Assembly: GCF_001422665.1 (NCBI RefSeq) | Contig: NZ_LMLU01000001.1 | Coordinates: 664,797 to 728,796, forward strand | Reading direction: 5' to 3' | From: Arthrobacter sp. Leaf234 | Lineage (GTDB): Bacteria; Actinomycetota; Actinomycetes; Actinomycetales; Micrococcaceae | Length of the DNA stretch: 64,000 nt | Shown: one piece after another, positions 1-64,000 of the stretch | Layout of the letters: the number at the start of each line of letters is the position of its first letter | Position numbering within the stretch: position 1 is the first letter of the stretch | The notes under the pieces: model-generated | What the model was told of the DNA's origin: nothing | The model's input: the letters and a program-made list of their open reading frames with translations, nothing else | The model's database searches: none | Translations under genes and position numbers: made by a program

Positions 1-1
1 C

Positions 2-328
2 TCCCAGATCGCCGAACACGCGGCCGTGACGTCCCTGCGCCACATCGACGAGGTCGAGGTGCGCGTGCAGAGCATCGTCGACGAGCGCATCCGGGTGGTC
101 GCGGGCCTTCGGGACCTGGGGTGGACCATCCCGGAGGCCGAGGGGAACTTCGTCTGGCTCGCTCTGGGCGAGCACACCCAGGACTTCGCCGTCCGGGCCG
201 GCGAGCATGCCCTGTCCGTCCGTGCCTTCGGGTCCGAGGGGGTTCGGGTCTCGATCGGCGAGGAGGCCGCGAACACCCGTTTCCTCGCGCTGTGCAGAGA
301 CTTCCCGCACCGTCCAGCGGAAGGCTGA
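2..328 (+). CDS. HisC-like class I/II aminotransferase, C-terminal end (partial)
   Basis: The window opens inside this gene; the reading frame runs in from base 2 and stops with TGA at 326-328, so only about 108 residues are visible. The segment (RVVAGLRDLGWTIPEAEGNFVWLALG... then GVRVSIGEEAANTRFL) matches the C-terminal small domain of histidinol-phosphate or aromatic aminotransferases of the HisC/Pat type, where the substrate phosphate is bound by an Arg in the GVRVSIG stretch. The PLP lysine lies upstream of the window. It is a PLP-dependent cytoplasmic enzyme; whether the substrate is histidinol phosphate or an aromatic amino acid cannot be decided from this end. Confidence 0.8.
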   Translation, partial: SQIAEHAAVTSLRHIDEVEVRVQSIVDERIRVVAGLRDLGWTIPEAEGNFVWLALGEHTQDFAVRAGEHALSVRAFGSEGVRVSIGEEAANTRFLALCRDFPHRPAEG

Positions 329-420
329 CGCCGTCTTAAATAGGCCCGTCGGCCCGCGCTGACTAGTCTTGGTCAGGATGTCACCGGAAGATATGTTCTC
401 CGGTGTATGACTGATGGCAT

Positions 421-440
421 ACATTCCCCACATGGAATGT
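421..440. promoter_or_regulatory. Inverted repeat upstream of the E1 alpha gene
   Basis: ACATTCC and GGAATGT form perfect 7-bp arms around a 6-bp spacer, 24 bp before the ATG chosen at 464. A second short dyad (CCGGA...TCCGG, about 384-403) lies just upstream. AsnC/Lrp-type regulators often control such oxoacid dehydrogenase operons, but no regulator gene is visible here; the operator role is an inference. Confidence 0.35.
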
Positions 441-463
441 GCAGGTCGGATGAGGAGCTAGGG

Positions 464-1684
464 ATGAACGGCGGTCGATTGCCGACAGCGGAGTTCGAGG
501 TCGAGGAGGTCGAGCGCGCGGCGCGCACGGCGGAACTCGGGCAGGACCGTCAGGCCGAGCCGGACATGCTCCGGATCCTCGATCCGGAGGGCCGGCTGGC
601 CGACGGGATGACGGCCGGGATCGCCGGTGAGCTCGTCGACTTCGCCCCCTACCTCTCGACGTCGGACGCACCGCACCTGCTCTCGCTCTACCGGGACATG
701 TACCTGGTCCGCCGCTTCGACCAGGAGTCCACCGCCCTGCAGCGGCAGGGGCAGCTGGCCCTCTGGGTCCCCCTCACCGGTCAGGAGGCCGCCCAGATCG
801 GGTCGGGCCGCGCCATGGAGGCCCAGGACTACGCCTTCCCGACCTATCGCGAGCACGGCGTCGCGCTGACCCGCGGCGTCGAGCTGTCCGAGATCCTGCG
901 TCTCTTCCGCGGCGTGACCAACGGCGGCTGGGATCCCCGGGAGCGGAACTTCCACCTCTACACGCTGGTGCTCGCCGCGCAGTCCCTGCACGCCGTGGGC
1001 TACGCGATGGGGATCCAGCGGGACCAGCTCGCCGATCCTTCCCTGCCGCAGGCGGCATCCGTCGCCTACTTCGGCGACGGAGCCAGCTCCGAGGGCGACA
1101 TCCACGAGTCCATGGTGTTCGCGGCGTCCTTCGATGCACCCGTCGTGTTCTTCTGCCAGAACAACCAGTGGGCCATCTCCGTGCCCTCGACGGTGCAGAC
1201 GCGCGTGCCGCTGGCGAAGCGGGCCGAGGGGTACGGTTTCCCGGGCGTCCGCGTGGACGGCAACGACGTCCTCGCGGTCGAGGCCGTCACCCGCTGGGCC
1301 CTCGAGCACGCGCGGACCGGCAGGGGGCCGGTACTGATCGAGGCGTACACCTACCGCATGAGTGCGCACACCACCGCGGATGACCCGACCAAGTACCGGC
1401 TGTCCGGTGACGAGCAGGAGTGGCGGACCCGGGACCCGTTGGCCCGCCTCGAGACCTATCTGCGCTCGGCCGGACTCGCCGACGACGCCTTCTTCGAGGG
1501 GCTGGCGGACGAGGCCCGGGTCATGGCCTCGGACCTCCGGGCGGCCGTGCTGTCGATGACCGCGCCGGATCTGGAGAGCCGCTTCGCGGCCGTGTACGCC
1601 GAGCCGCACCCACTCGTGCAGGAGGAACTGCGGTTCTTCCAGCAGTACGAGTCCGGTTTCGCCGACGAAGGGAAGCACGCCTGA
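464..1684 (+). CDS. pdhA: 2-oxoacid dehydrogenase E1 component, alpha subunit
   Basis: Thiamine-diphosphate-dependent decarboxylase half of a pyruvate or branched-chain 2-oxoacid dehydrogenase (406 residues). The ThDP motif GDG...N is seen at about residues 204-235 (GDGASSEGD ... CQNNQ), followed by the MSAHTTADD phosphorylation-loop-like stretch. An upstream in-frame ATG at 407 exists, but the ATG at 464 has AGGAG six bases ahead and gives the more usual length. The stop overlaps the next start (TGATG), and the E1 beta and E2 genes follow, so the three are cotranscribed. The large N-terminal extension rich in Glu and Arg is typical of actinobacterial homologues of this clade. Substrate is uncertain: mycobacterial relatives were first called PdhABC and later shown to act on branched-chain acids. 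Confidence 0.9.
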   Translation: MNGGRLPTAEFEVEEVERAARTAELGQDRQAEPDMLRILDPEGRLADGMTAGIAGELVDFAPYLSTSDAPHLLSLYRDMYLVRRFDQESTALQRQGQLALWVPLTGQEAAQIGSGRAMEAQDYAFPTYREHGVALTRGVELSEILRLFRGVTNGGWDPRERNFHLYTLVLAAQSLHAVGYAMGIQRDQLADPSLPQAASVAYFGDGASSEGDIHESMVFAASFDAPVVFFCQNNQWAISVPSTVQTRVPLAKRAEGYGFPGVRVDGNDVLAVEAVTRWALEHARTGRGPVLIEAYTYRMSAHTTADDPTKYRLSGDEQEWRTRDPLARLETYLRSAGLADDAFFEGLADEARVMASDLRAAVLSMTAPDLESRFAAVYAEPHPLVQEELRFFQQYESGFADEGKHA

Positions 1685-2658
1685 TGGCGACCATGACCAT
1701 CGCCAGGGCGATCAACGAGGGGCTTCGCGCGTCCCTCGCGAACGATCCGAAGACCCTGCTCATGGGGGAGGACATCGGTGAGCTCGGAGGCGTGTACCGG
1801 GTCACGGACGGACTGAAGAAGGACTTCGGCGCGATGCGCGTGGTCGACTCCCCGCTCGCCGAGTCAGGGATCATCGGCACCGCGATCGGCCTCGCCCTCC
1901 GCGGCTACCGGCCCATCTGCGAGATCCAGTTCGACGGTTTCGTGTTCCCGGGGTTCAACCAGATCACCACCCAGCTCGCCAAGCTGCGCACCCGCAGCGA
2001 CGGGATGCTGAGTGCCCCCGTGGTCATCCGCATCCCTTACGGCGGTGGCATCGGCAGCGTGGAGCACCATTCGGAGTCGCCGGAGGCGCTGTTCGCCCAC
2101 ACTGCCGGCCTGCGGATCATCACGCCCTCGAATCCCCAGGACGCCTACTGGATGATCCAGCAGGCCGTCAGCTGCGAGGACCCGGTGATCGTCTTCGAGC
2201 CCAAACGGCGGTACTGGCTCAAGGGCGAGGTGGACACGGGGGCACCCGTCGGTGATCCGTTCACCGCGCACGTCCTGCGCCGTGGCACCGATGCGACGGT
2301 GGTCGCCTACGGTCCGCTGGTGCCCGTGGCGCTGGCGGCGGCCGCCGCTGCCGAGGAGGACGGGCGGAGCGTCGAGGTCATCGACCTCAGGTCCATCTCG
2401 CCGATCGATTTCGACACCGTCACCGAGTCCGTGACCCGCACCGGGCGGCTGATCGTTGCGCACGAGGCCCCGACCTTCGGCGGGATCGGCGGCGAGATCG
2501 CCGCGCGCATCTCCGAGCGTGCGTTCCTGTCCCTCGAGGCGCCCGTCATCCGTGTGGGCGGGTTCCACATGCCCTATCCGGTCGCCCGTGTGGAGGAGCA
2601 GTACCTGCCCGACATCGACCGCATCCTCGAGGCACTCGACCGTGCCTTCGCATACTGA
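1684..2658 (+). CDS. pdhB: 2-oxoacid dehydrogenase E1 component, beta subunit
   Basis: 324-residue partner of the E1 alpha subunit in the alpha2beta2 heterotetramer. It opens with MTIARAINEGL and carries LLMGEDIGELGGVYRVTDGL and DSPLAESGIIGTAIGLAL, the transketolase-like pyrimidine-binding part that activates ThDP, then a transketolase C-terminal domain (VVAYGPLVPVAL..., EVIDLRSISPID). The start overlaps the E1 alpha stop by one base, so translation is coupled. A second ATG three codons on is possible. The encoded complex makes acyl-CoA, NADH and CO2 from 2-oxoacids together with E2 and a lipoamide dehydrogenase that is not in this window. Confidence 0.93.
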   Translation: MATMTIARAINEGLRASLANDPKTLLMGEDIGELGGVYRVTDGLKKDFGAMRVVDSPLAESGIIGTAIGLALRGYRPICEIQFDGFVFPGFNQITTQLAKLRTRSDGMLSAPVVIRIPYGGGIGSVEHHSESPEALFAHTAGLRIITPSNPQDAYWMIQQAVSCEDPVIVFEPKRRYWLKGEVDTGAPVGDPFTAHVLRRGTDATVVAYGPLVPVALAAAAAAEEDGRSVEVIDLRSISPIDFDTVTESVTRTGRLIVAHEAPTFGGIGGEIAARISERAFLSLEAPVIRVGGFHMPYPVARVEEQYLPDIDRILEALDRAFAY

Positions 2659-2667
2659 AGGACCACC

Positions 2668-4446
2668 ATGACGCTGAAGACGTTCAACCTGCCCGACGTC
2701 GGTGAAGGCCTCACCGAGGCGGAGATCGTGCAGTGGAGGGTGGCGCCGGGCGCAGCCGTGTCCGTCAACGACATCATCTGCGAGATCGAGACCGCGAAGT
2801 CCCTCGTCGAGCTCTCCTCGCCCTACGAGGGCACGGTCTCCGAGTTGCTGGTGCCGGAGGGCGAGACGATCGAGGTCGGGACGCCGATCATCTCCGTGGA
2901 GGACGGCACCGGACCGTCCGGCAGAGGCAGCAGTGGCGGCAGTGGCGGCTCCGCCGTGACTGCGCCGACGTCCGGGGCGGCGCCTCGGCCCGACGGTTCG
3001 GACGGCCGCGACGCGCAGGTACCTACAGACGAGCCCGCCGGGAGCGAGGCACGCCCGGCCACCTCGACCGAGGGCCAGGTCCCCGTGCCGGAGATGCCGG
3101 GAGAACTGGCAGGCCCGCAGGCAGGAGCCCTTCGCGGCGATGGCTCCGCAACGGTCACCGGAGGTCACTCCGCTGCCGGCGGTGAGGCCGCGTCCGGCGC
3201 AGGCCCCGCAGCAACGCGAGGGGACACGGCACCAGGATCGGGTTCCGCGGATCCGGTGCCCGGCCCCCTCGTCGGGACGGGCCCGAAGGCCGACGCCGTC
3301 AAACGCCGCCCCCGTAAGTCACCGTCCGGCCCGGCCCGGGCCGTGTCCGCCGCATCGGCGGCCGGCCATCCGGGCAGGAGCGATGACCGGGCGGCGGGAA
3401 GCTCCCAGCAGCCCGCCGACGGGCAGTCCACCGTGACGGTCGCGCCCGCACCGCCGGCCTCAGCCGGCCCGGGGGCGACAGATCGACAGCAGGCGCCCAG
3501 CGCGACGCCGGTGCCGTCCGGCAGCGGCAGCGCGCAGGGCCGGGTGAACCCGCTCAACCAGCTCATCAATCGCGTCCTGGCGAAGCCACCGGTCCGGAAG
3601 GCGGCGCGGGACCTCGGCATCAACCTCGCCGACGTCCCGGCCACCGGATCCGCCGGCGAGGTCACGAAGCAGGACCTCATGAGCTACCAGTCGCAGCGTG
3701 ACGCGGAGCAGGACGGCGCCGACTCCTTCTGGTCGGAGCGCAAGCTCCTCGGGGGCGACCGCATCGAGCGCATCCCGGTCAAGGGCGTCCGCAAGGCCAC
3801 CGCGAGGGCGATGGTCCAGAGCGCCTTCACCGCGCCGCACGTCAGCATCTTCGTGGACGTCGACGCATCGCGCACCATGGAGTTCGTGAAGCGGCTCAAG
3901 GCCAGCCGGGACTTCGAGGGCATCAAGGTCTCGCCCCTGCTGATCCTCGCGAAGGCGGTCATCTGGGCTGCTGCACGGAACCCCTCCGTCAACGCGACCT
4001 GGTCCGATGACGAGATCCTCGTCAAGCACTTCATGAACCTCGGGATCGCCGCCGCCACGCCACGGGGCCTCATGGTGCCGAACATCAAGGATGCGCAGGA
4101 TCTCTCCCTGAAGGAACTCGCACTGGCCCTCAACGAGCTGGCGACGACGGCGCGGGCGGGCAGGACGCAGCCTGCCCAGATGCAGGGCGGCACGCTGACC
4201 GTCACGAACATCGGCGCCCTCGGCATCGACACGGGAACGCCCATCATCAATCCGGGGGAAGTGGCGATCGTGGCCTTCGGCACCATCAAGCAGAAACCCT
4301 GGGTGCTCGACGGCGAGGTGATCCCCCGGTGGATCACGACCCTCGGGGGGTCCTTCGACCACCGCGTGGTGGACGGGGATCTCAGTGCCCGCTTCATGGC
4401 GGACGTCGCCTCGATCCTCGAGGAACCTGCGCTGCTCCTCGACTAG
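2668..4446 (+). CDS. pdhC: Dihydrolipoamide acyltransferase (E2) with very long linker
   Basis: Core acyltransferase of the complex, 592 residues. Order of parts: one lipoyl domain at about 1-80 with the lipoylated Lys in [11 protein letters not shown]; a low-complexity Gly/Ala/Pro/Ser/Thr linker at about 85-290; a peripheral-subunit-binding domain at about 291-342 ([20 protein letters not shown]...); and the CoA-dependent catalytic domain from about 370 to the end, with the active-site [10 protein letters not shown] near residue 560. Related E2 proteins with one lipoyl domain are usually 400-500 residues, so the linker of about 200 residues is unusual. Nine bases separate it from the E1 beta stop, with GAAGGA as ribosome-binding site. 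Confidence 0.93.
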
Positions 4447-4455
4447 GGTTGGCGC

Positions 4456-4680
4456 ATGAACCAGGAGTTGCCGGGGCAGGATCCCGGCCGTCGACCGCGC
4501 GCCCGGTACCCGTTGAGCAGGCTGCTGCTGGTCGTGGTCGTCGGCTTCATCGCCTCGAGCCTCCTGCAACTCGCCTTTCCGGGGCTGGACACGATCGCCC
4601 GCCTGTCCATCCTGGTGATCGTCGCCGCGCTGATCTCGATCACGGTGACGTTCCGCCAGCAGAGGCGCCCACCGCGCTGA
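4456..4680 (+). CDS. Small two-helix membrane protein, unknown function
   Basis: A 74-residue frame 10 bases after the E2 gene. A basic Pro/Arg-rich N-terminus of about 20 residues is followed by two hydrophobic segments (LLLVVVVGFIASSLLQLAF and LSILVIVAALISITVTF) and a short basic tail, so it should sit in the membrane as a hairpin. I do not recognise a family. It is probably transcribed with the dehydrogenase operon. The ribosome-binding site is weak, so expression is less certain than for its neighbours. Confidence 0.55.
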   Translation: MNQELPGQDPGRRPRARYPLSRLLLVVVVGFIASSLLQLAFPGLDTIARLSILVIVAALISITVTFRQQRRPPR

Positions 4681-4683
4681 CCT

Positions 4684-5982
4684 CTAGGGCGCCCGGAGAC
4701 CGGTGATGGCACCGCGGAGGATCGGCGCGAGACGCCGGACGCCCTCGACGATGTCCTCGGGGGACACGGCGCTGAACGCCAGGCGCAGCTTGTTCGACGG
4801 CTCGTCCGACGGCGTGAAGGCGGCACCCGGGATGAAGACGACGCCGGCGTCGATGGCGGTGTAGAGCAGGGGATAGGTGTCGATCCCCTCGGGCAGGGTG
4901 ACCCAGACGAAGAAGCCGCCGTCGGGCGTGGTCCAGTGCACGCCGTCCGGCAGCTCGGCGGCGAGGGCGCCGAGCATGGCCTCGCACCGTTCGCGGTAGA
5001 GGCCGCGCATGGACTGCAGGTGGCCGCGCCAGTCGTACTCCGTGAGATAGGCGGTGACGAGCATCTGCGTGAGCGGCGACGGACAGAGCACCACCGCCTC
5101 GCAGGCCAGGTAGAACCGGCGGTAGAGGTGCCTGGGCACCAGCGCCCAGCCCAGGCGCACACCGGGCGCGAAGATCTTGGAGAACGAGCCGAGGTAGATG
5201 ACGTCCTCGGGGTTGGCCGCGCGCAGGGGTTCGAGGGGCTCGCCGTCGAAGCGGAGCATGCCGTAGGGGTTGTCCTCGAGGACCAGGATCGTGTGCGCGC
5301 GGCAGATGTCGACGACGCGCTGGCGGCGGTCGGCGGCCAGGGTGATGCCGCTCGGGTTGTTGAAGCTGGGGATCGTGTAGAGCAGCTTGATGGTCCGCCC
5401 CTCCGCCTCGAGCTCGCCGATGATGCGCTCGAGTTCGTCCGGGATCAGTCCGTCCTCGTCCATCGGGACGGTGACGACGTCCACCTCGTAGGCCTCGAAG
5501 GTGTTGAGGGCGCCGACGTACGTGGGGTCCTCGCAGAGGATCACGTCTCCGGGATCGCAGAAGACCTTGGCTGCGACGTCCTGGGCAGATTGCGATCCGG
5601 TGGTGATGACGATGTCGTCGGCACTGGCGCCCACGATCCCCTCGGCGGCCATGACGTCGCAGACGAGAGAGCGCAGTTCCGCCATGCCCTGCCCGCCGCC
5701 GTACTGCAGCGCCTCCAGGCCGTGCTCGGCGATGATCTTCTGGGCCGTACGGCCGAGGTCCTCGAGGGGGAGGGACCTCAGGTAGGGGCTGCCGCCGGCC
5801 AGGGAGACGAGGCCGGGGCGGATCGAGATGTCGAAGACGTCGCGGACGGCCGACTGCTTGATGTTCGCCGCGCGCACGGAGAAGAGCGGATCGTGCCGTG
5901 CTGCGGAGTCGACGGCGCGTTCGAGGGCTGCTTCCGTCTCGGCGGGCAGGAGGTCGGCGGAGGCTTCGCTGGAGGACGTCAC
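4684..5982 (-). CDS. PLP-dependent aminotransferase, fold type I (LysN/MocR-type enzyme)
   Basis: 432-residue class I/II aminotransferase without a GntR head. Visible landmarks are ITTGSQSAQD at about 126 (PLP phosphate site), YTIPSFNNPSG at about 202-212, DNPYG at 237-241 with the Asp that contacts the pyridine nitrogen, and SFSKIFAPGVRLG with the Schiff-base Lys269. Relatives act on 2-aminoadipate, aromatic or branched-chain amino acids; an amino-acid-to-oxoacid reaction would suit the oxoacid dehydrogenase encoded next door on the opposite strand. It faces the small membrane protein gene with only 3 bp between the ends. Upstream is a regulator gene on the same strand, 63 bp away. Confidence 0.85.
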   Translation of the reverse strand: MTSSSEASADLLPAETEAALERAVDSAARHDPLFSVRAANIKQSAVRDVFDISIRPGLVSLAGGSPYLRSLPLEDLGRTAQKIIAEHGLEALQYGGGQGMAELRSLVCDVMAAEGIVGASADDIVITTGSQSAQDVAAKVFCDPGDVILCEDPTYVGALNTFEAYEVDVVTVPMDEDGLIPDELERIIGELEAEGRTIKLLYTIPSFNNPSGITLAADRRQRVVDICRAHTILVLEDNPYGMLRFDGEPLEPLRAANPEDVIYLGSFSKIFAPGVRLGWALVPRHLYRRFYLACEAVVLCPSPLTQMLVTAYLTEYDWRGHLQSMRGLYRERCEAMLGALAAELPDGVHWTTPDGGFFVWVTLPEGIDTYPLLYTAIDAGVVFIPGAAFTPSDEPSNKLRLAFSAVSPEDIVEGVRRLAPILRGAITGLRAP

Positions 5983-5999
5983 GCCCAGAGTCTAGGCGC

Positions 6000-6030
6000 G
6001 TGTTGACCATCAGGCAACAGGTGTTGACCA
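6000..6030. promoter_or_regulatory. Paired direct repeats upstream of the aminotransferase
   Basis: GTGTTGACCA occurs twice (6000-6009 and 6021-6030), two helical turns apart, in the 63-bp gap before the aminotransferase start. Read on the coding strand this is TGGTCAACAC twice. The spacing fits a dimeric regulator binding one face of the DNA. The protein is unknown. Confidence 0.35.
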
Positions 6031-6045
6031 GCGGAACGTAGGCTG

Positions 6046-7014
6046 TCAGATCCAGCCGGCGTCGCGGGCCTTCAGGGCGGCCTGGAAACGGCTGTCCGCG
6101 CGCAGGGTCTCGAGCATCCAGGCGATGTGCCGCCTGCACGTCCGGACGTTGATGTCCAGCCGCCGTGCGATCGACTCGTCGGAGAGTCCGCTGGCGAGTC
6201 CCTGGATGATCGAGCGCTGCAGGCTGCTGAGCGGGGACTCCACCTCCTCGGGTGCCAGGAACGCCTGGCTGATCTCCCAGGCGATCTCGAACAGCTGCGT
6301 GAAGATGTTGATGAGGCTGTGGTCCCGGATCACCAGCGCCGCCTTGTCGTCGCGCGTCAGCTGACGGCCCACCAGCGCCAGCTTCTCGTCGAAGATCAGC
6401 ATGCGCAGCGGGATGAACGGGAGGACTCCGAACTCGCCCCCGCCGGCGGCGATGGCCTCGACGGCCTTCCGTGTCGGGACGTGGTCCCTCGTGCTCGTGT
6501 CGTACAGGGTGCGGCGGCGTACGCCCTTCTCCAGGAGTTCGAGGTCCTTCCGCACGCTCTCCTCGTGGACGTCCGCCGTCGAGCCCTGTCCCGGCTGCGC
6601 GATGTAGACCTTCTCCGTGACATCCCGGCCGTAGTCGATGAGCACGCGGTGGATGAGGTGCGGGTCCTCGAGTGTCTCCACCGAGGTGCTCGCGAGGACG
6701 TGCTTGCGCGCATCGAGGAAGGTGGGGAGGAGGCTCGAGAGTTCGCGCCGCTGGCTGCTGATGCGTGCCTTCAGGTCCTGCAGGGTGCGCTCGTCGGCGT
6801 CGACCAGATCGGCGAGGGCGACATCGGGGGACACCGCGACGAGGCCGTCGTCGCTGCCAGCCTGAGGGCTGAGCAGCCGGCGCCGGGACAGCTCGCCGAT
6901 GGCCTCGTCGATCCGGCGCAGTGTCAGGCCCAGCTGCTCCGACACCTCGGCACGGGTCCAGCCGGGATGACCCACCGCATAGCGATAGACCTCCAGCGCC
7001 GTGGCATCCAGCAT
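6046..7014 (-). CDS. TrmB/LuxR-type transcriptional regulator of the peptide cassette
   Basis: 322-residue regulator. The N-terminus (about 1-60) is a winged-helix TrmB-like domain (ALEVYRYAVGHPGWTRAEVSEQLGLTLRRIDEAIGELSRR); the middle (about 60-250) is a sensing-like alpha/beta domain; the C-terminus (about 255-322) is a LuxR-type helix-turn-helix (LSSLQRSIIQGLASGLSDESIARRLDINVRTCRRHIAWML). The ATG at 7014 is preceded by GGGAGGG; a longer frame reaching 7392 would run across the opposite promoter and is rejected. It is divergent from a small secreted-looking peptide gene 376 bp away, which suggests that it controls that gene and may respond to the peptide. That link is inferred from position only. 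Confidence 0.85.
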   Translation of the reverse strand: MLDATALEVYRYAVGHPGWTRAEVSEQLGLTLRRIDEAIGELSRRRLLSPQAGSDDGLVAVSPDVALADLVDADERTLQDLKARISSQRRELSSLLPTFLDARKHVLASTSVETLEDPHLIHRVLIDYGRDVTEKVYIAQPGQGSTADVHEESVRKDLELLEKGVRRRTLYDTSTRDHVPTRKAVEAIAAGGGEFGVLPFIPLRMLIFDEKLALVGRQLTRDDKAALVIRDHSLINIFTQLFEIAWEISQAFLAPEEVESPLSSLQRSIIQGLASGLSDESIARRLDINVRTCRRHIAWMLETLRADSRFQAALKARDAGWI

Positions 7015-7065
7015 GAACCCTCCCTGTCGTCCCCGGTCATGAGCATTCAGCACGGTGCGAAAAAC

Positions 7066-7091
7066 ATGACATGTCCAGTTAATGACACATC
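7066..7091. promoter_or_regulatory. Direct repeat ATGACATGTC / ATGACACATC, candidate regulator site
   Basis: ATGACATGTC (7066-7075) and ATGACACATC (7082-7091) are offset by 16 bp, about 50 bp upstream of the TrmB/LuxR regulator start. The first copy includes the perfect 8-bp palindrome GACATGTC. Candidate operator for autoregulation of the adjacent regulator. Confidence 0.35.
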
Positions 7092-7124
7092 TGTCGGGCT
7101 GGCAATCCACCGGCCCCGTCCGAG

Positions 7125-7154
7125 CCGCGGATCCGCGTCGTTCCGCGGATCCGC
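7125..7154. repeat. Two copies of palindromic CCGCGGATCCGC
   Basis: CCGCGGATCCGC occurs at 7125-7136 and again at 7143-7154, offset by 18 bp. Each contains the 10-bp palindrome GCGGATCCGC. They lie in the middle of the divergent intergenic region, so they may be an operator pair or a hairpin-forming element. Confidence 0.4.
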
Positions 7155-7390
7155 CGTCCCCGCGATCCCTGTGAGCACGCCTGGGCGTGGTGTCCGCATC
7201 CGCTCGGCGTCCGGTTGGCGTCATGTCCGCAAACGGCCACCCGTACTGCTGGACACTACCCTCTGCGCACCGACATTCTGATGGAGCCGGTTCACCGGGG
7301 TCCTGACCGGGATGCCGATGGATACGGGCACTGCGCATCCGCAGTGCGGACCAGTTCGACCTCCCGGGGAACGGGCAAGGAAGGATCGCC

Positions 7391-7531
7391 ATGAAGAAGG
7401 TACTCGGCGCAACTGCAGGCCTGATGATCCTGGTCGGAGCCGTTGTGCCGGCAGGTCAGACCATCAGCGCGGCAAGCTGGGACTGGCCCAAGGCCTCGGT
7501 CTCGGCCAGCAGCTGGGACTGGCCCAAGTAG
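7391..7531 (+). CDS. Secreted repeat peptide with two SWDWPK motifs (putative precursor or signal)
   Basis: A 46-residue peptide. Residues 1-3 are MKK, about 4-20 are hydrophobic (VLGATAGLMILVGAVVP), and a signal-peptidase-like site follows TISA at residue 27. The remaining 19 residues carry ASWDWPK at 28-34 and SSWDWPK at 40-46, ending the protein with the second copy. Each copy is encoded by the same 18 bases. The ribosome-binding site AAGGAAGGA is strong, so this is a real gene although it is very short. It is divergent from a LuxR-type regulator and followed by a SpaB-C-like enzyme. It could be an exported autoinducer, or a precursor in which W/D residues are modified; the sequence does not decide. 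I know no described family with this motif. Confidence 0.75.
   Translation: MKKVLGATAGLMILVGAVVPAGQTISAASWDWPKASVSASSWDWPK
7475..7528 (+). repeat. 18-bp perfect direct repeat encoding SWDWPK
   Basis: The 18 bases coding for SWDWPK occur at 7475-7492 and 7511-7528, offset by exactly 36 bp (12 codons). All six codons are identical, which suggests a recent duplication or strong constraint at the DNA level. Confidence 0.9.
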
Positions 7532-7618
7532 GAACACGGCGGCGCCGGACTAGAGCCCGGGCGCCGCTCCCATAGCCCGCCCCAGCGGGGGTGATCACAG
7601 ACCCTGAAGGAGAGAGCC

Positions 7619-8587
7619 ATGAGTCAGCTGACAGCCGTGCGAACCGCCTCACGGACGGTCGTCAGCACTCAGTGGTGGCATCTCTCCCTCTCGACGGGTG
7701 GCTTCGATGTAGCGGACGGCATCATCGAAGAGCTGGTCACCCCGCTGGTGGCGCAGGCGCATGCGCTCGGCGCCAAACGCTGGTACTTCACGCGGTGCGA
7801 GGACGCATCCACCGGAGTGGTCAGCCAGATCAGGCTCAGCATCCACGCGCACCCCCGGGTCCTCGAGAGGCTCCGCACCTTCCAGCGGGCGCTCCAGGCC
7901 CGCAGTGCGCAGGCCCTGCCGCTGCTGGCGGTCCGGCAGCACTACACGGCTCCCGCGAGCAACACCTACTACTCGGGCGGCCAGGAGATGGCCGACCCCC
8001 AGCTCGAGGCGAACCTCGTGAAGTACGGCGGTGTGGAGGGACTCCACCTGGCCGAGGAGGTCTTCGAACTCAGCTCCGAGCTGGCGATCTGGGGCAACCA
8101 GCGGTTCCCCCGCATGCAGGGCCGTTCGGCGCTCGGCGCCCTGGTCCTGTTCGACGCCGCCCAGAGCATGATGCGAGGGCCGCGCTCGGCCGGCTGGCAG
8201 GATCGCCGCCGCCTGACCTGGGACTTCTACTGGGACAGCCACCTGCGGACCTGCACCGCCGACGTCGGGCCGCGCGCTCCGGCAGTCCGCGACGCCATGG
8301 CGACGCAGGTCTCCTCGAAGGCGACCGGCTTCCATGCCCTGATGGCGGCGACGGCATCCGAGTCCGCGGTGCACAACTGGCGACGGCGCTGGTACCGGGC
8401 GCTCGACACCTACCTCTACCGCGCCGACAAGGTGCGGGTCAGCCGCAGCGCCCAGCACCTCACGGTCTACCAGGCGCACATGACGCTCAACCGCCTCGGA
8501 TTCGTCCCCCGCGAGGAGGCCGCCCTCGGTCTCTACGCGCGGAGCTGGAAGCCGCAGGTGGACCTCATTGCACCGCGACAGCCCTGA
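7619..8587 (+). CDS. Free-standing SpaB-C / thiopeptide-type biosynthesis domain protein
   Basis: 322 residues, almost entirely one domain. The opening QWWHLSLSTG, the block GAKRWYFTRCEDASTGVVSQIRLSIHAHP near residues 48-80 and LVKYGGVEGLHLAEEVFELSSELAIW near 134-160 match the C-terminal domain of class I lanthipeptide dehydratases (SpaB_C, thiopeptide-type bacteriocin biosynthesis). In full LanB enzymes this domain eliminates glutamate from glutamylated Ser/Thr; here no tRNA-dependent glutamylation domain is fused or encoded nearby. The start has AAGGAGAG eight bases ahead and lies 87 bp after the repeat peptide, so the two are probably cotranscribed. It may modify or bind that peptide, but the mature peptide has Ser residues without a visible partner enzyme, so function is open. 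Confidence 0.85.
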   Translation: MSQLTAVRTASRTVVSTQWWHLSLSTGGFDVADGIIEELVTPLVAQAHALGAKRWYFTRCEDASTGVVSQIRLSIHAHPRVLERLRTFQRALQARSAQALPLLAVRQHYTAPASNTYYSGGQEMADPQLEANLVKYGGVEGLHLAEEVFELSSELAIWGNQRFPRMQGRSALGALVLFDAAQSMMRGPRSAGWQDRRRLTWDFYWDSHLRTCTADVGPRAPAVRDAMATQVSSKATGFHALMAATASESAVHNWRRRWYRALDTYLYRADKVRVSRSAQHLTVYQAHMTLNRLGFVPREEAALGLYARSWKPQVDLIAPRQP

Positions 8588-8629
8588 CGGTCACGGCCGC
8601 CCAGGACCCATCGAGCGAAGGACTGCACC

Positions 8630-8821
8630 ATGAATGCCAGGAACACCATCGTGCTCGCCATGGACCAGGACGATCTCTCCGAGGCGCTCGGCTGCTCCTC
8701 CGAGGCGGTCCAGTCCATGCAGAACGACGGCGTGCTCGAATCGCAGGGTCAGCTGTGGGAGATCGGACCTGCGCGGGACTACCTCAGGGACGCGGCCTGG
8801 GCGGACAGCCTCTGGCACTGA
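8630..8821 (+). CDS. Small acidic protein of the peptide cassette, unknown function
   Basis: 63 residues, acidic, no signal peptide or membrane segment. The stretch MDQDDLSEALGCSSEAVQSMQNDGVLE looks helical and could be a small helix-turn-helix-like fold, and the end is Trp-rich (AAWADSLWH). I recognise no family. It follows the SpaB-C-like gene by 42 bp with GAAGGA before the ATG, and a perfect terminator hairpin follows. This makes it the last gene of a three-gene operon with the WDW peptide. A role as chaperone, recognition element or immunity factor is possible but unsupported. Confidence 0.7.
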   Translation: MNARNTIVLAMDQDDLSEALGCSSEAVQSMQNDGVLESQGQLWEIGPARDYLRDAAWADSLWH

Positions 8822-8852
8822 CACCCGGTCACCGGAACGCTCCGGTGCACGC

Positions 8853-8890
8853 ACGACGACGCCGGCGCATCCCTGCGCCGGCGTCGTCGT
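8853..8890. terminator. Perfect 16-bp hairpin, bidirectional terminator
   Basis: Arms 8853-8868 and 8875-8890 are fully complementary around a 6-base loop, between the end of the peptide cassette and the convergent FMN reductase gene. No long T-run follows, as is common in high-GC actinobacteria. A weaker 7-bp hairpin lies at 8830-8847. Confidence 0.8.
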
Positions 8891-8927
8891 GTTCCGATCC
8901 GGGTATGCCCGGCCGAGGGTAGGAGCC

Positions 8928-9488
8928 TCAGGCTGCGACGGGTGACGCAGCTCCCGCCAGGGCCGAGAGGACGTCCGACACCTGGCCGGCGACCTCGGCG
9001 TCGTCCTTCGGGTGGACCTCTGCGAAGCGGGTGATCGATCCGCCGATGGACAGCTTGGTGTCGTCCACGACCGACGCTCCGGCGACGCCGAGGGCGCGGC
9101 GGGCCTCGTCGTGGGCCCAGACTCCGCCGTACTGGCCGAAGGCGGACCCGATGACGGCGGCCGGCTTGCTCGAGATGGCGCCGGCGCCGTAGGGGCGGGA
9201 CAGCCAGTCGATCGCGTTCTTCAGGACGGCGGGCATGGTGCCGTTGTACTCGGGCGAGACGAGGAGGAGGGCATCCGCGTCGGCGGCCGCGGCGCGGAGG
9301 TCGTCGGCCGACTTCGGGCGGTCGGCGTCGTTGTCGATGTCCTCGTTGTAGAACGGGACTTCACTCAGGCGATCGAACGTCACCACGGTCACGGCGTCGG
9401 GCGCGTGCTCCTTCGCGGCCTCTGCGAGCTGGCGGTTGATGGAGCCTTCGCGGAGGCTGCCGACGAGTGTCAGGATCGTGGTGGTCAT
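8928..9488 (-). CDS. NAD(P)H-dependent FMN reductase-type oxidoreductase
   Basis: 186-residue flavodoxin-fold enzyme of the NADPH-dependent FMN/quinone reductase family. The FMN-phosphate loop is LVGSLREGSINRQLA at about 8-22, and LLVSPEYNGTMPAVLKNAIDWLSR at about 75-98 is the family signature. It transfers electrons from NAD(P)H to FMN, quinones or azo compounds in the cytoplasm. It is divergent from a TetR regulator whose operator-like palindrome lies between the two starts, so its expression is probably induced by the TetR ligand. Confidence 0.9.
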   Translation of the reverse strand: MTTTILTLVGSLREGSINRQLAEAAKEHAPDAVTVVTFDRLSEVPFYNEDIDNDADRPKSADDLRAAAADADALLLVSPEYNGTMPAVLKNAIDWLSRPYGAGAISSKPAAVIGSAFGQYGGVWAHDEARRALGVAGASVVDDTKLSIGGSITRFAEVHPKDDAEVAGQVSDVLSALAGAASPVAA

Positions 9489-9562
9489 GAAATCTCCGTT
9501 GCTAGTGACCTCGCGGCCGGGGCTGGTGCGGACGTATCGAACCGCGTCTGCTCAGGGTCAAG

Positions 9563-9576
9563 CGGACCACGGTCCG
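9563..9576. promoter_or_regulatory. TetR-type palindromic operator
   Basis: CGGACC-AC-GGTCCG, extendable to near-symmetric AA(G/A)CGGACC arms, lies 27 bp before the TetR start and 75 bp before the divergent reductase start. The position fits repression of both genes by the adjacent TetR protein. Confidence 0.6.
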
Positions 9577-9602
9577 TTTTATTCCGGGTCTATGCTTGCC
9601 CC

Positions 9603-10196
9603 ATGCAGGGGGAGGGCTTGCTCCGGGTCACCGGCGACGACGGAGAACGCATGGATGCGGCGCGGAACCGCCGGCTCCTGCTCGACGCCGCGGCCGAGAT
9701 CGTGGCGACCTGCGGTGCGGAACGGCTGACCACCGATGCGGTGGCGCGCAGGGCGGGGGTGGGCAAGGGAACCGTCTTCCGCCGGTTCGGAAGCCGGGCG
9801 GGTCTCATGCACGCACTCGCCGACGAGGCCGGACGGGAATTCCAGCAGGCCTTCATGAGCGGTCCGCCGCCGCTCGGCCCGGGCGCCCCGCCGCTGGAGC
9901 GGCTCATCGCCTTCGGAGAGGCGAGCATCGCCAGGATGCGCCTGGACGGACAGATCCTCCGGGCCACGGAACAGCAGGGCGGACCCGATCTCGAGCACCC
10001 GACGCAGCGGTTGGTCCGCCTGCACCTCGCGATGCTGCTGCGGGGGATCGGGGTATCCGATCCCGAGGTGGGCGCCTACCACCTGGCCGCCGTCCTCAAC
10101 GCCGGTCTGCTGCTCCACCTGCAGGACGATCGGGGGATGTCCGGAGAGCGGCTGACCGCCTCGTGGGCCGCCCTCGTCACTGCTCTCGCCGCCTGA
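9603..10196 (+). CDS. TetR/AcrR family transcriptional regulator
   Basis: 197 residues. The helix-turn-helix is at about residues 20-65 (RRLLLDAAAEIVATCGAERLTTDAVARRAGVGKGTVFRRFGSRAGL), followed by a ligand-binding helical domain. The ATG at 9603 follows an AT-rich TATGCT box closely; the ATG at 9651 is an alternative that would keep the whole DNA-binding domain. A longer frame extends back over the reductase gene and is not used. Divergent with the FMN reductase gene, which is its likely target. Confidence 0.88.
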   Translation: MQGEGLLRVTGDDGERMDAARNRRLLLDAAAEIVATCGAERLTTDAVARRAGVGKGTVFRRFGSRAGLMHALADEAGREFQQAFMSGPPPLGPGAPPLERLIAFGEASIARMRLDGQILRATEQQGGPDLEHPTQRLVRLHLAMLLRGIGVSDPEVGAYHLAAVLNAGLLLHLQDDRGMSGERLTASWAALVTALAA

Positions 10197-10331
10197 CGGC
10201 GCGCCGCCGGCTCCGCCGCTCAGGGCCCCGGTAGGCGGTCCGATGTCGGTCCGGGGTGATCGCCGACCCCTTGTACACTGTGGAAAAAGCGCCGGCAGCC
10301 TGCCGGCGGGCGAGTCGAGGTTGGAGTCGGT

Positions 10332-11159
10332 ATGGAGGAGCTACCCGAGGCGCAGGCCGATGCCCGGGCGACATCCGCCGGCGACGACCCGTCCTCGCGC
10401 ATCCTCCACATGGTCGCCGACGAGGTGGAGGTCCTGCCGCCCGCGGAGGCCGCCGCGCGACTCCAGGACCTGCTCGTCGACCATCCGGACGTCCGGTCCT
10501 TCCTCCAGGAGCTCGCGGACTTCACGGCCGAGACGCTGGGGACGCAGGGGGACACCTACTGCGGGATCACCCTGCAGCGGTCTCCGAGCGAGCAGCTCAC
10601 CGTCGCGAGCAGTGGCGAGAAGGCCCGTGCGATGGACGAGGTGCAGTACGACCACAACGACGGCCCGTGCCTGCACGCCCTCCGCGTCCACGACGAGGTC
10701 TTCATCGCCGATGTCGTCTCCGAGGACCGCTGGCCGGACTTCATGCGGCACATCGCCCGCAACGACGTCGGCGCCATGTTCTGCCTCCCCCTGGACCTCG
10801 AGGGGTCCGCCCGCGCGGCCCTGAACCTGTACGCAGAGGACAGCTCGGTCTTCAGCGACGAGTACCGCCGGGTGGCACGGGCCTTCACCGTCCAGGCGTC
10901 GCAGGCACTCAAGCTTGCGGTGAGGGTGGCGCAGCACACGGCGACCGCGGAGGACCTGCACGCAGTCCTCCAGACCCGTACCGAGATCGATCTCGCCGTC
11001 GGCATCATCATGGGGCAGGACAACTGCTCGCAGAAGGACGCGTTCGACAAGCTCCGCCGGGCGTCGAACTCCCGCAACGTCAAGCTGCGCGTCCTGGCGG
11101 CGGGGATGGTCGCCGGCCTCAACGGCTCCGTGCCCCGCGCGCACTTCGACCCGTCCTGA
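10332..11159 (+). CDS. GAF and ANTAR domain protein
   Basis: 275 residues. A GAF sensor domain covers about 50-195 (LADFTAETLGTQGDTYCGITLQ ... VGAMFCLPLDLEGSARAALNLYAEDSSVFSD). The ANTAR RNA-binding domain covers about 210-265 (LQTRTEIDLAVGIIMGQDNCSQKDAFDKLRRASNSRNVKLRVLA). ANTAR proteins bind paired RNA hexaloop hairpins and prevent transcription termination; GAF-ANTAR proteins are abundant in Actinobacteria and respond to small ligands or redox. No receiver domain is present. A 7-bp hairpin (10291-10307) sits in the leader just ahead of the start, but it does not show two ANTAR-type hexaloops. Confidence 0.9.
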   Translation: MEELPEAQADARATSAGDDPSSRILHMVADEVEVLPPAEAAARLQDLLVDHPDVRSFLQELADFTAETLGTQGDTYCGITLQRSPSEQLTVASSGEKARAMDEVQYDHNDGPCLHALRVHDEVFIADVVSEDRWPDFMRHIARNDVGAMFCLPLDLEGSARAALNLYAEDSSVFSDEYRRVARAFTVQASQALKLAVRVAQHTATAEDLHAVLQTRTEIDLAVGIIMGQDNCSQKDAFDKLRRASNSRNVKLRVLAAGMVAGLNGSVPRAHFDPS

Positions 11160-11174
11160 TCCTTCCGCGCGCCC

Positions 11175-12242
11175 GTGTCAGCATCTCCCGACCGTCCGAT
11201 CAGCACGGTCCTGGTCGGCTTCGGCCACGGCGGCCGCGTCTTCCACGCCCCGCTGCTCCGGCATGACCCGCGCTTCGATGTCGCCGCCGTGGTCACGCGC
11301 AGCGAGGCCCGGCAGGACGCGGCACGGACGGAACATCCGGATGCCGTCGTCGTCGGCACCCTCGGCGACGCACTCCGCGCGGTGCCGGCCCTCGAACTCG
11401 CGGTGATCACGACGCCCAACGCGACGCACGGTCCGCTGGCCACCGCGGCCCTGGCGGCCGGCCTGCACGTGGTGGTCGACAAGCCGCTCGTCGTCGACGC
11501 CGAGGAGGGCGAACGGCTGCGCCACGCCGCCCTGCAGGCCGGCCGGCTCCTCGTCCCCTTCCACAACCGCCGCTGGGACGGTGACGTCCTGGCCGTGCGG
11601 GCAGCGGTGGACGCCGGCAGGCTCGGGTCCGTGCGGAGCGTCGAGTCCGCTATCGAGTCCTGGAAGCCGACCGTCGGCAAGGCCTGGAAGCGCGAGGCGG
11701 CGCCCGCTGCGGGCGGCGGCGTCCTCCACGACCTCGGGACCCACCTGATCGACCAGGCGCTGGTGCTCTTCGGCCCGGGGGAGGCCGTCTTCGCGCAGCT
11801 GCACCGGAACCGGGAGGACACCTCCGCGGAGGACACGGCGTTCGTCGTCATCGAGCACGCGTCGGGCGTGACGAGCCATGTGCGCGCCGGCACGCTCGAG
11901 CCGCTGGCCCGCCCACGGTTCCGCGTGACCGGCAGCGCCGGTTCGCTCGTCATCACCGGGACGGACCCGCAGGAGGCGCTGCTGGACCGGGGTGTCCCTC
12001 CGGCCGGAGTCGCCGCAGCCGCTGCCGGCCTGCCGGGCGCGAGCCGCGGTGTGCTCGGCGCGGGCGGGACCGCGGAGCCCTTCCCCGTGGGGCCGGGCGA
12101 CTACCCGGCGTTCTACGCCGGCCTCGCCGCGGCGATCGACGGGGAGGGACCCCCTCCCGTATCGGTGGAGGAGGCCCTCGCCGTCGTCCGGCTCATCGAG
12201 CGGGTCCACGCGGCGTTCCCCGTCCGGCGCGGCCCGCGCTGA
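11175..12242 (+). CDS. Gfo/Idh/MocA family NAD(P)-dependent oxidoreductase
   Basis: 355 residues. The Rossmann nucleotide site is STVLVGFGHGGRVFHAPLL at about 10-28, the DKPLV motif with the catalytic-region Lys is at about 103, and GGGVLHDLGTHLIDQAL near 178-195 is the substrate-side motif of the GFO_IDH_MocA C-terminal domain. The sequence resembles the YvaA/scyllo-inositol-like subgroup that acts on sugars or cyclitols. It starts with GTG 15 bases after the ANTAR gene stop, without a clear ribosome-binding site. It converges with alanine dehydrogenase 22 bp away. Confidence 0.88.
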   Translation: MSASPDRPISTVLVGFGHGGRVFHAPLLRHDPRFDVAAVVTRSEARQDAARTEHPDAVVVGTLGDALRAVPALELAVITTPNATHGPLATAALAAGLHVVVDKPLVVDAEEGERLRHAALQAGRLLVPFHNRRWDGDVLAVRAAVDAGRLGSVRSVESAIESWKPTVGKAWKREAAPAAGGGVLHDLGTHLIDQALVLFGPGEAVFAQLHRNREDTSAEDTAFVVIEHASGVTSHVRAGTLEPLARPRFRVTGSAGSLVITGTDPQEALLDRGVPPAGVAAAAAGLPGASRGVLGAGGTAEPFPVGPGDYPAFYAGLAAAIDGEGPPPVSVEEALAVVRLIERVHAAFPVRRGPR

Positions 12243-12264
12243 GCGCGCGGCCGGAGGACAGGGG

Positions 12265-13380
12265 TCACCCGACCAGCGCGGCCCAGTCCTCGGCGAGCTC
12301 GAGGCCGTGCGCCGCCGACACGGAGTGGTGTGCCACCCGGCCCGCGGCGACGTTGAGTCCGCGGGCCAGCGCCGGATCGGCGGCGAAGGCTCCCTGCACG
12401 CCCTTGTCCGCGAGGGCGACGGCGTAGCGGAGGGTCACATTCGTCAGCGCGTAGGTCGAGGTGTTCGGGACGGCGCCGGGCATGTTGCCCACGCAGTAGA
12501 AGAGGGACCCGTGGACCCGGAAGGTCGGATCCTCGTGGGTGGTGACGCGCGAATCCTCGAAGCACCCGCCCTGGTCCACGGCGATGTCGACGAGGACGCT
12601 GCCGGGCTTCATCCGCGCGACGAGGGCATTCGTGACGAGCTTCGGGGCGCGCGCGCCCGGGATGAGGACGGAGCCGATCACGAGGTCCGCCTCGAGGACG
12701 GAGGTCTCGATCTCCAGCGAGTTGGAGGCGACGGTCTTGACGCGGCCCGCGTAGAGCGCGTCGATCTCGCGCAGCCGGGCGATGTCGATGTCGAGGATGG
12801 TGACCTCCGCACCCGTCCCGACCGCCATCGCCGTCGCATTGGTCCCCGCGACGCCCGCGCCGAGAACCACCACCTTGGCGGGGCGCACTCCCGCCACCCC
12901 GCCGAGCAGCAGGCCCGGGCCGCCGGCGGGCGCCGTCATCACCTGCGCGCCGACCTGGACGGACAGGCGGCCGGCGACCTCGGACATGGGAGCGAGGAGG
13001 GGGAGCGAGCGGCCGTCCTGCACCGTCTCGTAGGCGATGGCGGTGACGCCGGCGTCGAGCAGGGCACGGGTCAGCTCCGGCTCGGCAGCCAGGTGGAGGT
13101 ACGTGAACAGGATGAGCCCTTCGCGGAAGCGGTGGTACTCCGCCGCGACCGGTTCCTTCACCTTCATGACCATGTCCGCGCGGGCCCACACGTCGTCGGC
13201 CTCGTCCACGAGTTCGGCTCCCGCCGCCTCGTACTCTGCATCGGTGATGCTGGATCCGGTCCCGGCACCGCGCTCGACCAGGACGGTGTGTCCGTGGGCG
13301 CGGAACTCATGGACGCCGGACGCGGTGATCGCCACCCGGAACTCGTTGTTCTTCACTTCTTTGGGGACGCCGATGATCAT
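12265..13380 (-). CDS. ald: Alanine dehydrogenase
   Basis: 371 residues, the standard length. It interconverts L-alanine and pyruvate plus ammonia with NAD. It begins MIIGVPKEVKNNEFRVA; catalytic Lys75 (in VMKVKEP) and His96 (in FTYLHLA) are in the positions known for the mycobacterial enzyme; the NAD site is VVVLGAGVAG at about 170-180. GGAG precedes the ATG at 13380; a frame reaching 13482 would enter the regulator's promoter. It is divergent from a PucR-type activator with two operator-like palindromes between them. Confidence 0.96.
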   Translation of the reverse strand: MIIGVPKEVKNNEFRVAITASGVHEFRAHGHTVLVERGAGTGSSITDAEYEAAGAELVDEADDVWARADMVMKVKEPVAAEYHRFREGLILFTYLHLAAEPELTRALLDAGVTAIAYETVQDGRSLPLLAPMSEVAGRLSVQVGAQVMTAPAGGPGLLLGGVAGVRPAKVVVLGAGVAGTNATAMAVGTGAEVTILDIDIARLREIDALYAGRVKTVASNSLEIETSVLEADLVIGSVLIPGARAPKLVTNALVARMKPGSVLVDIAVDQGGCFEDSRVTTHEDPTFRVHGSLFYCVGNMPGAVPNTSTYALTNVTLRYAVALADKGVQGAFAADPALARGLNVAAGRVAHHSVSAAHGLELAEDWAALVG

Positions 13381-13579
13381 GGGATTCTCCAGGCTGCGAT
13401 CGGGGCGGACGGGGTGACTCCACGATAGGCCCGTGCCGGGCGGCCCGATCGGGGGTCCCGGATCAACGTCACCGTGGAGCATCGCCGGCCGGCCCGCCCG
13501 GAGGGGCGGAACGGCGCCCCGCCGCGGAACCGTGGCTCTGTGACGCGCACCACTAGCACGGCGACGTCGATGCCGCCAT

Positions 13580-13613
13580 CGACAGATGTCGAGTCCGGGC
13601 GCGGCAGATGTCG
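13580..13613. promoter_or_regulatory. Two CGRCAGATGTCG palindromes 22 bp apart
   Basis: CGACAGATGTCG (13580-13591) and CGGCAGATGTCG (13602-13613) each have CGACA/TGTCG-type arms around GA. Their 22-bp centre spacing is two turns of the helix. They lie between alanine dehydrogenase and the PucR gene, 33 bp before the latter's start. This is the expected layout for a regulator that binds cooperatively and controls both itself and ald. Confidence 0.65.
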
Positions 13614-13645
13614 CCCGCGACGACCGGTCGCCCTACTGTTGGTCT

Positions 13646-14875
13646 GTGCAGAACCAGGCCATCGAGGACGTCGTCGAGTCCATCGCGCAGCGCCTCGGAC
13701 GCGGGCTCTCGCTCGAGGATCCCGACGGCGTGCTCCTCGCCTACAGCAGCCACCAGACCTCGGCCGACCGCGTCCGCGTCAACTTCCTCCTCAGCAAGCG
13801 GGTCCCCGCCGACGTCAGCGAGTGGCAGCAGCGGCACGGCATCACCCAGGCCGTGCGCGCCGTCGCCGTTCCGGCGAACGAGGATCTCGGGATGCTCGGA
13901 CGTGTCTGCGTCCCCCTCCTCGTCCGGGGCTTCCGGGTCGGCTACCTGTGGGTGCAGCAGCAGTCGAGCGATGACCCCGCCGCCGGGATCCTGGCCGCGC
14001 TCCCGGCCGTCCGGCCGACCATCGACCGGCTGGCCGAACTGCTCCTCGAGACCGACACGGCATCCTCCGAGCGCCGGACCCGGCGTGAAGGGACGTTCCT
14101 GGCGGCCTGCCGCGGCGTCGCCACCGCCGTCGAGGAGCTGCGGGGCTGGCGGGAGCTCGGTGGCCACGGCCCCTGGCGCATCGCCATGGTGTACGAGGTC
14201 CCCCATCCGACCGCACCGAGGGAGGGGGGCGACCCGAACGAGGCTGCGCTGCTGCAGCGCACCCTCGCGCTGCAGGCGACGGTCGGCGTCGCACCCGTCC
14301 TGTTCAGCGCCGGGTCCTCGGACGTCTCGGTCCTCCTGTGCGCCGCGGACGTGGGCCGCACGGCGCTGGCGCAGGTGCTGGACAGGTACACCCGCGAGGT
14401 GGAGAAGCGCGCAGGCCGGTCGGCCGGCCGCTTCATCCTCGGGTTGAGCGAGACCGCGGCCGATCCACGGGACCTGATGGAGGCCATGCTGCAGGCGCAG
14501 CATGCCGTCCAGGCCGCCGCAGTGGATCCGCAGCTCGGCGAGACCTGCGCCTATGCGGACATCGGGGCTTACCAGTTCCTCGGCGCCGCCGGCTGGCAGG
14601 CTCCCGCGCAGGGCAGCGTCCACTTCGCGGAGCTGAGCGAGGCCGACCGTGTGGAGGAACTCCTTCCGGTCCTCGAACTGCTCTACGACAAGAACGGGTC
14701 GGTGCAGGACGTCGCGGCCCAGCTCCATCTCCACCGCAGCAGTGTCTACAACAGGCTGGCGCGCATTCGTTCCATCATCGGCGTCGATCCGCTGGCGGGG
14801 CTGGTGCGCCTCGAACTGCACCTGGCCCTCAAGGCCCAGCGCTGGCGGTCACGGCCCCGTTTCGAGCGCGACTGA
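13646..14875 (+). CDS. PucR-family transcriptional regulator, likely regulator of ald
   Basis: 409 residues. The N-terminal and central parts form the sensory region and the GGDEF-like CdaR fold of PucR regulators; the C-terminal helix-turn-helix is at about 350-400 (LLYDKNGSVQDVAAQLHLHRSSVYNRLARIRSIIGVDPLAGLVRLELHLAL). The start chosen is GTG at 13646; a frame back to 13586 would lie within the operator palindromes. Members of this family regulate alanine, purine and other amino-compound metabolism in Actinobacteria, and its divergent position suggests alanine-responsive control of ald. Confidence 0.87.
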   Translation: MQNQAIEDVVESIAQRLGRGLSLEDPDGVLLAYSSHQTSADRVRVNFLLSKRVPADVSEWQQRHGITQAVRAVAVPANEDLGMLGRVCVPLLVRGFRVGYLWVQQQSSDDPAAGILAALPAVRPTIDRLAELLLETDTASSERRTRREGTFLAACRGVATAVEELRGWRELGGHGPWRIAMVYEVPHPTAPREGGDPNEAALLQRTLALQATVGVAPVLFSAGSSDVSVLLCAADVGRTALAQVLDRYTREVEKRAGRSAGRFILGLSETAADPRDLMEAMLQAQHAVQAAAVDPQLGETCAYADIGAYQFLGAAGWQAPAQGSVHFAELSEADRVEELLPVLELLYDKNGSVQDVAAQLHLHRSSVYNRLARIRSIIGVDPLAGLVRLELHLALKAQRWRSRPRFERD

Positions 14876-14903
14876 CCGCGTCCCACCGTGCTGAGCCGGG
14901 CCG

Positions 14904-15329
14904 TCAGCCGGACCCGGCCGCGTCCGCCCCGTGCGGTGCCCCGGCCGGATCCCTGCGCTCGAGCTGGCCACGGAGCCACTCCTCGACGTCCGCCCTGCGG
15001 AGGCGCCGGTGCGAGCCCCGGTACTCGACCGGGAGGGTTCCCGCATCCGTGAGCTTCCGGAGGTAGCTGTGCGAGATCCCGGCGAGCTCCGCCGCCTGCG
15101 ACGTGGTGAGCAACTCGGCGACGGACGTCACCTGCACGGCATCGCCGTCGGACAGGCGGGCGAGGAGGTCGACGACGGCGGCCTGGGCCTCCGCGGGAAG
15201 GCGGTGCGCCGTGCCGTCCACGAAGACGGTGACGTCGCGGCTGGAGTCGAGGGCCCGGCGGAGCGGACCCGCCAGTTCCGGCGGGAGGGCTGGTGACGAT
15301 CTCGGGGCCCTGGAAGTCATGGAGCCCAT
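14904..15329 (-). CDS. Excisionase-family helix-turn-helix protein (orphan antitoxin-like)
   Basis: 141 residues. The C-terminal half (about 68-120) is a MerR-like/excisionase DNA-binding domain: LLTTSQAAELAGISHSYLRKLTDAGTLPVEYRGSHRRLRRADVEEWL. The N-terminal half (LDSSRDVTVFVDGTAHRLPAEAQAAVVDLLARL) matches antitoxins that normally precede a PIN-domain toxin gene. Here the downstream side runs straight into the PucR gene end, so no toxin is present. It is either a solitary regulator or the remains of a toxin-antitoxin pair. The ATG at 15320 is an alternative start. Confidence 0.75.
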   Translation of the reverse strand: MGSMTSRAPRSSPALPPELAGPLRRALDSSRDVTVFVDGTAHRLPAEAQAAVVDLLARLSDGDAVQVTSVAELLTTSQAAELAGISHSYLRKLTDAGTLPVEYRGSHRRLRRADVEEWLRGQLERRDPAGAPHGADAAGSG

Positions 15330-15478
15330 TGTGCCAGCCGGCGTCGCGGCATCCGGACCCCGCCCCGGCGCCGAGAAATCCCTGCTTCCGCACGGCGGAG
15401 CGGGAGTCTATATTCTAGGTATAAGTACCCTTACTACTTGTTTCCAGTGCCGGAGGCAAGACGAAAAAGGTGAATCTC

Positions 15479-15742
15479 ATGACAACCATCGATCACGGGC
15501 GGAGCCTGCGCACCAGCGGCCCCACCTCTCATCTCCTCGACACGGGCGAATCACCCTCCTGCCCCCGGTGCCACACCGACGACTACCTGATCTTCGAGGA
15601 GTTCGTCCCGGCTCGGCAGGCCGACCACTCCACGGACCTGCTTCCGGCGAGTGCCAGCTACAGCTGCTCAGAGTGCGGTACTTTCAACGCCCATACGGTG
15701 CCGACGTCGTGGCGCCCGCCCCAGTGGTTCTGGTACAGCTGA
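15479..15742 (+). CDS. Small zinc-ribbon protein, unknown function
   Basis: 87 residues with two CxxC knuckles, CPRC at about 24-27 and CSEC at about 60-63, that would bind one zinc ion. The end is aromatic (WRPPQWFWYS). No family is recognised; such proteins are often accessory to transcription or translation. The ATG at 15479 is preceded by AAAGG with 8-base spacing; a GTG nine bases upstream is possible. The 60 bases before it are strikingly AT-rich for this genome (TATATTCTAGGTATAAGT at 15408-15425), which suggests a strong or specially regulated promoter. Confidence 0.65.
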   Translation: MTTIDHGRSLRTSGPTSHLLDTGESPSCPRCHTDDYLIFEEFVPARQADHSTDLLPASASYSCSECGTFNAHTVPTSWRPPQWFWYS

Positions 15743-15841
15743 CGCTTCCGCAGTGCACGGCTGTCCGGTCGGGCTGACCGGCCCGAGCGGAGACCCACGG
15801 CTCCTGTCCACTATCTGCGCGCCGTGGCCGACACGCCTTAT

Positions 15842-15872
15842 TTGACCCTGCCGCTGCGTCAACTCCTACCGT
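15842..15872 (+). promoter_or_regulatory. MerR-type promoter with 19-bp spacer
   Basis: TTGACC (15842-15847) and TACCGT (15867-15872) are separated by 19 bp, the overlong spacing typical of MerR-activated promoters. The spacer region carries the dyad TTGAC...GTCAA. It lies about 50 bp before the TipA-type regulator, so autoactivation is likely. Confidence 0.55.
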
Positions 15873-15920
15873 TGTACCCACCGGTGCCCCTGAGCGCCGG
15901 AGGTACGAGGAAGGAGCGGC

Positions 15921-16685
15921 ATGGACTACCCCATCACGGTCGTCGCGCGGCTGGCGGGCACCACCAGCAGGACGCTGCGCCACTACGGCGTGGTGGGCCT
16001 GCTCGAGGCGACACGCATCGGGGCGAACGGGTACCGGTACTACGACTCCGCTGCCCTGCTGCGGCTCCAGCGCATCCTGCTGCTGCGCACCCTGGGGCTG
16101 TCCCTGCCGGCGATCCGCGCCATCGTCGACGACGAACCGGGCGGCAGCCCGGCATCGGCCCTGCGCGCACACCTCGATCATCTCCGCAGCGAGCAGCGCC
16201 GGCTCGACCAGCAGATCAACGCGGTCCTCACCACGGTGGAGGCCCTCGAACGAGGAGAAGAACCGATGCCCGAGACCATGTTCGACGGATTCGACCACAC
16301 CCGCCACGAACGGGAGGTGACGGAGCGATGGGGCGAGGACGCCTACGCGCAGGGCGACTCCTGGTGGCGGGGCAGGAGCGAGGAGGAACGGCGCGCCTTC
16401 CAGGACGAGGTGGCGGACCTCAACGCCGCCTGGACGGCCGCCGCGTCGACGGGGGTGTCGGCCGGCAGCGCGGAGGCCGGCCGGCTGGCCGGCCTGCACA
16501 TCGCCTGGCTCTCGACCGTGCCGGGCGTCCCCCGCGATGACGAGGGCCGGTTGTCCTCCGACTATCTCCTCGGGCTCGGCGAGATGTACGTCGCCGACCC
16601 GCGCTTCGCCGCGAACTACGGCGGACCGGGCGGCGCCGAGTTCGTCCGGGCGTCGCTGGAGGCATGGCTGGCACGCCGGCCCTGA
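15921..16685 (+). CDS. MerR family regulator with TipAS antibiotic-recognition domain
   Basis: 254 residues. The MerR helix-turn-helix is at 1-70 (ITVVARLAGTTSRTLRHYGVVGLLEATRIGANGYRYYD) and is followed by a dimerisation coiled coil (about 75-115). The TipAS-type helical domain fills 120-254 (HEREVTERWGEDAYAQGDSWW..., DPRFAANYGGPGGAEFVRASLEAWL). TipA proteins bind thiopeptide-like antibiotics and activate multidrug tolerance genes. AGGAAGG precedes the ATG. It converges with the GGDEF gene. That a thiopeptide-sensor-like regulator lies 7 kb from a thiopeptide-type domain gene may be chance. Confidence 0.9.
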   Translation: MDYPITVVARLAGTTSRTLRHYGVVGLLEATRIGANGYRYYDSAALLRLQRILLLRTLGLSLPAIRAIVDDEPGGSPASALRAHLDHLRSEQRRLDQQINAVLTTVEALERGEEPMPETMFDGFDHTRHEREVTERWGEDAYAQGDSWWRGRSEEERRAFQDEVADLNAAWTAAASTGVSAGSAEAGRLAGLHIAWLSTVPGVPRDDEGRLSSDYLLGLGEMYVADPRFAANYGGPGGAEFVRASLEAWLARRP

Positions 16686-16797
16686 GACCGGCCCGCACGG
16701 TCCGCACCCGCCCGGCCGGATCGCCCGATCGGCCCGTGCGGTCCGTGCCCGGCCGGCCCTGCACGGCCTGCATTCTCTGTGGATCCAGGGGTGGCTA

Positions 16798-18357
16798 CTA
16801 GGGTCCGACGGCCCGGTCCCGTCCCGTGCGCTTGGCACGGTAGAGGTTGAGGTCCGCTTCCCGGAGGAGGGCGGACGACGTCGTGCCCGGTACGCACCCC
16901 GCGAAGCCGAGGCTCGCGGTGAGGTGGAGCCCGCGGTGGATGTGGGGCCATCGTAGATGGCGGACAGCGGACAGGACGGCGTCCGCCACATCCTGCGGGT
17001 CCGCGTGCTGCTTGAGGACCAGCAGGAACTCCTCGCCGCCGATGCGCGCGACGTCCCGGACGCCGTGGCATTCCTGCAGGCACTCGGCGACCGACACGAG
17101 GACGTCGTCCCCGGCAGCGTGGCCGAAGCGGTCGTTGACCTGTTTGAAGTGGTCGAGGTCCACGATGGCCAGGGACCCGGTCCAGGCGCCGCCGGTCTGC
17201 CATGACCGCACGACGTCGGACAGGGAGTCCTCGACCCAGCGCCGGTTGCGCACCTTGGTGAGGGGATCGACGGCGACGGCGGCTTCTGCCTGTTCCGCCC
17301 TGACGATCGCCTCGGTGAGGTTCTGGGCCGCGAACAGGTGGTCCACCTGGGAGCGCCGGGCCTCGAGCCAGCGGGTCCGGGAGGCGCTGTGGAACGCGCG
17401 GTGGAGTTCGTAGGCGAGTGTGAAGTCACCCTGGGTCGCCGCGACGGCGGCGCGTTCCTCGAGGACGGACGCCGCGATCTCCTCGAGCTCGTGCAGGGTC
17501 GTGAGGGCCTCTGCCTCGTCGAGGGCGCGGACAGCGAGGTCCAGCTCGCCGAGCCCGTGGTGGATCTGCGCGAGGAGGAGCCTCCGGCTCGCGCGGAGCT
17601 CAGGCTGCGATCCCGGGGTGACGTCCATGCCGTACCGCTCGAGCACCACCGACGCGTCCTCCGGCCGGCCGGCCGCGAGGTGCCCGCGGATGAGGACATC
17701 GCTGAACTCGCTCTCGAGGTGCGGTGCGGCGGCGACCACCTCGTCGAGGATCTCGGTCCACAGGGATGCCTCCTCCGGCAGCGCCTCGTCCATGGCGGCG
17801 TGGAACGCGTTGGAGGCGAGCTGGGCCTTCAGCTCGTGGTCGGCCAGCCGCTCCGCGAGCACCAGGGCTCGCCGGGTCACGTCGAAGCCGTGCTGCGGCA
17901 GGCCCGCGGCGAACAGGCCGACCGCCTGCCGGGTGAGCAGCTTCGCGCGGAGGCGTGGCAGCTCGGTTCCGTCGAGCAGCGTCACGGCGATCGTGGCGTG
18001 CTCCGCGCCGGCGCCCGAGAGGCCCGCCATGAGGTCCGTCATCGCGAGGAGGGCATGACAGCGGCTGGCGAGCCGGGTGTCGCCCTGCTCGGTCGCCCAG
18101 CCGAGGATGCGCGCACCGCGAGCCCGGGCGTCGCGCGCGCCCTCGGTCCGGGTCAGGGCGTCGAGTGCGGTGACCTCGGCCCACAGGGCGACGTCGGTGC
18201 GGCCGAACTCCTCCGCGGCCGCCTTGATCACGGCCGCGTCGATCATCGCCTGCGGCAGGTCGGTGCTGATCTCCACCGCCTCCAGCCCCACGATGAGGTC
18301 CCGCTCCTGCGCGAGGCGCAGCGAGCCGCTCTCCGTCACGACGTCCTCATTCAGCAT
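16798..18357 (-). CDS. Soluble diguanylate cyclase with helical-repeat sensor
   Basis: 519 residues. About 20-350 is a TPR-like all-helical repeat region with no membrane segment. The GGDEF domain is at about 362-515: it opens with DPLTKVRNRR, has DLDHFKQVNDRFGHAAGDD for metal and GTP, and the signature GGEEF at 440-444, so it should make cyclic di-GMP. The RxxD inhibitory site that normally sits five residues before the signature is missing (HGVRDVARI). GGGAG precedes the ATG at 18357; a longer frame to 18438 lacks one. The ligand or partner sensed by the repeats is unknown. Confidence 0.88.
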   Translation of the reverse strand: MLNEDVVTESGSLRLAQERDLIVGLEAVEISTDLPQAMIDAAVIKAAAEEFGRTDVALWAEVTALDALTRTEGARDARARGARILGWATEQGDTRLASRCHALLAMTDLMAGLSGAGAEHATIAVTLLDGTELPRLRAKLLTRQAVGLFAAGLPQHGFDVTRRALVLAERLADHELKAQLASNAFHAAMDEALPEEASLWTEILDEVVAAAPHLESEFSDVLIRGHLAAGRPEDASVVLERYGMDVTPGSQPELRASRRLLLAQIHHGLGELDLAVRALDEAEALTTLHELEEIAASVLEERAAVAATQGDFTLAYELHRAFHSASRTRWLEARRSQVDHLFAAQNLTEAIVRAEQAEAAVAVDPLTKVRNRRWVEDSLSDVVRSWQTGGAWTGSLAIVDLDHFKQVNDRFGHAAGDDVLVSVAECLQECHGVRDVARIGGEEFLLVLKQHADPQDVADAVLSAVRHLRWPHIHRGLHLTASLGFAGCVPGTTSSALLREADLNLYRAKRTGRDRAVGP

Positions 18358-18572
18358 GTGCACTCCCAGTGGTCGAGACAGCGCTGTCCGACGTACTGCT
18401 GGGGTGAGACCGGGGTGTGCGCTGGCGTGCCGATGCAACCGGCACCACCAGTGTGCCGCCTCGGAGCGACAGCCTCAAGGGGGTGCCGCTCCTCCTATGC
18501 TGGAGGGGAGACGTCCGGAGCGTCCCCGCCGACCGGCGGAAGGGACGGCTGGGGCAGATGCGGGAGGGCACG

Positions 18573-19418
18573 GTGGCGACGACGGACAGCAGCGCGGGCC
18601 TGCGGGGCCGTGCGAGCCGCGCGGCCGACGCCGTCGAGCACGTCTCCGACACGCGTGTCCTCGACGTGGCGGCGCGGCTCGGATTCGGAGCGCTCGCGGT
18701 CGTGCACATCCTGATCGGCCTGATCGCCCTGCGGATCGCCTTCGGGGGGAACGGGGAGGCCGAACCGACGGGTGCGCTGGAGGAGGTCGCGGAAGGGCCC
18801 GCAGGGACGGCGCTGATGTGGATCTGTGCCGTCGGCTGCGCGGGCCTGGCGCTCTGGCAGTTCAGCGAAGCAACCCTCCGCGCACGCCACCTCCCGCGGA
18901 AGCAGCGCATCGGCAAGCTCATCTCGTCCGGGTCGCTCGTCATCATCTACGGGTCGATGGCGGCGACCTTCGCGCGGTTCGCCCTCGGCGACGGGCCGGA
19001 CTCCTCCGAGTCCACGGTCGACTTCACCAGGGCCCTGCTGGCCTCGGCGTTCGGTGTGCTGCTCGTGTTCCTGACCGCGGGCATCATCCTCGGCATCGGC
19101 GTCCACTTCGTGGTGAAGGGGGTGCGCAGGAACTTCCGCCCGGAACTCAGGTCCTTCGAGGACACGGCCCACGGCCGCATCATCGAGGTGGTCGGGGTTG
19201 TGGGGCACGTCGCCAAGGGCCTCGCGCTCCTCCTGGTGGGCGGCCTGTTCGTGATCGCCGGCCTGGTCCGCGATGCCCAGGAGTCGACGGGGCTGGACGG
19301 CAGCCTCAAGGCCCTGCAGCACCACCCGCTCGGTACGTACGTCCTGACCGCCGTCGCCCTGGGCCTCATCTGCTACGGCGCGTTCGCCGTGATCCGCTCC
19401 GTCTTCGGGCGCATGTGA
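18573..19418 (+). CDS. DUF1206 family membrane protein
   Basis: 281 residues with six predicted membrane helices, arranged as three repeats of the DUF1206 pair (ARLGFGALAVVHILIGLIALRIAFG ..., GSLVIIYGSMAATFARFALG ..., VGHVAKGLALLLVGGLFVIAGLV ...). The function of the family is unknown. The GTG at 18573 has GGGAGGG five bases ahead and is preferred to the ATG at 18558 or longer frames. It is divergent from the diguanylate cyclase gene. Confidence 0.87.
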   Translation: MATTDSSAGLRGRASRAADAVEHVSDTRVLDVAARLGFGALAVVHILIGLIALRIAFGGNGEAEPTGALEEVAEGPAGTALMWICAVGCAGLALWQFSEATLRARHLPRKQRIGKLISSGSLVIIYGSMAATFARFALGDGPDSSESTVDFTRALLASAFGVLLVFLTAGIILGIGVHFVVKGVRRNFRPELRSFEDTAHGRIIEVVGVVGHVAKGLALLLVGGLFVIAGLVRDAQESTGLDGSLKALQHHPLGTYVLTAVALGLICYGAFAVIRSVFGRM

Positions 19419-19434
19419 CGGGCGTGGTGCGGCA

Positions 19435-19818
19435 ATGGTGAGGTCGGCAGGGCCGGCACACGAGCCCAGGTCCTGCCGCTCCTGCGGACGCCGCATCGAG
19501 TGGCGGAAGAAGTGGGAGCGGAACTGGGAGGACGTCGCGTACTGCAGCGACGCGTGCCGGTCCCGTAAGGTCCGCGCCATCGACACGGCGCTGGAGGAGT
19601 GGCTGCTCGGGCGGCTCGGCGCCGGAGCACGCGGCTCGGGGGTCGACCCGGCCGACGCCGCAGCGGCCCTCGGCGGACATGGTGTGTCGCTGCACGAGCC
19701 GGCACGGAACGCCGCCCGCAGGCTCGCCGCCCGCGGACTCGCGGAGATGGTGCAGCGCGGCGTCGTCGTCGATCCCTCGACGGCGAAGGGCCCCGTCACA
19801 CTGCGCCGACCCCGCTGA
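19435..19818 (+). CDS. DUF2256/DUF3253 domain protein
   Basis: 127 residues. The N-terminal 45 residues form a DUF2256-type zinc motif (CRSCGRRIEWRKKWERNWEDVAYCSDACRSRK), with two CxxC/CxxxC pairs. The rest (IDTALEEWLLGRLGAGA ... PVTLRRPR) is a DUF3253 winged-helix-like domain. The fusion is common in Actinobacteria and Proteobacteria; its function is not known, though a nucleic-acid-binding role is plausible. It starts 16 bases after the DUF1206 gene and probably shares its transcript. Confidence 0.85.
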   Translation: MVRSAGPAHEPRSCRSCGRRIEWRKKWERNWEDVAYCSDACRSRKVRAIDTALEEWLLGRLGAGARGSGVDPADAAAALGGHGVSLHEPARNAARRLAARGLAEMVQRGVVVDPSTAKGPVTLRRPR

Positions 19819-19943
19819 TCGCGCCGCACTGCGGGCAGGTGTCCCGCCATCGTCGGCGCTCCACGCCAAGACCTGCCGTCGCCCGGACCATCCATCGTCC
19901 GGACCGGCCGCACAGACGTCGTCAGGGCGTTCGCCCGCGGACG

Positions 19944-21401
19944 TCAGGCCTGCTGGGGCACGGTCGTCCGTGCCCCGCTGCGTGCAGGCTCGTACCGGAC
20001 CGTGTCCGCCGCGGCGTACGCCGCTCGCCGGATGCTCCCGAGACCGGGGCCGCTCTCCAGGATGCCGGCCGCCCGCGCCTGGACCAGGATGTTCCCGAGG
20101 GCTGTCGCCTCCACGGGACCGGCGAGGACCGGCAGGCCCGTGCGGTCCGCCGTCAGTTGGCAGAGGAGGGCGTTCTGCGATCCGCCGCCGACCACGTGGA
20201 TGACGTCGATGGTGTGTCCCGAGAGGCGTGCCGCGTCCCGGAGGGTGCGCGCGTAGGCGTCGGCGAGGCTGTCCATGATGCACCGCACCACCGACTCCCG
20301 GGTCGGGAGATCGCCGGCCGCACGGCGGATGCGGCCGGGCATCCCGTCCGGCGCGAGGAAATCCGTGGACTCGGCGTCGATCATGGGCCCGCCCGCCGGG
20401 AGCGTCGCGGCAGCCGAGAGCAGGGTCGGCAGATCGGGGGACGGCCCTTCGACGGCCCACTCCCGCAGGCACTCCTGGAGGAGCCACAGCCCGCCCGTGT
20501 TGCGGAGGTAGCGGATGGTCCCGTCCACACCCCGCTCGTTGGTGAAGTTCGCGGCGCGGCTCGCGGCCGTGAGGATCGGCGCGTCGAGTTCGACGCCCAC
20601 GAGCGACCAGGTGCCGGAGGAGATGTAGGCGAAGCCCGGCCCGGTGGCAGGGACGGCGGCGACCGCGGAGGCGGTGTCATGGGAGCCGACGGCGACGACG
20701 GCCGTCTCCTCGGGCAGTCCGGTGGCGAGAGCGACCTCGGGCAGCAGTTGCCCGATGACGGCTCCGGGTTCCACGAGCGGGGGGAACAGGTCACCGGGGA
20801 GACCGAGCTCGTCGAGGAGATCCTCGGCCCAGGTACCCGTCCGCGCATCGAGCAGGCCCGTGGTGGACGCGTTGGTCGCCTCGGTGCGGCGCTCGCCGGT
20901 GAGCCGGTAGGCGAGCAGGTCCGGGATCAGGAGGGCCTGCACGCCGTCGAGCGACCGCTCGGCGGCGAGCTGGTAGACCGTGGTGAAGGGCAGGAACTGC
21001 AGCCCGGTCCGGTCGTAGAGGGTCTCCGGTGGAAGCGTGCGGTGGACGACGTCGACGGTCGCCCGGGTCCGCGTGTCGCGGTAGCTGAAGGGCAGGTGCC
21101 GCAGGATCCCGCCGTCGTCGACCAAGCCGTAGTCCACGGCCCAGGTGTCGATGCCGATGCCGGCGATCCGCAGACCCGACTCCGCTGCGGCGGAGGCCGC
21201 CAGGCGCAGCCCCACCACCACCTCGGCGAAGAGGGCATCGATGTCCCACCGCAGCGCGCCGCCGAGGAACTGCGCGCCGTTGGGGAAGCGGTGGACCGTC
21301 GTGAGGCGGGGGCTGCCCCCGGAGACGCTGCCGAGGATCACGCGGCCGGAGGAGGCCCCGATGTCGACCGCAGCGAACACGGGTGCTGGAGGGGCGCCCA
21401 T
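19944..21401 (-). CDS. rhaB: Rhamnulokinase
   Basis: 485-residue FGGY carbohydrate kinase that phosphorylates L-rhamnulose at O1 with ATP. The N-terminal phosphate loop is VFAAVDIGASSGRVILG, substrate residues lie in GIDTWAVDYGLVDDGG at about 87-102, and the ATP domain has VAVGSHDTASAV and HVVGGGSQNALLCQLTADRTG. It is the last gene of the isomerase-aldolase-kinase operon and starts one base from the aldolase stop. The product is cleaved by the aldolase encoded just upstream. Confidence 0.94.
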   Translation of the reverse strand: MGAPPAPVFAAVDIGASSGRVILGSVSGGSPRLTTVHRFPNGAQFLGGALRWDIDALFAEVVVGLRLAASAAAESGLRIAGIGIDTWAVDYGLVDDGGILRHLPFSYRDTRTRATVDVVHRTLPPETLYDRTGLQFLPFTTVYQLAAERSLDGVQALLIPDLLAYRLTGERRTEATNASTTGLLDARTGTWAEDLLDELGLPGDLFPPLVEPGAVIGQLLPEVALATGLPEETAVVAVGSHDTASAVAAVPATGPGFAYISSGTWSLVGVELDAPILTAASRAANFTNERGVDGTIRYLRNTGGLWLLQECLREWAVEGPSPDLPTLLSAAATLPAGGPMIDAESTDFLAPDGMPGRIRRAAGDLPTRESVVRCIMDSLADAYARTLRDAARLSGHTIDVIHVVGGGSQNALLCQLTADRTGLPVLAGPVEATALGNILVQARAAGILESGPGLGSIRRAAYAAADTVRYEPARSGARTTVPQQA

Positions 21402-21402
21402 G

Positions 21403-23490
21403 TCAGCGCAGGAAGGCGGCGGCGACGCCCGCGTCCACGGGGATGTGCAACCCGGTGGTGTGCGAGAGCTCGTCGGAGGTCAGGACGGCGACGGCGTTCG
21501 CGACGTTCTCGGGCAGCACCTCGCGCTTGAGAAGGGTGCGCTGGGCGTAGTACTCGCCGAGCTTCTCCTCGTCCACGCCGTACACCGCGGCGCGCTTGGC
21601 GCCCCAGCCGCCGGCGAAGATCCCGGAGCCACGGACCACCCCGTCGGGGTTGATGCCGTTGACGCGCACGCCGTACTCGCCGAGTTCGGCGGCGAGGAGG
21701 CGTACCTGGTGCGCCTGGTCTGCCTTCGTGGCGCTGTAGGCGATGTTGTTGGGGCCCGCGAACACGGAGTTCTTGGAGGAGATGTAGATGATGTCCCCGC
21801 CCATGTCCTGCTCGATCAGCACCTTCGCGGCCGCCTGCGACATGAGGAACGAGCCCTTCGCCATGACGTCGTGCTGCAGGTCCCAGTCCTTCTCGGTGGT
21901 CTCCAGGAGCGGCTTGGAGATGGAGAGCCCGGCGTTGTTGACCACGAGGTCCAGCCCGCCGAAGGCCAGCACGGCGGCCTGCACGGCACGGAGCACCTGG
22001 GCGGGGTCGGTGACGTCGGCCTGGACGCCGATGGCGACGTCCGGCCCACCGAGATCCTGGGCGACACTGCTCGCGCTGTCGATGTTCAGGTCCGCGATGA
22101 CCACGCACGCGCCCTCGGCCGCCAGACGGGTGGCGATGGCCCTGCCGATGCCCGACGCCGCTCCCGTCACCAGGGCGATGCGCCCGGCGTGGGACTTCGG
22201 CTTCGGCATCCGCGCGAGCTTGGCCTCCTCGAGCGACCAGTACTCGATCCGGAACTTCTCGCTCTCCTCGATGGGCGCGTAGGTGGAGACGGCCTCGGCA
22301 CCACGCATCACGTTGATGGCGTTGAGGTAGAACTCCCCTGCGACGCGGGCGGTCTGCTTGTTGGCGCCGAAGGAGAACATGCCGACGCCGGGGACGAGCA
22401 CGATCGCCGGATCGGCCCCGCGCATGGGGGGTGAGTCCGGCGTCGCGTGCCGGTCGTAGTACGCGGCGTAGTCGGTCCGGTACTCGGTGTGCAGTTCACG
22501 CAGGCGCAGCAGGCAGCTCTCGACGTCGGCGTCGGCCGGGAGGTCGAGGACGAGCGGCTTGACCTTGGTGCGCAGGAAGTGGTCGGGGCAACTGGTGCCG
22601 AGTGCGCCGAGGCGCGGGTGCCCGCTGGAGGCGAGGAATTCCAGCACCCGCGGATCATCCGTGAAGTGGCCGACCTGCGCCCTGTCGGTGGAGGCGAGGC
22701 CGCGGATGGTCGGGGCGAGGGCGGCGGCCCTGGCCCGGCGCTCGTCCTCCGGCAGCGGGCCGTAACCCTCCAGGGCAGGCCCGAAGGGCTCGGGGGTCCC
22801 GTGCTCGGCGATGTACCGCTCGGCGGTCTCGATGATCCACAGGGAGTTCGCCTCGGCCTCGGCGGAGGTGTCTCCCCAGGCCGTGATGCCGTGGCCCCCG
22901 AGGATGGTGCCGATCGCCTCGGGGTGGGCGTCCTTGATGGCGGCGATGTCGAGCCCGAGCTGGAAGCCGGGACGGCGCCAGGGGACCCAGAGGACCTTCG
23001 GTCCGAAGATCGCGGTGGTCAGGGCCTCGCCGTCCGCCGACGTCGCGATCGCGATCCCCGCATCGGGGTGCAGGTGGTCCACGTGCGCCGCATCCACGAG
23101 GCCGTGCATGGCGGTGTCGATGGACGGCGCCGCACCGCCCTTGCCGTGGAGGGTGTAGTCGAAGGCCGCCACCATCTCGTCCTCGCGCTCGACGCCGGGA
23201 TAGACCCCCTGCAGCGCGCGCATCCGATCGAGGCGGAGGACGGCGAGGCCGGCCGCCTTCAGCGTCCCCAGGTCACCGCCGGAGCCCTTGACCCAGAGCA
23301 GCTCGACGTCCTCGCCCGTCACGGGGTCGGTGCCCACACCTTTCGCCGAGGTGTTGCCGCCGGCGTAGTTCGTGGTGCGCTTGTCCGAGCCCAGGCGGTT
23401 GGAGCGCTCGATGAGCTCCTGCACGGTCCGATTGACCGTCGGGTTCGTGGTGGCGTCGGTCGCGGGCCCTGTCGTCGTCGTCACTGTCAT
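21403..23490 (-). CDS. rhaE: Bifunctional rhamnulose-1-phosphate aldolase / lactaldehyde dehydrogenase
   Basis: 695 residues made of two enzymes. Residues about 10-400 are a class II (zinc) aldolase; NYAGGNTSAKG, the metal histidines in HLHPDAGIAIA and GGHGITAWG are visible. Residues about 428-695 are a short-chain dehydrogenase with RIALVTGAASGIGRA and the catalytic Tyr and Lys in AYSATKADQAH. It splits L-rhamnulose-1-phosphate to DHAP and L-lactaldehyde and oxidises the latter to lactate. The ATG at 23490 overlaps the isomerase stop (ATGA), indicating coupling; a frame running far upstream through the isomerase is a shadow. Close relatives are described as RhaEW or RhaD-AldA fusions. Confidence 0.93.
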   Translation of the reverse strand: MTVTTTTGPATDATTNPTVNRTVQELIERSNRLGSDKRTTNYAGGNTSAKGVGTDPVTGEDVELLWVKGSGGDLGTLKAAGLAVLRLDRMRALQGVYPGVEREDEMVAAFDYTLHGKGGAAPSIDTAMHGLVDAAHVDHLHPDAGIAIATSADGEALTTAIFGPKVLWVPWRRPGFQLGLDIAAIKDAHPEAIGTILGGHGITAWGDTSAEAEANSLWIIETAERYIAEHGTPEPFGPALEGYGPLPEDERRARAAALAPTIRGLASTDRAQVGHFTDDPRVLEFLASSGHPRLGALGTSCPDHFLRTKVKPLVLDLPADADVESCLLRLRELHTEYRTDYAAYYDRHATPDSPPMRGADPAIVLVPGVGMFSFGANKQTARVAGEFYLNAINVMRGAEAVSTYAPIEESEKFRIEYWSLEEAKLARMPKPKSHAGRIALVTGAASGIGRAIATRLAAEGACVVIADLNIDSASSVAQDLGGPDVAIGVQADVTDPAQVLRAVQAAVLAFGGLDLVVNNAGLSISKPLLETTEKDWDLQHDVMAKGSFLMSQAAAKVLIEQDMGGDIIYISSKNSVFAGPNNIAYSATKADQAHQVRLLAAELGEYGVRVNGINPDGVVRGSGIFAGGWGAKRAAVYGVDEEKLGEYYAQRTLLKREVLPENVANAVAVLTSDELSHTTGLHIPVDAGVAAAFLR

Positions 23491-24653
23491 GCTCCCCATC
23501 CGGCCTGCTGGCCGCCCTGTCGCTCGCTGTTGATCCGGTCCTGGTAGCCGCTGGCGCGGTAGGCCTCCATCGGATCGGCCGGAAGGCCCTTCGACGCACG
23601 CCACTGCGCGAGTCCGGGCCGGACGTCGGTGTAGAAGGCATCCATCAGGATGGCGTTGGCACCCAGCACGTCGCCGGATTCCTGCGCGGCGGTCAGCGCG
23701 GCGCGGTCGATCAGCAGGGCCCGCGCCGTCATCTCCTGCACGTTGAGCACGGAGCGGATCTGGCCGGGGATCTTCTCCTCCAGGTTGTGGCACTGGTCGA
23801 GCATGAGGGCGATCCCGCTCTCGGGCGAGAGGCCGCCGCCGCGGACCACCTCGGCCATGATGCGGAACAGCTGGAACGGGTCCGCGGCTCCCACGATCAG
23901 GTCGTCGTCCGCATAGAAGCGCGAGTTGAAGTCGAAGGAGCCGAGCTTCCCGAGCCGGATGAGCTGGGCGACGATGAACTCGATGTTGGTCCCGGGAGCG
24001 TGGTGGCCGGTATCGAGGCAGACGAGGGCCTTCTCTCCGAGCTGCAGGCAGTGGGCGTAGGAGGTGCCCCAGTCGGGGACGTCCGTGTGGTAGAACGCCG
24101 GCTCGAAGAACTTGTACTCGAGGACCAGGCGCTGGTCCTCGCCGAGCCGGTCGTAGACCTTCCGCAGCGAGTCCTGCAGCCAGTCCTGCCGGGAGCGCAT
24201 GTCGGCCTGGCCGGGGTAGTTGGAGCCGTCCGCGAGCCAGATCTTCAGGTCGCGGGAGCCGGTGACGTCCATGACCTCGATGCACTCGTACATGTGGTCG
24301 ATCGCCTTGTTCCGCACCGCCGCGTCGCTGTGCGTGAGGCTGCCGAACTTGTAGTCGTCGTCCTGGAAGGTGTTGCTGTTGATGGTGCCGATGCGCATGC
24401 CGTGATCGGCCGCGTAGGAGGCGAGGACGCCGTAGTCGTCCACCCTGTCCCAGGGGATGTGCAGGGCGACGCTGGGCGCCAGGCCCGTGAGCCGGTGGAC
24501 CGTGCCCGCGTCGGCGATCTTCTCCTGCACCGTGCGCGGCGTCCCGGGGGTCGCGAAGACCCTGAAACGCGTCCCTGAGTTTCCGTAGGCCCAGGACGGG
24601 ACCTCGATCGCGAGCTGGTCCAGCTCCGCGGTGATGTCGTCGATGACAGTCAT
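23487..24653 (-). CDS. rhaI: L-rhamnose isomerase
   Basis: 388 residues, of the Pseudomonas stutzeri-type isomerase clade rather than the E. coli RhaA type. It converts L-rhamnose to L-rhamnulose with Mn/Co. Metal ligands fall in KFFEPAFYHTDVPDWGTSY, CLDTGHHAPGTNIE and FDFNSRFYADDD. GGAGAGA precedes the ATG at 24653. It heads the catabolic operon, which runs isomerase, aldolase fusion, kinase. A LacI-type operator stands about 115 bp upstream, next to the divergent repressor gene. Confidence 0.95.
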   Translation of the reverse strand: MTVIDDITAELDQLAIEVPSWAYGNSGTRFRVFATPGTPRTVQEKIADAGTVHRLTGLAPSVALHIPWDRVDDYGVLASYAADHGMRIGTINSNTFQDDDYKFGSLTHSDAAVRNKAIDHMYECIEVMDVTGSRDLKIWLADGSNYPGQADMRSRQDWLQDSLRKVYDRLGEDQRLVLEYKFFEPAFYHTDVPDWGTSYAHCLQLGEKALVCLDTGHHAPGTNIEFIVAQLIRLGKLGSFDFNSRFYADDDLIVGAADPFQLFRIMAEVVRGGGLSPESGIALMLDQCHNLEEKIPGQIRSVLNVQEMTARALLIDRAALTAAQESGDVLGANAILMDAFYTDVRPGLAQWRASKGLPADPMEAYRASGYQDRINSERQGGQQAGWGA

Positions 24654-24768
24654 GTACTCTCTCCAGCGTGTGGCGGCCGGCTGCTCCATCACAGACCGGA
24701 CAGCGATTTCTCGGGGATCTTCCACGCCCGGGGACGGCTCGGGAGGAGAAGCAGAAGTGCCGTGCCGT

Positions 24769-24780
24769 TGAATCGTTTCA
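24769..24780. promoter_or_regulatory. Rhamnose operator TGAATCGTTTCA upstream of the isomerase
   Basis: A near-palindrome TGAATCGTTTCA; the reverse strand reads TGAAACGATTCA, identical to the site at 26010. A further CGTTTCA half-site follows 13 bp on (24787-24793). Site of the LacI-family repressor encoded divergently, by inference from the shared occurrence before both rhamnose operons. Confidence 0.75.
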
Positions 24781-24880
24781 TTAGCACGTTTCAAAGCTAT
24801 CCTTGCTGCAGACCGAGTGTCAACAGTCCCGCCGGCCGACCGTCCCGCGGGGTCCGAGCGCCGAGGAACCCGAGGTATCG

Positions 24881-25912
24881 ATGGAGAGCCGACCCGTCAG
24901 CATCAAGGACGTCGCCGACCGCGCGGGGGTGGCCGTGGGGACGGTGTCCAACGTGCTGAATCATCCCGCACGGGTCTCGTCCGCCACGCGCGAGCGCGTC
25001 CAGGCCGCGATCGACCACCTCGGTTTCGTGCGCAACGACGCCGCCCGGCAACTCCGTGCGGGCCAGAGCCGCACCATCGGGTTGATCGTGCTCGACGTCG
25101 GCAACCCGTTCTTCTCCTCGCTCGCGCGTGCCGCGGAGGACTGCGCCGCGGAGAACGGGAGCACGGTGGTGCTGGGGGACAGTGGGCAGGACACCGAGCG
25201 CGAGGCCCGCTACATCGACGTCTTCGAGCAGCAGCGCGTGCAGGGCATGCTCATCTCGCCCGTGGGGGACGTCGGACCGCGCGTCGAGGCCCTCCGGAAA
25301 CGCGGCATGCCCGTGGTGCTGGTGGACCGCGTCGATGCGCAGCGACGCTGCAGCTCGGTGTCGGTGGACGACGTCGCAGGCGGCTACATGGCCGTGCGCC
25401 ACCTCCTCGAAGCGGGGCGCCGCCGCATCGTGTTCGTGGGGACGAAGGCCTCCTTCCGACAGGTGGACGATCGCCTGGCCGGCGCCCGCCAGGCAGTGGG
25501 CGAGCAGGAGGGCGCGGTCCTCGAGGTCGTGGAGGCGGACGCCATGACGGTCCTCGCCGGGCGGGACGTGGGCGGCGTGATCGCCCGTCGGCCGGCGGGC
25601 CGTCTGCCGGACGGGATCTTCTGCGCCAACGACCTCCTGGCCATCGGGGTCATGCAGGCCGTGCTCCTGATCCGTGGCCTCCGCATCCCCGAGGACCTGG
25701 CACTGATCGGGTACGACGACATCGACTTCTCCGCCTCCGCCGTCGTGCCCCTCTCGAGCGTCCGCAAGCCGACCGAACTCATGGGGCGCACGGCGGTGGA
25801 GCTCCTCCTCGAGGAGATCGAGGGCCCGTCCTCGCGGCGCCGACAGGTGATCTTCGATCCCGAACTGGTGGAGCGCGGCAGCACGACGGCGGCGGTTCGG
25901 GCCGCGGGCTGA
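24881..25912 (+). CDS. LacI-family repressor of the rhamnose genes
   Basis: 343 residues. The helix-turn-helix is at about 6-55 (SIKDVADRAGVAVGTVSNVLNHPARVSSATRERVQAAIDHLGFVRN), followed by a periplasmic-binding-protein-like sugar domain (TIGLIVLDVGNPFFSSLARAAED ... IFCANDLLAIGVMQAVLLIRGLRIPEDLALIGYDDIDFSA). GAGG precedes the ATG at 24881; the frame from 24803 begins inside the operator region. It lies between the catabolic operon and the transporter operon, each of which has the same 12-bp operator, so it very likely represses both in the absence of L-rhamnose or a catabolite. Confidence 0.9.
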   Translation: MESRPVSIKDVADRAGVAVGTVSNVLNHPARVSSATRERVQAAIDHLGFVRNDAARQLRAGQSRTIGLIVLDVGNPFFSSLARAAEDCAAENGSTVVLGDSGQDTEREARYIDVFEQQRVQGMLISPVGDVGPRVEALRKRGMPVVLVDRVDAQRRCSSVSVDDVAGGYMAVRHLLEAGRRRIVFVGTKASFRQVDDRLAGARQAVGEQEGAVLEVVEADAMTVLAGRDVGGVIARRPAGRLPDGIFCANDLLAIGVMQAVLLIRGLRIPEDLALIGYDDIDFSASAVVPLSSVRKPTELMGRTAVELLLEEIEGPSSRRRQVIFDPELVERGSTTAAVRAAG

Positions 25913-26009
25913 GCGTCCGGCGGCGGTTTGCGGGCCCGAGCCGAAGCTCGATCCGGGGCTGTTGACGGTGATCTGGGTCACGCCTACTATTCGAGGTGGA
26001 CCGTTGCTC

Positions 26010-26021
26010 TGAAACGATTCA
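26010..26021. promoter_or_regulatory. Rhamnose operator TGAAACGATTCA upstream of the transporter
   Basis: Exact reverse-complement copy of the site at 24769-24780, 21 bp ahead of the TTG start of the ABC transporter ATPase. Two copies of the same 12-mer before the two rhamnose operons strongly suggest one regulator. Confidence 0.75.
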
Positions 26022-26041
26022 TTCTTCCTCGAGGAGTTGCA

Positions 26042-27604
26042 TTGACGCACTTTGATGGTCGTGGCAGTGACGCCGCGGACCGGGCCGCACCAGCCGGCGG
26101 CCGACGGGAGAGCGTGCTGACCCTGCGGGGGGCACTCAAGACCTTCGGGCCGGTCGTCGCCCTCGCCGACGGCACCATCGACCTCGCACCGGGTGAGATC
26201 CACGCCCTCGTCGGCGAGAACGGCGCCGGCAAGTCCACGCTCGTCAAGATCCTCGCCGGCGTGCACCAGCCGGACGCAGGGGAGTTCACCGTCGCCGGGC
26301 AGGAGGTCAGCTTCCGGACCGTCGCCGACAGCAAGGCGGCCGGCATCTCGGTCATCTATCAGGAGCCCACCCTCTTCCCGGACCTCACGGTGGCGGAGAA
26401 CATCTTCATCGGCCGCCAGCCCAAGGGCCGCTTCGGACTCATCAGTCGCGGTGAGATGCGCCGCCAGGCCAGGGAGCTCTTCGGGCAGCTGGGTGTCCCC
26501 ATCGATCCGGACCGTGTGGCGGAGGGTCTCTCGATCGCCGACCAGCAGATCATCGAGATCGCCAAAGCGATCTCCCTGGACGCGCGCATCCTCGTCATGG
26601 ACGAGCCGACGGCCGCACTCAGCGGTATCGAGGTGGAGCGCCTCTTCGCCGTCGCCCGACGCCTCCGCGACGCCGGCAGTGGCATCCTGTTCATCTCCCA
26701 CCGGTTCGACGAGGTCTTCGGCCTCTGCGACCGCATCACGGTCATGCGGGACGGCGCCTACATCGCCACGCACGAGACCGGCGCGACGACGGTCGAGGCG
26801 GTGGTCCGCGAGATGGTGGGCCGCGACATCGACGCCCTGTTCCCCAAGACCGAGACGGAAGCGGGGGACGTCGTCCTGCGGGTGAGCGGCCTGACGCGGC
26901 CCGGGGTGTTCCACGACATCGACTTCGAGGTGCGTGCCGGCGAGATCGTGGCGCTGTCCGGACTGGTCGGTGCAGGCCGCACGGAGGTGGCTCGTGCGGT
27001 CTTCGGCATCGACCGCTACGAGTCCGGCAGCGTGGAGATGCTCGGCCGGACGCTCCGGGGCAAGGACCCAAGGGCGGCGATCGACGCCGGGATCGGCTTC
27101 GTGCCGGAGGACCGGCGCAAGCAGGGCCTGGTCATGGAGCTCTCGGTCGAACGCAACGCCGCCCTGACGCTCCGGCACTCGCTCGCCCGCTTCGGGCTGA
27201 TCAGCGGGAAGGCGGAACGCGAGGCCGCCGCGACCTGGGGGAAGCGCCTCCAGGTCAAGTCCGGTTCACCCGAGCACGCCGTCTCGACACTGTCCGGCGG
27301 GAACCAGCAGAAGGTGGTCCTCGCCAAATGGCTCGCCACGGACCCGAAGCTGCTGATCATCGACGAGCCGACCCGCGGGATCGACGTGGGGACCAAGAGC
27401 GAGGTGCACCGCCTCATCTCCGAACTCGCGGGCAGGGGCATCGCGATCCTCATGATCTCCTCGGAACTGCCCGAGGTGCTCGGCATGGCCGACCGCGTGC
27501 TGGTCATGCGGGAAGGCAGGATCACCGGCCGGCTGGACCGCTCCGAGGCCACCTCCGAAACCGTCATGCACGCCGCGACCGCAGCCCTGGAGTCCTCCCG
27601 ATGA
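26042..27604 (+). CDS. rhaT: Rhamnose ABC transporter, double ATP-binding protein
   Basis: 520 residues with two fused ABC domains, as in RbsA/CUT2 systems. The first has Walker [10 protein letters not shown] (about 60), [14 protein letters not shown] and [10 protein letters not shown]; the second has the degenerate [11 protein letters not shown], signature [16 protein letters not shown] and [12 protein letters not shown]. It powers import of L-rhamnose through the two permeases encoded next. The start is probably TTG at 26042, which has GAGGAG five bases ahead; frames reaching further back cross the operator. A GTG at 26114 is the other option. The stop overlaps the next ATG (ATGA). Confidence 0.92.
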
Positions 27605-28644
27605 GCCTCGACAGCAGACACGCGGCGCCCGCGCAGCCGGCCGCGCACCCGACGTCCTCCCCCCTCGGCTCGTTCCTCAGGCTCCGCGAGCTGCCCGTCA
27701 TCCTGGCGCTCGTGCTCCTCGTCGCCGTCACGGCGGCCATCAACCCGCTGTTCCTCAGCGAGCAGGGGGTCAAGGACCTGCTGCTCAACGCGACGATCCT
27801 CATGATCCTCGCGGTCGGCCAGACCCTCGTCATCATCACCCGGAACATCGACCTGTCGGTCGGGTCCATCCTCGGCCTGGTCGCCTTCGGGACGGGCAGC
27901 GTCTTCGTGGCCGCGCCCGGCCTGCCGATCATCCTGGTCTTCCTCATCGGGATCGCCTTCGGGGCGGTCCTGGGAGCGGTGAACGGACTCCTGATCACCA
28001 TCGCGAAGGTGCCGGCCCTGGTGATCACGCTCGGGACCCTCTACATCTTCCGAGGCATCAACAACGCCTGGGCCGGGGGCACCCAGTACTTCGCCGGCGA
28101 TCGGCCCGAGGCCTTCGGCAACCTGTCCGTCGACACCGTTCTCGGGTTCCCCGTGATCACGCTGATCGCCGTCGTCGTGGTCGCGATCGTGGCGGTCTAC
28201 ATGCTCGGCACACGGCCCGGCCGTGACCTGTACGCCATCGGCTCGGAACCGGAGGCCGCGAAGCTCTTCGGCATCCCCGTGACCCGCCGCGTCCTGCTGG
28301 CCTTCGTGGTCAACGGCGCGCTGGCCGGACTGGCCGGCGTCCTCTACGCGAGCCGCTTCAACTCCGTGGGCGCGACGACGGGATCCGGACTCGAGCTCGA
28401 CGTCGTCGCCGCGGCGGTGGTCGGAGGGGTGGCGATCTTCGGTGGCAGCGGCACGGTCGTCGGTGCGGCGATCGGTGCACTGCTCCTGACCACGATCACC
28501 AGCGCCCTGACCGCCCTCCGCGTCGACAAGTTCTGGCAGCAGGCGATCGTCGGCATCCTCATCCTCGCCGCCGTCGTGATCGACCGCATCGCCGGAGTGC
28601 GTGCCGCCCGCAAGCTCAGGATCGCCGAGGCCCGCAATGTCTGA
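27601..28644 (+). CDS. rhaP: Rhamnose ABC transporter permease 1
   Basis: 347 residues with about eight to ten hydrophobic helices, BPD_transp_2 (CUT2) family. The conserved loop [22 protein letters not shown] and the repeat of [21 protein letters not shown] are typical of RbsC-like permeases. It overlaps the ATPase gene by four bases and the second permease by eight, so the genes are translationally coupled. The two non-identical permeases form the membrane channel for L-rhamnose. Confidence 0.92.
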
Positions 28645-29899
28645 CCGCCTCGCCGGCCGGCCCGGCCCGCAGGCGGCAGCCGTCCCGGGCGGCGTGGGGG
28701 CGCAGGCCCCGGCGGAGGACGGGCTCCGGGACGCAGGGCAGGACACAGGGCAGCACACAGGGCAGCACACAGGGCAGCACACAGGGCAAGACTCAGCGGA
28801 AGGCAGGCGCATGGCCGCCCCAGACACCAGGACGTCCGAGCCGGTCGCTGCGGGCGGTGCCGTGCAGCACACGGCCGGCACCGCGAAGGTCCTCGCCGTC
28901 CCCAAGGGCCGGACGGGCGCCGCACGGCTGCTGCTCGGCCGTGACGCGGTGATGATCTACGTGCTCCTCGTCGTCGTGATCTACGCGTGCCTCGTCATCC
29001 CCCGGTTCGCCTCGCCCGTGACCGTCGGGTTCCTCCTCCTGGACGTGATCCCCACGCTGCTGATCGCGCTGCCGATGACGCTGGTCATTATCTCCGGGGA
29101 GATCGATCTCTCGGTGGCGAGCATCGCGGGGCTGACCAGTGCGCTGATGGGTGTCCTGTGGCAGGCGGGCGTACCGATCGCCCTGGTCCTGGTGATCTGC
29201 CTCCTCGCCGGTCTCGCTGCCGGGGCCTTCAACGGGGTGCTGATCGCCTACCTGGGATTGCCCTCCCTCGCCGTGACCATCGGTACGCTCGCCCTGTTCC
29301 GCGGGCTCGCGCTCGTGGTGATCGGCGACAACGCGGTGGCGAACTTCCCTCCCGCGCTCACGGCGTTCTTCACCTCGAAGATCGGCGGTACGGGCATCCC
29401 CACGGTCATGATCGGCGTCGTCCTGCTGATCCTCGCCTTCGCCGTCGTCCTGCACTTCACGCCGTTCGGCCGCGGGCTCTTCGCCCTCGGCTACAGCAAG
29501 GAGGCCGCGACCTTCGTCGGTATCGACGTGGCCCGCTCGAAGTTCCTGCTGTACCTCGCGACCGGGACGGTGTCCGCCCTGGCGGGCATCTACTGGACGC
29601 TGCGCTACTCGAGTGCCCGCAGCGACAACGCCAGCGGCCTGGAGCTGGCGGTCATCGCGGCGGTGCTGCTCGGCGGCGTGTCCATCTTCGGCGGCAAGGG
29701 CTCCATCCCGGGGGTCCTCGCCGGGGTTCTGCTGATCGGCACCATCAACTACGCACTGAAACTGGATCGCGTCTCCGAGGTGGTCCTCATCATCGTGACC
29801 GGTTCCCTCCTCATCCTCTCGGTCGTGGCCCCCACCATCACCGACGCCCTCCGGCGGGCCCGCCATGCGCGGCGTGTCCGCTCCGCACCACTTTCCTAG
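28637..29899 (+). CDS. rhaQ: Rhamnose ABC transporter permease 2 with repeat-rich N-terminus
   Basis: 420 residues if started at 28637. The CUT2 permease part begins near residue 100 (AVMIYVLLVVVIYACLVIPRF, then MTLVIISGEIDLSVASIAGL and GGVSIFGGKGSIPGVLAGVLL). The first 100 residues are hydrophilic and contain five GQxT/S tetrapeptides at 34-53 encoded by a 12-bp tandem repeat. An ATG at 28811 with GGAAGG ahead would give a 362-residue protein without the repeats; which start is used is uncertain. The first start overlaps the previous stop (ATGTCTGA). Confidence 0.88.
   Translation: MSDRLAGRPGPQAAAVPGGVGAQAPAEDGLRDAGQDTGQHTGQHTGQHTGQDSAEGRRMAAPDTRTSEPVAAGGAVQHTAGTAKVLAVPKGRTGAARLLLGRDAVMIYVLLVVVIYACLVIPRFASPVTVGFLLLDVIPTLLIALPMTLVIISGEIDLSVASIAGLTSALMGVLWQAGVPIALVLVICLLAGLAAGAFNGVLIAYLGLPSLAVTIGTLALFRGLALVVIGDNAVANFPPALTAFFTSKIGGTGIPTVMIGVVLLILAFAVVLHFTPFGRGLFALGYSKEAATFVGIDVARSKFLLYLATGTVSALAGIYWTLRYSSARSDNASGLELAVIAAVLLGGVSIFGGKGSIPGVLAGVLLIGTINYALKLDRVSEVVLIIVTGSLLILSVVAPTITDALRRARHARRVRSAPLS
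28736..28795 (+). repeat. Five 12-bp tandem repeats (GGGCAGCACACA) in the permease 2 N-terminus
   Basis: Units at 28736, 28748, 28760, 28772 and 28784; units two to four are identical, the first and last have one to four changes. In frame they encode GQDT, GQHT three times, then GQDS. Such a short tandem array can change copy number by slippage without breaking the frame. Confidence 0.9.
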
Positions 29900-29960
29900 G
29901 CCGTCCCCCTAGGTTCGCACCCGGCGACTGGTCCCCAGCGCCCATCGAAAGGAAGAAACA

Positions 29961-31025
29961 ATGAGGTTCATCCATTCAGGAACCACCCGACGCCGGGCGG
30001 CTTTCGCTGCCCTGGCGACGAGCACCGCGCTGGTCCTCAGCGCCTGCGGCGGTGGAGCAGCGTCCGAGGGCGGCGGTTCCGAGGGCGGCAGCGGGTCCGA
30101 CGGCGAGCAGACCGTCACCTTCATCCCCAAGCAGCTCAACAACCCCTACACCGACGTGGTGCTCGGGGGCGGGGAGGACGGCGCATCGGAGGCCGGGTTC
30201 GCCTCCTCGGAGGTCGTGGGGCCGCTGGATGCCAGCGCGTCCAGCCAGGTCTCCTTCATCAACGCGGAGACGCAGCGCGGCACCAACGTGATCGTGATCG
30301 CCGCGAACGACCCCGACGCCGTCGGCCCCGCCCTCGAGGAGGCCCGCACCGCCGGAGCCAAGATCGTGGCGTTCGACTCCGACACCAACCCCGACTACCG
30401 CGACGTCTTCGTCAGCCAGGTCGACGCGAAGGACGTGGCACTCATCCAGCTCGAGCTCATCTCCGAGCAGATCGGCGGCGAGGGCGAGATCGCCATCCTC
30501 TCGGCCACGGCGAACGCCACCAACCAGAACGAGTGGATCAAGTACATGGAGGAGGAGTTGGCCGCCAACCCCGACTACGCGGGTATCGAGCTCGTGGCGA
30601 AGGTCTACGGCGACGACGACGACACGAAGTCCTTCCAGGAGGCGCAGGGCCTGCTGCAGGCATACCCGGACCTCAAGGGCATCATCTCGCCCACCACGGT
30701 CGGGATCGCCGCCACCGGCCGCTACCTCTCCACGTCGGAGTACAAGGGCAAGGTCGCGCTGACAGGGCTGGGGCTGCCGAACGAGATGCGCCCCTTCGTC
30801 AAGGACGGCACCGTGACGGAGTTCGCGCTCTGGGATCCGGCACAGCTCGGCTACGTCGCCGCCTTCGCGGGCAAGGCACTGGCCGACGGCGACATCACCG
30901 GCGAGCCCGGCGACACCTTCGAGGCCGGCGAGCTCGGCGAGCGTGAGATCGGCGAGGGCGGGATCGTCCTGGTCGGCCCGCCCACGCAGTTCAACGCGGA
31001 GAACATCGACGACTACGACTTCTAG
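29961..31025 (+). CDS. rhaS: Rhamnose-binding lipoprotein
   Basis: 354 residues. A basic N-terminus with a hydrophobic stretch ends in the lipobox LSAC (Cys at about residue 30), followed by a Gly/Ser/Glu spacer, so it is anchored to the outer face of the membrane. The mature part is a type I periplasmic binding fold (TVTFIPKQLNNPYTDVVLGGGEDGASEAG ... IVIAANDPDAVGPALEEARTAGAKIVAFDSDTN) as in RbsB/RhaS. It delivers L-rhamnose to the permeases encoded upstream. AGGAAGAAAC lies ahead of the ATG. Confidence 0.93.
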   Translation: MRFIHSGTTRRRAAFAALATSTALVLSACGGGAASEGGGSEGGSGSDGEQTVTFIPKQLNNPYTDVVLGGGEDGASEAGFASSEVVGPLDASASSQVSFINAETQRGTNVIVIAANDPDAVGPALEEARTAGAKIVAFDSDTNPDYRDVFVSQVDAKDVALIQLELISEQIGGEGEIAILSATANATNQNEWIKYMEEELAANPDYAGIELVAKVYGDDDDTKSFQEAQGLLQAYPDLKGIISPTTVGIAATGRYLSTSEYKGKVALTGLGLPNEMRPFVKDGTVTEFALWDPAQLGYVAAFAGKALADGDITGEPGDTFEAGELGEREIGEGGIVLVGPPTQFNAENIDDYDF

Positions 31026-31065
31026 CCGCACGAGCGGGGCGGGGCGCCCACCACGGCGTCCCGCC

Positions 31066-31144
31066 CTTCCGCACCCCTTCCTTCCGCACCCCTTCGTCGT
31101 TCCGCACCCCCTGTCCTTCCGCACCCCCTGTCCTTCCGCGCCCC
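31066..31144 (+). repeat. Five imperfect CTTCCGCACCCC repeats between rhaS and the isomerase-like gene
   Basis: Copies start at 31066, 31081, 31099, 31116 and 31133, so the period is 15 to 18 bp, close to but not exactly 1.5 helical turns. The array is pyrimidine-rich on this strand, lies wholly between genes and could arise by slippage or act as an mRNA leader element. Confidence 0.75.
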
Positions 31145-31178
31145 CGCCCGCCGTTCCGCTTCCCGTCGAGGAGCCACC

Positions 31179-32648
31179 ATGACCACCGATTCCACGGGTG
31201 CGCCCTCCGCATCGCCCGCCCTGTCAGGACTGCTCGAACCGGTCCGACGCCGGCCGACCCGCCTGGGCCTGGTGTCCGGAGGGCTCGGCGCCTACTGGCC
31301 CCAATTCCCGGACCTGCTCCCGCAGCTCAGGGAGTCGGCGCGGTACGTGACGGAGCGCTTCACCGCCCTCGATGCCGAGGTCACCGACGTCGGCTTCGTG
31401 TCCGATCCCCGTGAGGCCGCCGTGGCGGCCGAAGAGCTGCGCCGCGCGGACTGCGACCTGATCGTCATCTTCCTCACCACCTACCTGACGTCCTCGATGG
31501 TGCTGCCGATCGCCCAGCGCGCGAAGACGCCCGTCCTGGTGATCGACCTGCAGCCCACCGAGGCCATGGACCACGCGAACGTCGACACGGGGACATGGCT
31601 CGCGTACTGCGGCCAGTGCCCCGTGCCGGAGGTGGCGAACGTGTTCAAGCGTGCCGGTATCCCCTTCCGTTCCGTGTCCGGCTACCTCACGCAGGAGTCC
31701 GCCTGGGCGCGGATCGACCAGTGGGTCCACGCCGCCGGGGTCCGCGGCCGGCTGCGCCACGCCCGCCACGGACTCATGGGCCACGTCTATCCGGGCATGC
31801 TCGATGTCTCGACGGACCTGACCTCGGTGTCGACGACCTTCGGCTCCCACGTGGAGGTCCTCGAGTTCGACGACCTCCGTGAGCTCGTCGCCGAGGTGAC
31901 CGACGAGCAGGTGCGTGAGCGCCTGGCGCTGGCGCGCAGCCTCTTCACCGTCGACGAGTCCGTGGACGACGGTGATTTCGCCTGGGGCGCGCAGGTGTCG
32001 GTGGGACTCGATCGGCTGGTCGCCGAGTTCGACCTCGATTCGCTCGCCTACTACCACCGGGGCCTCGCCGGCGAGCAGCACGAGCGGCTCGGAGCGGGGA
32101 TGATCCTCGGGGCTTCGATCCTCACGGCCCGTGGCGTCCCCATGGCGGGCGAGTACGAACTGCGGACCTCGATCGCGATGCTCGCCGCCCAGGCCATGGG
32201 CGCGGGCGGATCCTTCACGGAGATCCAGGCCCTCAACTTCTTCGACGGCGTGGTGGAGATGGGCCATGACGGGCCGGCCCATCTCGCCGTCAGCGCCGCG
32301 GACCCGCTCCTGCGCGGGCTCGGCGTCTTCCACGGCAAGCGCGGGTGGGGCGTCTCGGTCGAGTTCGACGTGCGCCACGGGCCGGTCACCACCTTCGGGA
32401 TCGGCCAGGATCCGGACGGCTCCTACGTCTTCGTCACGTCCGAGGGCACCGTGGTACCCGGGCCTCTCCTGGCGATCGGCAATACGACGTCGCGCGTGGA
32501 CTTCGGCGGTGACCCCGGACTGTGGGTCGACGCGTGGAGCCAGACCGGCATCGGCCACCACTGGGCACTGTGCGTGGGGCACCGTGCGGCCGATGTGAAG
32601 GCGGCCGCGTCCCTCCTCGGTGTCGAGCACCGCCACGTCACCCTCTGA
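31179..32648 (+). CDS. L-fucose/L-arabinose isomerase family protein of the rhamnose cluster
   Basis: 489 residues with the three-part fold of L-arabinose/L-fucose isomerases: RLGLVSGGLGAYWPQFPDLLPQLRE at the start, the middle YYHRGLAGEQHERLGAGMILGASILTARGVPMAGEYELRTSIAM with candidate metal Glu residues, and GIGHHWALCVGH near the end with the ligand His. These enzymes interconvert aldoses and ketoses using Mn. As a genuine L-rhamnose isomerase is already encoded, its substrate may be another 6-deoxy sugar or pentose brought in by the same transporter. Gene position after rhaS and before the mutarotase indicates coregulation. Confidence 0.85.
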   Translation: MTTDSTGAPSASPALSGLLEPVRRRPTRLGLVSGGLGAYWPQFPDLLPQLRESARYVTERFTALDAEVTDVGFVSDPREAAVAAEELRRADCDLIVIFLTTYLTSSMVLPIAQRAKTPVLVIDLQPTEAMDHANVDTGTWLAYCGQCPVPEVANVFKRAGIPFRSVSGYLTQESAWARIDQWVHAAGVRGRLRHARHGLMGHVYPGMLDVSTDLTSVSTTFGSHVEVLEFDDLRELVAEVTDEQVRERLALARSLFTVDESVDDGDFAWGAQVSVGLDRLVAEFDLDSLAYYHRGLAGEQHERLGAGMILGASILTARGVPMAGEYELRTSIAMLAAQAMGAGGSFTEIQALNFFDGVVEMGHDGPAHLAVSAADPLLRGLGVFHGKRGWGVSVEFDVRHGPVTTFGIGQDPDGSYVFVTSEGTVVPGPLLAIGNTTSRVDFGGDPGLWVDAWSQTGIGHHWALCVGHRAADVKAAASLLGVEHRHVTL

Positions 32649-32664
32649 CAGCCCACCCCCAGAT

Positions 32665-32697
32665 CGACCACAGACCGACCACGGACCGACCACAGAT
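32665..32697 (+). repeat. Three 11-bp tandem repeats CGACCACAGAC
   Basis: Copies at 32665-32675, 32676-32686 and 32687-32697 differ at one position each, in the 72-bp gap ahead of the mutarotase gene. An 11-bp period equals about one helical turn. Function unknown. Confidence 0.7.
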
Positions 32698-32720
32698 CAT
32701 CGAGACATCAAGGAGAACCC

Positions 32721-33047
32721 ATGGAACGAGTCTGCTTCCAGTTGCAGATCCGCCCCGAGAGCATCCCCGAGTACCGGGAGCGGCATGCAGCCATCTGGCC
32801 GGAGATGGCGCGGGCGCTGAAGGACACGGGGTGGGACAACTACTCCCTGTTCCTGCGGCCGGACGGGATGCTGATCGGCTACATGGAGTGCGAGGACTTC
32901 GCCGCGTCCCAGGCCGCCATGGCTGCCACGGAGGTCAACGGGCGGTGGCAGGCGGAGATGGCGCCGTTCTTCGTCGCGCTGGAGGGGCGCCCGGACGAGG
33001 GGTTCCTGCGCCTCGAGGAAGTCTTCCACCTCGAGGACCAGCTGTAG
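32721..33047 (+). CDS. rhaM: L-rhamnose mutarotase
   Basis: 108 residues, the standard length of the RhaM/RhaU family. It interconverts alpha and beta anomers of L-rhamnose so that imported sugar is presented to the isomerase in the right form. The catalytic His22 (in YRERHAAIWPEM) and the WDNYSLFLRPDGMLIGYMEC strand are visible. AAGGAG precedes the ATG. Last gene of the transporter operon. Confidence 0.95.
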   Translation: MERVCFQLQIRPESIPEYRERHAAIWPEMARALKDTGWDNYSLFLRPDGMLIGYMECEDFAASQAAMAATEVNGRWQAEMAPFFVALEGRPDEGFLRLEEVFHLEDQL

Positions 33048-33192
33048 GGCAGTGGCGGGGTTGTCCCGGCCCGGAGCCGGACGTCCAGCACGGCCTCGCG
33101 TCTCACGGTCCATCGAGGCCGGTCCTGCCGGGACCGTCGCGTTTGCCGCCAGGCACTGATCCGTTCCGTCCGCAGGGACAGGGAGTGCCGAT

Positions 33193-35673
33193 TCAGGGGT
33201 CGACGGAGATCCGGGGGATCGAGGCCGTGACCAGGGAGCCGTCGGCACGCCTGCTCCCCTCGATGTCGCTCGTGGTCGGCGTCCCGGTGAGGCGTGGGCC
33301 CTGGTCCTCGAGCGCCACGGTGACCGGACCGGACGCCGTCACCGTCACCGACCGGCCGTGGACCCAGACGGAAGCGGTGTCACCGGTCTCGACCGTGAAC
33401 GTGATGGCCTGCTGCGTCACCTCGACGCGCAGTCGCGTCCCCCGCAGGGTGACCCGGAAGGTCACGCGCGTCCACGCGACCGGCAGCCTCGGCTCGAAGG
33501 TGATGCGGCCCCCGTGGTCGCGCATGCCCCCGAAGCCGTACACCAGGGCGCTCCACACGCCGCCGGTCGAGGCCACGTGGATGCCGTCGGACGTGTTCCG
33601 GTGCAGGTCGGCGAGGTCCACGAAGAGCGAGGACATGAAGTACCTCAGCGCGAGGTCGTGGTAGCCGACCTCGGCGGCGATGATCGACTGCACCACGGCG
33701 GAGAGCGTGGAGTCCCCTGTGGTGAGCGCCTCGTAGTACTCGAAGTCGGATCGCTTCTGCTGCATCGTGAACTCGTGTCCCTGCAGGAGCAGCGCGAGGA
33801 CGACGTCGGCCTGCTTGAGGACCTGGAAGCGGTAGATCACCAGAGGGTGGTAGTGGAGCAGGAGGGGGCGCTTGTCCGGGGGAGTGTTCTCGAGGTCCCA
33901 GAGCTCCTTCTCGAGGAACGCGGCGTCCTGGGGGTGGATGCCGGCGCGTTCGTCGAACGGGATGTGCATGCTCTCGGCGGCATGTGTCCATTCCCAGAGT
34001 TCGTCCTCCTGGAGGTCCAGCCGCGCGACCATCCGGGCGTGCGCGGCGGGGTCCACGTCGGCGAGTGATTCGACGGCGCGCACCGCGGAGCGGAGGTTGG
34101 CCCGCGCCATGACGTTCGTGTAGAGGTTGTCGTTGACCACCGTCGTGTACTCGTCGGGTCCGGTGACGCCGTGGATGTGGAAGTTGTCATCCCCGTTGCT
34201 CCGCCAGAACCCGAGATCGGCCCACATCCTCGCTGTCTCGACGAGGACGTCGACGGCGCCGCGGTGGAGGAAGTCGTCGTCGCCCGTCGCCGCCACGTAC
34301 TGCATCATGGCGTGGGAGATGTCGGCGTCGATGTGGTACTGCGCGGTGCTCGCTGCGTAGTAGGCGGAGGACTCCTGGCCGTTGATGGTGCGCCAGGGGA
34401 AGAGGGCGCCGCGCTGGTTCAGTTCGCCGGCGCGCGCACGGGCGGAGTCGAGCATCGACTGCCGGAAGCGCAGTGCGTTCCGCGCGACGGTGGGCGCGGT
34501 GTAGCTCAGGAACGGCAGGACGTACACCTCGGTGTCCCAGAAGTAGTGTCCGCCGTAGCCGGAGCCCGAGACGCCCTTCGCCGCGATACCGCCGCCGTCG
34601 GTCCTGGCGGTGGATTGCGCGAGCTGGAAGATGTTCCAGCGGACCGCCTGCTGAACGGTGGGCTGGCCCTCGATCTCGACGTCGGAGCGGGTCCAGAAGT
34701 CGGCGAGCCAGTCCTTCTGCTTGCCGAAATGCTCCTCCACCGTCGTCTCGCGGGCGCGGTCGAGGGTGCGCCCGCAGCGGTCGGCGAGCTCTCGGGCGGG
34801 CACGCTGCGGGACGTGTGGTAGCTGATGGTCTTCAGGAGGCGGACGGGATGGCCGGGCCTCGCGCGGACGCGGTAGACGTGCTTCGCGAGGTCGTCCTCG
34901 ATGTGCGAGCTCTGGTCCCATTCGTTGTCCGTGAGCAGTTCGTGCTCCATGGCGCAGGCGATGGTCATGCGCGAGTTGGTGGTGCTGTAGCCGAGCAGGT
35001 AGCGCGGGCCGTCGGAGCGCTTCAGCCGCGGCTGCAGCACGCGGTCGCGGAACGATTCCGCCTTACGGGGGTCGAAGGACTCCCCGTCGACCGGGGCGCT
35101 GACATAGTACTCGTCCAGGCCGTCCTGCCGGTTGAGGATCTGGCTGGAGATGAGGATGGAGGCGTCGGCGTCGAGCATCTCCACCTCGTAGTCGATGAGG
35201 GCGAGGTGCCGGTCGGTGAAGGAGACCAGGCGGCGCGAGCGGATGAGGACACGCTTGCCCGACGGCGTCCGCCACTCGATCTCGCGGGTGAGGACGCCGT
35301 CGAGGAAGGAGAGACGCCTGGTGTGCCGGAGGATGTCGGCGCGCGTGAGGACGAAGGGCTCATCGTCGACGTACAGCCGGATGATCTTGGCATCCGGCAC
35401 GTTGACGATCGTCTGGCCCACGCGGGCGAATCCGAAGGCCTCCTCGGCGTGCTGGATGGGCCAGGTCTCGTGGAATCCGTTGATGAAGGTGCCGGCGTCG
35501 TAGCCGTCCCTCCCCTCATCGAGGTTGCCGCGCATCCCGAGATAGCCGTTGCCGACGGTGAAGAGGGTCTCGTTGCGGCCCGCATGGGCGCCGTCGAACT
35601 CGGTCTCGACGAGGGCCCACTCGTCCACCGGGAAGTGGTTGCGGTCCACGGGGTCTGCTGGGGGGAAGATCAT
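33193..35673 (-). CDS. Glycoside hydrolase family 65 disaccharide phosphorylase
   Basis: 826 residues. It has the N-terminal super-sandwich domain (ETLFTVGNGYLGMRGNLDEGRDGYDAGTFINGFHE), the (alpha/alpha)6 barrel with GGHYFWDTEVYVLPFLSYT and the general-acid Glu in HIHGVTGPDEYT, and a C-terminal beta domain. GH65 enzymes phosphorolyse maltose, trehalose, kojibiose or nigerose to beta-glucose-1-phosphate plus glucose; the exact disaccharide is not readable. The upstream HAD gene encodes a beta-phosphoglucomutase-like enzyme that would turn the product into glucose-6-phosphate. The two are 46 bp apart in one operon. Confidence 0.9.
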   Translation of the reverse strand: MIFPPADPVDRNHFPVDEWALVETEFDGAHAGRNETLFTVGNGYLGMRGNLDEGRDGYDAGTFINGFHETWPIQHAEEAFGFARVGQTIVNVPDAKIIRLYVDDEPFVLTRADILRHTRRLSFLDGVLTREIEWRTPSGKRVLIRSRRLVSFTDRHLALIDYEVEMLDADASILISSQILNRQDGLDEYYVSAPVDGESFDPRKAESFRDRVLQPRLKRSDGPRYLLGYSTTNSRMTIACAMEHELLTDNEWDQSSHIEDDLAKHVYRVRARPGHPVRLLKTISYHTSRSVPARELADRCGRTLDRARETTVEEHFGKQKDWLADFWTRSDVEIEGQPTVQQAVRWNIFQLAQSTARTDGGGIAAKGVSGSGYGGHYFWDTEVYVLPFLSYTAPTVARNALRFRQSMLDSARARAGELNQRGALFPWRTINGQESSAYYAASTAQYHIDADISHAMMQYVAATGDDDFLHRGAVDVLVETARMWADLGFWRSNGDDNFHIHGVTGPDEYTTVVNDNLYTNVMARANLRSAVRAVESLADVDPAAHARMVARLDLQEDELWEWTHAAESMHIPFDERAGIHPQDAAFLEKELWDLENTPPDKRPLLLHYHPLVIYRFQVLKQADVVLALLLQGHEFTMQQKRSDFEYYEALTTGDSTLSAVVQSIIAAEVGYHDLALRYFMSSLFVDLADLHRNTSDGIHVASTGGVWSALVYGFGGMRDHGGRITFEPRLPVAWTRVTFRVTLRGTRLRVEVTQQAITFTVETGDTASVWVHGRSVTVTASGPVTVALEDQGPRLTGTPTTSDIEGSRRADGSLVTASIPRISVDP

Positions 35674-35719
35674 GGGGTTCCTGTACTGGGTGAGCGGAAG
35701 CGGGCAGGCAGCGGCGGCG

Positions 35720-36451
35720 TCAGCCGGCGGCGAGGAAGGGGATCAGTTCGGCGAGATCGTCCACGACGACGTCCGCCCCGTCGCCCAGGAGCGTCGCAGC
35801 ACCCACGCCGCGATCGACGCCGATCACGAGCCCGAAATCACCGGCACGACCGGCGGCCACCCCGGAGGGGGCGTCCTCGACGACGGCGCAGGCCGAGGCC
35901 GGAAGGCCGAGCAGTTCCGCCGCGTGGAGATACGTGTCGGGGGCCGGCTTGCCCGCGATGCCGAGATCCGCCGCCAGCAGGCCGTCGACCACGGTGCCGA
36001 AACGTGCGGTGAGGCCGGCAGCCGCGAGCACCGCGGTGCCGTTCCGTGAACTGGTGACGACGGCCGTCCGGAGGCCGGCCGTCCGCGCGGCGTCGAGCAG
36101 TGCGAGGGAGCCGGGGTAGGCCGCGACGCCCTGTTCCTCGAGGGTCTCGTTGAAGGTCCGGTTCTTCCGGTTGCCGAGGCCGCACACCGTGTCCAGCGTC
36201 GGCGCGTCCTCGGGTGAACCCTCGGGCAGGGTGATGCCGCGGGAGGCGAGCAGGGCCCTGACGCCGTCGTACCGCGGGCGTCCGTCGATGTGCGTGAAGT
36301 AGTCCTCGTCCGTGTAGGGGCGGTCGATTCCCCGGCCCGCAAGGTATTCGGAGAAGAGGCGGGCCCAGGCACGCATGTGCACCTCGGCGGTCGGGGTCAG
36401 TACGCCGTCGAGGTCGAAGAGGAGGGCCTGCAGGGAGGCCAGCCGGGCCAT
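35720..36451 (-). CDS. HAD-superfamily beta-phosphoglucomutase-like enzyme
   Basis: 243 residues. The nucleophile and acid Asp lie in LLFDLDGVLTPTAEVH (DxD), motif II is AVVTSSRNGT, motif III Lys is in GIAGKPAPDTYL, and motif IV is CAVVEDAPSGVAAG. The FDLDGVLTxT signature with a helical cap fits beta-phosphoglucomutase. It would isomerise beta-glucose-1-phosphate made by the GH65 phosphorylase to glucose-6-phosphate. The start at 36451 is the first Met of the family alignment; no strong ribosome-binding site is seen and a longer frame reaches 36613. Confidence 0.87.
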   Translation of the reverse strand: MARLASLQALLFDLDGVLTPTAEVHMRAWARLFSEYLAGRGIDRPYTDEDYFTHIDGRPRYDGVRALLASRGITLPEGSPEDAPTLDTVCGLGNRKNRTFNETLEEQGVAAYPGSLALLDAARTAGLRTAVVTSSRNGTAVLAAAGLTARFGTVVDGLLAADLGIAGKPAPDTYLHAAELLGLPASACAVVEDAPSGVAAGRAGDFGLVIGVDRGVGAATLLGDGADVVVDDLAELIPFLAAG

Positions 36452-36677
36452 GGCGGGGGAAGGGTGCACGGAGTGGCTTTCGGGAGGGTCGGTACACCAT
36501 CCCGCCTGCGCGGAGTCGATGGTGTCGGGCGGAGTCGGCGACGACCCTCGGTGGTGCTTCGGGTACGTCGTCGGGTGCGAGGACACGCGACTTTCCGCCC
36601 ATGTAAAGCGCAACCCTGCGCCGCCATCCTACCCCGGGAGGTGGAGGGTGCGCAGGATGACGGGGCGCCCACCGGTC

Positions 36678-36715
36678 GTCCGCTGCCGGCACGGTCCCCC
36701 GTGCCGGCAGCGGAC
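36678..36715 (-). terminator. Perfect 15-bp hairpin after the quinone oxidoreductase gene
   Basis: Arms 36678-36692 and 36701-36715 are fully complementary around an 8-base loop, 13 bp beyond the stop of the oxidoreductase gene on the minus strand. It ends that transcript before the HAD-GH65 operon. Confidence 0.75.
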
Positions 36716-36727
36716 GGTCCTGCCCGG

Positions 36728-37624
36728 TCAGGGGGTGACGACCAGCTTGCCGACGGTGTGACCTCCTGCTGCCTGCCGGTGCGCGTCGGCGATGTCGACG
36801 AGGGCGTAGCGTCGTTCCACCCGGAGGGCGAACCCGGGAAGGGCTACCGCCTCGGCGAAGCCGTCCTCGGGCCTCGTGGTGCGCGTGGCGCCGGTGGACA
36901 CCCGGGCGCCGTGGCCCGGCGCCGAGAAGTCGGCGATCGAGATGACGTCGGTCGGGTGCGGGACGAGGCCGACGAGTTCGGGGATCACCCCGGCGCCGGA
37001 GAGGTCGAACGCCCCGTCGACGCCGTGCGGCGCCACCTCGGCCACGCGGTCCACGAGTCCGGCGCCGTAGGCGAGGGGGATGGCACCGAGGCCTGCCAGA
37101 TACCCGTGGCGGGGTGCACTCGCGGTACCGATGACGGTCAGTCCACGCGCGACGGCGAACTGGACGACCGCCGAGCCCACCCCTCCGGAAGCGCCACTGA
37201 CGAGGAGGGTCCCCTCCCGCAGGCCCAACTCCGTGAGCAGGCGTCCGGCTGTCTCGGTCGCGACTCCCCAGCCGCCGGCCTCGACCGGGTCGACGCCCCG
37301 GGGCACGGTGGCCCACGCGGTCAGGATCGCCTGTTCGGCCATGGTGGCTCGGCCGGTGCCGAAGACGACGTCGCCGACGGCCACGCCGGCGACGCCGGGT
37401 CCGAGCGCGGTCACGGTGCCGGCGGCGTCGACCCCGGTGCCGAGCGGGAACGCGGCCGGTCGTCCCTGGGGCATGGAACCTGCCCGGATCTTCGTGTCGA
37501 GTTGGTTGACTCCTGCGCCGGCGACCCGGACGAGGATCTCACCGGGTCCCGGAACCGGGACATCGACGTCGGCGATCCGGAGGACCTCCGGCCCGCCGAA
37601 GGACGTGAACTGCACTGCTCGCAT
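36728..37624 (-). CDS. NADP-dependent quinone oxidoreductase (zinc-less alcohol dehydrogenase family)
   Basis: 298 residues, MDR superfamily without the zinc ligands. GroES-like N-terminal domain (MRAVQFTSFGGPEVLRIADVDVP, GAGVNQLDTKIRAG), then the Rossmann site LLVSGASGGVGSAVVQFA at about 130-147. Enzymes of this group reduce quinones or enals with NADPH. AGGAG lies ahead of the ATG at 37624. It follows an NmrA-like gene on the same strand by 52 bp and both are probably under the MarR regulator encoded divergently. Confidence 0.88.
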   Translation of the reverse strand: MRAVQFTSFGGPEVLRIADVDVPVPGPGEILVRVAGAGVNQLDTKIRAGSMPQGRPAAFPLGTGVDAAGTVTALGPGVAGVAVGDVVFGTGRATMAEQAILTAWATVPRGVDPVEAGGWGVATETAGRLLTELGLREGTLLVSGASGGVGSAVVQFAVARGLTVIGTASAPRHGYLAGLGAIPLAYGAGLVDRVAEVAPHGVDGAFDLSGAGVIPELVGLVPHPTDVISIADFSAPGHGARVSTGATRTTRPEDGFAEAVALPGFALRVERRYALVDIADAHRQAAGGHTVGKLVVTP

Positions 37625-37676
37625 GATGTGCTCCTGCTGGATGGGGCGACGGGGTGGGGCGTCGGGGTGGGTCTGG

Positions 37677-38555
37677 TCAGGGTGCAGCGGGGGCGTGACC
37701 TGCATCGAGCCAGGCACCGAGCGTCCGGAGGCCGGGATGGAGCTGCCGCACCTGGTCGAGATCCGCCTGGTAGGCGGGGGTCTCCGCGAACCACCGGAAC
37801 ATCGCCTGCAGATCGTCCTGTCCGTCCATCACGCCCAGGGGCAGCGCCTCGTACCGGGCGGGAAGCCCGGCCCTTCCACCGTGGATCGAGGCGATCTGCC
37901 CGCCGGTGAGCTCGTCCCCGGCGATCTCGATGGTGGCGGGGAGCGACGCCTGGTCGAGCAGTGCCTGCGCCGCGATGATCCCGACATCGCGGACCGCGAT
38001 CAGCTGCAGGGGTACATCCGCGGGGATGGGAAGCCGCAGGACGAGGGTGCCGTCCTCGACGGTCGGTGCCATGAATGTGAAGTTCTCCATGAAGAAGACG
38101 GGGCGCACGATGGTGGTGTTCAGGCCGAGGCTCGTCAGGTGTTCCTCGACGAGGTACTTGGAGTCGAAGTGGGGCACCCCCGACGACCGGTCTGCGCCGC
38201 CGACGGAGTTGAAGACCACGTGCGGAACTCCGGCGGCTGCTGCGGCGTCGGCCAGGGCGATTCCCTGCAGCGTCTCGCCGGCGGTGTCGCCGTCCTGCAT
38301 GCCGCCCGGGGGGATGGTCATGAACCAGAACGCGTCGACCCCCTCCAGAGCCGCCACCAGGGACGAGGGCTCCTCGACGTCGATCCGGACGAGCTCCGCA
38401 CCCCGCTCCGCGAGTGCCGCGGCCTTGGCGGAGGCCGTCGAGCGGACCAGCGCCCGGACACGGACCCCGGCCTCGAGCAAAGCGTCGGCGACAGCCCCGC
38501 CCTGGCTTCCCGTGGCGGCGAAAACGGCGATGGTCCTGATTCGTTCCTCAGTCAT
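37677..38555 (-). CDS. NmrA-family NAD(P)-binding protein
   Basis: 292 residues with an atypical SDR fold. The dinucleotide motif is TIAVFAATGSQGGAVADALLEAG at about 7-29; HVVFNSVGGADRSSGVPHFDSKYLVEEHL and TIVRPVFFMENF follow. Members sense or reduce with NADPH; quinone reductases of the QorB type and redox sensors belong here. AAGGAG precedes the ATG at 38555. Divergent from a MarR regulator, with a palindrome between them. Confidence 0.88.
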   Translation of the reverse strand: MTEERIRTIAVFAATGSQGGAVADALLEAGVRVRALVRSTASAKAAALAERGAELVRIDVEEPSSLVAALEGVDAFWFMTIPPGGMQDGDTAGETLQGIALADAAAAAGVPHVVFNSVGGADRSSGVPHFDSKYLVEEHLTSLGLNTTIVRPVFFMENFTFMAPTVEDGTLVLRLPIPADVPLQLIAVRDVGIIAAQALLDQASLPATIEIAGDELTGGQIASIHGGRAGLPARYEALPLGVMDGQDDLQAMFRWFAETPAYQADLDQVRQLHPGLRTLGAWLDAGHAPAAP

Positions 38556-38590
38556 GATTGACTCCTTCATAGTGGGTACCAGACCTAGCA

Positions 38591-38602
38591 TTAGCCGGCT
38601 AA
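38591..38602. promoter_or_regulatory. MarR-type operator TTAGCCGGCTAA
   Basis: A perfect 12-bp palindrome in the 68-bp gap between the NmrA-like gene and the MarR gene, 22 bp before the latter's start. Position and symmetry fit an operator for the MarR protein controlling both directions, with the local sequence AT-rich as expected for a promoter. Confidence 0.65.
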
Positions 38603-38623
38603 CTATTATTCCCGAGGAGCAGC

Positions 38624-39130
38624 ATGACGCGTTCGACCAGCACCTCCGTGGACGGCGGCGGTCTCGAGGACGCCTCCATCAGCTCCCTGATACCGACGGT
38701 GTCGAAGGCGCATCGGAACCTCGCGGGTTCCCTCCTCGCGGAGGTCGGGCTCGCGGCCGGCCAGCAGTTCGTCCTCATGCTGCTGTGGAAGGCGTCACCC
38801 ACCTCGCAGGCGGACCTCACGAAGCAGCTGATGATCGAACCGCCCACCGCGGCGAAGATGCTGGCTCGGTTGGAGAAGGCCGGGTTCATCGAGCGCCGGC
38901 GCTCGGCAGCGGACGGACGGGTGGTGCTGGTGTCGCTCACCGAGTCCGGTCGCGCCCTGGAGGCGCCGGTCACCTCGATCTGGACGAGGCTGGAGGAGCA
39001 GACGACGAGTGACCTGACCCCGGCCGAGCAGGCGCAGCTCCGACATCTCCTCTCCCGGGTCACGCGCTCCCTGACAGCCGATGGTGATCCGGGGCCCCCG
39101 GAAGCAGCTGCACGGCAGGCAGCGCGTTGA
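38624..39130 (+). CDS. MarR family transcriptional regulator
   Basis: 168 residues. The winged helix is at about 45-115: FVLMLLWKASPTSQADLTKQLMIEPPTAAKMLARLEKAGFIERRRSAADGRVVLVSLTESG. MarR proteins bind palindromes as dimers and release DNA on binding phenolic or oxidising compounds. GAGGAGC lies ahead of the ATG. The neighbouring redox enzymes on the other strand are its likely targets. Confidence 0.92.
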   Translation: MTRSTSTSVDGGGLEDASISSLIPTVSKAHRNLAGSLLAEVGLAAGQQFVLMLLWKASPTSQADLTKQLMIEPPTAAKMLARLEKAGFIERRRSAADGRVVLVSLTESGRALEAPVTSIWTRLEEQTTSDLTPAEQAQLRHLLSRVTRSLTADGDPGPPEAAARQAAR

Positions 39131-39131
39131 G

Positions 39132-39167
39132 GTCGTCCGTCCCGGCCTCCGGGCCGGGACGGACGAC
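39132..39167. terminator. Perfect 16-bp hairpin, bidirectional terminator
   Basis: Arms 39132-39147 and 39152-39167 pair fully around a 4-base loop between the convergent MarR and cupin genes, immediately after the MarR stop. Confidence 0.85.
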
Positions 39168-39177
39168 GCTGCGGCCC

Positions 39178-39561
39178 TCAGGCCAGGTGACTCGTCTGGT
39201 CGGCGATCGGAACGGAGCCCGCAACCGCGACATCGCCGGTGTGGGAGGTCGTGACCGTCTCGACGAGGACGACGTGCACTTCCTCCTCGGCGACGGGATT
39301 GTGCCGGACGCCGCGCGGTACGACGTAGAACTGCCCGGGTGCCAGTTCCACGGTCGCTTGTCCGTCGATCTCGATCCGCAGGTGCCCCGAGACCACGAGG
39401 AACATCTCGTCCTCGTGCTCGTGGGCGTGCCAGACGAGTTCCCCGAGGAGCTTGGCCACCTTGATGTACTGATCATTCACCTGCCCCACGACGCGCGGGG
39501 TCCAGTGCCTGGTCACCTGTCGGAGTTCGGCGGCGATGTCTGTTCCGGAGAAGTCGGTCAT
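39178..39561 (-). CDS. Cupin domain protein
   Basis: 127 residues, single cupin barrel. Metal-site motif 1 is WHAHEHEDEMFLVVSGHLRIE at about 44-64 and motif 2 is PGQFYVVPRGVRHNPVAEEEVHVVLVE at about 74-100, both with the His/Glu ligands intact. Likely a small metal-binding enzyme or sensor; substrate unknown. The start at 39561 gives the usual N-terminus (MTDFSGTDIAAELRQV); a frame extending to 39732 has no family support. The following 245 bp towards the next gene hold no supported gene. Confidence 0.85.
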   Translation of the reverse strand: MTDFSGTDIAAELRQVTRHWTPRVVGQVNDQYIKVAKLLGELVWHAHEHEDEMFLVVSGHLRIEIDGQATVELAPGQFYVVPRGVRHNPVAEEEVHVVLVETVTTSHTGDVAVAGSVPIADQTSHLA

Positions 39562-39806
39562 GGCACCAGTGTCCACCAGGGTGCGGATGACGGACGGTGA
39601 ACCGTGGATGATGCCGCGGGCGATGATCGATGCCCGTCGCACCGAAGCTGCCCGATCGGGGCTTCGGCCTGCCCCAGGGCGGGTGCTGTCCGGGCACGAG
39701 ATGCCCGCTCCAGGAAGTGCCCGGACATACACCGAGGTCGACGACGTGATCCTCGTATCAGCAATGGAGAGGTTGCCCCGGCGAGGTGCAGGACATCATT
39801 CGTCCA

Positions 39807-40808
39807 TCAGAGAGGACGCGGTGCGTAGACGTCGGCGAGCCGATCCATCAGGGCATCCATCCGGGGGTCGACTATTCGGCGTCCCGGGTCCGCGTCATGC
39901 CAGGCGATCATCTCTCGAGCGCCCTGGCTGAACGGAATCCTGGCCGCGAATCCGGGGACGAACGAGCGGATTTTCGAGTTGTCGAAAATCATCGTGTGCG
40001 ATTTGTCGCCCAGTAGACCTGCGCCCCACTCAGGGTCGGCTTCGGCAATGGATTCCGAGGCCACGTGGACCAGGACGGGGTCGGGGACGCCGGCAGCTTC
40101 CGCGATCTGGGCATAGATCTGGTTCCACGAAGGGGCCTCCTGGCTGGTGATGTGCACAGCTTCACCGATCGCGTAGGTATTTCCGAGCAGACCGACGAAG
40201 CCCCTCGCAAAATCGCGGCTGTGGGTGATCGTCCACAAGGAGGTTCCGTCTCCGGGCACGATGACGGGCCGCCCGGCGCGCATGCGGTCGACAACGGTCC
40301 ATCCTCCGTCGAACGGGACCAGTGTCTCATCGTAGGTATGAGAGGGTCGCACCATCGTGACGGGAAATCCTTCCGCGCGATAAGCTGCGGTGAGCAGGTC
40401 CTCACAGGCAATCTTGTTGCGCGAATACTCCCAGAAGGGATTCCTCAAAGGAGTCGATTCCAGTACGGGCATGTGCGTCGGCGGTGTCTGATAGGCAGAG
40501 GCCGAGCTGATGAAGACGTACTGTCGGGTACGTCCGGCGAAGATCTCGATGTCCTGCTTCACCTGCTCGGGAGTGAAATTGACCCAGCTGACCACACAGT
40601 CGAAGATGTGACCGGCTGTGGCATCGAGGACCGCCTGCTTGTCCCGGGAGTCGGCGATCACCGTGGTGACGCCCTCGGGAACCGGACGCAGGGTGTTCCT
40701 TCCTCGGTTGAGGAGATAGACGTCCATCCCTGCGTCGACTGCCTGTCTCGTGCAGGAGGTGCTGATCACTCCACTCCCGCCGATGAACAATACTTTCAAG
40801 CCCTGCAT
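39807..40808 (-). CDS. NAD-dependent epimerase/dehydratase (extended SDR)
   Basis: 333 residues. Rossmann motif VLFIGGSGVISTSCTRQAVDAG at about 6-27, then VFISSASAYQTPPTHMPV with the Ser, and YSRNKIACEDLL with the Tyr-x3-Lys catalytic pair. The fold resembles isoflavone-reductase/CSP41-like and sugar-nucleotide epimerases. AGGAG lies eight bases ahead of the ATG at 40808. Codon use is less GC-biased than in the preceding genes, marking the start of a different compositional stretch. Substrate is unknown. Confidence 0.85.
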   Translation of the reverse strand: MQGLKVLFIGGSGVISTSCTRQAVDAGMDVYLLNRGRNTLRPVPEGVTTVIADSRDKQAVLDATAGHIFDCVVSWVNFTPEQVKQDIEIFAGRTRQYVFISSASAYQTPPTHMPVLESTPLRNPFWEYSRNKIACEDLLTAAYRAEGFPVTMVRPSHTYDETLVPFDGGWTVVDRMRAGRPVIVPGDGTSLWTITHSRDFARGFVGLLGNTYAIGEAVHITSQEAPSWNQIYAQIAEAAGVPDPVLVHVASESIAEADPEWGAGLLGDKSHTMIFDNSKIRSFVPGFAARIPFSQGAREMIAWHDADPGRRIVDPRMDALMDRLADVYAPRPL

Positions 40809-40899
40809 GGTTGTCTCCTGATAATTCATGGAACCCGCCTGTTGTACGGTCCCTGACGATACGCCGCTGAGGGACCGGAATGAGTAAGAGCTGAGCTGC

Positions 40900-40939
40900 G
40901 GTCGACGGAGGCACAGGCTGTCCTGTGCCTCCGTCGACC
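40900..40939. terminator. Perfect 18-bp hairpin terminator
   Basis: Arms 40900-40917 and 40922-40939 are fully complementary around a 4-base loop, between the LacI gene stop and the epimerase start, both on the minus strand. It separates the two transcripts. Confidence 0.85.
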
Positions 40940-41029
40940 TCGTTGTTCCCGTCACCATCGACGAAGGGTTCGCTGTCGGGTCATTGAGACGATCCGCTGT
41001 CGATCTCGGGTCGTATCAACCCCGTCTCG

Positions 41030-42046
41030 TCAGCCCGCAATCGGCGCGGCCGTACTGTCACGGACGACGAGCCGCGTTGCGAGGTCCATCCGCGGGATGG
41101 TTCTGAGGGTGCTTTCACTCATGCGGATCACGAGCCGCGCGGCTTCCTCAGCCATCGCAGTCAGAGGCTGATGCACGGTCGTGAGCGCAGGGCTGGACCA
41201 CTGAGCAAGCTGGAGATCGTCGTACCCGACGATCGACAGATCAACGGGCACACGCAGGCCGAGGGTCCTCGCAGCCTCGATGACGCCGAGCGCCTGGAGG
41301 TCGCTCCCCGCAAAGATGGCTGTGGGGCGGTCGGGCATCGTCAGGAGTTCACGAGCGATACTGCGGCCACCATCGACCCGGAAGTTACCGAATCGCACGA
41401 AGCGGTCATCTATCTCGATGCCGGCGGTGTTCATGGCGGACCGGTATCCGTCGAGGCGGGCAAAGGAGCACATCATGTCGTCGCGACCGGTGATCGCGGC
41501 GATCCGGGTGTGGCCCAGTTCGATGAGATGGCGGGTGGCGACGAGGCCGCCGGACCAGTTCGCCGACCCGATCGCGGGGACGTCCGAGGCCGGATCTCCG
41601 GCCGGATCGATGATCACGAACGGGATGGCACGCGATTGGAGAGTTGCCTTGGCTTCAGCTGCGAGATCGGCGAAGACGAGCACCACCCCGACGGGGCGCC
41701 TGCGGAGCACCCCGGTGAGCCAGGCCGGCGACGGGGAGTGGCGGTCGCCCGACTCCGTGAGGACGACGCTCAAATCGTTGGTACGAGCGACATTTTCGAC
41801 TCCTCGAATGATCTCCATGGCCCACGCCGTTTCGAGTTCGGGAAAGACGAGCTCGATCAAGGTGTCCCTGTTGGGCAAGCCGGGGCGTCGTTGGTACCCG
41901 TGCTTACCGAGAAGATCCTCGACTTTCGTCCTCGTCCGCGCGGACACGTCCGAACGGCCGTTGAGGACCTTGGAGACCGTGGAGAGCGAAACACCGGCCT
42001 CCGCAGCCAATTCGTTGAGCTTGACCTTGCGGCCTGAGTCGATCAT
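41030..42046 (-). CDS. bxlR: LacI-family regulator of the xylan-oligosaccharide operon
   Basis: 338 residues. The helix-turn-helix is at about 8-60 (VKLNELAAEAGVSLSTVSKVLNGRSDVSARTRTKVEDLLGKHGYQRR), followed by a sugar-binding domain (TLIELVFPELETAWAMEIIRGVENVARTNDLSVVLTESG ... IFAGSDLQALGVIEAARTLGLRVPVDLSIVGYDDLQLAQWSSPALTT). The ATG at 42046 is chosen because it gives the standard LacI N-terminus; frames up to 42115 are possible. It is divergent from the xylo-oligosaccharide transporter operon, with a CGAAA-C-TTTCG operator between, as in the streptomycete BxlR/XlnR group. The symbol rests on context. Confidence 0.88.
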   Translation of the reverse strand: MIDSGRKVKLNELAAEAGVSLSTVSKVLNGRSDVSARTRTKVEDLLGKHGYQRRPGLPNRDTLIELVFPELETAWAMEIIRGVENVARTNDLSVVLTESGDRHSPSPAWLTGVLRRRPVGVVLVFADLAAEAKATLQSRAIPFVIIDPAGDPASDVPAIGSANWSGGLVATRHLIELGHTRIAAITGRDDMMCSFARLDGYRSAMNTAGIEIDDRFVRFGNFRVDGGRSIARELLTMPDRPTAIFAGSDLQALGVIEAARTLGLRVPVDLSIVGYDDLQLAQWSSPALTTVHQPLTAMAEEAARLVIRMSESTLRTIPRMDLATRLVVRDSTAAPIAG

Positions 42047-42140
42047 CGGGATCCAATCCAACCTCTTGCGGCAAACACTTGCGTCACACCCAGCCATCAC
42101 TGTTACGCTCACCACACACTAGGTGTCTTCGACGAAAATG

Positions 42141-42153
42141 TCGAAACTTTCGA
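42141..42153. promoter_or_regulatory. LacI-type operator TCGAAACTTTCGA
   Basis: A 13-bp palindrome with TCGAAA/TTTCGA arms around one central base, 14 bp before the binding-protein start. A second dyad TCGAC...GTCGA (42129-42144) overlaps it. The CGAA-N-TTCG core is the known type of site for xylan-responsive LacI regulators in Streptomyces. Confidence 0.75.
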
Positions 42154-42166
42154 GAGGTGTTCAAAG

Positions 42167-43468
42167 ATGAACAAGCACAACATGAGGAAGCTGCTGACCG
42201 TCGGGGCGGTATCAGCTCTCGCCCTCGGCGGGCTATCGGCGTGTGGATCCGGCGATGGAGCAGCGGAAGACGGTGGCGATGTCACCATGACCTTCTGGCA
42301 CAACTCGACCACCGGCGCCGGCAAGGCGTACTGGGAGGAAACCGCCGCAGCATTCGAGGAGGCGAACCCGGGTGTCACGATCGAGATCCAGTCGATCCAG
42401 AACGAAGAGATGGACGGGAAGCTCCAGACGGCGCTGAACTCCGGCGATGCACCCGACATCTTCATGGCGCGCGGCGGCGGCAAGCTCGCAGATGTCGTCG
42501 CGGCCGGGCAGGCCATGGACATCACGGACTCCATCGACGACGCCACCAAAGCCGCTGTGCCCGAGAGCGTGCTGAACGCCTTCGCGGTCGACGGCAAGAT
42601 CTACGGCATGCCGACAGCCCTGCTGCCCGGTGGCATCTACTACAGCCAGGACCTCCTCACCGAAGCGGGCGTCGAAGGAACACCGACCACCATCGACGAG
42701 CTCGGTTCAGCCGTCGACGGTCTCAAGGGCGCGGGCATCGATCCCATCGCGGTCGGCGCGAAGGATGCCTGGCCTGCTGCTCACTGGTACTACTTCTTCG
42801 CCGTTCGAGCCTGCTCGCAGGACGCCATCAACACAGCCGCCGACACCATGGAGTTCGATGACCCGTGCTGGCTGGAGGCCGGTGACAACCTGCAGGCATT
42901 TGTCGACACGGAGCCGTTCAACAACGGATTCCTCACCACCTCGGCGCAGCAGGGCGCGGGCAGCTCTGCCGGACTCCTCGCCAACAAGAAGGCAGCCATG
43001 GAGCTCATGGGAGCGTGGAACCCCGGTGTCATCGCTTCGCTGACTCCTGACGAGAAGCCTCTGCCGGACCTGGGGTGGTTCCCGTTCCCGGAGGTCGACG
43101 GCGGCGACGGTGAGCCTGGCGCCATGATGGGCGGTGTCGACGGATTCACCTGCTCCGCGCAGGCACCCCAGGAAGAGTGCACCGCTTTCCTGAACTTCTT
43201 CATGCAGCAGGAGCAGCAGGAAGGCTACGCAGCGGCGTTCCAGACGATCCCCGCCAACCAGGACGCCCAGGCGGCTGTCACTGATCCGGCGCTCCAGTCG
43301 ATCCTCGAGGCGTACAACGAAGCACCGTACGTCACCGTGTGGCTCGACACCCTCTTCGGACAGAACGTCGGAAATGCGCTGAACACGGGCGCCGTCGACA
43401 TGTTCGCCGGTCAGGGCACCGCCGAGGACATCGTCTCCGGTATGAGCGACGCAGCGGCCAAGGGCTAG
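42167..43468 (+). CDS. bxlE: Xylo-oligosaccharide ABC transporter, binding lipoprotein
   Basis: 433 residues. Lipoprotein signal with LSAC lipobox (Cys at about 26), so membrane-anchored outside the cell. The mature part is a CUT1-type solute-binding protein (MTFWHNSTTGAGKAYWEETAAAFEEANPGVTIEIQSIQNEE, later GTPTTIDELGSAVDGLKGAGIDPIAVGAKDAWPAAHWYY). The best substrate guess, from the GH3/GH10 genes and operator, is xylobiose or other xylo-oligosaccharides. It is the first gene of the operon and two permeases follow. Confidence 0.88.
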   Translation: MNKHNMRKLLTVGAVSALALGGLSACGSGDGAAEDGGDVTMTFWHNSTTGAGKAYWEETAAAFEEANPGVTIEIQSIQNEEMDGKLQTALNSGDAPDIFMARGGGKLADVVAAGQAMDITDSIDDATKAAVPESVLNAFAVDGKIYGMPTALLPGGIYYSQDLLTEAGVEGTPTTIDELGSAVDGLKGAGIDPIAVGAKDAWPAAHWYYFFAVRACSQDAINTAADTMEFDDPCWLEAGDNLQAFVDTEPFNNGFLTTSAQQGAGSSAGLLANKKAAMELMGAWNPGVIASLTPDEKPLPDLGWFPFPEVDGGDGEPGAMMGGVDGFTCSAQAPQEECTAFLNFFMQQEQQEGYAAAFQTIPANQDAQAAVTDPALQSILEAYNEAPYVTVWLDTLFGQNVGNALNTGAVDMFAGQGTAEDIVSGMSDAAAKG

Positions 43469-43477
43469 CAGCGGATC

Positions 43478-44503
43478 ATGAGTGAACCTGCAGGGGGCGC
43501 TCCGTCGATGACGGACCAGCGACCGCCGCGGGACACGGTTGAGGCAGGGGATGGCGCTCATGCGGCGTCCCCTGCCGCACCGCGACCCAGGCGGCGTGCG
43601 GCGGATTGGCGCAAGCGCCTCGAGATCATCCTTCTGGCCGGGCCGGCGATCGTCGTCTTCGTCAGCTTCGTCATCTTCCCGGTCGTCCTCGCCGGCTACT
43701 ACGGTTTCTTCCGCTGGAAGGGCTTCGGGCCGGCCACCGACTTCGTCGGTTTCGAGAACTACCTGATCATTCTCCAGGACAGCGCGTTCCACGATGTGCT
43801 GCGCCATAACGGGTTCATCCTGGTACTCTCTTTGGTCATCCAGGGCCCCATTGCGATCGTCCTCGCGCTCTTGCTGAACCAGAAGATCCGCGGCCGCTCG
43901 ATCATCCGCGTACTCATCTTCGTCCCGTACATCATCTCCGAGGTCATCGTCGGCATCGGCTGGGGTCTCATGTTGCAGACGTCCGGTTCGGTCAACGGGG
44001 TGCTCGAGAGCATCGGGTTGGGTGCTTTCCAGAAGGACTGGCTCTCCGATCCGAGTATCGCCATCTGGTCACTGATGGTGATCATCTCGTGGAAGTACAT
44101 CGGCTTCGCGGTCATCCTCTTCCTCGCCGGATTGCAGAGCATCCCGGACGAGCTCTTCGAGGCAGCCGCGATCGACGGGGCCAGCTACTGGCAGATCCAG
44201 CGCACCATCACGCTGCCGCTCCTCGGGCCGACGCTGAGGATCTGGGCATTCCTGTCCATCATCGGCTCGCTCCAGTTGTTCGACCTGGTCTTCATCATCT
44301 GGGGCCAGTACGTCGCCTCCACTGCTGGGACCTCGACCATGGCCACCTACATGGTCGCCAACGGACGCACGTCCGGCAACTTCGGCTACGGCAGTGCTGT
44401 CGCCGTCGTCATGTTCCTGATCTCCCTCGTCATCGCACTGATCTACCAGCGGTTCGTCCTTTCACGCGACACTGCCGGTGCCCTCACAGAAGGAAAGAAG
44501 TGA
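43478..44503 (+). CDS. bxlF: Xylo-oligosaccharide ABC transporter permease 1
   Basis: 341 residues with a hydrophilic, Pro/Arg-rich N-terminus of about 45 residues and six membrane helices (LEIILLAGPAIVVFVSFVIFPVVLAGYYG ...). The cytoplasmic EAA loop that contacts the ATPase is EAAAIDGASYWQIQRTITLPLL. MalF/UgpA-type. It begins 10 bases after the binding-protein stop; its own stop overlaps the next start as TGATG. Confidence 0.9.
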   Translation: MSEPAGGAPSMTDQRPPRDTVEAGDGAHAASPAAPRPRRRAADWRKRLEIILLAGPAIVVFVSFVIFPVVLAGYYGFFRWKGFGPATDFVGFENYLIILQDSAFHDVLRHNGFILVLSLVIQGPIAIVLALLLNQKIRGRSIIRVLIFVPYIISEVIVGIGWGLMLQTSGSVNGVLESIGLGAFQKDWLSDPSIAIWSLMVIISWKYIGFAVILFLAGLQSIPDELFEAAAIDGASYWQIQRTITLPLLGPTLRIWAFLSIIGSLQLFDLVFIIWGQYVASTAGTSTMATYMVANGRTSGNFGYGSAVAVVMFLISLVIALIYQRFVLSRDTAGALTEGKK

Positions 44504-45375
44504 TGGCTGTTCTCGAAGCTCCACCACGCCTGCACAAGAAGCGTCCGCCGAGTGACCGCCAGGAGTGGGGGAGCCCGGCGACCTATTTCATCGCCTTCGT
44601 CTTCATCGCACTCTGTCTCGGACCTGTCGTCTACATCATCCTCGGTGGGTTCCGTGACAACTCGCAGATCACCAATTCGCCCGCCGGGTTCCCGGATCCG
44701 TGGAATTTCGACAACTATGCGGAGGTGCTCGCGAGCCGGACCTTCTGGCAGCAGGTCGGCAACTCGGCGATTGCCGGGCTCGCTACGACCATCGGTGTGG
44801 TGGTGCTCGGCCTGATGGCGAGCTTCGTCCTCGCGCGGTACAGGTTCGCCGGCCGCGGGGCCATGTACTCACTGTTCGCTGCCGGGCTCATGTTCCCGAT
44901 GACCGTGGCGATCACGCCGCTCTACATCCTCGTCAGGGAACTGGGCCTGATGAACAGCCTCGCCGGCGTGATACTCCCGCAGATCGCCTTCGGCTTGCCG
45001 GTGACGATCATCATCCTGGTGCCGTTCCTCAAGGCCATCCCCGATGAGATCGAAGAGGCGGCGTCGATCGACGGGACCAGCCGGCTGGGCTTCTTCTTCC
45101 GGATGGTCGTTCCCCTGTCGTTGCCGGGCGTGGTGACGACGGGCATCCTTGCGTTCGTAGCGAGCTGGAACAGCTATCTCCTGCCGCTGTTCATCCTCGG
45201 TGACCAGGCGACGTACACCCTGCCGCTCGGCGTCCAGGCGTTCGCGTCGCAGTATTCGGTGGACACGGCGAAGGTTCTCGCCTTCACCTCCCTGTCCATG
45301 ATTCCGGCACTCATATTCTTCACGCTGTTCGAGCGTCGCATCGTCGGCGGACTTACCGGCGCCGTCAAAGGTTAG
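44503..45375 (+). CDS. bxlG: Xylo-oligosaccharide ABC transporter permease 2
   Basis: 290 residues, six helices, MalG/UgpE-type. The EAA loop is EEAASIDGTSRLGFFFRMVVPLSLPG. GAAAGAAG lies ahead of the ATG at 44503; the longer frame to 44089 lies inside permease 1. No ATPase is encoded in this operon; in Actinobacteria such CUT1 systems generally share the MsiK ATPase encoded elsewhere. Confidence 0.9.
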   Translation: MAVLEAPPRLHKKRPPSDRQEWGSPATYFIAFVFIALCLGPVVYIILGGFRDNSQITNSPAGFPDPWNFDNYAEVLASRTFWQQVGNSAIAGLATTIGVVVLGLMASFVLARYRFAGRGAMYSLFAAGLMFPMTVAITPLYILVRELGLMNSLAGVILPQIAFGLPVTIIILVPFLKAIPDEIEEAASIDGTSRLGFFFRMVVPLSLPGVVTTGILAFVASWNSYLLPLFILGDQATYTLPLGVQAFASQYSVDTAKVLAFTSLSMIPALIFFTLFERRIVGGLTGAVKG

Positions 45376-45382
45376 GACCCCC

Positions 45383-47755
45383 TTGAGCACCACGACATCC
45401 ACGACGACCATGCCGGCATGGCACGACGTGACCGCATCTGCTTCCGACCGCGCCGAAGCACTCCTGACCGAGCTCACGCTCGAGGAGAAGATCGCCCAGT
45501 TGTTCGGCGTCTGGGTCGGAGCGTCCACCGAGGGCGGAGACGTTGCACCCCATCAGAACGACATGGACGACGTCATCGACCTCGATGCCCTCCTGCCGAA
45601 CGGGCTCGGCCAGTTGACTCGGCCATTCGGCTCGGCTCCGGTCGACCCGGCACTCGGAGCGCTGTCCCTCCTCCGCAGCCAGCGTCGGATCGCAGCATCC
45701 AACCGGTTCGGCATCCCGGCTGTCGCGCACGAAGAATGCCTCGCCGGCTTCGCCACCTGGGGGGCGACCGCCTATCCGGTGCCCCTCGCCTGGGGGGCCT
45801 CGTTCAACCCGGGGCTCATCGAGCGGATGTCGCGCCGCATCGGTTCCGACATGCGCTCGGTCGGCATCCACCAGGGCCTCGCCCCGGTGCTCGACGTCGT
45901 GCGGGATGCCCGTTGGGGTCGCGTGGAGGAGACGATCGGGGAGGACCCGTACCTCATCGGCACCATGGGAACGGCGTACGTCCGTGGCCTGGAGTCCGCA
46001 GGGATCGTCGCAACGCTCAAGCACTTCGTCGGATACTCGGCGTCGAAGGCCGGCCGCAACCTCGCGCCGGTGTCGGTCGGGCCGCGTGAACTCGCCGATG
46101 TCCTGCTCGTCCCGTTCGAGATGGTCATGAGGGAGGGCAAGCCGCGTTCGGTCATGCACTCCTATACCGACATGGACGGTGTGCCATCGGCGGCGGACGA
46201 GTCGCTGCTCACCGGAGTCCTGCGCGACGCCTGGGGTTTCGACGGCACGGTCGTGGCCGACTACTTCGGGATCGCCTTCCTGAAAATGCTGCACGGCGTC
46301 GCAGGGTCGTGGGGCGAGGCCGCCGCTCTCGCGCTCACTGCGGGCGTTGACGTCGAACTGCCGACCGTGAAGACCTTCGGCGCACCGCTGGCTGAAGCGG
46401 TCCGGTCGGGCGAGCTGCCCGAGTCGGTCGTCGATCGCGCGCTCCGGCGCGTGCTGCGCCAGAAGGTCGAACTGGGGCTGCTCGATCCGGACTGGGATGC
46501 GACCCCCGAAGCGTTGCGGGACGTCGACGTGGACGACGCGGAAGGCATCCGCGGCACCATCGACCTCGACAACGCCGGCAATCGGGAGATCGCCCGCGAG
46601 ATCGCCGAGCAATCCATCGTGCTGGTGAGCAATGACGGGACCCTTCCGCTCGCCGCTCCCCGCCGGATCGCCGTCGTCGGGCCGACGACCGACGACCCCT
46701 TCGCCGTGCTCGGCTGCTACTCGTTCCCCGCGCATGTCGGCGTGCAGCATCCCGACACGCCCCTCGGCATCGAACTGCCGACACTGTTGGCCAGCCTCCG
46801 CATCGAGTTTCCCGACGCTGACATCGAGTACGTGCCAGGCACGACGATCGACGGAGGAGAGACCGCCGGGATCGCAGCAGCCGTGGAGGCTGCAACGCGG
46901 GCCGACGTCGTCGTCGTCGCCCTCGGTGACCGGGCCGGGCTTTTCGGCCGCGGTACGAGCGGTGAGGGGTGCGATGTCGAGTCGCTCCGTCTCCCCGGAG
47001 CCCAGCAGGACCTTCTCGACGCCGTGCTGGCGACATCGACTCCTGCAGTCGTCACGCTGCTCGCCGGACGACCGTACGCGCTCGGATCCGCTGTCACGGG
47101 CGCCGGTGCGATCGTGCAGGCGTTCTTCGCAGGAGAAGAAGGAACCGGAGCACTCGCCGGCATCCTCTCCGGCCGGGTCAATCCGAGCGGACGCCTGCCC
47201 GTCAGCATCCCGGCCTCGGAGGGAACGCAACCGTCCACCTATCTGGCCGCTCCCCTTGCGCGCTCCAACGACGTGTCCAGCATCGACCCGACCGCAGCCT
47301 TCGCGTTCGGGCACGGGATGGGCTACACGACCTTCGACTGGAGTGCCGGCCAGCACGGACCGAACACGGTCGGAGTCGACGGCACGGCGACCCTCGGCCT
47401 CCGTCTCAGCAATACCGGGGACCGCTCCGGGACGGAGACAGTCCAGGTCTACGTCCACGACCCGGTCGCGTCAGTGGTGCGCCCGGTGCAGCGTCTCGTC
47501 GGATTCCAGCGCGTCGACCTGGACCCGGGCGAATCCGTCGAACTCTCGGTACACGTCCCCGCAGATGTCACCAGCTTCACCGGCAGGAACGGCCAGCGGG
47601 TCGTCGAACCGGGGGAGATCGTCCTTGCTCTCGGGGCATCGAGCACCGATCTGCGGATCACGCACTCGGTGCAGCTCGCCGGTGAAGCCCGCGTCGTCGG
47701 CTTCGACCGGGCCTTCCACCCGAGCTTCACCGAGATTGCACGCAGCGCCTCATGA
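45383..47755 (+). CDS. bxlA: Glycoside hydrolase family 3 beta-xylosidase
   Basis: 790 residues without a signal peptide, hence intracellular. The TIM-barrel domain holds GRVEETIGEDPYLIG and TLKHFVGYSASKAGRN, and the nucleophile Asp293 in GTVVADYFGIAFLK. The alpha/beta sandwich (VVALGDRAGLFGRGTSGEGCD) and a fibronectin-III-like C-terminus (TGDRSGTETVQVYVHDP) follow. It would release xylose from imported xylo-oligosaccharides. The start is TTG at 45383 with TTAGGA ahead; an ATG at 45410 is the alternative. The stop overlaps the next ATG as ATGA. Confidence 0.9.
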   Translation: MSTTTSTTTMPAWHDVTASASDRAEALLTELTLEEKIAQLFGVWVGASTEGGDVAPHQNDMDDVIDLDALLPNGLGQLTRPFGSAPVDPALGALSLLRSQRRIAASNRFGIPAVAHEECLAGFATWGATAYPVPLAWGASFNPGLIERMSRRIGSDMRSVGIHQGLAPVLDVVRDARWGRVEETIGEDPYLIGTMGTAYVRGLESAGIVATLKHFVGYSASKAGRNLAPVSVGPRELADVLLVPFEMVMREGKPRSVMHSYTDMDGVPSAADESLLTGVLRDAWGFDGTVVADYFGIAFLKMLHGVAGSWGEAAALALTAGVDVELPTVKTFGAPLAEAVRSGELPESVVDRALRRVLRQKVELGLLDPDWDATPEALRDVDVDDAEGIRGTIDLDNAGNREIAREIAEQSIVLVSNDGTLPLAAPRRIAVVGPTTDDPFAVLGCYSFPAHVGVQHPDTPLGIELPTLLASLRIEFPDADIEYVPGTTIDGGETAGIAAAVEAATRADVVVVALGDRAGLFGRGTSGEGCDVESLRLPGAQQDLLDAVLATSTPAVVTLLAGRPYALGSAVTGAGAIVQAFFAGEEGTGALAGILSGRVNPSGRLPVSIPASEGTQPSTYLAAPLARSNDVSSIDPTAAFAFGHGMGYTTFDWSAGQHGPNTVGVDGTATLGLRLSNTGDRSGTETVQVYVHDPVASVVRPVQRLVGFQRVDLDPGESVELSVHVPADVTSFTGRNGQRVVEPGEIVLALGASSTDLRITHSVQLAGEARVVGFDRAFHPSFTEIARSAS

Positions 47756-49008
47756 GTGTCGATCACCGCCGGGGAACCATGCAGATCAGGGTGCTGGACG
47801 CCGTCGGCGACCCTGTGCGCAACGCACATGTCACCGTGGAACAGCAGAGTCACGAGTTCGCCTTCGGCAACATCGGTTTCGACTTCATCCCGCTGGCCAA
47901 TGGTGAGACCGCGCAGGACACCGCGGCGGAGCCCGTTCCCGGCGGGGCGCAGCTCGACGGCCTGCCGGAGCTCGGGACGATGTGGCTGGACCTCTTCAAC
48001 ACGGCGACCCTTCCGTTCTACTGGCGGGGATTCGAGCCGACCCGCGGCAGGCCCGACACTCAAAGACTGCTGCGGGCCGCCTCGTGGTTCGCTGGGCACG
48101 GCGTGACGGTGAAGGGGCACCCGCTGACCTGGCACACACTCGCGCCCGAGTGGCTCACCGGTCTACCGGTCGCGGAGATCGAGCGGTTGCAACGCGAGAG
48201 GATCCGACGCGAGGTCACCAACTTCTCAGGGGTGATCGACACGTGGGACGCCATCAACGAGGTCGTGATCATGCCCGTCTTCACCGCAGAGGACAACGGC
48301 ATCACCCGGCTCGCGCAGAGCATCGGCCGCGTGCCCATGATTCAGCTCGCGTTCGAGGAAGCTCGCGCCGCCAACCCGTCGGCAACTCTCGTCCTGAATG
48401 ACTTCGACCTGTCGACGGACTACGAAGCCCTGATCGAGGGCGTGCTCGAAGCAGGGATCGCCGTAGACGCGATCGGCCTGCAGACGCACATGCATCAGGG
48501 GTACTGGGGAGAAGAGACCATGCTCGCGATGGTCGACCGGTTCGCCCGCTTCGGGCTGCCCCTCCATCTGACGGAGACCACGTTGCTGTCGGGGGACCTC
48601 ATGCCACCGGAGATCGTCGACCTCAACGACTATCAGATCCCCTCCTGGCCATCGACACCCGATGGAGAGGCCAGGCAAGCCGATGAGATCGTCCGCCACT
48701 ATCGTTCGCTCGTGGGTCACCCAGCGGTGCACGCCATCACGTACTGGGGGTTCACCGACGACGGAGCATGGCTCGGCGCACCGGGCGGAATGGTCCGGGC
48801 CGACGGCACGCCGAAACCCTCGTTCCATGCACTGCGGTCGCTGATCAAGGACGAATGGTGGCTGCCTCGAACATCGATGCGCACGAATCATGACGGACAG
48901 GTGTCGATCGCAGGGTTCTTCGGTGATTACGTGATCACGCGCGACGGGCGGAGCGCCCCCGTCTCGCTCTCCCGGGGGCGTGAGACGGACGCGATCCGAT
49001 TGTGCTGA
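47752..49008 (+). CDS. Glycoside hydrolase family 10 endo-xylanase, intracellular type
   Basis: 418 residues. A short N-terminal beta segment (IRVLDAVGDPVRNAHVTVEQQSHEFAFGN) leads into the GH10 barrel. The acid/base is Glu170 in DTWDAINE and the nucleophile is Glu275 in LHLTET; WHTLAPEWL and ITYWGFTDDGAWLG are further subsite motifs. There is no signal peptide or carbohydrate-binding module, so it should work in the cytoplasm on imported oligosaccharides, unlike most secreted xylanases. Translation is coupled to the GH3 gene. Confidence 0.9.
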   Translation: MSVDHRRGTMQIRVLDAVGDPVRNAHVTVEQQSHEFAFGNIGFDFIPLANGETAQDTAAEPVPGGAQLDGLPELGTMWLDLFNTATLPFYWRGFEPTRGRPDTQRLLRAASWFAGHGVTVKGHPLTWHTLAPEWLTGLPVAEIERLQRERIRREVTNFSGVIDTWDAINEVVIMPVFTAEDNGITRLAQSIGRVPMIQLAFEEARAANPSATLVLNDFDLSTDYEALIEGVLEAGIAVDAIGLQTHMHQGYWGEETMLAMVDRFARFGLPLHLTETTLLSGDLMPPEIVDLNDYQIPSWPSTPDGEARQADEIVRHYRSLVGHPAVHAITYWGFTDDGAWLGAPGGMVRADGTPKPSFHALRSLIKDEWWLPRTSMRTNHDGQVSIAGFFGDYVITRDGRSAPVSLSRGRETDAIRLC

Positions 49009-49320
49009 CTCCGATCGTCGCGCCAACCGGACCGCAACCACCTGCACCCGGCAACTCGTCACACGGCCCGGAACGCGGCCGACCTCGTCATTCCTCGGAC
49101 CGGTGGTGGGTCCGGGCGATCCTCACACCGCCCCTACGTCCTGCGAGGTGTTGTGCATGAAGGCGATGACGGCGATGGAGGAACGCCTCGCTCAGGATGA
49201 GCGATGCCGAGCAGTTCCTTGCTCCACACCAGGGCCAAGGCCCCGGGCATGGCGCCGCTCGGGGGGCCCGGGCTCTGAGGGAAGAGTTTCCTCAGACGTA
49301 ATGATGGACAGGATCATGTT
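49009..49320. other. 312-bp gap between GH10 and GH51 genes
   Basis: No supported gene; frames crossing it lack ribosome-binding sites and family similarity. The only clear structure is an inverted repeat at 49275-49295 (CTGAGGgAA and TTtCCTCAG arms, one mismatch, 3-base centre), 25 bp before the GH51 start, which may be an operator. The distance suggests that GH51 has its own promoter. Confidence 0.5.
49275..49295. promoter_or_regulatory. Inverted repeat ahead of the GH51 gene
   Basis: Nine-base arms with one mismatch around GAG; the core GGAA-GAG-TTTCC is LacI-operator-like but differs from the CGAAACTTTCG site of the upstream operon. It overlaps where a promoter would be expected. Confidence 0.4.
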
Positions 49321-50826
49321 GTGACCGATGCCCGTATCAGTATTGAACGTTCAGCGATCGTTGCACCCCTGAACCGCAGGATCTTCGGGTCGTTCGTCGA
49401 GCACCTCGGCCGGTGTGTGTACGGCGGGATTCACGAGCCTGATCATCCCACCGCCAATGAGGACGGGTTCCGGCTCGACGTGGTCGAGCTCGTCAAGGAG
49501 CTCGGATCGACCACCATCCGATACCCGGGTGGCAACTTCGTGTCGGGTTATCGCTGGGAAGACGGTGTGGGACCACGCGATCAACGCCCGGTACGCCGCG
49601 ACCTTGCCTGGCATGCTCTGGAGTCGAACCACGTAGGAATCGACGAGTTCGCTCGCTGGTGCAAACTCACCGGCTCGGAGTTGATGATGGCGGTGAATCT
49701 CGGGACTCGTGGGATCGACAGTGCCCTTGACCTCCTGGAGTACGCCAACCATCCAGCAGGAACGGCACTGAGCGACCAACGCATCGCCAACGGCGCTGTG
49801 GAGCCCTACGACATACGCATGTGGTGTCTGGGAAACGAGATGGACGGACCGTGGCAGACCGGATACATGAGCGCCGACGCTTACGGCCAGATCGCTGCCC
49901 GGACCGCACAGGCCATGAAAGCGGCGGACAAGACCCTGGAACTCGTGGCCTGTGGATCCTCCGGGTCCTCGATGCAAACCTTTGGCGACTGGGAGCGCAT
50001 CGTGCTCGAACACGCCTATGAACATGTGGACTACATCTCCTGTCACGCGTACTACCAGGAGCGCGGTGGTGACCTCGATTCCTACCTCGCCTCGTCCTTG
50101 GACATGGAGTACTTCATCCGAGCCGTCGTCGCCGCCGCTGACCACGTCAAACACAAGGTGCGCAGCGACAAGACCATCAACCTGTCCTTCGACGAGTGGA
50201 ATATCTGGTACCTCGACGAGCATCAAGCGTCCGGACAGGTCGATGACCAGTGGACCTATGCGCCCCGCCAGCTCGAGGACGTGTACTCCGTCGCTGACGC
50301 CGTCGTGCTCGGCAACCTCCTGATCACCCTGCTCAAGAACCACGACAGAGTCACCTCTGCATCGCTGGCACAACTCGTCAACGTCATCGCGCCGATCAGG
50401 ACCGAGCCAGGTGGTGCTGCATGGCGTCAGAGTACGTTCTTCCCTTTCTCGGTCACGGCACGCCTGGCCCGAGGCCAGATCCTTCGCCCGATCATCGAGG
50501 TGGCCACCTACGAGACTTCCGTCTACGGCCCTGCCCCTCTCGTCGACGCCGTTGCAACAATCGATGGGGAGGCCGGCTCGTCTGCAGTGTTCCTCGTGAA
50601 CCGCAGTCGAACCGAATCGATCGACGTCTCGATCGACGTCTCCGATCTGGGAGCCACCACGATCACCGAGGCACTCACCCTGCACGATGACGACGTCTAC
50701 GCGAAGAACACGTTCGAGGACCAGAACCGGGTCGGCCTCACACCACTCGGGAGCGTCGCTCTCAGCGAAGGGACGCTCACCCTGATCCTTCCGCCTGTGT
50801 CCTGGTCAGCCATCAGCCTCAGGTAG
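49321..50826 (+). CDS. abfA: Glycoside hydrolase family 51 alpha-L-arabinofuranosidase
   Basis: 501 residues, no signal peptide, so cytoplasmic. The acid/base is Glu173 in WCLGNEMDGPWQ and the nucleophile is Glu292 in SFDEWNIWY; RIFGSFVEHLGRCVYGGI and TIRYPGGNFVSGYRWEDGVGP are GH51 landmarks. It removes arabinofuranosyl side groups from arabinoxylan oligosaccharides, complementing the GH3 and GH10 enzymes upstream. Start is GTG at 49321 with AGGAT nearby; it is slightly AT-richer than the flanking core genes. Confidence 0.92.
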   Translation: MTDARISIERSAIVAPLNRRIFGSFVEHLGRCVYGGIHEPDHPTANEDGFRLDVVELVKELGSTTIRYPGGNFVSGYRWEDGVGPRDQRPVRRDLAWHALESNHVGIDEFARWCKLTGSELMMAVNLGTRGIDSALDLLEYANHPAGTALSDQRIANGAVEPYDIRMWCLGNEMDGPWQTGYMSADAYGQIAARTAQAMKAADKTLELVACGSSGSSMQTFGDWERIVLEHAYEHVDYISCHAYYQERGGDLDSYLASSLDMEYFIRAVVAAADHVKHKVRSDKTINLSFDEWNIWYLDEHQASGQVDDQWTYAPRQLEDVYSVADAVVLGNLLITLLKNHDRVTSASLAQLVNVIAPIRTEPGGAAWRQSTFFPFSVTARLARGQILRPIIEVATYETSVYGPAPLVDAVATIDGEAGSSAVFLVNRSRTESIDVSIDVSDLGATTITEALTLHDDDVYAKNTFEDQNRVGLTPLGSVALSEGTLTLILPPVSWSAISLR

Positions 50827-50998
50827 CTCTCCGGTCCTGGCGCTCACCACGTCAGGGATGCCGTGTGACAAAGGCCTGAGTCCCGGATTCGAGGCTGGAT
50901 GCACCGGCACACATATTCGTACGAAGGATCTACCCCTCATGACTCACGTCAGTGCCGACCGACCCGCGCAAGGGTATCTGCCCCGAGAGGAGGCCTGC

Positions 50999-51748
50999 AT
51001 GGTCACCACCGTCACGATACGACTCGACGATGAACTGCGAGATCGAATTGCAGAAGCAGCGCGGCTGCACGATGTGACGCTCAGTCGTTACATTCGGGAC
51101 CGACTCGCCGAGAATATGCAGTTCGAAGTACGAGAGGGCGCAGTGCGTGAGGGGTCGGACCTGGACGTCGACAACCCTGATCTATCACCCTTCGAGCGCA
51201 GGATGCTCGTTCAGGCGCACCGGTTGATTCTGGCAGCGAAGGGAGACCTCGGAGAGGCCTACTACAACAAGGACGATGAGGTCCAAGCGATCCAGATTCT
51301 GGAGAGCGGATTCGTCGGGGACTATCCGGCGGAGTTCGCCGGGATAGTCACTCCGATGTCTCACCCGGAATGTGAGCTCGTCTGGGACATCTTCGACATG
51401 TTCCGGGTCATCGGAGCCAGTGCCAGAGCCCTCGACGGGGGGTGGCAGCACCTCGGGGTGGACGAGCGCTACGGCACGTTCCGTGGTTTCGACGGAAACC
51501 ATCCACTCGAGAGTCGCATGCTCGGCTACGCCAGATACCTCGTGAAGCACGACCGATGGACCGAACAAGCTGCTGTGGTCCTGGCGGAGGGCGGCGTCTC
51601 GCCTACCGAGATGCTGCCGACCTACAGATCCATGCTGCGGGCCTTCAAACCTCTCTGGAGCCAGGTAGTGAGAGACGGCACGCGCTGGCACTTGTCAGAA
51701 GAGCAGATCAGGCAGGTCCTGGAGACCGTACCGGATGAGCGGGGTTGA
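50999..51748 (+). CDS. YfbU family protein with ribbon-helix-helix N-terminus
   Basis: 249 residues. The first 45 residues are a CopG-like ribbon-helix-helix (TTVTIRLDDELRDRIAEAARLHDVTLSRYIRDRLAE). From about 65 onward is a YfbU domain (LSPFERRMLVQAHRLILAA ... VDERYGTFRGFDGNHPLESRMLGYARYLVKHDRWT ... MLPTYRSMLRAFKPLW). YfbU has no agreed function. The fusion suggests a DNA-binding regulator or antitoxin-like protein. GAGAGGAGG stands five bases before the ATG at 50999; a longer frame to 50858 has no such site. Confidence 0.85.
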   Translation: MVTTVTIRLDDELRDRIAEAARLHDVTLSRYIRDRLAENMQFEVREGAVREGSDLDVDNPDLSPFERRMLVQAHRLILAAKGDLGEAYYNKDDEVQAIQILESGFVGDYPAEFAGIVTPMSHPECELVWDIFDMFRVIGASARALDGGWQHLGVDERYGTFRGFDGNHPLESRMLGYARYLVKHDRWTEQAAVVLAEGGVSPTEMLPTYRSMLRAFKPLWSQVVRDGTRWHLSEEQIRQVLETVPDERG

Positions 51749-52038
51749 TGGATGGATGGCGACATCGCGGACGTGAGCATCCCGAGCGCGGATCCGGAGG
51801 AGCGGCCGGGGTGATTCCTTCGTCTCGGTCAGGGCCTTCCACGTTTGCCACCGTCGATCTGCTGATGACCGACCAGTGAAAGCTTCTGACTGCTACCTGT
51901 GATGCGGATAGCTGCAGGTGGGCCGTTTCCCGTCGTCGAAGATCTTGCTGTGATCGGGAAACCGGGCAGCTCGTTCGCTGCCTATGGTGAGGGCGAAATT
52001 CTTGCTCGATTCTCTTGATGAAAGGAACTACCAGCCTC
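51749..52038. other. 290-bp gap ahead of the Gfo/ThuA operon
   Basis: No recognised gene. A 38-codon frame at 51902-52018 is open and ends TGATG, touching a possible upstream start of the next gene, but it has no ribosome-binding site or recognised similarity; it may be a remnant or chance. The operon promoter should lie here. Confidence 0.4.
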
Positions 52039-53220
52039 ATGATGTCCACAGACAAGCCCGCCCTGCGGGTCGGTATGGTCGGCTATGCCTTCATGGGAGG
52101 GATGCACTCCCATGCCTGGCGCACCGCGCCCCGCTTTTTCGATCTGCCTCTTCACCCCGAGCTCGCCGTCCTCGCAGGTCGGGACGGACGTGCCGTGAAG
52201 GCCGCGGCCGGGAAGATGGGATGGGCGGACACCGAGGTGGATTGGCGGGCCCTGGTGGATCGTGATGACGTCGACCTGATCGATATCTGCACCCCCGGGG
52301 ATACGCATGCGGAGATCGCGATCGCGGCGTTGGAAGCCGGCAAGCACGTGCTCTGCGAGAAGCCGCTGGCGAACTCGGTCGAGGAGGCGGAGCGCATGGC
52401 GGCGGCAGCGCAGGCCGCCGCGGCGAAGGGTGTCTTCGCGATGTGCGGGTTCTCCTATCGCCGCACTCCGGCTCTCGCCCTCGCCCGGCGGCTCGTCGGG
52501 CAGGGGAGGATCGGGACCATCCGGCACATCCGCGCCCAGTACCTCCAGGACTGGCTGTCGGATGAGACTGCGCCGATGACCTGGCGCCTGGACAGGAGCA
52601 GGTCTGGTTCGGGCGCGCTGGGGGACATCGGAGCGCACAGCATCGACGCCGCGCAGTACGTCTCAGGCCTGCGAGTCACGGGGGTCTCCGGTCTCCTCAA
52701 CACGTTCGTGAACGAGCGCCCCCTCGGCGGGACCCTCGTGGGCCTGGGCGGTCAGGGCGCCAGTGACGGGGACACCGGAACAGTCACGGTCGACGACGCC
52801 GCCGTCTTCAGCGCACGCTTCGACTCAGGGGCTATCGGGGTGTTCGAGGCCACGCGCTTCGCGCTCGGCAGGAAGAACTCGATGAGGCTCGAAGTCAACG
52901 GCAGCCTCGGTTCGCTCGCCTTCGACTTCGAGAACATGAACTCACTGGAGTTCTACGACGGCACTCAGCCCGCCGAGACCTCGGGCTTCAGCACCATCAA
53001 TGTCACCGAACCCGTGCACCCCTACACCGGGAACTGGTGGCCGGCCGGGCATGGCCTCGGCTACGAGCACGGGTTCACGCACCAGGTCGTGGACCTGGTG
53101 CAGGCGATCGCCGACGGCGTGGTGCCTTCGCCGTCCTTCGACGAGGCCCTTGGGGTCCAGAAGGTCCTGCACGCCATCGAGCGAAGCGCAGCGAACGACT
53201 CGGGGTGGCAGCATGTCTGA
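52039..53220 (+). CDS. Gfo/Idh/MocA oxidoreductase, first of the ThuA operon
   Basis: 393 residues. Rossmann site LRVGMVGYAFMGGMHSHAWR at about 9-28, VLCEKPLANSVEEAE at about 103-117, and GALGDIGAHSIDAAQYVSG near 195 in the sugar-binding domain. It probably oxidises a sugar or cyclitol to its keto form. Start uncertain among 52018, 52039 and 52042; AAAGGAA lies 11 bases before 52039. Its stop overlaps the start of a damaged sugar isomerase gene. Similar operons (two Gfo enzymes, a xylose-isomerase-like protein and ThuA) process trehalose, kojibiose or inositol-type sugars. Confidence 0.88.
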   Translation: MMSTDKPALRVGMVGYAFMGGMHSHAWRTAPRFFDLPLHPELAVLAGRDGRAVKAAAGKMGWADTEVDWRALVDRDDVDLIDICTPGDTHAEIAIAALEAGKHVLCEKPLANSVEEAERMAAAAQAAAAKGVFAMCGFSYRRTPALALARRLVGQGRIGTIRHIRAQYLQDWLSDETAPMTWRLDRSRSGSGALGDIGAHSIDAAQYVSGLRVTGVSGLLNTFVNERPLGGTLVGLGGQGASDGDTGTVTVDDAAVFSARFDSGAIGVFEATRFALGRKNSMRLEVNGSLGSLAFDFENMNSLEFYDGTQPAETSGFSTINVTEPVHPYTGNWWPAGHGLGYEHGFTHQVVDLVQAIADGVVPSPSFDEALGVQKVLHAIERSAANDSGWQHV

Positions 53221-53482
53221 GGCTGCCCCGGCCGGTATCGGACCGCGCCCCGTCACCCTCCTGTGGAACCCGATCTTCCGCATGCTCAACTCGATCGGCT
53301 ACGAAGGCCACACCAGCATCGAGTGGGAGGACGCCGGGATGGACCGGCTCATCGGCGCACCACGAGCGTTGGCGCTCGTCCGAGAGCCGGCACGCCCGGC
53401 CCCGTCTGCTGCCGCTTTCCCGGTGCGGAACGCGAGCACCCCTGACGTATCCGAGCACGCCTCCACGAAAGAAGGATCATGA
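53213..53482 (+). pseudogene. Sugar phosphate isomerase/epimerase with the middle deleted
   Basis: An 89-codon frame. The first residues (MSEAAPAGIGPRPVTLLW) look like the normal start of a xylose-isomerase-like TIM-barrel protein. They run directly into what is normally the extreme C-terminus (IFRMLNSIGYEGHTSIEWEDAGMDRLIGAPRALALVRE). Full members have about 300-350 residues, so some 230-260 codons of barrel, including the metal ligands, are missing, with the frame preserved. It overlaps the upstream gene (ATGTCTGA) and the ThuA gene (ATGA), so the operon's coupling survives. The product cannot be catalytic. Confidence 0.75.
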
Positions 53483-54174
53483 CCATGAAGAAAGCACTCG
53501 TCGTCCGCGGGGGGTGGGACGGTCACCAGCCCGTTGAGGCTACGGACCGTTTCATCCCGTTCCTCCGCGAGAACGGGTACACCGTCCGGGTCGAGGGATC
53601 GCCGAAGATCTACGCGGATGCGGATTACCTGTCGACCGTGGACCTGATCCTCCAGTGCACCACGATGAACACCATCGAGAAGGACGAGTTCATCGGGCTG
53701 CGGGCCGCCATCGAAGCGGGGACCGGGCTCGCGGGATGGCACGGCGGCATCGCCGATTCCTACCGCAACGAGTCGGACTACCTCCATCTCATCGGGGGGC
53801 AGTTCGCGTGCCATCCGGGCAAGCATCCGGACGAGAGGATCGGCGAGCAGTCCGACAACTACGTGCCCTATCGGGTCACCGTGCTGCCGGCTGCGGCGGA
53901 CCATCCGATCATGCAGGGGATCGGGGACTTCGACCTCGTCACGGAGCAGTACTGGGTCCTGGCGGACGACTACATCGACGTGCTCGCGACCACGACCCAG
54001 GCGGTCCGTGACTGGGACCCGTGGAACCGTCCCGTGACGTCTCCGGCCGTCTGGACCCGGCAGTGGGGCGAGGGACGCATCTTCGTCTCGACGCCCGGTC
54101 ACCGCGTCGAGATCCTCGATGATCCGAACGTCCGAACCATCATCGAAAGGGGTTTGCTGTGGGCGAGCCGTTGA
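53479..54174 (+). CDS. ThuA domain protein (trehalose utilisation type)
   Basis: 231 residues with a glutamine-amidotransferase-like fold: ALVVRGGWDGHQPVEATDRFIPFLRENGYTV at the start, GTGLAGWHGGIADSYRNESDYLHLIGGQFACHPG near 85-115, and PAVWTRQWGEGRIFVSTPGH towards the end. ThuA is implicated in trehalose and related disaccharide use in rhizobia, acting with Gfo-type dehydrogenases. GAAGGATC precedes the ATG; it is coupled on both sides to neighbours. Confidence 0.9.
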   Translation: MTMKKALVVRGGWDGHQPVEATDRFIPFLRENGYTVRVEGSPKIYADADYLSTVDLILQCTTMNTIEKDEFIGLRAAIEAGTGLAGWHGGIADSYRNESDYLHLIGGQFACHPGKHPDERIGEQSDNYVPYRVTVLPAAADHPIMQGIGDFDLVTEQYWVLADDYIDVLATTTQAVRDWDPWNRPVTSPAVWTRQWGEGRIFVSTPGHRVEILDDPNVRTIIERGLLWASR

Positions 54175-55253
54175 ACGTCGGAATCATCGGCTGCGGAGCG
54201 ATCGTGGCCCAGTACCTGAAGACCCTGCCGTCGCTGGAATCGGTGAATCTGAGGGCGGTGGCGGATCTTGACTTCAGCCGCGCGGAAGCCGTCGCCGCAT
54301 CGCAGGAGGGCGTGCGGGCGCTGACGGTGGACGAGCTCCTGGCCGACCCCGGGATCGACACGGTCCTGAACCTCACGATCCCTGCCGCCCACGCAGAAGT
54401 GGCTTCCCGGGCCATCGCTGCCGGCAAGAACGTCTACGGCGAAAAGCCCCTCGCTGCGAGCACGGATGAAGCACGGGAGGTGCTCGCCCTGGCCACCGAA
54501 GCCGGAGTGCGCATCGGGTGTGCGCCCGACACCGTGCTCGGGACAGGCATACAGACAGCCCGCGATGCCATCGACAGCGGCATGATCGGCCGCCCGATCT
54601 CGGCCTCGGCCACGATGATGGCACCGGGCCACGAACGGTGGCACCCCAACCCCGACTTCTACTACGTCCCCGGTGGCGGTCCCCTGCTGGACATGGGCCC
54701 GTACTACGTCACCGCGCTCGTCACCCTGCTGGGGCCGGTCACGTCCGTCATCGGTGCGGCCAGCCACACGCGGAAGGAGCGGACCATCGAATCCGGTCCG
54801 CGCGCGGGGCAGACCGTACCCGTCTCCATCGACACGCACGTTACCGGCGTCCTCGTCCACGAGTCCGGAGCTCTGTCCACCTTGGTCATGAGTTTCGATG
54901 CGGTACGAACACGGGCTTCCAATATCGAGATTCACGGGGAGCTGGCCAGCCTCACCGTTCCTGATCCGAATTATTTCGACGGCGAGGTGTCCATCTGCAA
55001 CCTCGGGAACGGGGATCAGGACGGGTGGACGGTGCTTCCCGTCAGCGCGGGATACACCGGTGCGGGCAGGGGGTACGGGCTCGCCGACATGGCATCAACG
55101 CCGAACGGCGAGCAGCACAGGGCGAACGGCAACCTCGCCTACCACGTACTCGACGTCATGGAATCGCTGCTGACTTCTACCTCCAGCGGGAGGGCCGAGA
55201 CGATACGGAGCACGGTGGTCAGACCCCCCCTGGTGCCGCTGACCTTCCTGTGA
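54159..55253 (+). CDS. Gfo/Idh/MocA oxidoreductase, last gene of the ThuA operon
   Basis: 364 residues. Rossmann site LNVGIIGCGAIVAQYLKTL at about 5-23, NVYGEKPLAASTDEAREVL near 90-108, and PGGGPLLDMGPYYVTALVTLLG near 170-190. GTG start at 54159 inside the end of ThuA, with AAAGGGG ahead. It is only distantly similar to the first Gfo protein of the operon, so the two probably catalyse successive steps. No transporter or regulator lies within this operon. Confidence 0.88.
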   Translation: MGEPLNVGIIGCGAIVAQYLKTLPSLESVNLRAVADLDFSRAEAVAASQEGVRALTVDELLADPGIDTVLNLTIPAAHAEVASRAIAAGKNVYGEKPLAASTDEAREVLALATEAGVRIGCAPDTVLGTGIQTARDAIDSGMIGRPISASATMMAPGHERWHPNPDFYYVPGGGPLLDMGPYYVTALVTLLGPVTSVIGAASHTRKERTIESGPRAGQTVPVSIDTHVTGVLVHESGALSTLVMSFDAVRTRASNIEIHGELASLTVPDPNYFDGEVSICNLGNGDQDGWTVLPVSAGYTGAGRGYGLADMASTPNGEQHRANGNLAYHVLDVMESLLTSTSSGRAETIRSTVVRPPLVPLTFL

Positions 55254-55776
55254 GGGACGGTTGCCCCTGGGTCGACGACGGGAGAGGCTGTCTCCTGGAA
55301 TCTCTCTGACCGCAGTTCCGCAGAACGTCCTCCGCCTCGGGCAGCACCGAATCTGCTCACTGACTCGAGGTTTCCTCGGAAGGCCACTGATTGCCCTGCG
55401 TCCCATCCGGTCCGCGATAGCTGGATGGGTGCTCGACCGGTCGTGCGAAGCACACGCCGGTCGAGGAGAAGGGCCTGGTTGCAGTGAGTGGCTGCAACCA
55501 GGCTCCTCTCACCGCGACTCGTGACGTGTGTCATCTCGATGGGCCGGGGCGACCCACGTGCCAGTGCAGGCTGGTCAACTCGTCGGACCGTGAACGCCTC
55601 GGCCCGGCCATCGATCGAGCCGCGAGGGCGGAGCGGTCGCGAGGACCGCGACCGCGTGGGCGGGACCCCCGCCTGCCTCCGGTGCCCGCCCCGACATATG
55701 ATCTGACCATGCCGAACACCTGCTCCGACCGGGGCGTCCACGCCCAGCCGTCCGTCCCCGCGGGGGGTGGGTCCCT
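55254..55776. other. 523-bp gap after the ThuA operon
   Basis: No supported gene on either strand. It holds a strong hairpin at 55473-55503 and, near its end, a good -10 box TATGAT at 55697-55702 without a convincing -35, which may serve the DUF808 gene. Frames through the region have no ribosome-binding sites. Confidence 0.5.
55473..55503 (+). terminator. 12-bp hairpin terminator after the ThuA operon
   Basis: Arms 55473-55484 and 55492-55503 pair perfectly around a 7-base loop, about 220 bp after the last stop. The run TCCTCTC follows. It could also be a tRNA-like or small RNA stem, but no cloverleaf can be drawn. Confidence 0.65.
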
Positions 55777-56787
55777 GTGAGCGGCGGCCTCGTCGCGCTG
55801 CTCGACGACGTCGCGGCCCTCGCTCGCATCGCCGCCGCCTCGGTGGACGACGTCGCCGCCGGTGCCGGACGGGCCAGCATGAAGGCCGCGGGCGTGGTGA
55901 TCGACGACGCCGCCGTGACGCCGCAGTACGTCTCCGGCGCCGATCCCTCCCGCGAACTGCCGATGATCAAGCGGATCTTCTGGGGTTCGCTCCGCAACAA
56001 GCTGCTGATCATCCTGCCGGCACTGCTGCTGATCAGCGCCTTCATCCCCGGGGTCATCCCGTTCGTCCTGATGCTCGGCGGGACCTACCTCTGCTACGAG
56101 GGCGCCGAGAAGGTGTGGCACAAGCTCCGGGGCCACCACGAGGCCAAGGACACCCCCGCCGTCGACCGCGGACCGGAAGCCGAGGCGAAGATCACCAAGG
56201 GGGCCATCACCACCGACTTCATCCTCTCCTGCGAGATCATGGTCATCTCGCTCAACGAGGTGGCAGCCGAGTCCATCTGGGCCAAGGGGATCATCCTGGT
56301 CGTCGTCGCCCTCATCATCACGGTCGCCGTCTACGGGGCGGTCGCGCTGATCGTCAAGATGGACGACATCGGGCTGCATCTGACGACGAAGGATTCACCC
56401 GCCTCGAAGCGCCTCGGTGCGCTCCTCGTCAGGGGGATGCCCGCCGTGCTCGCCGGGATCACCCTCGTCGGAACCATCGCCATGCTGTGGGTCGGCGGGC
56501 ACATCATGCTGCAGGGCGCCTACGACCTCGGGTGGCACCTGCCCTACGACCTCGTGCACACCGTGGAGGAGCCGTTCGTCGGCATCCCCGTCGTCGGCGG
56601 CTTACTCGCCTGGCTCGTGAACACGCTGTGCTCCGCGATCGTCGGTGCCATCTGGGGCTCCGTGGTCATGGCCGTGGTGCACCCACTCCTGAAGGTCCTG
56701 CCCTTCGGCCGGAAGGGGGACCACCAGGAGGGTGACCTCCGCGCGGCCGTCGCGGGTCACCGCCCGAAGGGGCACGACGGCGCCTGA
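55777..56787 (+). CDS. DUF808 family (YedI-like) membrane protein
   Basis: 336 residues, starting GTG (SGGLVALLDDVAALARIAAASVDDVAAGAGRASMKAAGVVIDDAAVTPQYV), an unmistakable DUF808 N-terminus. Four or five membrane helices follow (LLIILPALLLISAFIPGVIPFVLML, IILVVVALIITVAVYGAVALIV, GMPAVLAGITLVGTIAMLWVG, GGLLAWLVNTLCSAIVGAIWGSVVMAVV). The family is widespread and of unknown function. It converges with the homoprotocatechuate operon 65 bp away. Confidence 0.9.
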   Translation: MSGGLVALLDDVAALARIAAASVDDVAAGAGRASMKAAGVVIDDAAVTPQYVSGADPSRELPMIKRIFWGSLRNKLLIILPALLLISAFIPGVIPFVLMLGGTYLCYEGAEKVWHKLRGHHEAKDTPAVDRGPEAEAKITKGAITTDFILSCEIMVISLNEVAAESIWAKGIILVVVALIITVAVYGAVALIVKMDDIGLHLTTKDSPASKRLGALLVRGMPAVLAGITLVGTIAMLWVGGHIMLQGAYDLGWHLPYDLVHTVEEPFVGIPVVGGLLAWLVNTLCSAIVGAIWGSVVMAVVHPLLKVLPFGRKGDHQEGDLRAAVAGHRPKGHDGA

Positions 56788-56852
56788 CCGGCCCGCCGGG
56801 CCCGGCCGTCGCGGGGCATGACCCGAGGAGCGAGGGCCGGCACGCCCGGAGG

Positions 56853-57659
56853 TCAGTAGCTCGTGGTTGGTCCGGTCTTGTCCGCAGACCGGACGAAGGC
56901 CGCGGCCAGATCCTCCGATCCCCGGGCGAGCAGGGCGACGTCGGCCCCGACGAGGATGAAGCGCGCCCCCGCGTCGAGGTAGTGGTGCGCGGTCGCCGGG
57001 CTGAAGGCGTTGACGCCGGCAGGGACATCCGCGCGTCCTGCCGCAGCGAGGCAGTGCTCGACGGCGGCACGGACCTCGGGGTGTTCCTGCTGACCGAGCA
57101 GCCCCATCGAGGCGGCGAGATCGGACGGTCCCACGAAGATCGCATCCACGCCGTCCACCGCGAGGATGTCCTCCACCGCGTCGACGGCGGCGGCGGACTC
57201 GATCTGGACGGTCACGCTGACCGTGGCGGACGCGGTGGCAAGGTAGTCCGGCACCCTGTTCCAGCGCGCGGCGCGTGCCAGCGCGGATCCGACGCCCCGC
57301 ACGCCCTCGGGCGGATACCGGGTGGCCGCGACGGCGGCCTCGGCGTCCGCCACGGAGTGCACCATGGGGATCAGCAGGTTCTGCACGCCGAGGTCGAGGT
57401 ACTGCTTGATCAGCACGGGATCGTTCACGGGCGGTCGCACGAGCACCTGCACGGGATAGCCGTGGACGGCCTGCAGCTGGGCGAGGATCGATTCGAGCCC
57501 GTTCGGGCTGTGCTCGGCGTCGACCAGCAGCCAGTCGAGGCCGGAGCCGGCGCAGATCTCCGCGACCAGCGGGCTGCCGGAGCAGACCCACATCCCGGCG
57601 AGCGGACGCTCCGAGGTGGCGAGGGCGTAGGGGAAGGTGGGGCTCAGTGGAAGTGGCAC
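56853..57659 (-). CDS. hpaI: HpcH/HpaI family 2-keto-3-deoxy acid aldolase
   Basis: 268 residues. It cleaves 4-hydroxy-2-oxoheptanedioate to pyruvate and succinate semialdehyde with a divalent metal. Landmarks are LLVDAEHSPNGLESI (base His), VLVRPPVND (Arg), VTVQIESAAAVDAVEDILAVDGVDAIFVGPSDLAASMG with metal ligands Glu and Asp, and FILVGADVALL. The GTG at 57659 has GGGAG ahead and overlaps the hydratase end by 16 bp; the frame continuing to 58295 is a shadow of the hydratase. Last step of the pathway encoded by this operon. Confidence 0.92.
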   Translation of the reverse strand: MPLPLSPTFPYALATSERPLAGMWVCSGSPLVAEICAGSGLDWLLVDAEHSPNGLESILAQLQAVHGYPVQVLVRPPVNDPVLIKQYLDLGVQNLLIPMVHSVADAEAAVAATRYPPEGVRGVGSALARAARWNRVPDYLATASATVSVTVQIESAAAVDAVEDILAVDGVDAIFVGPSDLAASMGLLGQQEHPEVRAAVEHCLAAAGRADVPAGVNAFSPATAHHYLDAGARFILVGADVALLARGSEDLAAAFVRSADKTGPTTSY

Positions 57660-58429
57660 GTCACGGCTCCCAAAGGTCCGTAGTCGGCGTGGATCGTGTC
57701 GCCCCTGTCCACCGCGACCGGGCGCGTGAAGGACCCGGCGAGGATGATGTCCCCGGCCTTCAGCCCGTCGCCGTGGGCGGCGATCTTGTTCGCGAGCCAG
57801 TGCACGCCGGCAGCGGGATGGTCCAGGACCCCGGCCGCGACACCGGTCTCCTCCACCACCTGGTTCCGGTACAGGAGGGCGGCGACCCATCGGAGGTCGA
57901 CGGCGTCGGGCCGCACCGGCCGGCCGCCGACCACCATGGCGCCCATCGCCGCGTTGTCGGAGATGGTGTCCACGATCGTGCGGCCCGCCATCTCGATGCG
58001 CGAGTCGAGGATCTCCAGGGCGGGCACCACGTAGTCGGTGGCGTTCAGCACGTCGAAGAGGGTGCAGCCGGGCCCGGTGAGATCGTCCTTCAGGACGAAC
58101 GCGAGCTCCACCTCGACGCGCGGCCCGGTGTAGCGCTCCCACTCGACCGAGCAGCCCGTCTCGAGGACCATGTCGTCGAAGATGGAGCCGTAGTCGGGTT
58201 CGGTGATGCCGGTGGCGGCCTGCATGGCGCGCGAGGTCAGGCCGATCTTGCGCCCCACCAGCGTGCGTCCGGCTGCCTCGTTCCGCTGCCGCCACAGGCG
58301 CTGGACGGCGTAGGAGTCCTCGACCGTCATGTCCGGGTAGCGCGCGGTCAGGAGGGGGACCGGGGTCCGCGTGCGGCCCGCTTCGAGGAGTTCGTCCGCG
58401 ATGGCCCGGATCGTCGTCGTGTCCAGCAT
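57644..58429 (-). CDS. hpaH: 2-oxo-hept-4-ene-1,7-dioate hydratase
   Basis: 261 residues. It adds water to 2-oxohept-4-enedioate before aldol cleavage. YAVQRLWRQRNEAAGRTLVGRKIGLTSRAMQ and the metal ligands in VEVELAFVLKDDL and ALEILDSRI match HpaH/MhpD hydratases of the FAH fold. The start lies two bases after the dioxygenase stop and the stop overlaps the aldolase start, so it is tightly coupled on both sides. Confidence 0.94.
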   Translation of the reverse strand: MLDTTTIRAIADELLEAGRTRTPVPLLTARYPDMTVEDSYAVQRLWRQRNEAAGRTLVGRKIGLTSRAMQAATGITEPDYGSIFDDMVLETGCSVEWERYTGPRVEVELAFVLKDDLTGPGCTLFDVLNATDYVVPALEILDSRIEMAGRTIVDTISDNAAMGAMVVGGRPVRPDAVDLRWVAALLYRNQVVEETGVAAGVLDHPAAGVHWLANKIAAHGDGLKAGDIILAGSFTRPVAVDRGDTIHADYGPLGAVTCHFH

Positions 58430-58431
58430 GG

Positions 58432-59505
58432 CTACAGCTGCGCCCCGAGCTTGAAGCCCTTCTCGGTGCCCGCGTCGCGGGTGTAGGAGAAGCCGTCGGC
58501 GCCGACGGTCACCGCCATCTCGCTCCTGTCCTCGCGGGCCGCGACGGGCTGCGGGTTGCCGTCGAGGTCGAGCACCAGGGACGCCTCGGTGTACCAGGAC
58601 GGCACGACGGCGTTGCCCCACCAGTCGCGGCGCTGGTTGTCGTGCACGTCCCAGGTGACGGTCGGGTTGTCCGGATCACCCGTGTAGTAGTCCTGCGTGT
58701 AGATCTCGATGCGGTGGTCGTCCGGGTCGAGGATGTACAGGTAGAAGGCGTTCGAGACGCCGTGGCGCCCGGGGCCGCGCTCGATGCGGTCGGAGATGCG
58801 GAGGGCGCCCATCTTGTCGCAGATCTGGATGATGTTGTGCTTCTCGTGCGTGGCGAAGGCGACGTGGTGCATGCGTGGTCCGTCGCCTCCGGTCAGCGCC
58901 GTGTCATGGACCGTCTGCTTGCGGTGCATCCATACCGCGTAGGTGACGCCGTCGGCGTCCTGGATGTCCTCCGAGACGCGGAAGCCGAGGTCCTCGAGGT
59001 ACGCCCTGCCGCGGGGGACGTCGGGGGTGACCTGGTTGAAGTGGTCCAGCCGGACCAGTTCACCCGCGGAGTACAGGTCGTAGCGCTGCGTCAGCCGTTC
59101 CACGTGCTCCACCTCGTAGAAGAACTCGTAGGGGAAGCCGAGGGGGTCCTCGACCCGGACCGAGTCGCCGATGCCCTTCGTGAAGCCGCCGGCACGACGC
59201 TCGGTGCGGCAGCCCAGCTCGCGGTAGTACGCCTCCGCGGCATCCACCTCCTCGGGGGACCTCACCCGGTAGGCGAAGGCGGCCACGGCTGCGACCGGTC
59301 CCTTGCGGAGCACGAGGTTGTGGTGGATGAACTCCTCGAGCGAGCGCAGGTAGATGGCCTCGTCGTCCTCCTCGGTGACGTGGAGGCCGAGCACGTCGAC
59401 GTAGAAGGCGCGCGAACGGGCCAGGTCGGTGACCACGATCTCCATGTAGGCGCAGCGCACGATGTCCGGGGCGGGCAGGGCGGGGGTGGGGACGAAATCA
59501 GTCAT
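58432..59505 (-). CDS. hpaD: 3,4-dihydroxyphenylacetate 2,3-dioxygenase
   Basis: 357-residue two-domain type I extradiol dioxygenase that opens homoprotocatechuate to 5-carboxymethyl-2-hydroxymuconate semialdehyde. The 2-His-1-carboxylate metal ligands are at His155, His214 and Glu267, and second-sphere Asn157, His200, Arg243 and Tyr257 are all present, numbering that matches the studied HPCD/MndD enzymes of Brevibacterium and Arthrobacter globiformis. The Arthrobacter enzyme uses Mn(II) and the Brevibacterium one Fe(II), which cannot be told apart here. The ATG at 59505 lies 40 bp after the hpaE stop. Confidence 0.96.
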   Translation of the reverse strand: MTDFVPTPALPAPDIVRCAYMEIVVTDLARSRAFYVDVLGLHVTEEDDEAIYLRSLEEFIHHNLVLRKGPVAAVAAFAYRVRSPEEVDAAEAYYRELGCRTERRAGGFTKGIGDSVRVEDPLGFPYEFFYEVEHVERLTQRYDLYSAGELVRLDHFNQVTPDVPRGRAYLEDLGFRVSEDIQDADGVTYAVWMHRKQTVHDTALTGGDGPRMHHVAFATHEKHNIIQICDKMGALRISDRIERGPGRHGVSNAFYLYILDPDDHRIEIYTQDYYTGDPDNPTVTWDVHDNQRRDWWGNAVVPSWYTEASLVLDLDGNPQPVAAREDRSEMAVTVGADGFSYTRDAGTEKGFKLGAQL

Positions 59506-59545
59506 GGTCTTCTCTTCTTCGAGGGAGGGTGGTCGGGAGGGCGGG

Positions 59546-61096
59546 TCAGCCCTCGTTGGCGGCGGAGGCCGCGATGCTGCCGAACTTCGGTGTGTGGACC
59601 GGGCCGAGGGTGATGTGGACGGCCTGCTGATCCGTGTAGAAATCGATGGAGCGGTAACCGCCCTCATGGCCGAGGCCGGAGGATTTCACGCCACCGAAGG
59701 GGGTGCGCAGGTCGCGGACGTTGTGGCTGTTGAGCCACACCATGCCCGCCTCGACGTTCTGCGAGAAGGTGTGGGCGCGCGCCAGGTCCCGCGTCCAGAC
59801 GTAGGCGGCGAGCCCGTACCGGGTGTTGTTCGCGAGCTCGAGCGCCTCGGCGTCGGTGTCGAACGGCGTGATGGCGACGACGGGACCGAAGATCTCCTCC
59901 TGGAAGATCCGCGCGTCGGGCGAGACGTCGGCGAACACCGTGGGGGCGATGTAGTTGCCCTCCGGGAGGTGGTCCGGGCGTCCGCCACCGGCGAGGAGGC
60001 GGCCTTCGGTCTTCCCGAGCTCCACGTAGGAAGCCACCTTGTCGAAGTGCACCGGGTGGACGAGGGCGCCGACCTCGGTCTTCGGGTCGTGGGGATCACC
60101 GACGACGATGGCCTTCGCCCGCGCGGCGTACGCCTCGCAGAACGCGTCGTACACCGGGCGTTCGACGAGGATGCGCGAGCCCGCCGTGCAGCGTTCGCCG
60201 TTGAGGGAGAACACGCCGAAGAGCGCGGAGTCGATGGCGGCGTCGAGATCGGCGTCCGCGAAGACGATGCAGGGGGACTTGCCGCCGAGCTCCATGGAGA
60301 GGCCCTTGAGGTTCTCGGCGGCGTTCCGGAAGATGGTCTGCCCGGTGGTGGTCTCGCCCGTGAAGGAGATGAGCGGGACGCCGGGGTGCTTCACCAGCGC
60401 GTCCCCCGCTTCCTCGCCGAGGCCGTTCACGAGGTTGAAGACCCCCGCCGGCAGGCCCGCGTCCTCGAAGATCCGCGCCCAGAGGGACGCGGAGAGGGGC
60501 GTGAACTCTGCGGGCTTGAGGACCACGGTGTTGCCCGTGGCCAGGGCGGGAGCGAGCTTCCACGACTCCAGCATGAAGGGCGTGTTCCAGGGCGTGATGA
60601 GCCCGGCGACGCCGATGGGCTTCCGGTTCACGTAGTTGATCTGCGATCCGGGCACCTTCATGGCGTCGTCGAACTGGGCCACGATGAGATCGGCGAAGAA
60701 GCGGAAGTTCTCGGCGGCGCGCAGCGCCTGGCCCTTGGCCTGGGTGATCGGCAGGCCCGTGTCGAAGGTCTCGAGCTCGGCGAGCCGTGACTCCTGGGCC
60801 TCCACGGCGTCCGCGATGCGGTTGAGGACGCGGGCGCGCTCGCGCGGCTTCATGCGGGGCCAGGGGCCGTGCAGGAACGCCTCCCGCGCAGCGGCGACAG
60901 CGGCGTCCACGTCCTCCGCCTGGCCGGCCGCGGCCGTGGCGTAGGCCCGGTTCGAGACCGGATCCAGCACCTCGAAGGTCTTCCCGCCGATGGAGTCGAC
61001 GGTCCGTCCACCGATGTAGTGCTGCAGGTGGGTGGGCAGGTCCTCGGGCACGAAGTGCCGGGAGCCGGCGGCAGGGGTGTCTGCAGGGGGCGTCAT
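59546..61096 (-). CDS. hpaE: 5-carboxymethyl-2-hydroxymuconate semialdehyde dehydrogenase
   Basis: 516-residue aldehyde dehydrogenase. NAD-binding TPWNTPFMLESWKLAPALATGNTVVLKPAEFTPLSA, general-base Glu269 in SMELGGKSP and catalytic Cys303 in FSLNGERCTAGSR are visible. The end is about 10 residues longer than the HpaE core. Oxidises the ring-cleavage product with NAD to the tricarboxylate-like diacid. The ATG at 61096 is ten bases from the regulator stop; a further Met at 61156 is inside the regulator gene. Confidence 0.94.
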   Translation of the reverse strand: MTPPADTPAAGSRHFVPEDLPTHLQHYIGGRTVDSIGGKTFEVLDPVSNRAYATAAAGQAEDVDAAVAAAREAFLHGPWPRMKPRERARVLNRIADAVEAQESRLAELETFDTGLPITQAKGQALRAAENFRFFADLIVAQFDDAMKVPGSQINYVNRKPIGVAGLITPWNTPFMLESWKLAPALATGNTVVLKPAEFTPLSASLWARIFEDAGLPAGVFNLVNGLGEEAGDALVKHPGVPLISFTGETTTGQTIFRNAAENLKGLSMELGGKSPCIVFADADLDAAIDSALFGVFSLNGERCTAGSRILVERPVYDAFCEAYAARAKAIVVGDPHDPKTEVGALVHPVHFDKVASYVELGKTEGRLLAGGGRPDHLPEGNYIAPTVFADVSPDARIFQEEIFGPVVAITPFDTDAEALELANNTRYGLAAYVWTRDLARAHTFSQNVEAGMVWLNSHNVRDLRTPFGGVKSSGLGHEGGYRSIDFYTDQQAVHITLGPVHTPKFGSIAASAANEG

Positions 61097-61106
61097 GGTG
61101 CGGGTC

Positions 61107-61775
61107 CTAACTGTTGTCCGCGCCGGTCCGGGCGAGGTAGGCGTCGAGGGTGGCACTGCGGTGGAGGCGGGCGGCGCGTTCGATCACGTCTGCGCCGGCC
61201 CCGGAGCCGATGAGGTCAAGGAGGGCGTCGTGCTCCGTGACGGACTCGCTCGCGCGGCCGGGCACGAAGCGGAAGGTCGAGGAGCGCATGGAGGCGAGGC
61301 GGGTCCAGCCCCGGTGCACCAGGTCCAGCAGGTGCGGATTGGGGCAGTGCTCGAACAGGACGCTGTGGAAGTCCTGGTTCAGCCGGGTGAACCTGACGGG
61401 GTCGAAGTCCTGCAGGCAGGCCCGCATCTCGCTGTTGACGGCCCGTGCGCGATCAAGGCCCGCGGGACCGATCAGCGGTGCGGACAGCGCCGTGGCGGCG
61501 CCCTCCACGATGCTCAGCGTCTGCATCGTGTAGAGGTATTCGGTGGGATCGATCCCGGCGACGGTGGCGCCGATGTTGCGCTGGAACGTCACGAGCCCCT
61601 CGGCCTCGAGGCGGCGGATGGCTTCCCGGACGGGCACCACGCTCACCCCGAGGTCGTGGGCGAGGCGCGCCAGCACCAGCCGGTGTCCGGGGGAGTACGT
61701 GCCGTCCGAGATGCGGGCCTTGACCGCGGAGTACGCCTGCTCGGACTTGCTCGCCATGAGCGCCGGTTCAGTCAT
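61107..61775 (-). CDS. GntR family (FadR subfamily) regulator inside the hpa operon
   Basis: 222 residues. The winged helix at about 10-70 is SEQAYSAVKARISDGTYSPGHRLVLARLAHDLGVSVVPVREAIRRLEAEGLVTFQRN; the rest is a helical FCD ligand domain with metal-type His residues (LNQDFHSVLFEHCPNPHLL ... VTEHDALL). It lies between the FAH-RraA fusion and hpaE in the same direction and overlaps the former's end. The palindrome TCGTATACGA before the operon is of the type bound by this subfamily, so it probably represses the operon until an intermediate is present. Confidence 0.9.
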   Translation of the reverse strand: MTEPALMASKSEQAYSAVKARISDGTYSPGHRLVLARLAHDLGVSVVPVREAIRRLEAEGLVTFQRNIGATVAGIDPTEYLYTMQTLSIVEGAATALSAPLIGPAGLDRARAVNSEMRACLQDFDPVRFTRLNQDFHSVLFEHCPNPHLLDLVHRGWTRLASMRSSTFRFVPGRASESVTEHDALLDLIGSGAGADVIERAARLHRSATLDAYLARTGADNS

Positions 61776-63234
61776 GCGGGGCCCCGGCGTCCTGCTGCTC
61801 GTAGCGCGCCCGCCAGGCGGCGTTCATCGGGTAGAGGCCGTCCACGCCGTGGCCCTCGCGCACCATGGCCGCGATGAACTCCTCCTCCCGCTCCTGCGCG
61901 AGGGCGTCGTCGACCACCTCCTCCGCGAGGGACGGCGGGATGACGAGGATGCCGTCGGAGTCGGCGACGATGATGTCGCCGGGCTGCACCGTGGTGCCAC
62001 CGCAGGCGATGGTCACGTCGGTGTCCCAGGGGATGTGGCGCCGCCCGAGGACAGCAGGGTGGGGGTTGGCGTAGTAGGTGGGGATGTCGAGGGCCGCTAC
62101 GGTCGCGAAGTCCCGGACGCCGCCGTCGGTGATGATGGCCGCGGCTCCACGGACCTGTGCGCGGAGGGCGAGGATGTCGCCGATGGTTCCGGTTCCCTTC
62201 TCCCCGCGCGCCTCCATGACGAGGATCTCGCCCGCGCCGACCGAGTCGACGGCCCGCTTCTGCGCGTTGAATCCGCCGCCATGGGCGGCGAACAGGTCCT
62301 CGCGGTTGGGGACGTAGCGCAGGGTGCGGGCGAGGCCGACGACGCGACGGTCCGGGCGGGTGGCCTGCAGCCCGTCGATGCTCACGTTGTCCAGGCCGCG
62401 CCTGCGCAGCTGGGAGGACAGGGTGGCGGTGGCGACACGCTCGAGCTTCGTCCGCAGTGCTGCGGGGAGTGCGCTGGCTGCGGGAGCGAGGCCGGCGGCT
62501 TCCGCGGAACCGTAGGCCTCCTCGCGCTGGACGTCGTCGGCCTTCGGCTGCGCGCCGTAGGCGGCGAGCGGCGTGGTTCCCGCGGTGATGTGGGTGGTCA
62601 GGCGCCCGGTCGCCGCCGTCCCGTCGACGGTGGAGACCTCGACCTCGACGACGTCGCCCGGCACGGCGACGGAGGCACCGGCGGGAGTGCCGGTGAGGAT
62701 GATGTCACCCCTCTCGAGCGTCAGCAGCTGGGAGAGATCGGCGATGAGCCGGGCGAAGGGGAAGAGCAGGTCCGCGGTGGTGTCGTCCTGCACCACGGTG
62801 CCGTTGTGCCAGGTCCTGATGCGCAGTGCCGCCGGGTCCACGTCGCCCGCCCGAAGCAGGCCGGGCCCCACCGGGGTGAAGCCGTCGCCACCCTTGGACC
62901 GGAGGTTCGAGCCCTTGTCCGCGTAGCGCAGGTCGTACACGCCCAGGTCGTTGCCCGCCGTCACCCACTCCACATGGCTCCACGCGTCGGCAGGGCCGAC
63001 GCGGCGCGCCGCGGTCCCGATCACGAGGGCGATCTCGCCCTCGAACGCGAGCAGCTCGCACCCGGCGGGGCGTTCCACCCCGGCGCCCGTCATGGCCAGG
63101 GAGGAGGAGGGCTTGAGGAAGTAGGAGGGCTGCTCCGGCGTGCGGCCGCGCTGGGCGGCCCGGCTGGGGTAGTTGATGTGCACGGCGATCACCTTGCCGG
63201 CTGCGCGCATCAGGTCCTCGGATACCAGGTCCAT
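61768..63234 (-). CDS. hpaG: FAH-family decarboxylase/isomerase fused to RraA-like domain
   Basis: 488 residues, two domains. About 10-245 is a fumarylacetoacetate-hydrolase fold with metal ligands in CELLAFEGEIALVIG and YDLRYADKGSN, FTPVGPGL and GDIILTGTPAG, as in the HpaG decarboxylase. About 265-480 is an RraA-like domain (TLSSQLRRRGL ... GFNAQKRAVDSVGAGEILVMEARGEKGTGTIGDILALRAQVRGAAAIITDGGVRD ... VQPGDIIVADSDGILVIPPSLAEEV), as in HMG/CHA aldolases. E. coli HpaG instead carries two FAH domains doing isomerisation and decarboxylation. Here the second function is either taken by RraA or missing, since no hpaF is visible. First gene of the operon. Confidence 0.88.
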   Translation of the reverse strand: MDLVSEDLMRAAGKVIAVHINYPSRAAQRGRTPEQPSYFLKPSSSLAMTGAGVERPAGCELLAFEGEIALVIGTAARRVGPADAWSHVEWVTAGNDLGVYDLRYADKGSNLRSKGGDGFTPVGPGLLRAGDVDPAALRIRTWHNGTVVQDDTTADLLFPFARLIADLSQLLTLERGDIILTGTPAGASVAVPGDVVEVEVSTVDGTAATGRLTTHITAGTTPLAAYGAQPKADDVQREEAYGSAEAAGLAPAASALPAALRTKLERVATATLSSQLRRRGLDNVSIDGLQATRPDRRVVGLARTLRYVPNREDLFAAHGGGFNAQKRAVDSVGAGEILVMEARGEKGTGTIGDILALRAQVRGAAAIITDGGVRDFATVAALDIPTYYANPHPAVLGRRHIPWDTDVTIACGGTTVQPGDIIVADSDGILVIPPSLAEEVVDDALAQEREEEFIAAMVREGHGVDGLYPMNAAWRARYEQQDAGAPHD

Positions 63235-63267
63235 GCCCTACTCCCTCGTCGACGATCGGATATGAAA

Positions 63268-63277
63268 TCGTATACGA
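63268..63277. promoter_or_regulatory. GntR-type operator TCGTATACGA
   Basis: A perfect 10-bp palindrome 33 bp ahead of the first gene of the hpa operon, set in a small AT-richer stretch (TATGAAATCGTATACGAACG). FadR-subfamily GntR regulators bind T-GTATAC-A type sites; the regulator encoded within the operon is the obvious candidate. Confidence 0.7.
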
Positions 63278-63329
63278 ACGTTAGGGCTGTGACCGGGGGC
63301 ACGTCAAGCCCGGATCGACGGGCCGGCGC

Positions 63330-63405
63330 TCAGGTCGTCGACATGCCCTTGACGTCCGCCAGGGTCGCGACCAGCAGGTCCTGGAACTCCGCGTCGCGGA
63401 ATCGA
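63330..63405 (-). pseudogene. Remnant of an AsnC/Lrp-like regulator C-terminus
   Basis: Reading leftward, about 25 codons ending at TGA (63332-63330) translate as ...RRFRDAEFQDLLVATLADVKGMSTT. The pattern resembles the end of the ligand domain of AsnC/Lrp proteins (xxDxxxFxxLLxxxLAxVxGVxxT). There is a stop just upstream in frame and no start, so it would be a decayed fragment. The similarity is short and may be fortuitous. Confidence 0.3.
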
Positions 63406-63478
63406 CGCCACGATCACGGGGGTGATTGTGCGCGCTGTCACACAGGGCTACCATCGCTGGACGAAAGAAGAACATGCC

Positions 63479-63493
63479 GTTCGATTATCGAAC
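63479..63493. promoter_or_regulatory. Palindromic operator GTTCGATTATCGAAC (IclR-like)
   Basis: Seven-base arms GTTCGAT/ATCGAAC around one T, 29 bp ahead of the FAD monooxygenase start. Sites with GTTCG/CGAAC arms are bound by IclR-family aromatic-acid regulators (PcaR, PobR type). It differs from the GntR palindrome, so the divergent gene may be under a second regulator, which is not in this window. Confidence 0.6.
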
Positions 63494-63521
63494 AGAGTCG
63501 TCACGATGAAGTGAGGAACCC

Positions 63522-64000
63522 TTGCAATTCCATCATCACGGGTACGTCTCCGGCGATCCCCGCGTGCACCCTGCGGCAGGTGCCGGCATCGATCGTCCCG
63601 AGGATCTGCCGGACGAGGTCGACGTCCTCATCATCGGAACCGGTCCCGCGGGCATGATCACGGCGGCGCAGCTCTCCCAGTTCCCCGGGATCACCACGCG
63701 CATCGTCGAGCGCCGTCCGGCTCGGCTCGCCATCGGCCAGGCGGACGGCATCCAGGCCCGTAGCGTGGAGACCTTCCAGGCGTTCGGGTTCGCGCAGCGC
63801 ATCACGGACGAGGCCTACCGGATCGTGGAGATGGCCTTCTGGAAGCCCGACCCCGAGGACTCCACGCGCATCATCCGCACGGCCCGTCCCGAGGACGATC
63901 CGGCCGGTATCAGCGAATTCCCCCATCTGATCGTGAACCAGGCGCGTGTGCTCGACTACTTCGCCGAGTTCATGAGGAACGCGCCCACCCGCCTGGAGCC
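63522..64000 (+). CDS. FAD-dependent aromatic monooxygenase (N-terminal part, cut by window end)
   Basis: Open from TTG at 63522 (GAGGAA six bases ahead) to the window end, 159 codons. After a short hydrophilic start, residues about 33-60 are the FAD dinucleotide motif EVDVLIIGTGPAGMITAAQLSQFPGI. Then IVERRPARLAIGQADGIQARSVETFQAFGFAQRI follows, typical of phenol 2-monooxygenase/3-hydroxybenzoate hydroxylase-like flavoproteins. It could supply a hydroxylated phenolic acid to the neighbouring pathway. The rest of the gene, including the NADPH-related GD motif, lies outside. Confidence 0.88.
   Translation, partial: MQFHHHGYVSGDPRVHPAAGAGIDRPEDLPDEVDVLIIGTGPAGMITAAQLSQFPGITTRIVERRPARLAIGQADGIQARSVETFQAFGFAQRITDEAYRIVEMAFWKPDPEDSTRIIRTARPEDDPAGISEFPHLIVNQARVLDYFAEFMRNAPTRLE

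Follow-up and report, generated by a model that had tools for sequence, protein, structure and literature searches.

A conserved Trp-x-Trp peptide beside a lone SpaB-C protein in Arthrobacter, possibly a minimal RiPP locus

Genes and regulatory features of the locus

The locus is located in a 64,000-nucleotide stretch of the genome of Arthrobacter sp. Leaf234, here called the window. A regulator gene on the minus strand (6046..7014; 322 amino acids) is divergent from 3 genes on the plus strand, which encode a precursor peptide of 46 amino acids (7391..7531), a lone SpaB-C (Lant_dehydr_C) protein of 322 amino acids (7619..8587) and a small protein of 63 amino acids (8630..8821). This is the layout described in the original prediction. 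No transporter or peptidase gene was found within the gene unit itself. The operon is followed by a perfect 18-bp inverted repeat with a 4-nucleotide loop (8852..8891, not assigned to a strand), which had been called a perfect terminator; the stem and the loop were confirmed, but the repeat has no T run and was not among the sites listed in a terminator scan of the region.

The regulator, of the one-component kind, was predicted to consist of an N-terminal HTH, a coiled coil, a PLD-like TrmB sensor domain and a C-terminal LuxR (GerE) HTH. Its assignment to the TrmB/LuxR type was upheld, with the LuxR-type HTH identified in Pfam (PF00196, E = 5.1e-8) and the TrmB/PLD fold identified by Foldseek, where the best matches were TrmBL2 (5bpi, E = 2.5e-14), TrmB (3qph, 5.3e-8) and the PLD protein Nuc (1byr, 2.2e-6), all with low TM-scores of about 0.3 to 0.4. 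The TrmB match by sequence was weak (Pfam E = 0.02), and the model had a pLDDT of 82.5 but a pTM of only 0.50. An alignment of 13 members of the small protein family showed a conserved C-terminal RDAAWAxxxW and a variable N-terminus; only weak HTH matches were obtained in Pfam and NCBIfam, none of which gave a family identity.

A putative operator and promoter element, the inverted repeat TGTCC-N22-GGACA, is located upstream of the peptide gene (7223..7255, plus strand). Its right half, TGGACA (7250-7255), resembles a -35 box, and a candidate -10 box, CATTCT (7274..7279, plus strand), was read from the sequence 18 nucleotides past it. A promoter scan that covered the region gave no site with a sigma-70 consensus. 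It was also noted by eye that -10-like hexamers occur 17 to 18 nucleotides past the -35-like box in several relatives. The 32-bp element was unique in the Leaf234 genome with up to 3 mismatches allowed. A looser pattern gave one exact match each in 23 of 24 same-genus genomes, including Leaf234 (22 of 23 relatives), but did not occur in the 14 genomes searched from other families; a control with the reversed pattern gave 0 matches.

Recurrence of the peptide and its neighbors

The peptide contains 2 SWDWPK repeats, at residues 29-34 (7475-7492) and 41-46 (7511-7528), and has an N-terminus that looks like a signal peptide by eye. It had no match in Pfam or NCBIfam, and no occurrence of SWDWPK, WDWPK, or NWEWPK was found in the literature searched. 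All 38 same-genus (Arthrobacter) genomes contained the lone SpaB-C protein, and a WDW or WEW peptide adjoined it at each of the 38 loci. Together, these loci contained 71 copies of the motif, which was placed at the extreme C-terminus in 37 of them, and the Asp/Glu, Pro, and Lys codons of the motif showed synonymous changes. The occurrence at every locus, the number of copies and the synonymous changes indicate that the motif is not a chance feature. None of the peptides listed for the 38 loci contained Cys.

Within a broader set of 67 named loci, 55 were lone primary loci. A W/Y-x-W peptide was encoded upstream of SpaB-C in 55 of 55, so that a short conserved precursor gene lies beside a putative modifying enzyme, the arrangement of a RiPP locus in the wide sense, in every one of them. 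The divergent regulator was found in 52 (it was missing from L094, L097, and L112), the small protein in 53 and the strict operator form in 35, leaving 20 without it. The recurrence in actinobacterial relatives that the original prediction had proposed to look for was thus observed: the gene order is not confined to one genome and the peptide is kept in relatives. Chance or a single-genome artifact was ruled out as an explanation by this recurrence across same-genus genomes and named loci. Ten SpaB-C paralogue loci contained no regulator, small protein or operator, and in 0 of the 10 was a W-x-W peptide judged to be real. This count reflects a search by W-x-W pattern, which a peptide lacking the motif would escape, and a judgment that the one frame matched in L101, which runs into the start of the enzyme, is due to chance. 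The enzyme frame was interrupted in 4 named loci (L068, L098, L112, and L122), which means either that the enzyme is dispensable or that these assemblies contain errors.

The peptides range in length from 7 (MKSWDWF) to more than 55 residues, with up to 4 repeats per peptide, and the shortest are leaderless forms of 7 to 8 codons, MKSWDWF and MTKVWDWI. The residue preceding the conserved W/Y-x-W core was S, N, V, I, or A; no Ser or Thr was conserved beside the motif, and peptides with AWDW, VWDWI, and IYDWP had no adjoining Ser or Thr. The L066 peptide lacked the terminal motif. The description of the peptide as secreted-looking applies to many members, as judged by eye, but not to several relatives with frames of 7 to 33 residues that lack a signal peptide. 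It was also noted by eye that A-x-A-like residues are located upstream of many of the multi-copy repeats at the same-genus loci.

Family, active-site residues and relatives of the SpaB-C protein

SpaB-C proteins are generally taken to be either half of a dehydratase or pyridine synthases. The window protein matched PF14028 with 60.2 bits, above the cut-off of 24.4 (E = 4.6e-16), and this was the single match to that family in its genome. A predicted model (pLDDT 85.5, pTM 0.83) gave Foldseek matches to MibB (5ehk), TbtD (5wa4), PbtD (5w98), TsrL (7cww), and NisB (6m7y). The pyridine synthases TbtD, PbtD, and TsrL share the stand-alone SpaB-C fold of 300 to 350 amino acids (Foldseek E 1.5e-7 to 1.3e-5, TM about 0.5 to 0.6). 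Their substrates are dehydroalanine-bearing peptides from a LanB-type pair, whereas no such pair was found here; furthermore, the window protein was not listed for the NCBIfam equivalog NF045556 (TbtD_PbtD) up to an E of 1 and scored 34.7 bits for the subfamily TIGR03891, below the cut-off of 48.45. At a threshold of E <= 0.001, the glutamylation domain PF04738 (Lant_dehydr_N) was not found in 37 of the 38 same-genus genomes, including that of the window; one match was found in G024, on a different contig.

According to the available text of PMC4979651, Arg786, Arg826, and His961 of NisB are elimination residues, and mutants of the 2 arginines retain glutamylation but lose elimination. In the available text of PMC4341554, H961A is reported to have no activity and R784A to show just a mild effect; a figure legend in it presents Arg826 and Arg786 as important for glutamylation, which conflicts with PMC4979651, the source followed here. 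Equivalents of these residues were examined in 79 distinct sequences, obtained after L017 and L043 to L048 as well as frames shorter than 280 amino acids (leaving 105) and identical sequences had been removed; L068 never entered the alignment. In a separate extraction of the enzymes, none was obtained for L035. The equivalent of His961 was H in 72 of the 79 and that of Arg826 was K or R in 71. The position of Arg786 was occupied by S in the window protein, by S, H, or N in its group, and by R or K in most others. With no glutamylating partner in 37 of 38 genomes, no Ser or Thr conserved by the motif and the elimination arginine replaced in the group of the window, the protein is unlikely to perform the normal SpaB-C task. 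LanB-type dehydration was rejected on these grounds, and work as the elimination half of a LanB dehydratase, the usual SpaB-C role named in the original prediction, was not supported.

The residue at the Arg786 position tracked the end of the peptide, with S, H, or N in 25 of 25 aligned loci with peptides ending in WPK and R or K in all 26 of those whose peptides had a different W/Y-x-W ending, a comparison that leaves out L068 and the frames shorter than 280 amino acids (L098, L112, and L122). Counted apart was L066, which has lost the terminal motif and has Ser at this position. The 10 paralogues without a peptide had His (L120), Gln (L121), or Arg (the other 8). Since the change amounts to about one step on the tree, the match may reflect descent rather than contact.

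The lone SpaB-C proteins fell on one side of a branch (96/96) in a tree that was midpoint-rooted for drawing only and in which some long rows were placed unsurely. Outside the lone group, the SpaB-C relatives adjoined Lant_dehydr_N homologs, although for L210, one of the 10 partnered rows, no adjoining homolog was found. Related SpaB-C proteins were identified in RiPP clusters with a split LanB and an M50 protease, in G475 (L198) and Planomonospora (L124). Unlike the lone loci, these clusters retain Lant_dehydr_N and the protease, and L198 also contains a thiocillin-family precursor. The regulator in L198 is of the same type, and its closest match among the 12 regulators of A2 was at 39%. Neither L123 nor L124 gave a matching regulator; the peptide strings printed for these last 2 loci are false matches within the LanB reading frame. 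Regulators of this type are common in the class. Among 20 loci around distant regulators, SpaB-C was located nearby in L198 and L199 alone, and only in L199 (G517) was there a W-x-W frame between the regulator and the enzyme, MTASAARRIWAWPESWPILGRK. On these counts, the idea that such regulators and W-x-W peptides form a broad family was rejected, and other small frames ending in W-x-W at the distant-regulator loci were judged by eye to be due to chance. In L201, a 6-codon TTG frame (MSWSWY) was seen on the divergent side of the regulator.

Possible roles of the peptide and the enzyme

The explanation that we favor, with a probability of roughly 0.5, is that of a stripped-down RiPP locus in which SpaB-C has been repurposed to bind or modify the Trp-x-Trp peptide, which is itself the product. 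Its basis is the conservation, the missing partner, the kinship with LanB-partnered proteins and the unique promoter element; the match between the residue at the Arg786 position and the peptide end was also counted in its favor. The ancestor would have been a cluster encoding a TrmB/LuxR regulator, a protease and a LanB dehydratase in 2 parts. If the history ran in this direction, the cluster would have lost its original precursor together with the protease and the glutamylating half, while the retained SpaB-C and regulator were re-fitted to a new peptide with the W-x-W core at or near its C-terminus. Most likely, the regulator would act as an activator of the operon at the TGTCC-N22-GGACA element, which overlaps the -35-like box. 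SpaB-C may hold the Trp-x-Trp tail in the old active-site cleft and modify or escort the peptide by cofactor-free, non-dehydration chemistry; the thiopeptide pyridine synthases are a precedent for a SpaB-C protein with other, cofactor-free chemistry. The peptide, with 1 to 4 motif copies per precursor, would be the output and may be exported. The interpretation in the original prediction is supported in part: the peptide and the lone SpaB-C enzyme form a conserved system, but the normal elimination work of SpaB-C is not supported. Counted against the favored explanation were the interrupted enzyme frames, the loci without a regulator (3 of 55) or a strict operator (20 of 55) and the promoter scan, which gave no consensus sigma-70 site. 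A single export route would also hardly suit both the peptides that have a signal peptide and those that lack one. The locus resembles microcin C, where the gene for the MccA heptapeptide adjoins an enzyme gene, in that a 7-residue peptide gene may lie beside an enzyme gene; however, the unit has no MccB-like adenylating enzyme, the enzyme fold is different, and the shortest peptides here belong to a wider spread of lengths.

The proximity of regulator and peptide could instead reflect quorum sensing, in which an exported peptide is trimmed to SWDWPK-like pieces that are re-imported or read at the surface and switch the TrmB/LuxR regulator, with SpaB-C maturing the signal. The divergent regulator at 52 of 55 primary loci, the multi-copy repeats, many of them preceded by A-x-A-like residues by eye, and the likeness of short peptides with an aromatic C-terminus to the pheromones of Rgg-SHP and ComR-XIP, systems in which a regulator neighbors a short peptide that is Trp-rich at its end, are consistent with such a role. 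However, the regulator is not of the RRNPP type, a SpaB-C enzyme is present, and the operator was found once per genome in Leaf234 and in 22 of 23 relatives, so no wider regulon was seen for sites of this type. The signaling peptide with its sensor suggested in the original prediction is weakened accordingly, as the only copy of the element found in the Leaf234 genome is at this operon and the regulator has no obvious wider target. Furthermore, the leaderless forms of 7 to 16 residues have no visible export route, the unit contains no transporter or peptidase gene, and this common type of regulator had SpaB-C nearby at just 2 of 20 loci, all of which makes quorum sensing rather unlikely. The frames of down to 7 codons with 2 Trp codons near the stop would also suit an attenuation leader without a function for the peptide, in which slow passage of ribosomes over the Trp codons, or slowing by the emerging W-x-W(P) peptide, holds a hairpin open and lets transcription reach SpaB-C. 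A possible hairpin directly after the stop codon was obtained by folding the window sequence (7538..7568, plus strand), and hairpins at this site had z < -1.5 in 28 of 52 distinct relatives, compared to 9 of 52 coding controls (52 of 54 loci were included; L066 was left out because it yielded no peptide, and another locus as a duplicate or as too short). In the window, however, the hairpin had a z of -0.84, no better than shuffled sequences, and neither a T run nor an antiterminator was seen. Up to 4 identical repeats and signal-peptide-like N-termini are unexpected for a leader, the Asp/Glu, Pro, and Lys residues are retained through synonymous codons, and SpaB-C is not known to be linked to tryptophan metabolism; we consider attenuation improbable.

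About as improbable is a non-catalytic pair, in which a dead SpaB-C persists to bind the peptide, as a receptor, chaperone or immunity protein, and has the small protein as a second ligand. The eroded Arg786 site agrees with this, as does the small protein, which is best conserved at its Trp-containing C-terminal tail and is thus end-conserved like the peptide, but the His961 and Arg826 equivalents are kept, which hints at retained chemistry. These 2 residues, the latter mostly as Lys or Arg, together with the fold and family shared with LanB elimination domains such as those of the split enzymes NisB and MibB and with pyridine synthases, could also point to a class I lanthipeptide or thiopeptide remnant, in which SpaB-C eliminates glutamate in trans from Ser or Thr activated by another enzyme. 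Unlike in NisB and MibB, a glutamylation partner is missing in 37 of 38 genomes, the AWDW, VWDWI, and IYDWP peptides offer no Ser or Thr next to the motif, and the Arg786 equivalent is lost in the group of the window, which leaves the remnant explanation close to refuted.

It is very likely that the conserved SpaB-C set of these soil bacteria is neither a dehydratase half nor a pyridine synthase. A more specific version of the stripped-down RiPP locus, which we put forward tentatively and hold to be less probable than its opposite, is that a partnerless LanB elimination domain became the only enzyme in a new kind of peptide pathway, with a C-terminal aromatic-x-Trp motif as its target. In some lineages, the genes for its substrates would have been reduced to 7 to 8 codons without a leader, the pathway would be core to Arthrobacter and controlled by a one-target TrmB/LuxR switch, and an undescribed modification would be placed on Trp or the C-terminus. 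The locus gives the impression of a biosynthetic cluster eroded to a minimal module. Its very small precursor genes would form an additional class, one that gene-finding programs probably overlook. With the likely substrate encoded one gene away, at times with only 7 residues, this possibly new peptide chemistry would be cheap to test with synthetic peptides.

The original prediction knew of no described system with this layout, and none was found among the literature matches listed. The available text of PMC9659744 contains no locus tag linking its LuxR-type genes to this regulator and uses "CVO76" twice, for 2 discarded genes. That study counted the LuxR-type genes of Arthrobacter sp. UMCV2, a strain that carries the locus (L062), and several of these genes were induced by dimethylhexadecylamine.

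A lone SpaB-C gene in a conserved locus

The locus consists of genes for a regulator (6046-7014, minus strand) and, on the plus strand, a short peptide (7391-7531), a SpaB-C protein (7619-8587) and a small protein (8630-8821); the coordinates originally predicted for these four genes agreed with our gene check of the window. The SpaB-C protein matched PF14028 (Lant_dehydr_C) in a Pfam profile search (E 4.6e-16), and its predicted model (pLDDT 85.5, pTM 0.83) resembled the MibB and NisB elimination domains as well as the stand-alone proteins TbtD, PbtD and TsrL in a structure search. The regulator was identified from its sequence as a LuxR-HTH protein, and its predicted model (pLDDT 82.5, pTM 0.50) came nearest to TrmB proteins and to the PLD fold, although the whole-chain TM-scores were low. 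Profile searches with the small protein yielded only weak HTH matches, and its most conserved stretch in the alignment was a C-terminal RDAAWAxxxW. The operon had been described as closed by a perfect terminator, of which the hairpin is indeed perfect over 18 bp and the T run is absent. A PLP-dependent class I/II aminotransferase gene (PF00155; 4684-5982, minus strand) has the orientation of the regulator gene and begins 63 bp past its stop, so that the two may be co-transcribed; a similar gene was seen by eye in the matching position at locus L085.

The SpaB-C protein had matches in 43 of the 97 genomes searched: all 38 of the same genus, including that of the window, 4 from other genera of the family and 1 from another family. 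The enzyme of Arthrobacter bussei was 98% identical to that of the window. Scanning named genomes identified 67 loci. Of these, 55 were classed as lone primary loci, 10 as second copies (further SpaB-C loci in genomes already carrying a primary one) and 2, in Planobispora (L123) and Planomonospora (L124), as LanB-partnered. Recurrence of a lone SpaB-C gene with an upstream W-x-W frame and a divergent regulator, the proposed test of the system, was borne out, in that a peptide with W-x-W or Y-x-W within its last residues was encoded upstream of SpaB-C at all 55 primary loci, with the regulator at 52 and the small protein at 53. Neither the regulator nor the small protein occurred at any of the second copies, located in ten Arthrobacter genomes (L101, L103, L104, L105, L106, L107, L109, L118, L120, and L121), and no W-x-W peptide was accepted there, the pattern match at L101 overlapping the enzyme start.

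No adjoining regulator was found at L094, L097, and L112 of the A. gandavensis group, which have kept a peptide ending in KVWDWI, SpaB-C and the small protein; the enzyme frame of L112 ends after 113 amino acids. L066 (Arthrobacter sp. RIT-PI-e) has a single internal SWDWPK, 14 residues before the peptide end, no terminal motif and no detected small protein, and may be a decaying locus. The Arthrobacter locus, with an interrupted enzyme frame, was also present in a record titled Vibrio cholerae strain 35D (L068, WNZI01000025.1), an assembly that is probably mislabelled or contaminated.

Peptides with a terminal aromatic pair

The motif [S/N]W[D/E]WPK was present at all 38 same-genus loci (one per genome, the window included), with one copy in 10, two in 23 and three in 5, a total of 71 copies, and it formed the peptide end in all but L015, which shares a contig with L066. 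The Asp/Glu, Pro, and Lys codons of the motif change synonymously (Pro, for example, is encoded by CCC 37, CCG 29, CCA 3, and CCT 2 times), as would be the case if the residues themselves were important. The form of the peptide differed between groups, with repeats of SWDWPK or NWEWPK as one form, four VWDWPQQ repeats in L074, terminal AWDW or IWDW in the A. crystallopoietes group, IWGWPQKT in A. castelli, and SWEWF in the A. citreus group, where some peptides have 16 to 17 codons. The shortest forms included MTKVWDWI (L097) and the seven-codon MKSWDWF, which was preceded by a AAGGGGGA ribosome site at five loci (L082, L084-L087). The Haematomicrobium peptide was MEATFSQILRSGGIYDWPTVA and that of the distant genome G517 was MTASAARRIWAWPESWPILGRK. 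Start codons and signal peptides were assigned by eye, and the three-repeat peptide of L016 lacks a signal peptide if the assumed start holds. The distance from the peptide stop to the enzyme was 77 to 155 nt at the loci listed in the motif scan of the named set.

At ten loci (L088-L093, L097, L108, L112, and L122), the ribosome site of the short peptide, GAGGGG or near, was by eye complementary to a CCCCTC just past the stop. A later GGGG run offers the CCCCTC a second pairing partner, and the arrangement is a possible self-limiting switch. In another family, a six-codon TTG frame, MSWSWY, lies on the divergent side of a TrmB/LuxR regulator (L201, 7338-7358, plus strand); no SpaB-C was found near it, and the frame may be due to chance.

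Function and origin of the lone SpaB-C protein

The expectation that SpaB-C serves as the elimination half of a LanB dehydratase was not supported here, as Lant_dehydr_N (PF04738) was absent from 37 of the 38 same-genus genomes in a profile search, and the residues conserved in the peptides were the aromatic pair rather than Ser/Thr. The exception, G024, carries Lant_dehydr_N on a different contig (L211) from SpaB-C, and the window's genome contains a single PF14028 protein. The lone SpaB-C is thus probably not half of a dehydratase. Membership in the LanB systems or the pyridine synthases is not claimed, since defining features of each were tested and not found.

According to PMC4979651, the NisB mutants R786A, R826A, and H961A still attach glutamate yet fail at its elimination, and PMC4341554 likewise describes H961A as inactive. 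Among 79 distinct sequences, the R786 position was occupied by R (33), S (20), H (15), K (6), N (4), or Q (1), the R826 position by K (50), R (21), T (5), or A (3), and the H961 position by H (72), R (4), Q (2), or M (1). The R786 position was S, H or N at 25 of 25 aligned loci with peptides ending in WPK and R or K at 26 of 26 whose peptides end in another W/Y-x-W form (G517 and 25 named loci). L066, counted apart, has S, and the second copies without a local peptide have R in eight cases, H in L120 and Q in L121. The pattern fits a peptide end lodged in that pocket, although it amounts to about one step on the tree and may reflect descent.

In a tree of 43 SpaB-C rows, drawn with a midpoint root and containing several long rows, a branch supported at 96/96 set the 33 lone proteins apart from the 10 partnered rows; the latter include L210, which had no Lant_dehydr_N match in the locus scan. 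That scan covered 141 loci, many only about 4 kb long, and identified Lant_dehydr_N homologs only at L042, L043, L123, L124, L198, and L206-L209, with a weak match at L211. At L198 in G475, a genome of the same family (G475:C1:443000-456000), a RiPP cluster at 421-6967 comprises a thiocillin-family precursor (NF033482, E 1.7e-10), an M50 protease, Lant_dehydr_N, SpaB-C, a membrane protein and a TrmB/LuxR regulator with 39% identity to the closest of the 12 regulators aligned. Regulators of this type are common, in 140 of 296 genomes of the class and 53 of 197 of the family, and SpaB-C was nearby in 2 of the 20 regulator loci taken. In the simplest history, whose direction we infer, the LanB half, the protease and the old precursor would have been lost from a G475-like cluster and a new peptide gained.

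Putative operator and working of the system

An inverted repeat, TGTCC-N22-GGACA (7223-7255, plus strand), is the candidate operator. TGTCY..RGACA with spacers of 8 to 30 nt occurred upstream at 38 of the 67 named loci, with a spacer of exactly 22 nt in 35; the strict operator was present at 35 of the 55 primary loci and at none of the 10 second copies, all 35 being primary. The right half, TGGACA (7250-7255), could serve as a -35 box, since hexamers resembling CATTCT were seen by eye 17 to 18 nt downstream (CATTCT itself at 7274-7279 in the window); a consensus promoter scan did not find a sigma-70 site. A fuller pattern, permitting up to 3 mismatches, matched once in the window's genome, and a looser exact pattern, run on 24 of the 38 same-genus genomes, matched exactly once in 23 of them and in none of 14 genomes of other families, the reversed-pattern control also giving none. 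Given these single matches, the regulator probably has its own operon as a single target of this kind.

Taken together, we consider the locus a RiPP-like system, of a variant not previously described in the literature searched; full-text searches found no description of it. In the most likely scheme, the regulator would activate the operon, the peptide would be produced in excess and SpaB-C at a lower level, and the Trp-x-Trp end would enter the old active-site cleft of SpaB-C, which would modify or escort the peptide. A pure quorum-sensing role for the peptide and regulator is less likely because no further copy of the operator pattern was found. It is also less likely that the short frame is an attenuation leader, given the repeats and the signal-peptide-like N-termini of the peptides.

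Bacteriocin operons usually carry a hairpin between the precursor gene and the enzyme gene, and by analogy a hairpin between the peptide and enzyme genes may keep the peptide of this RiPP-like system in excess. The hairpin after the peptide stop in the window was within chance (z -0.84); among relatives, z was below -1.5 in 28 of 52 cases, versus 9 of 52 coding controls.
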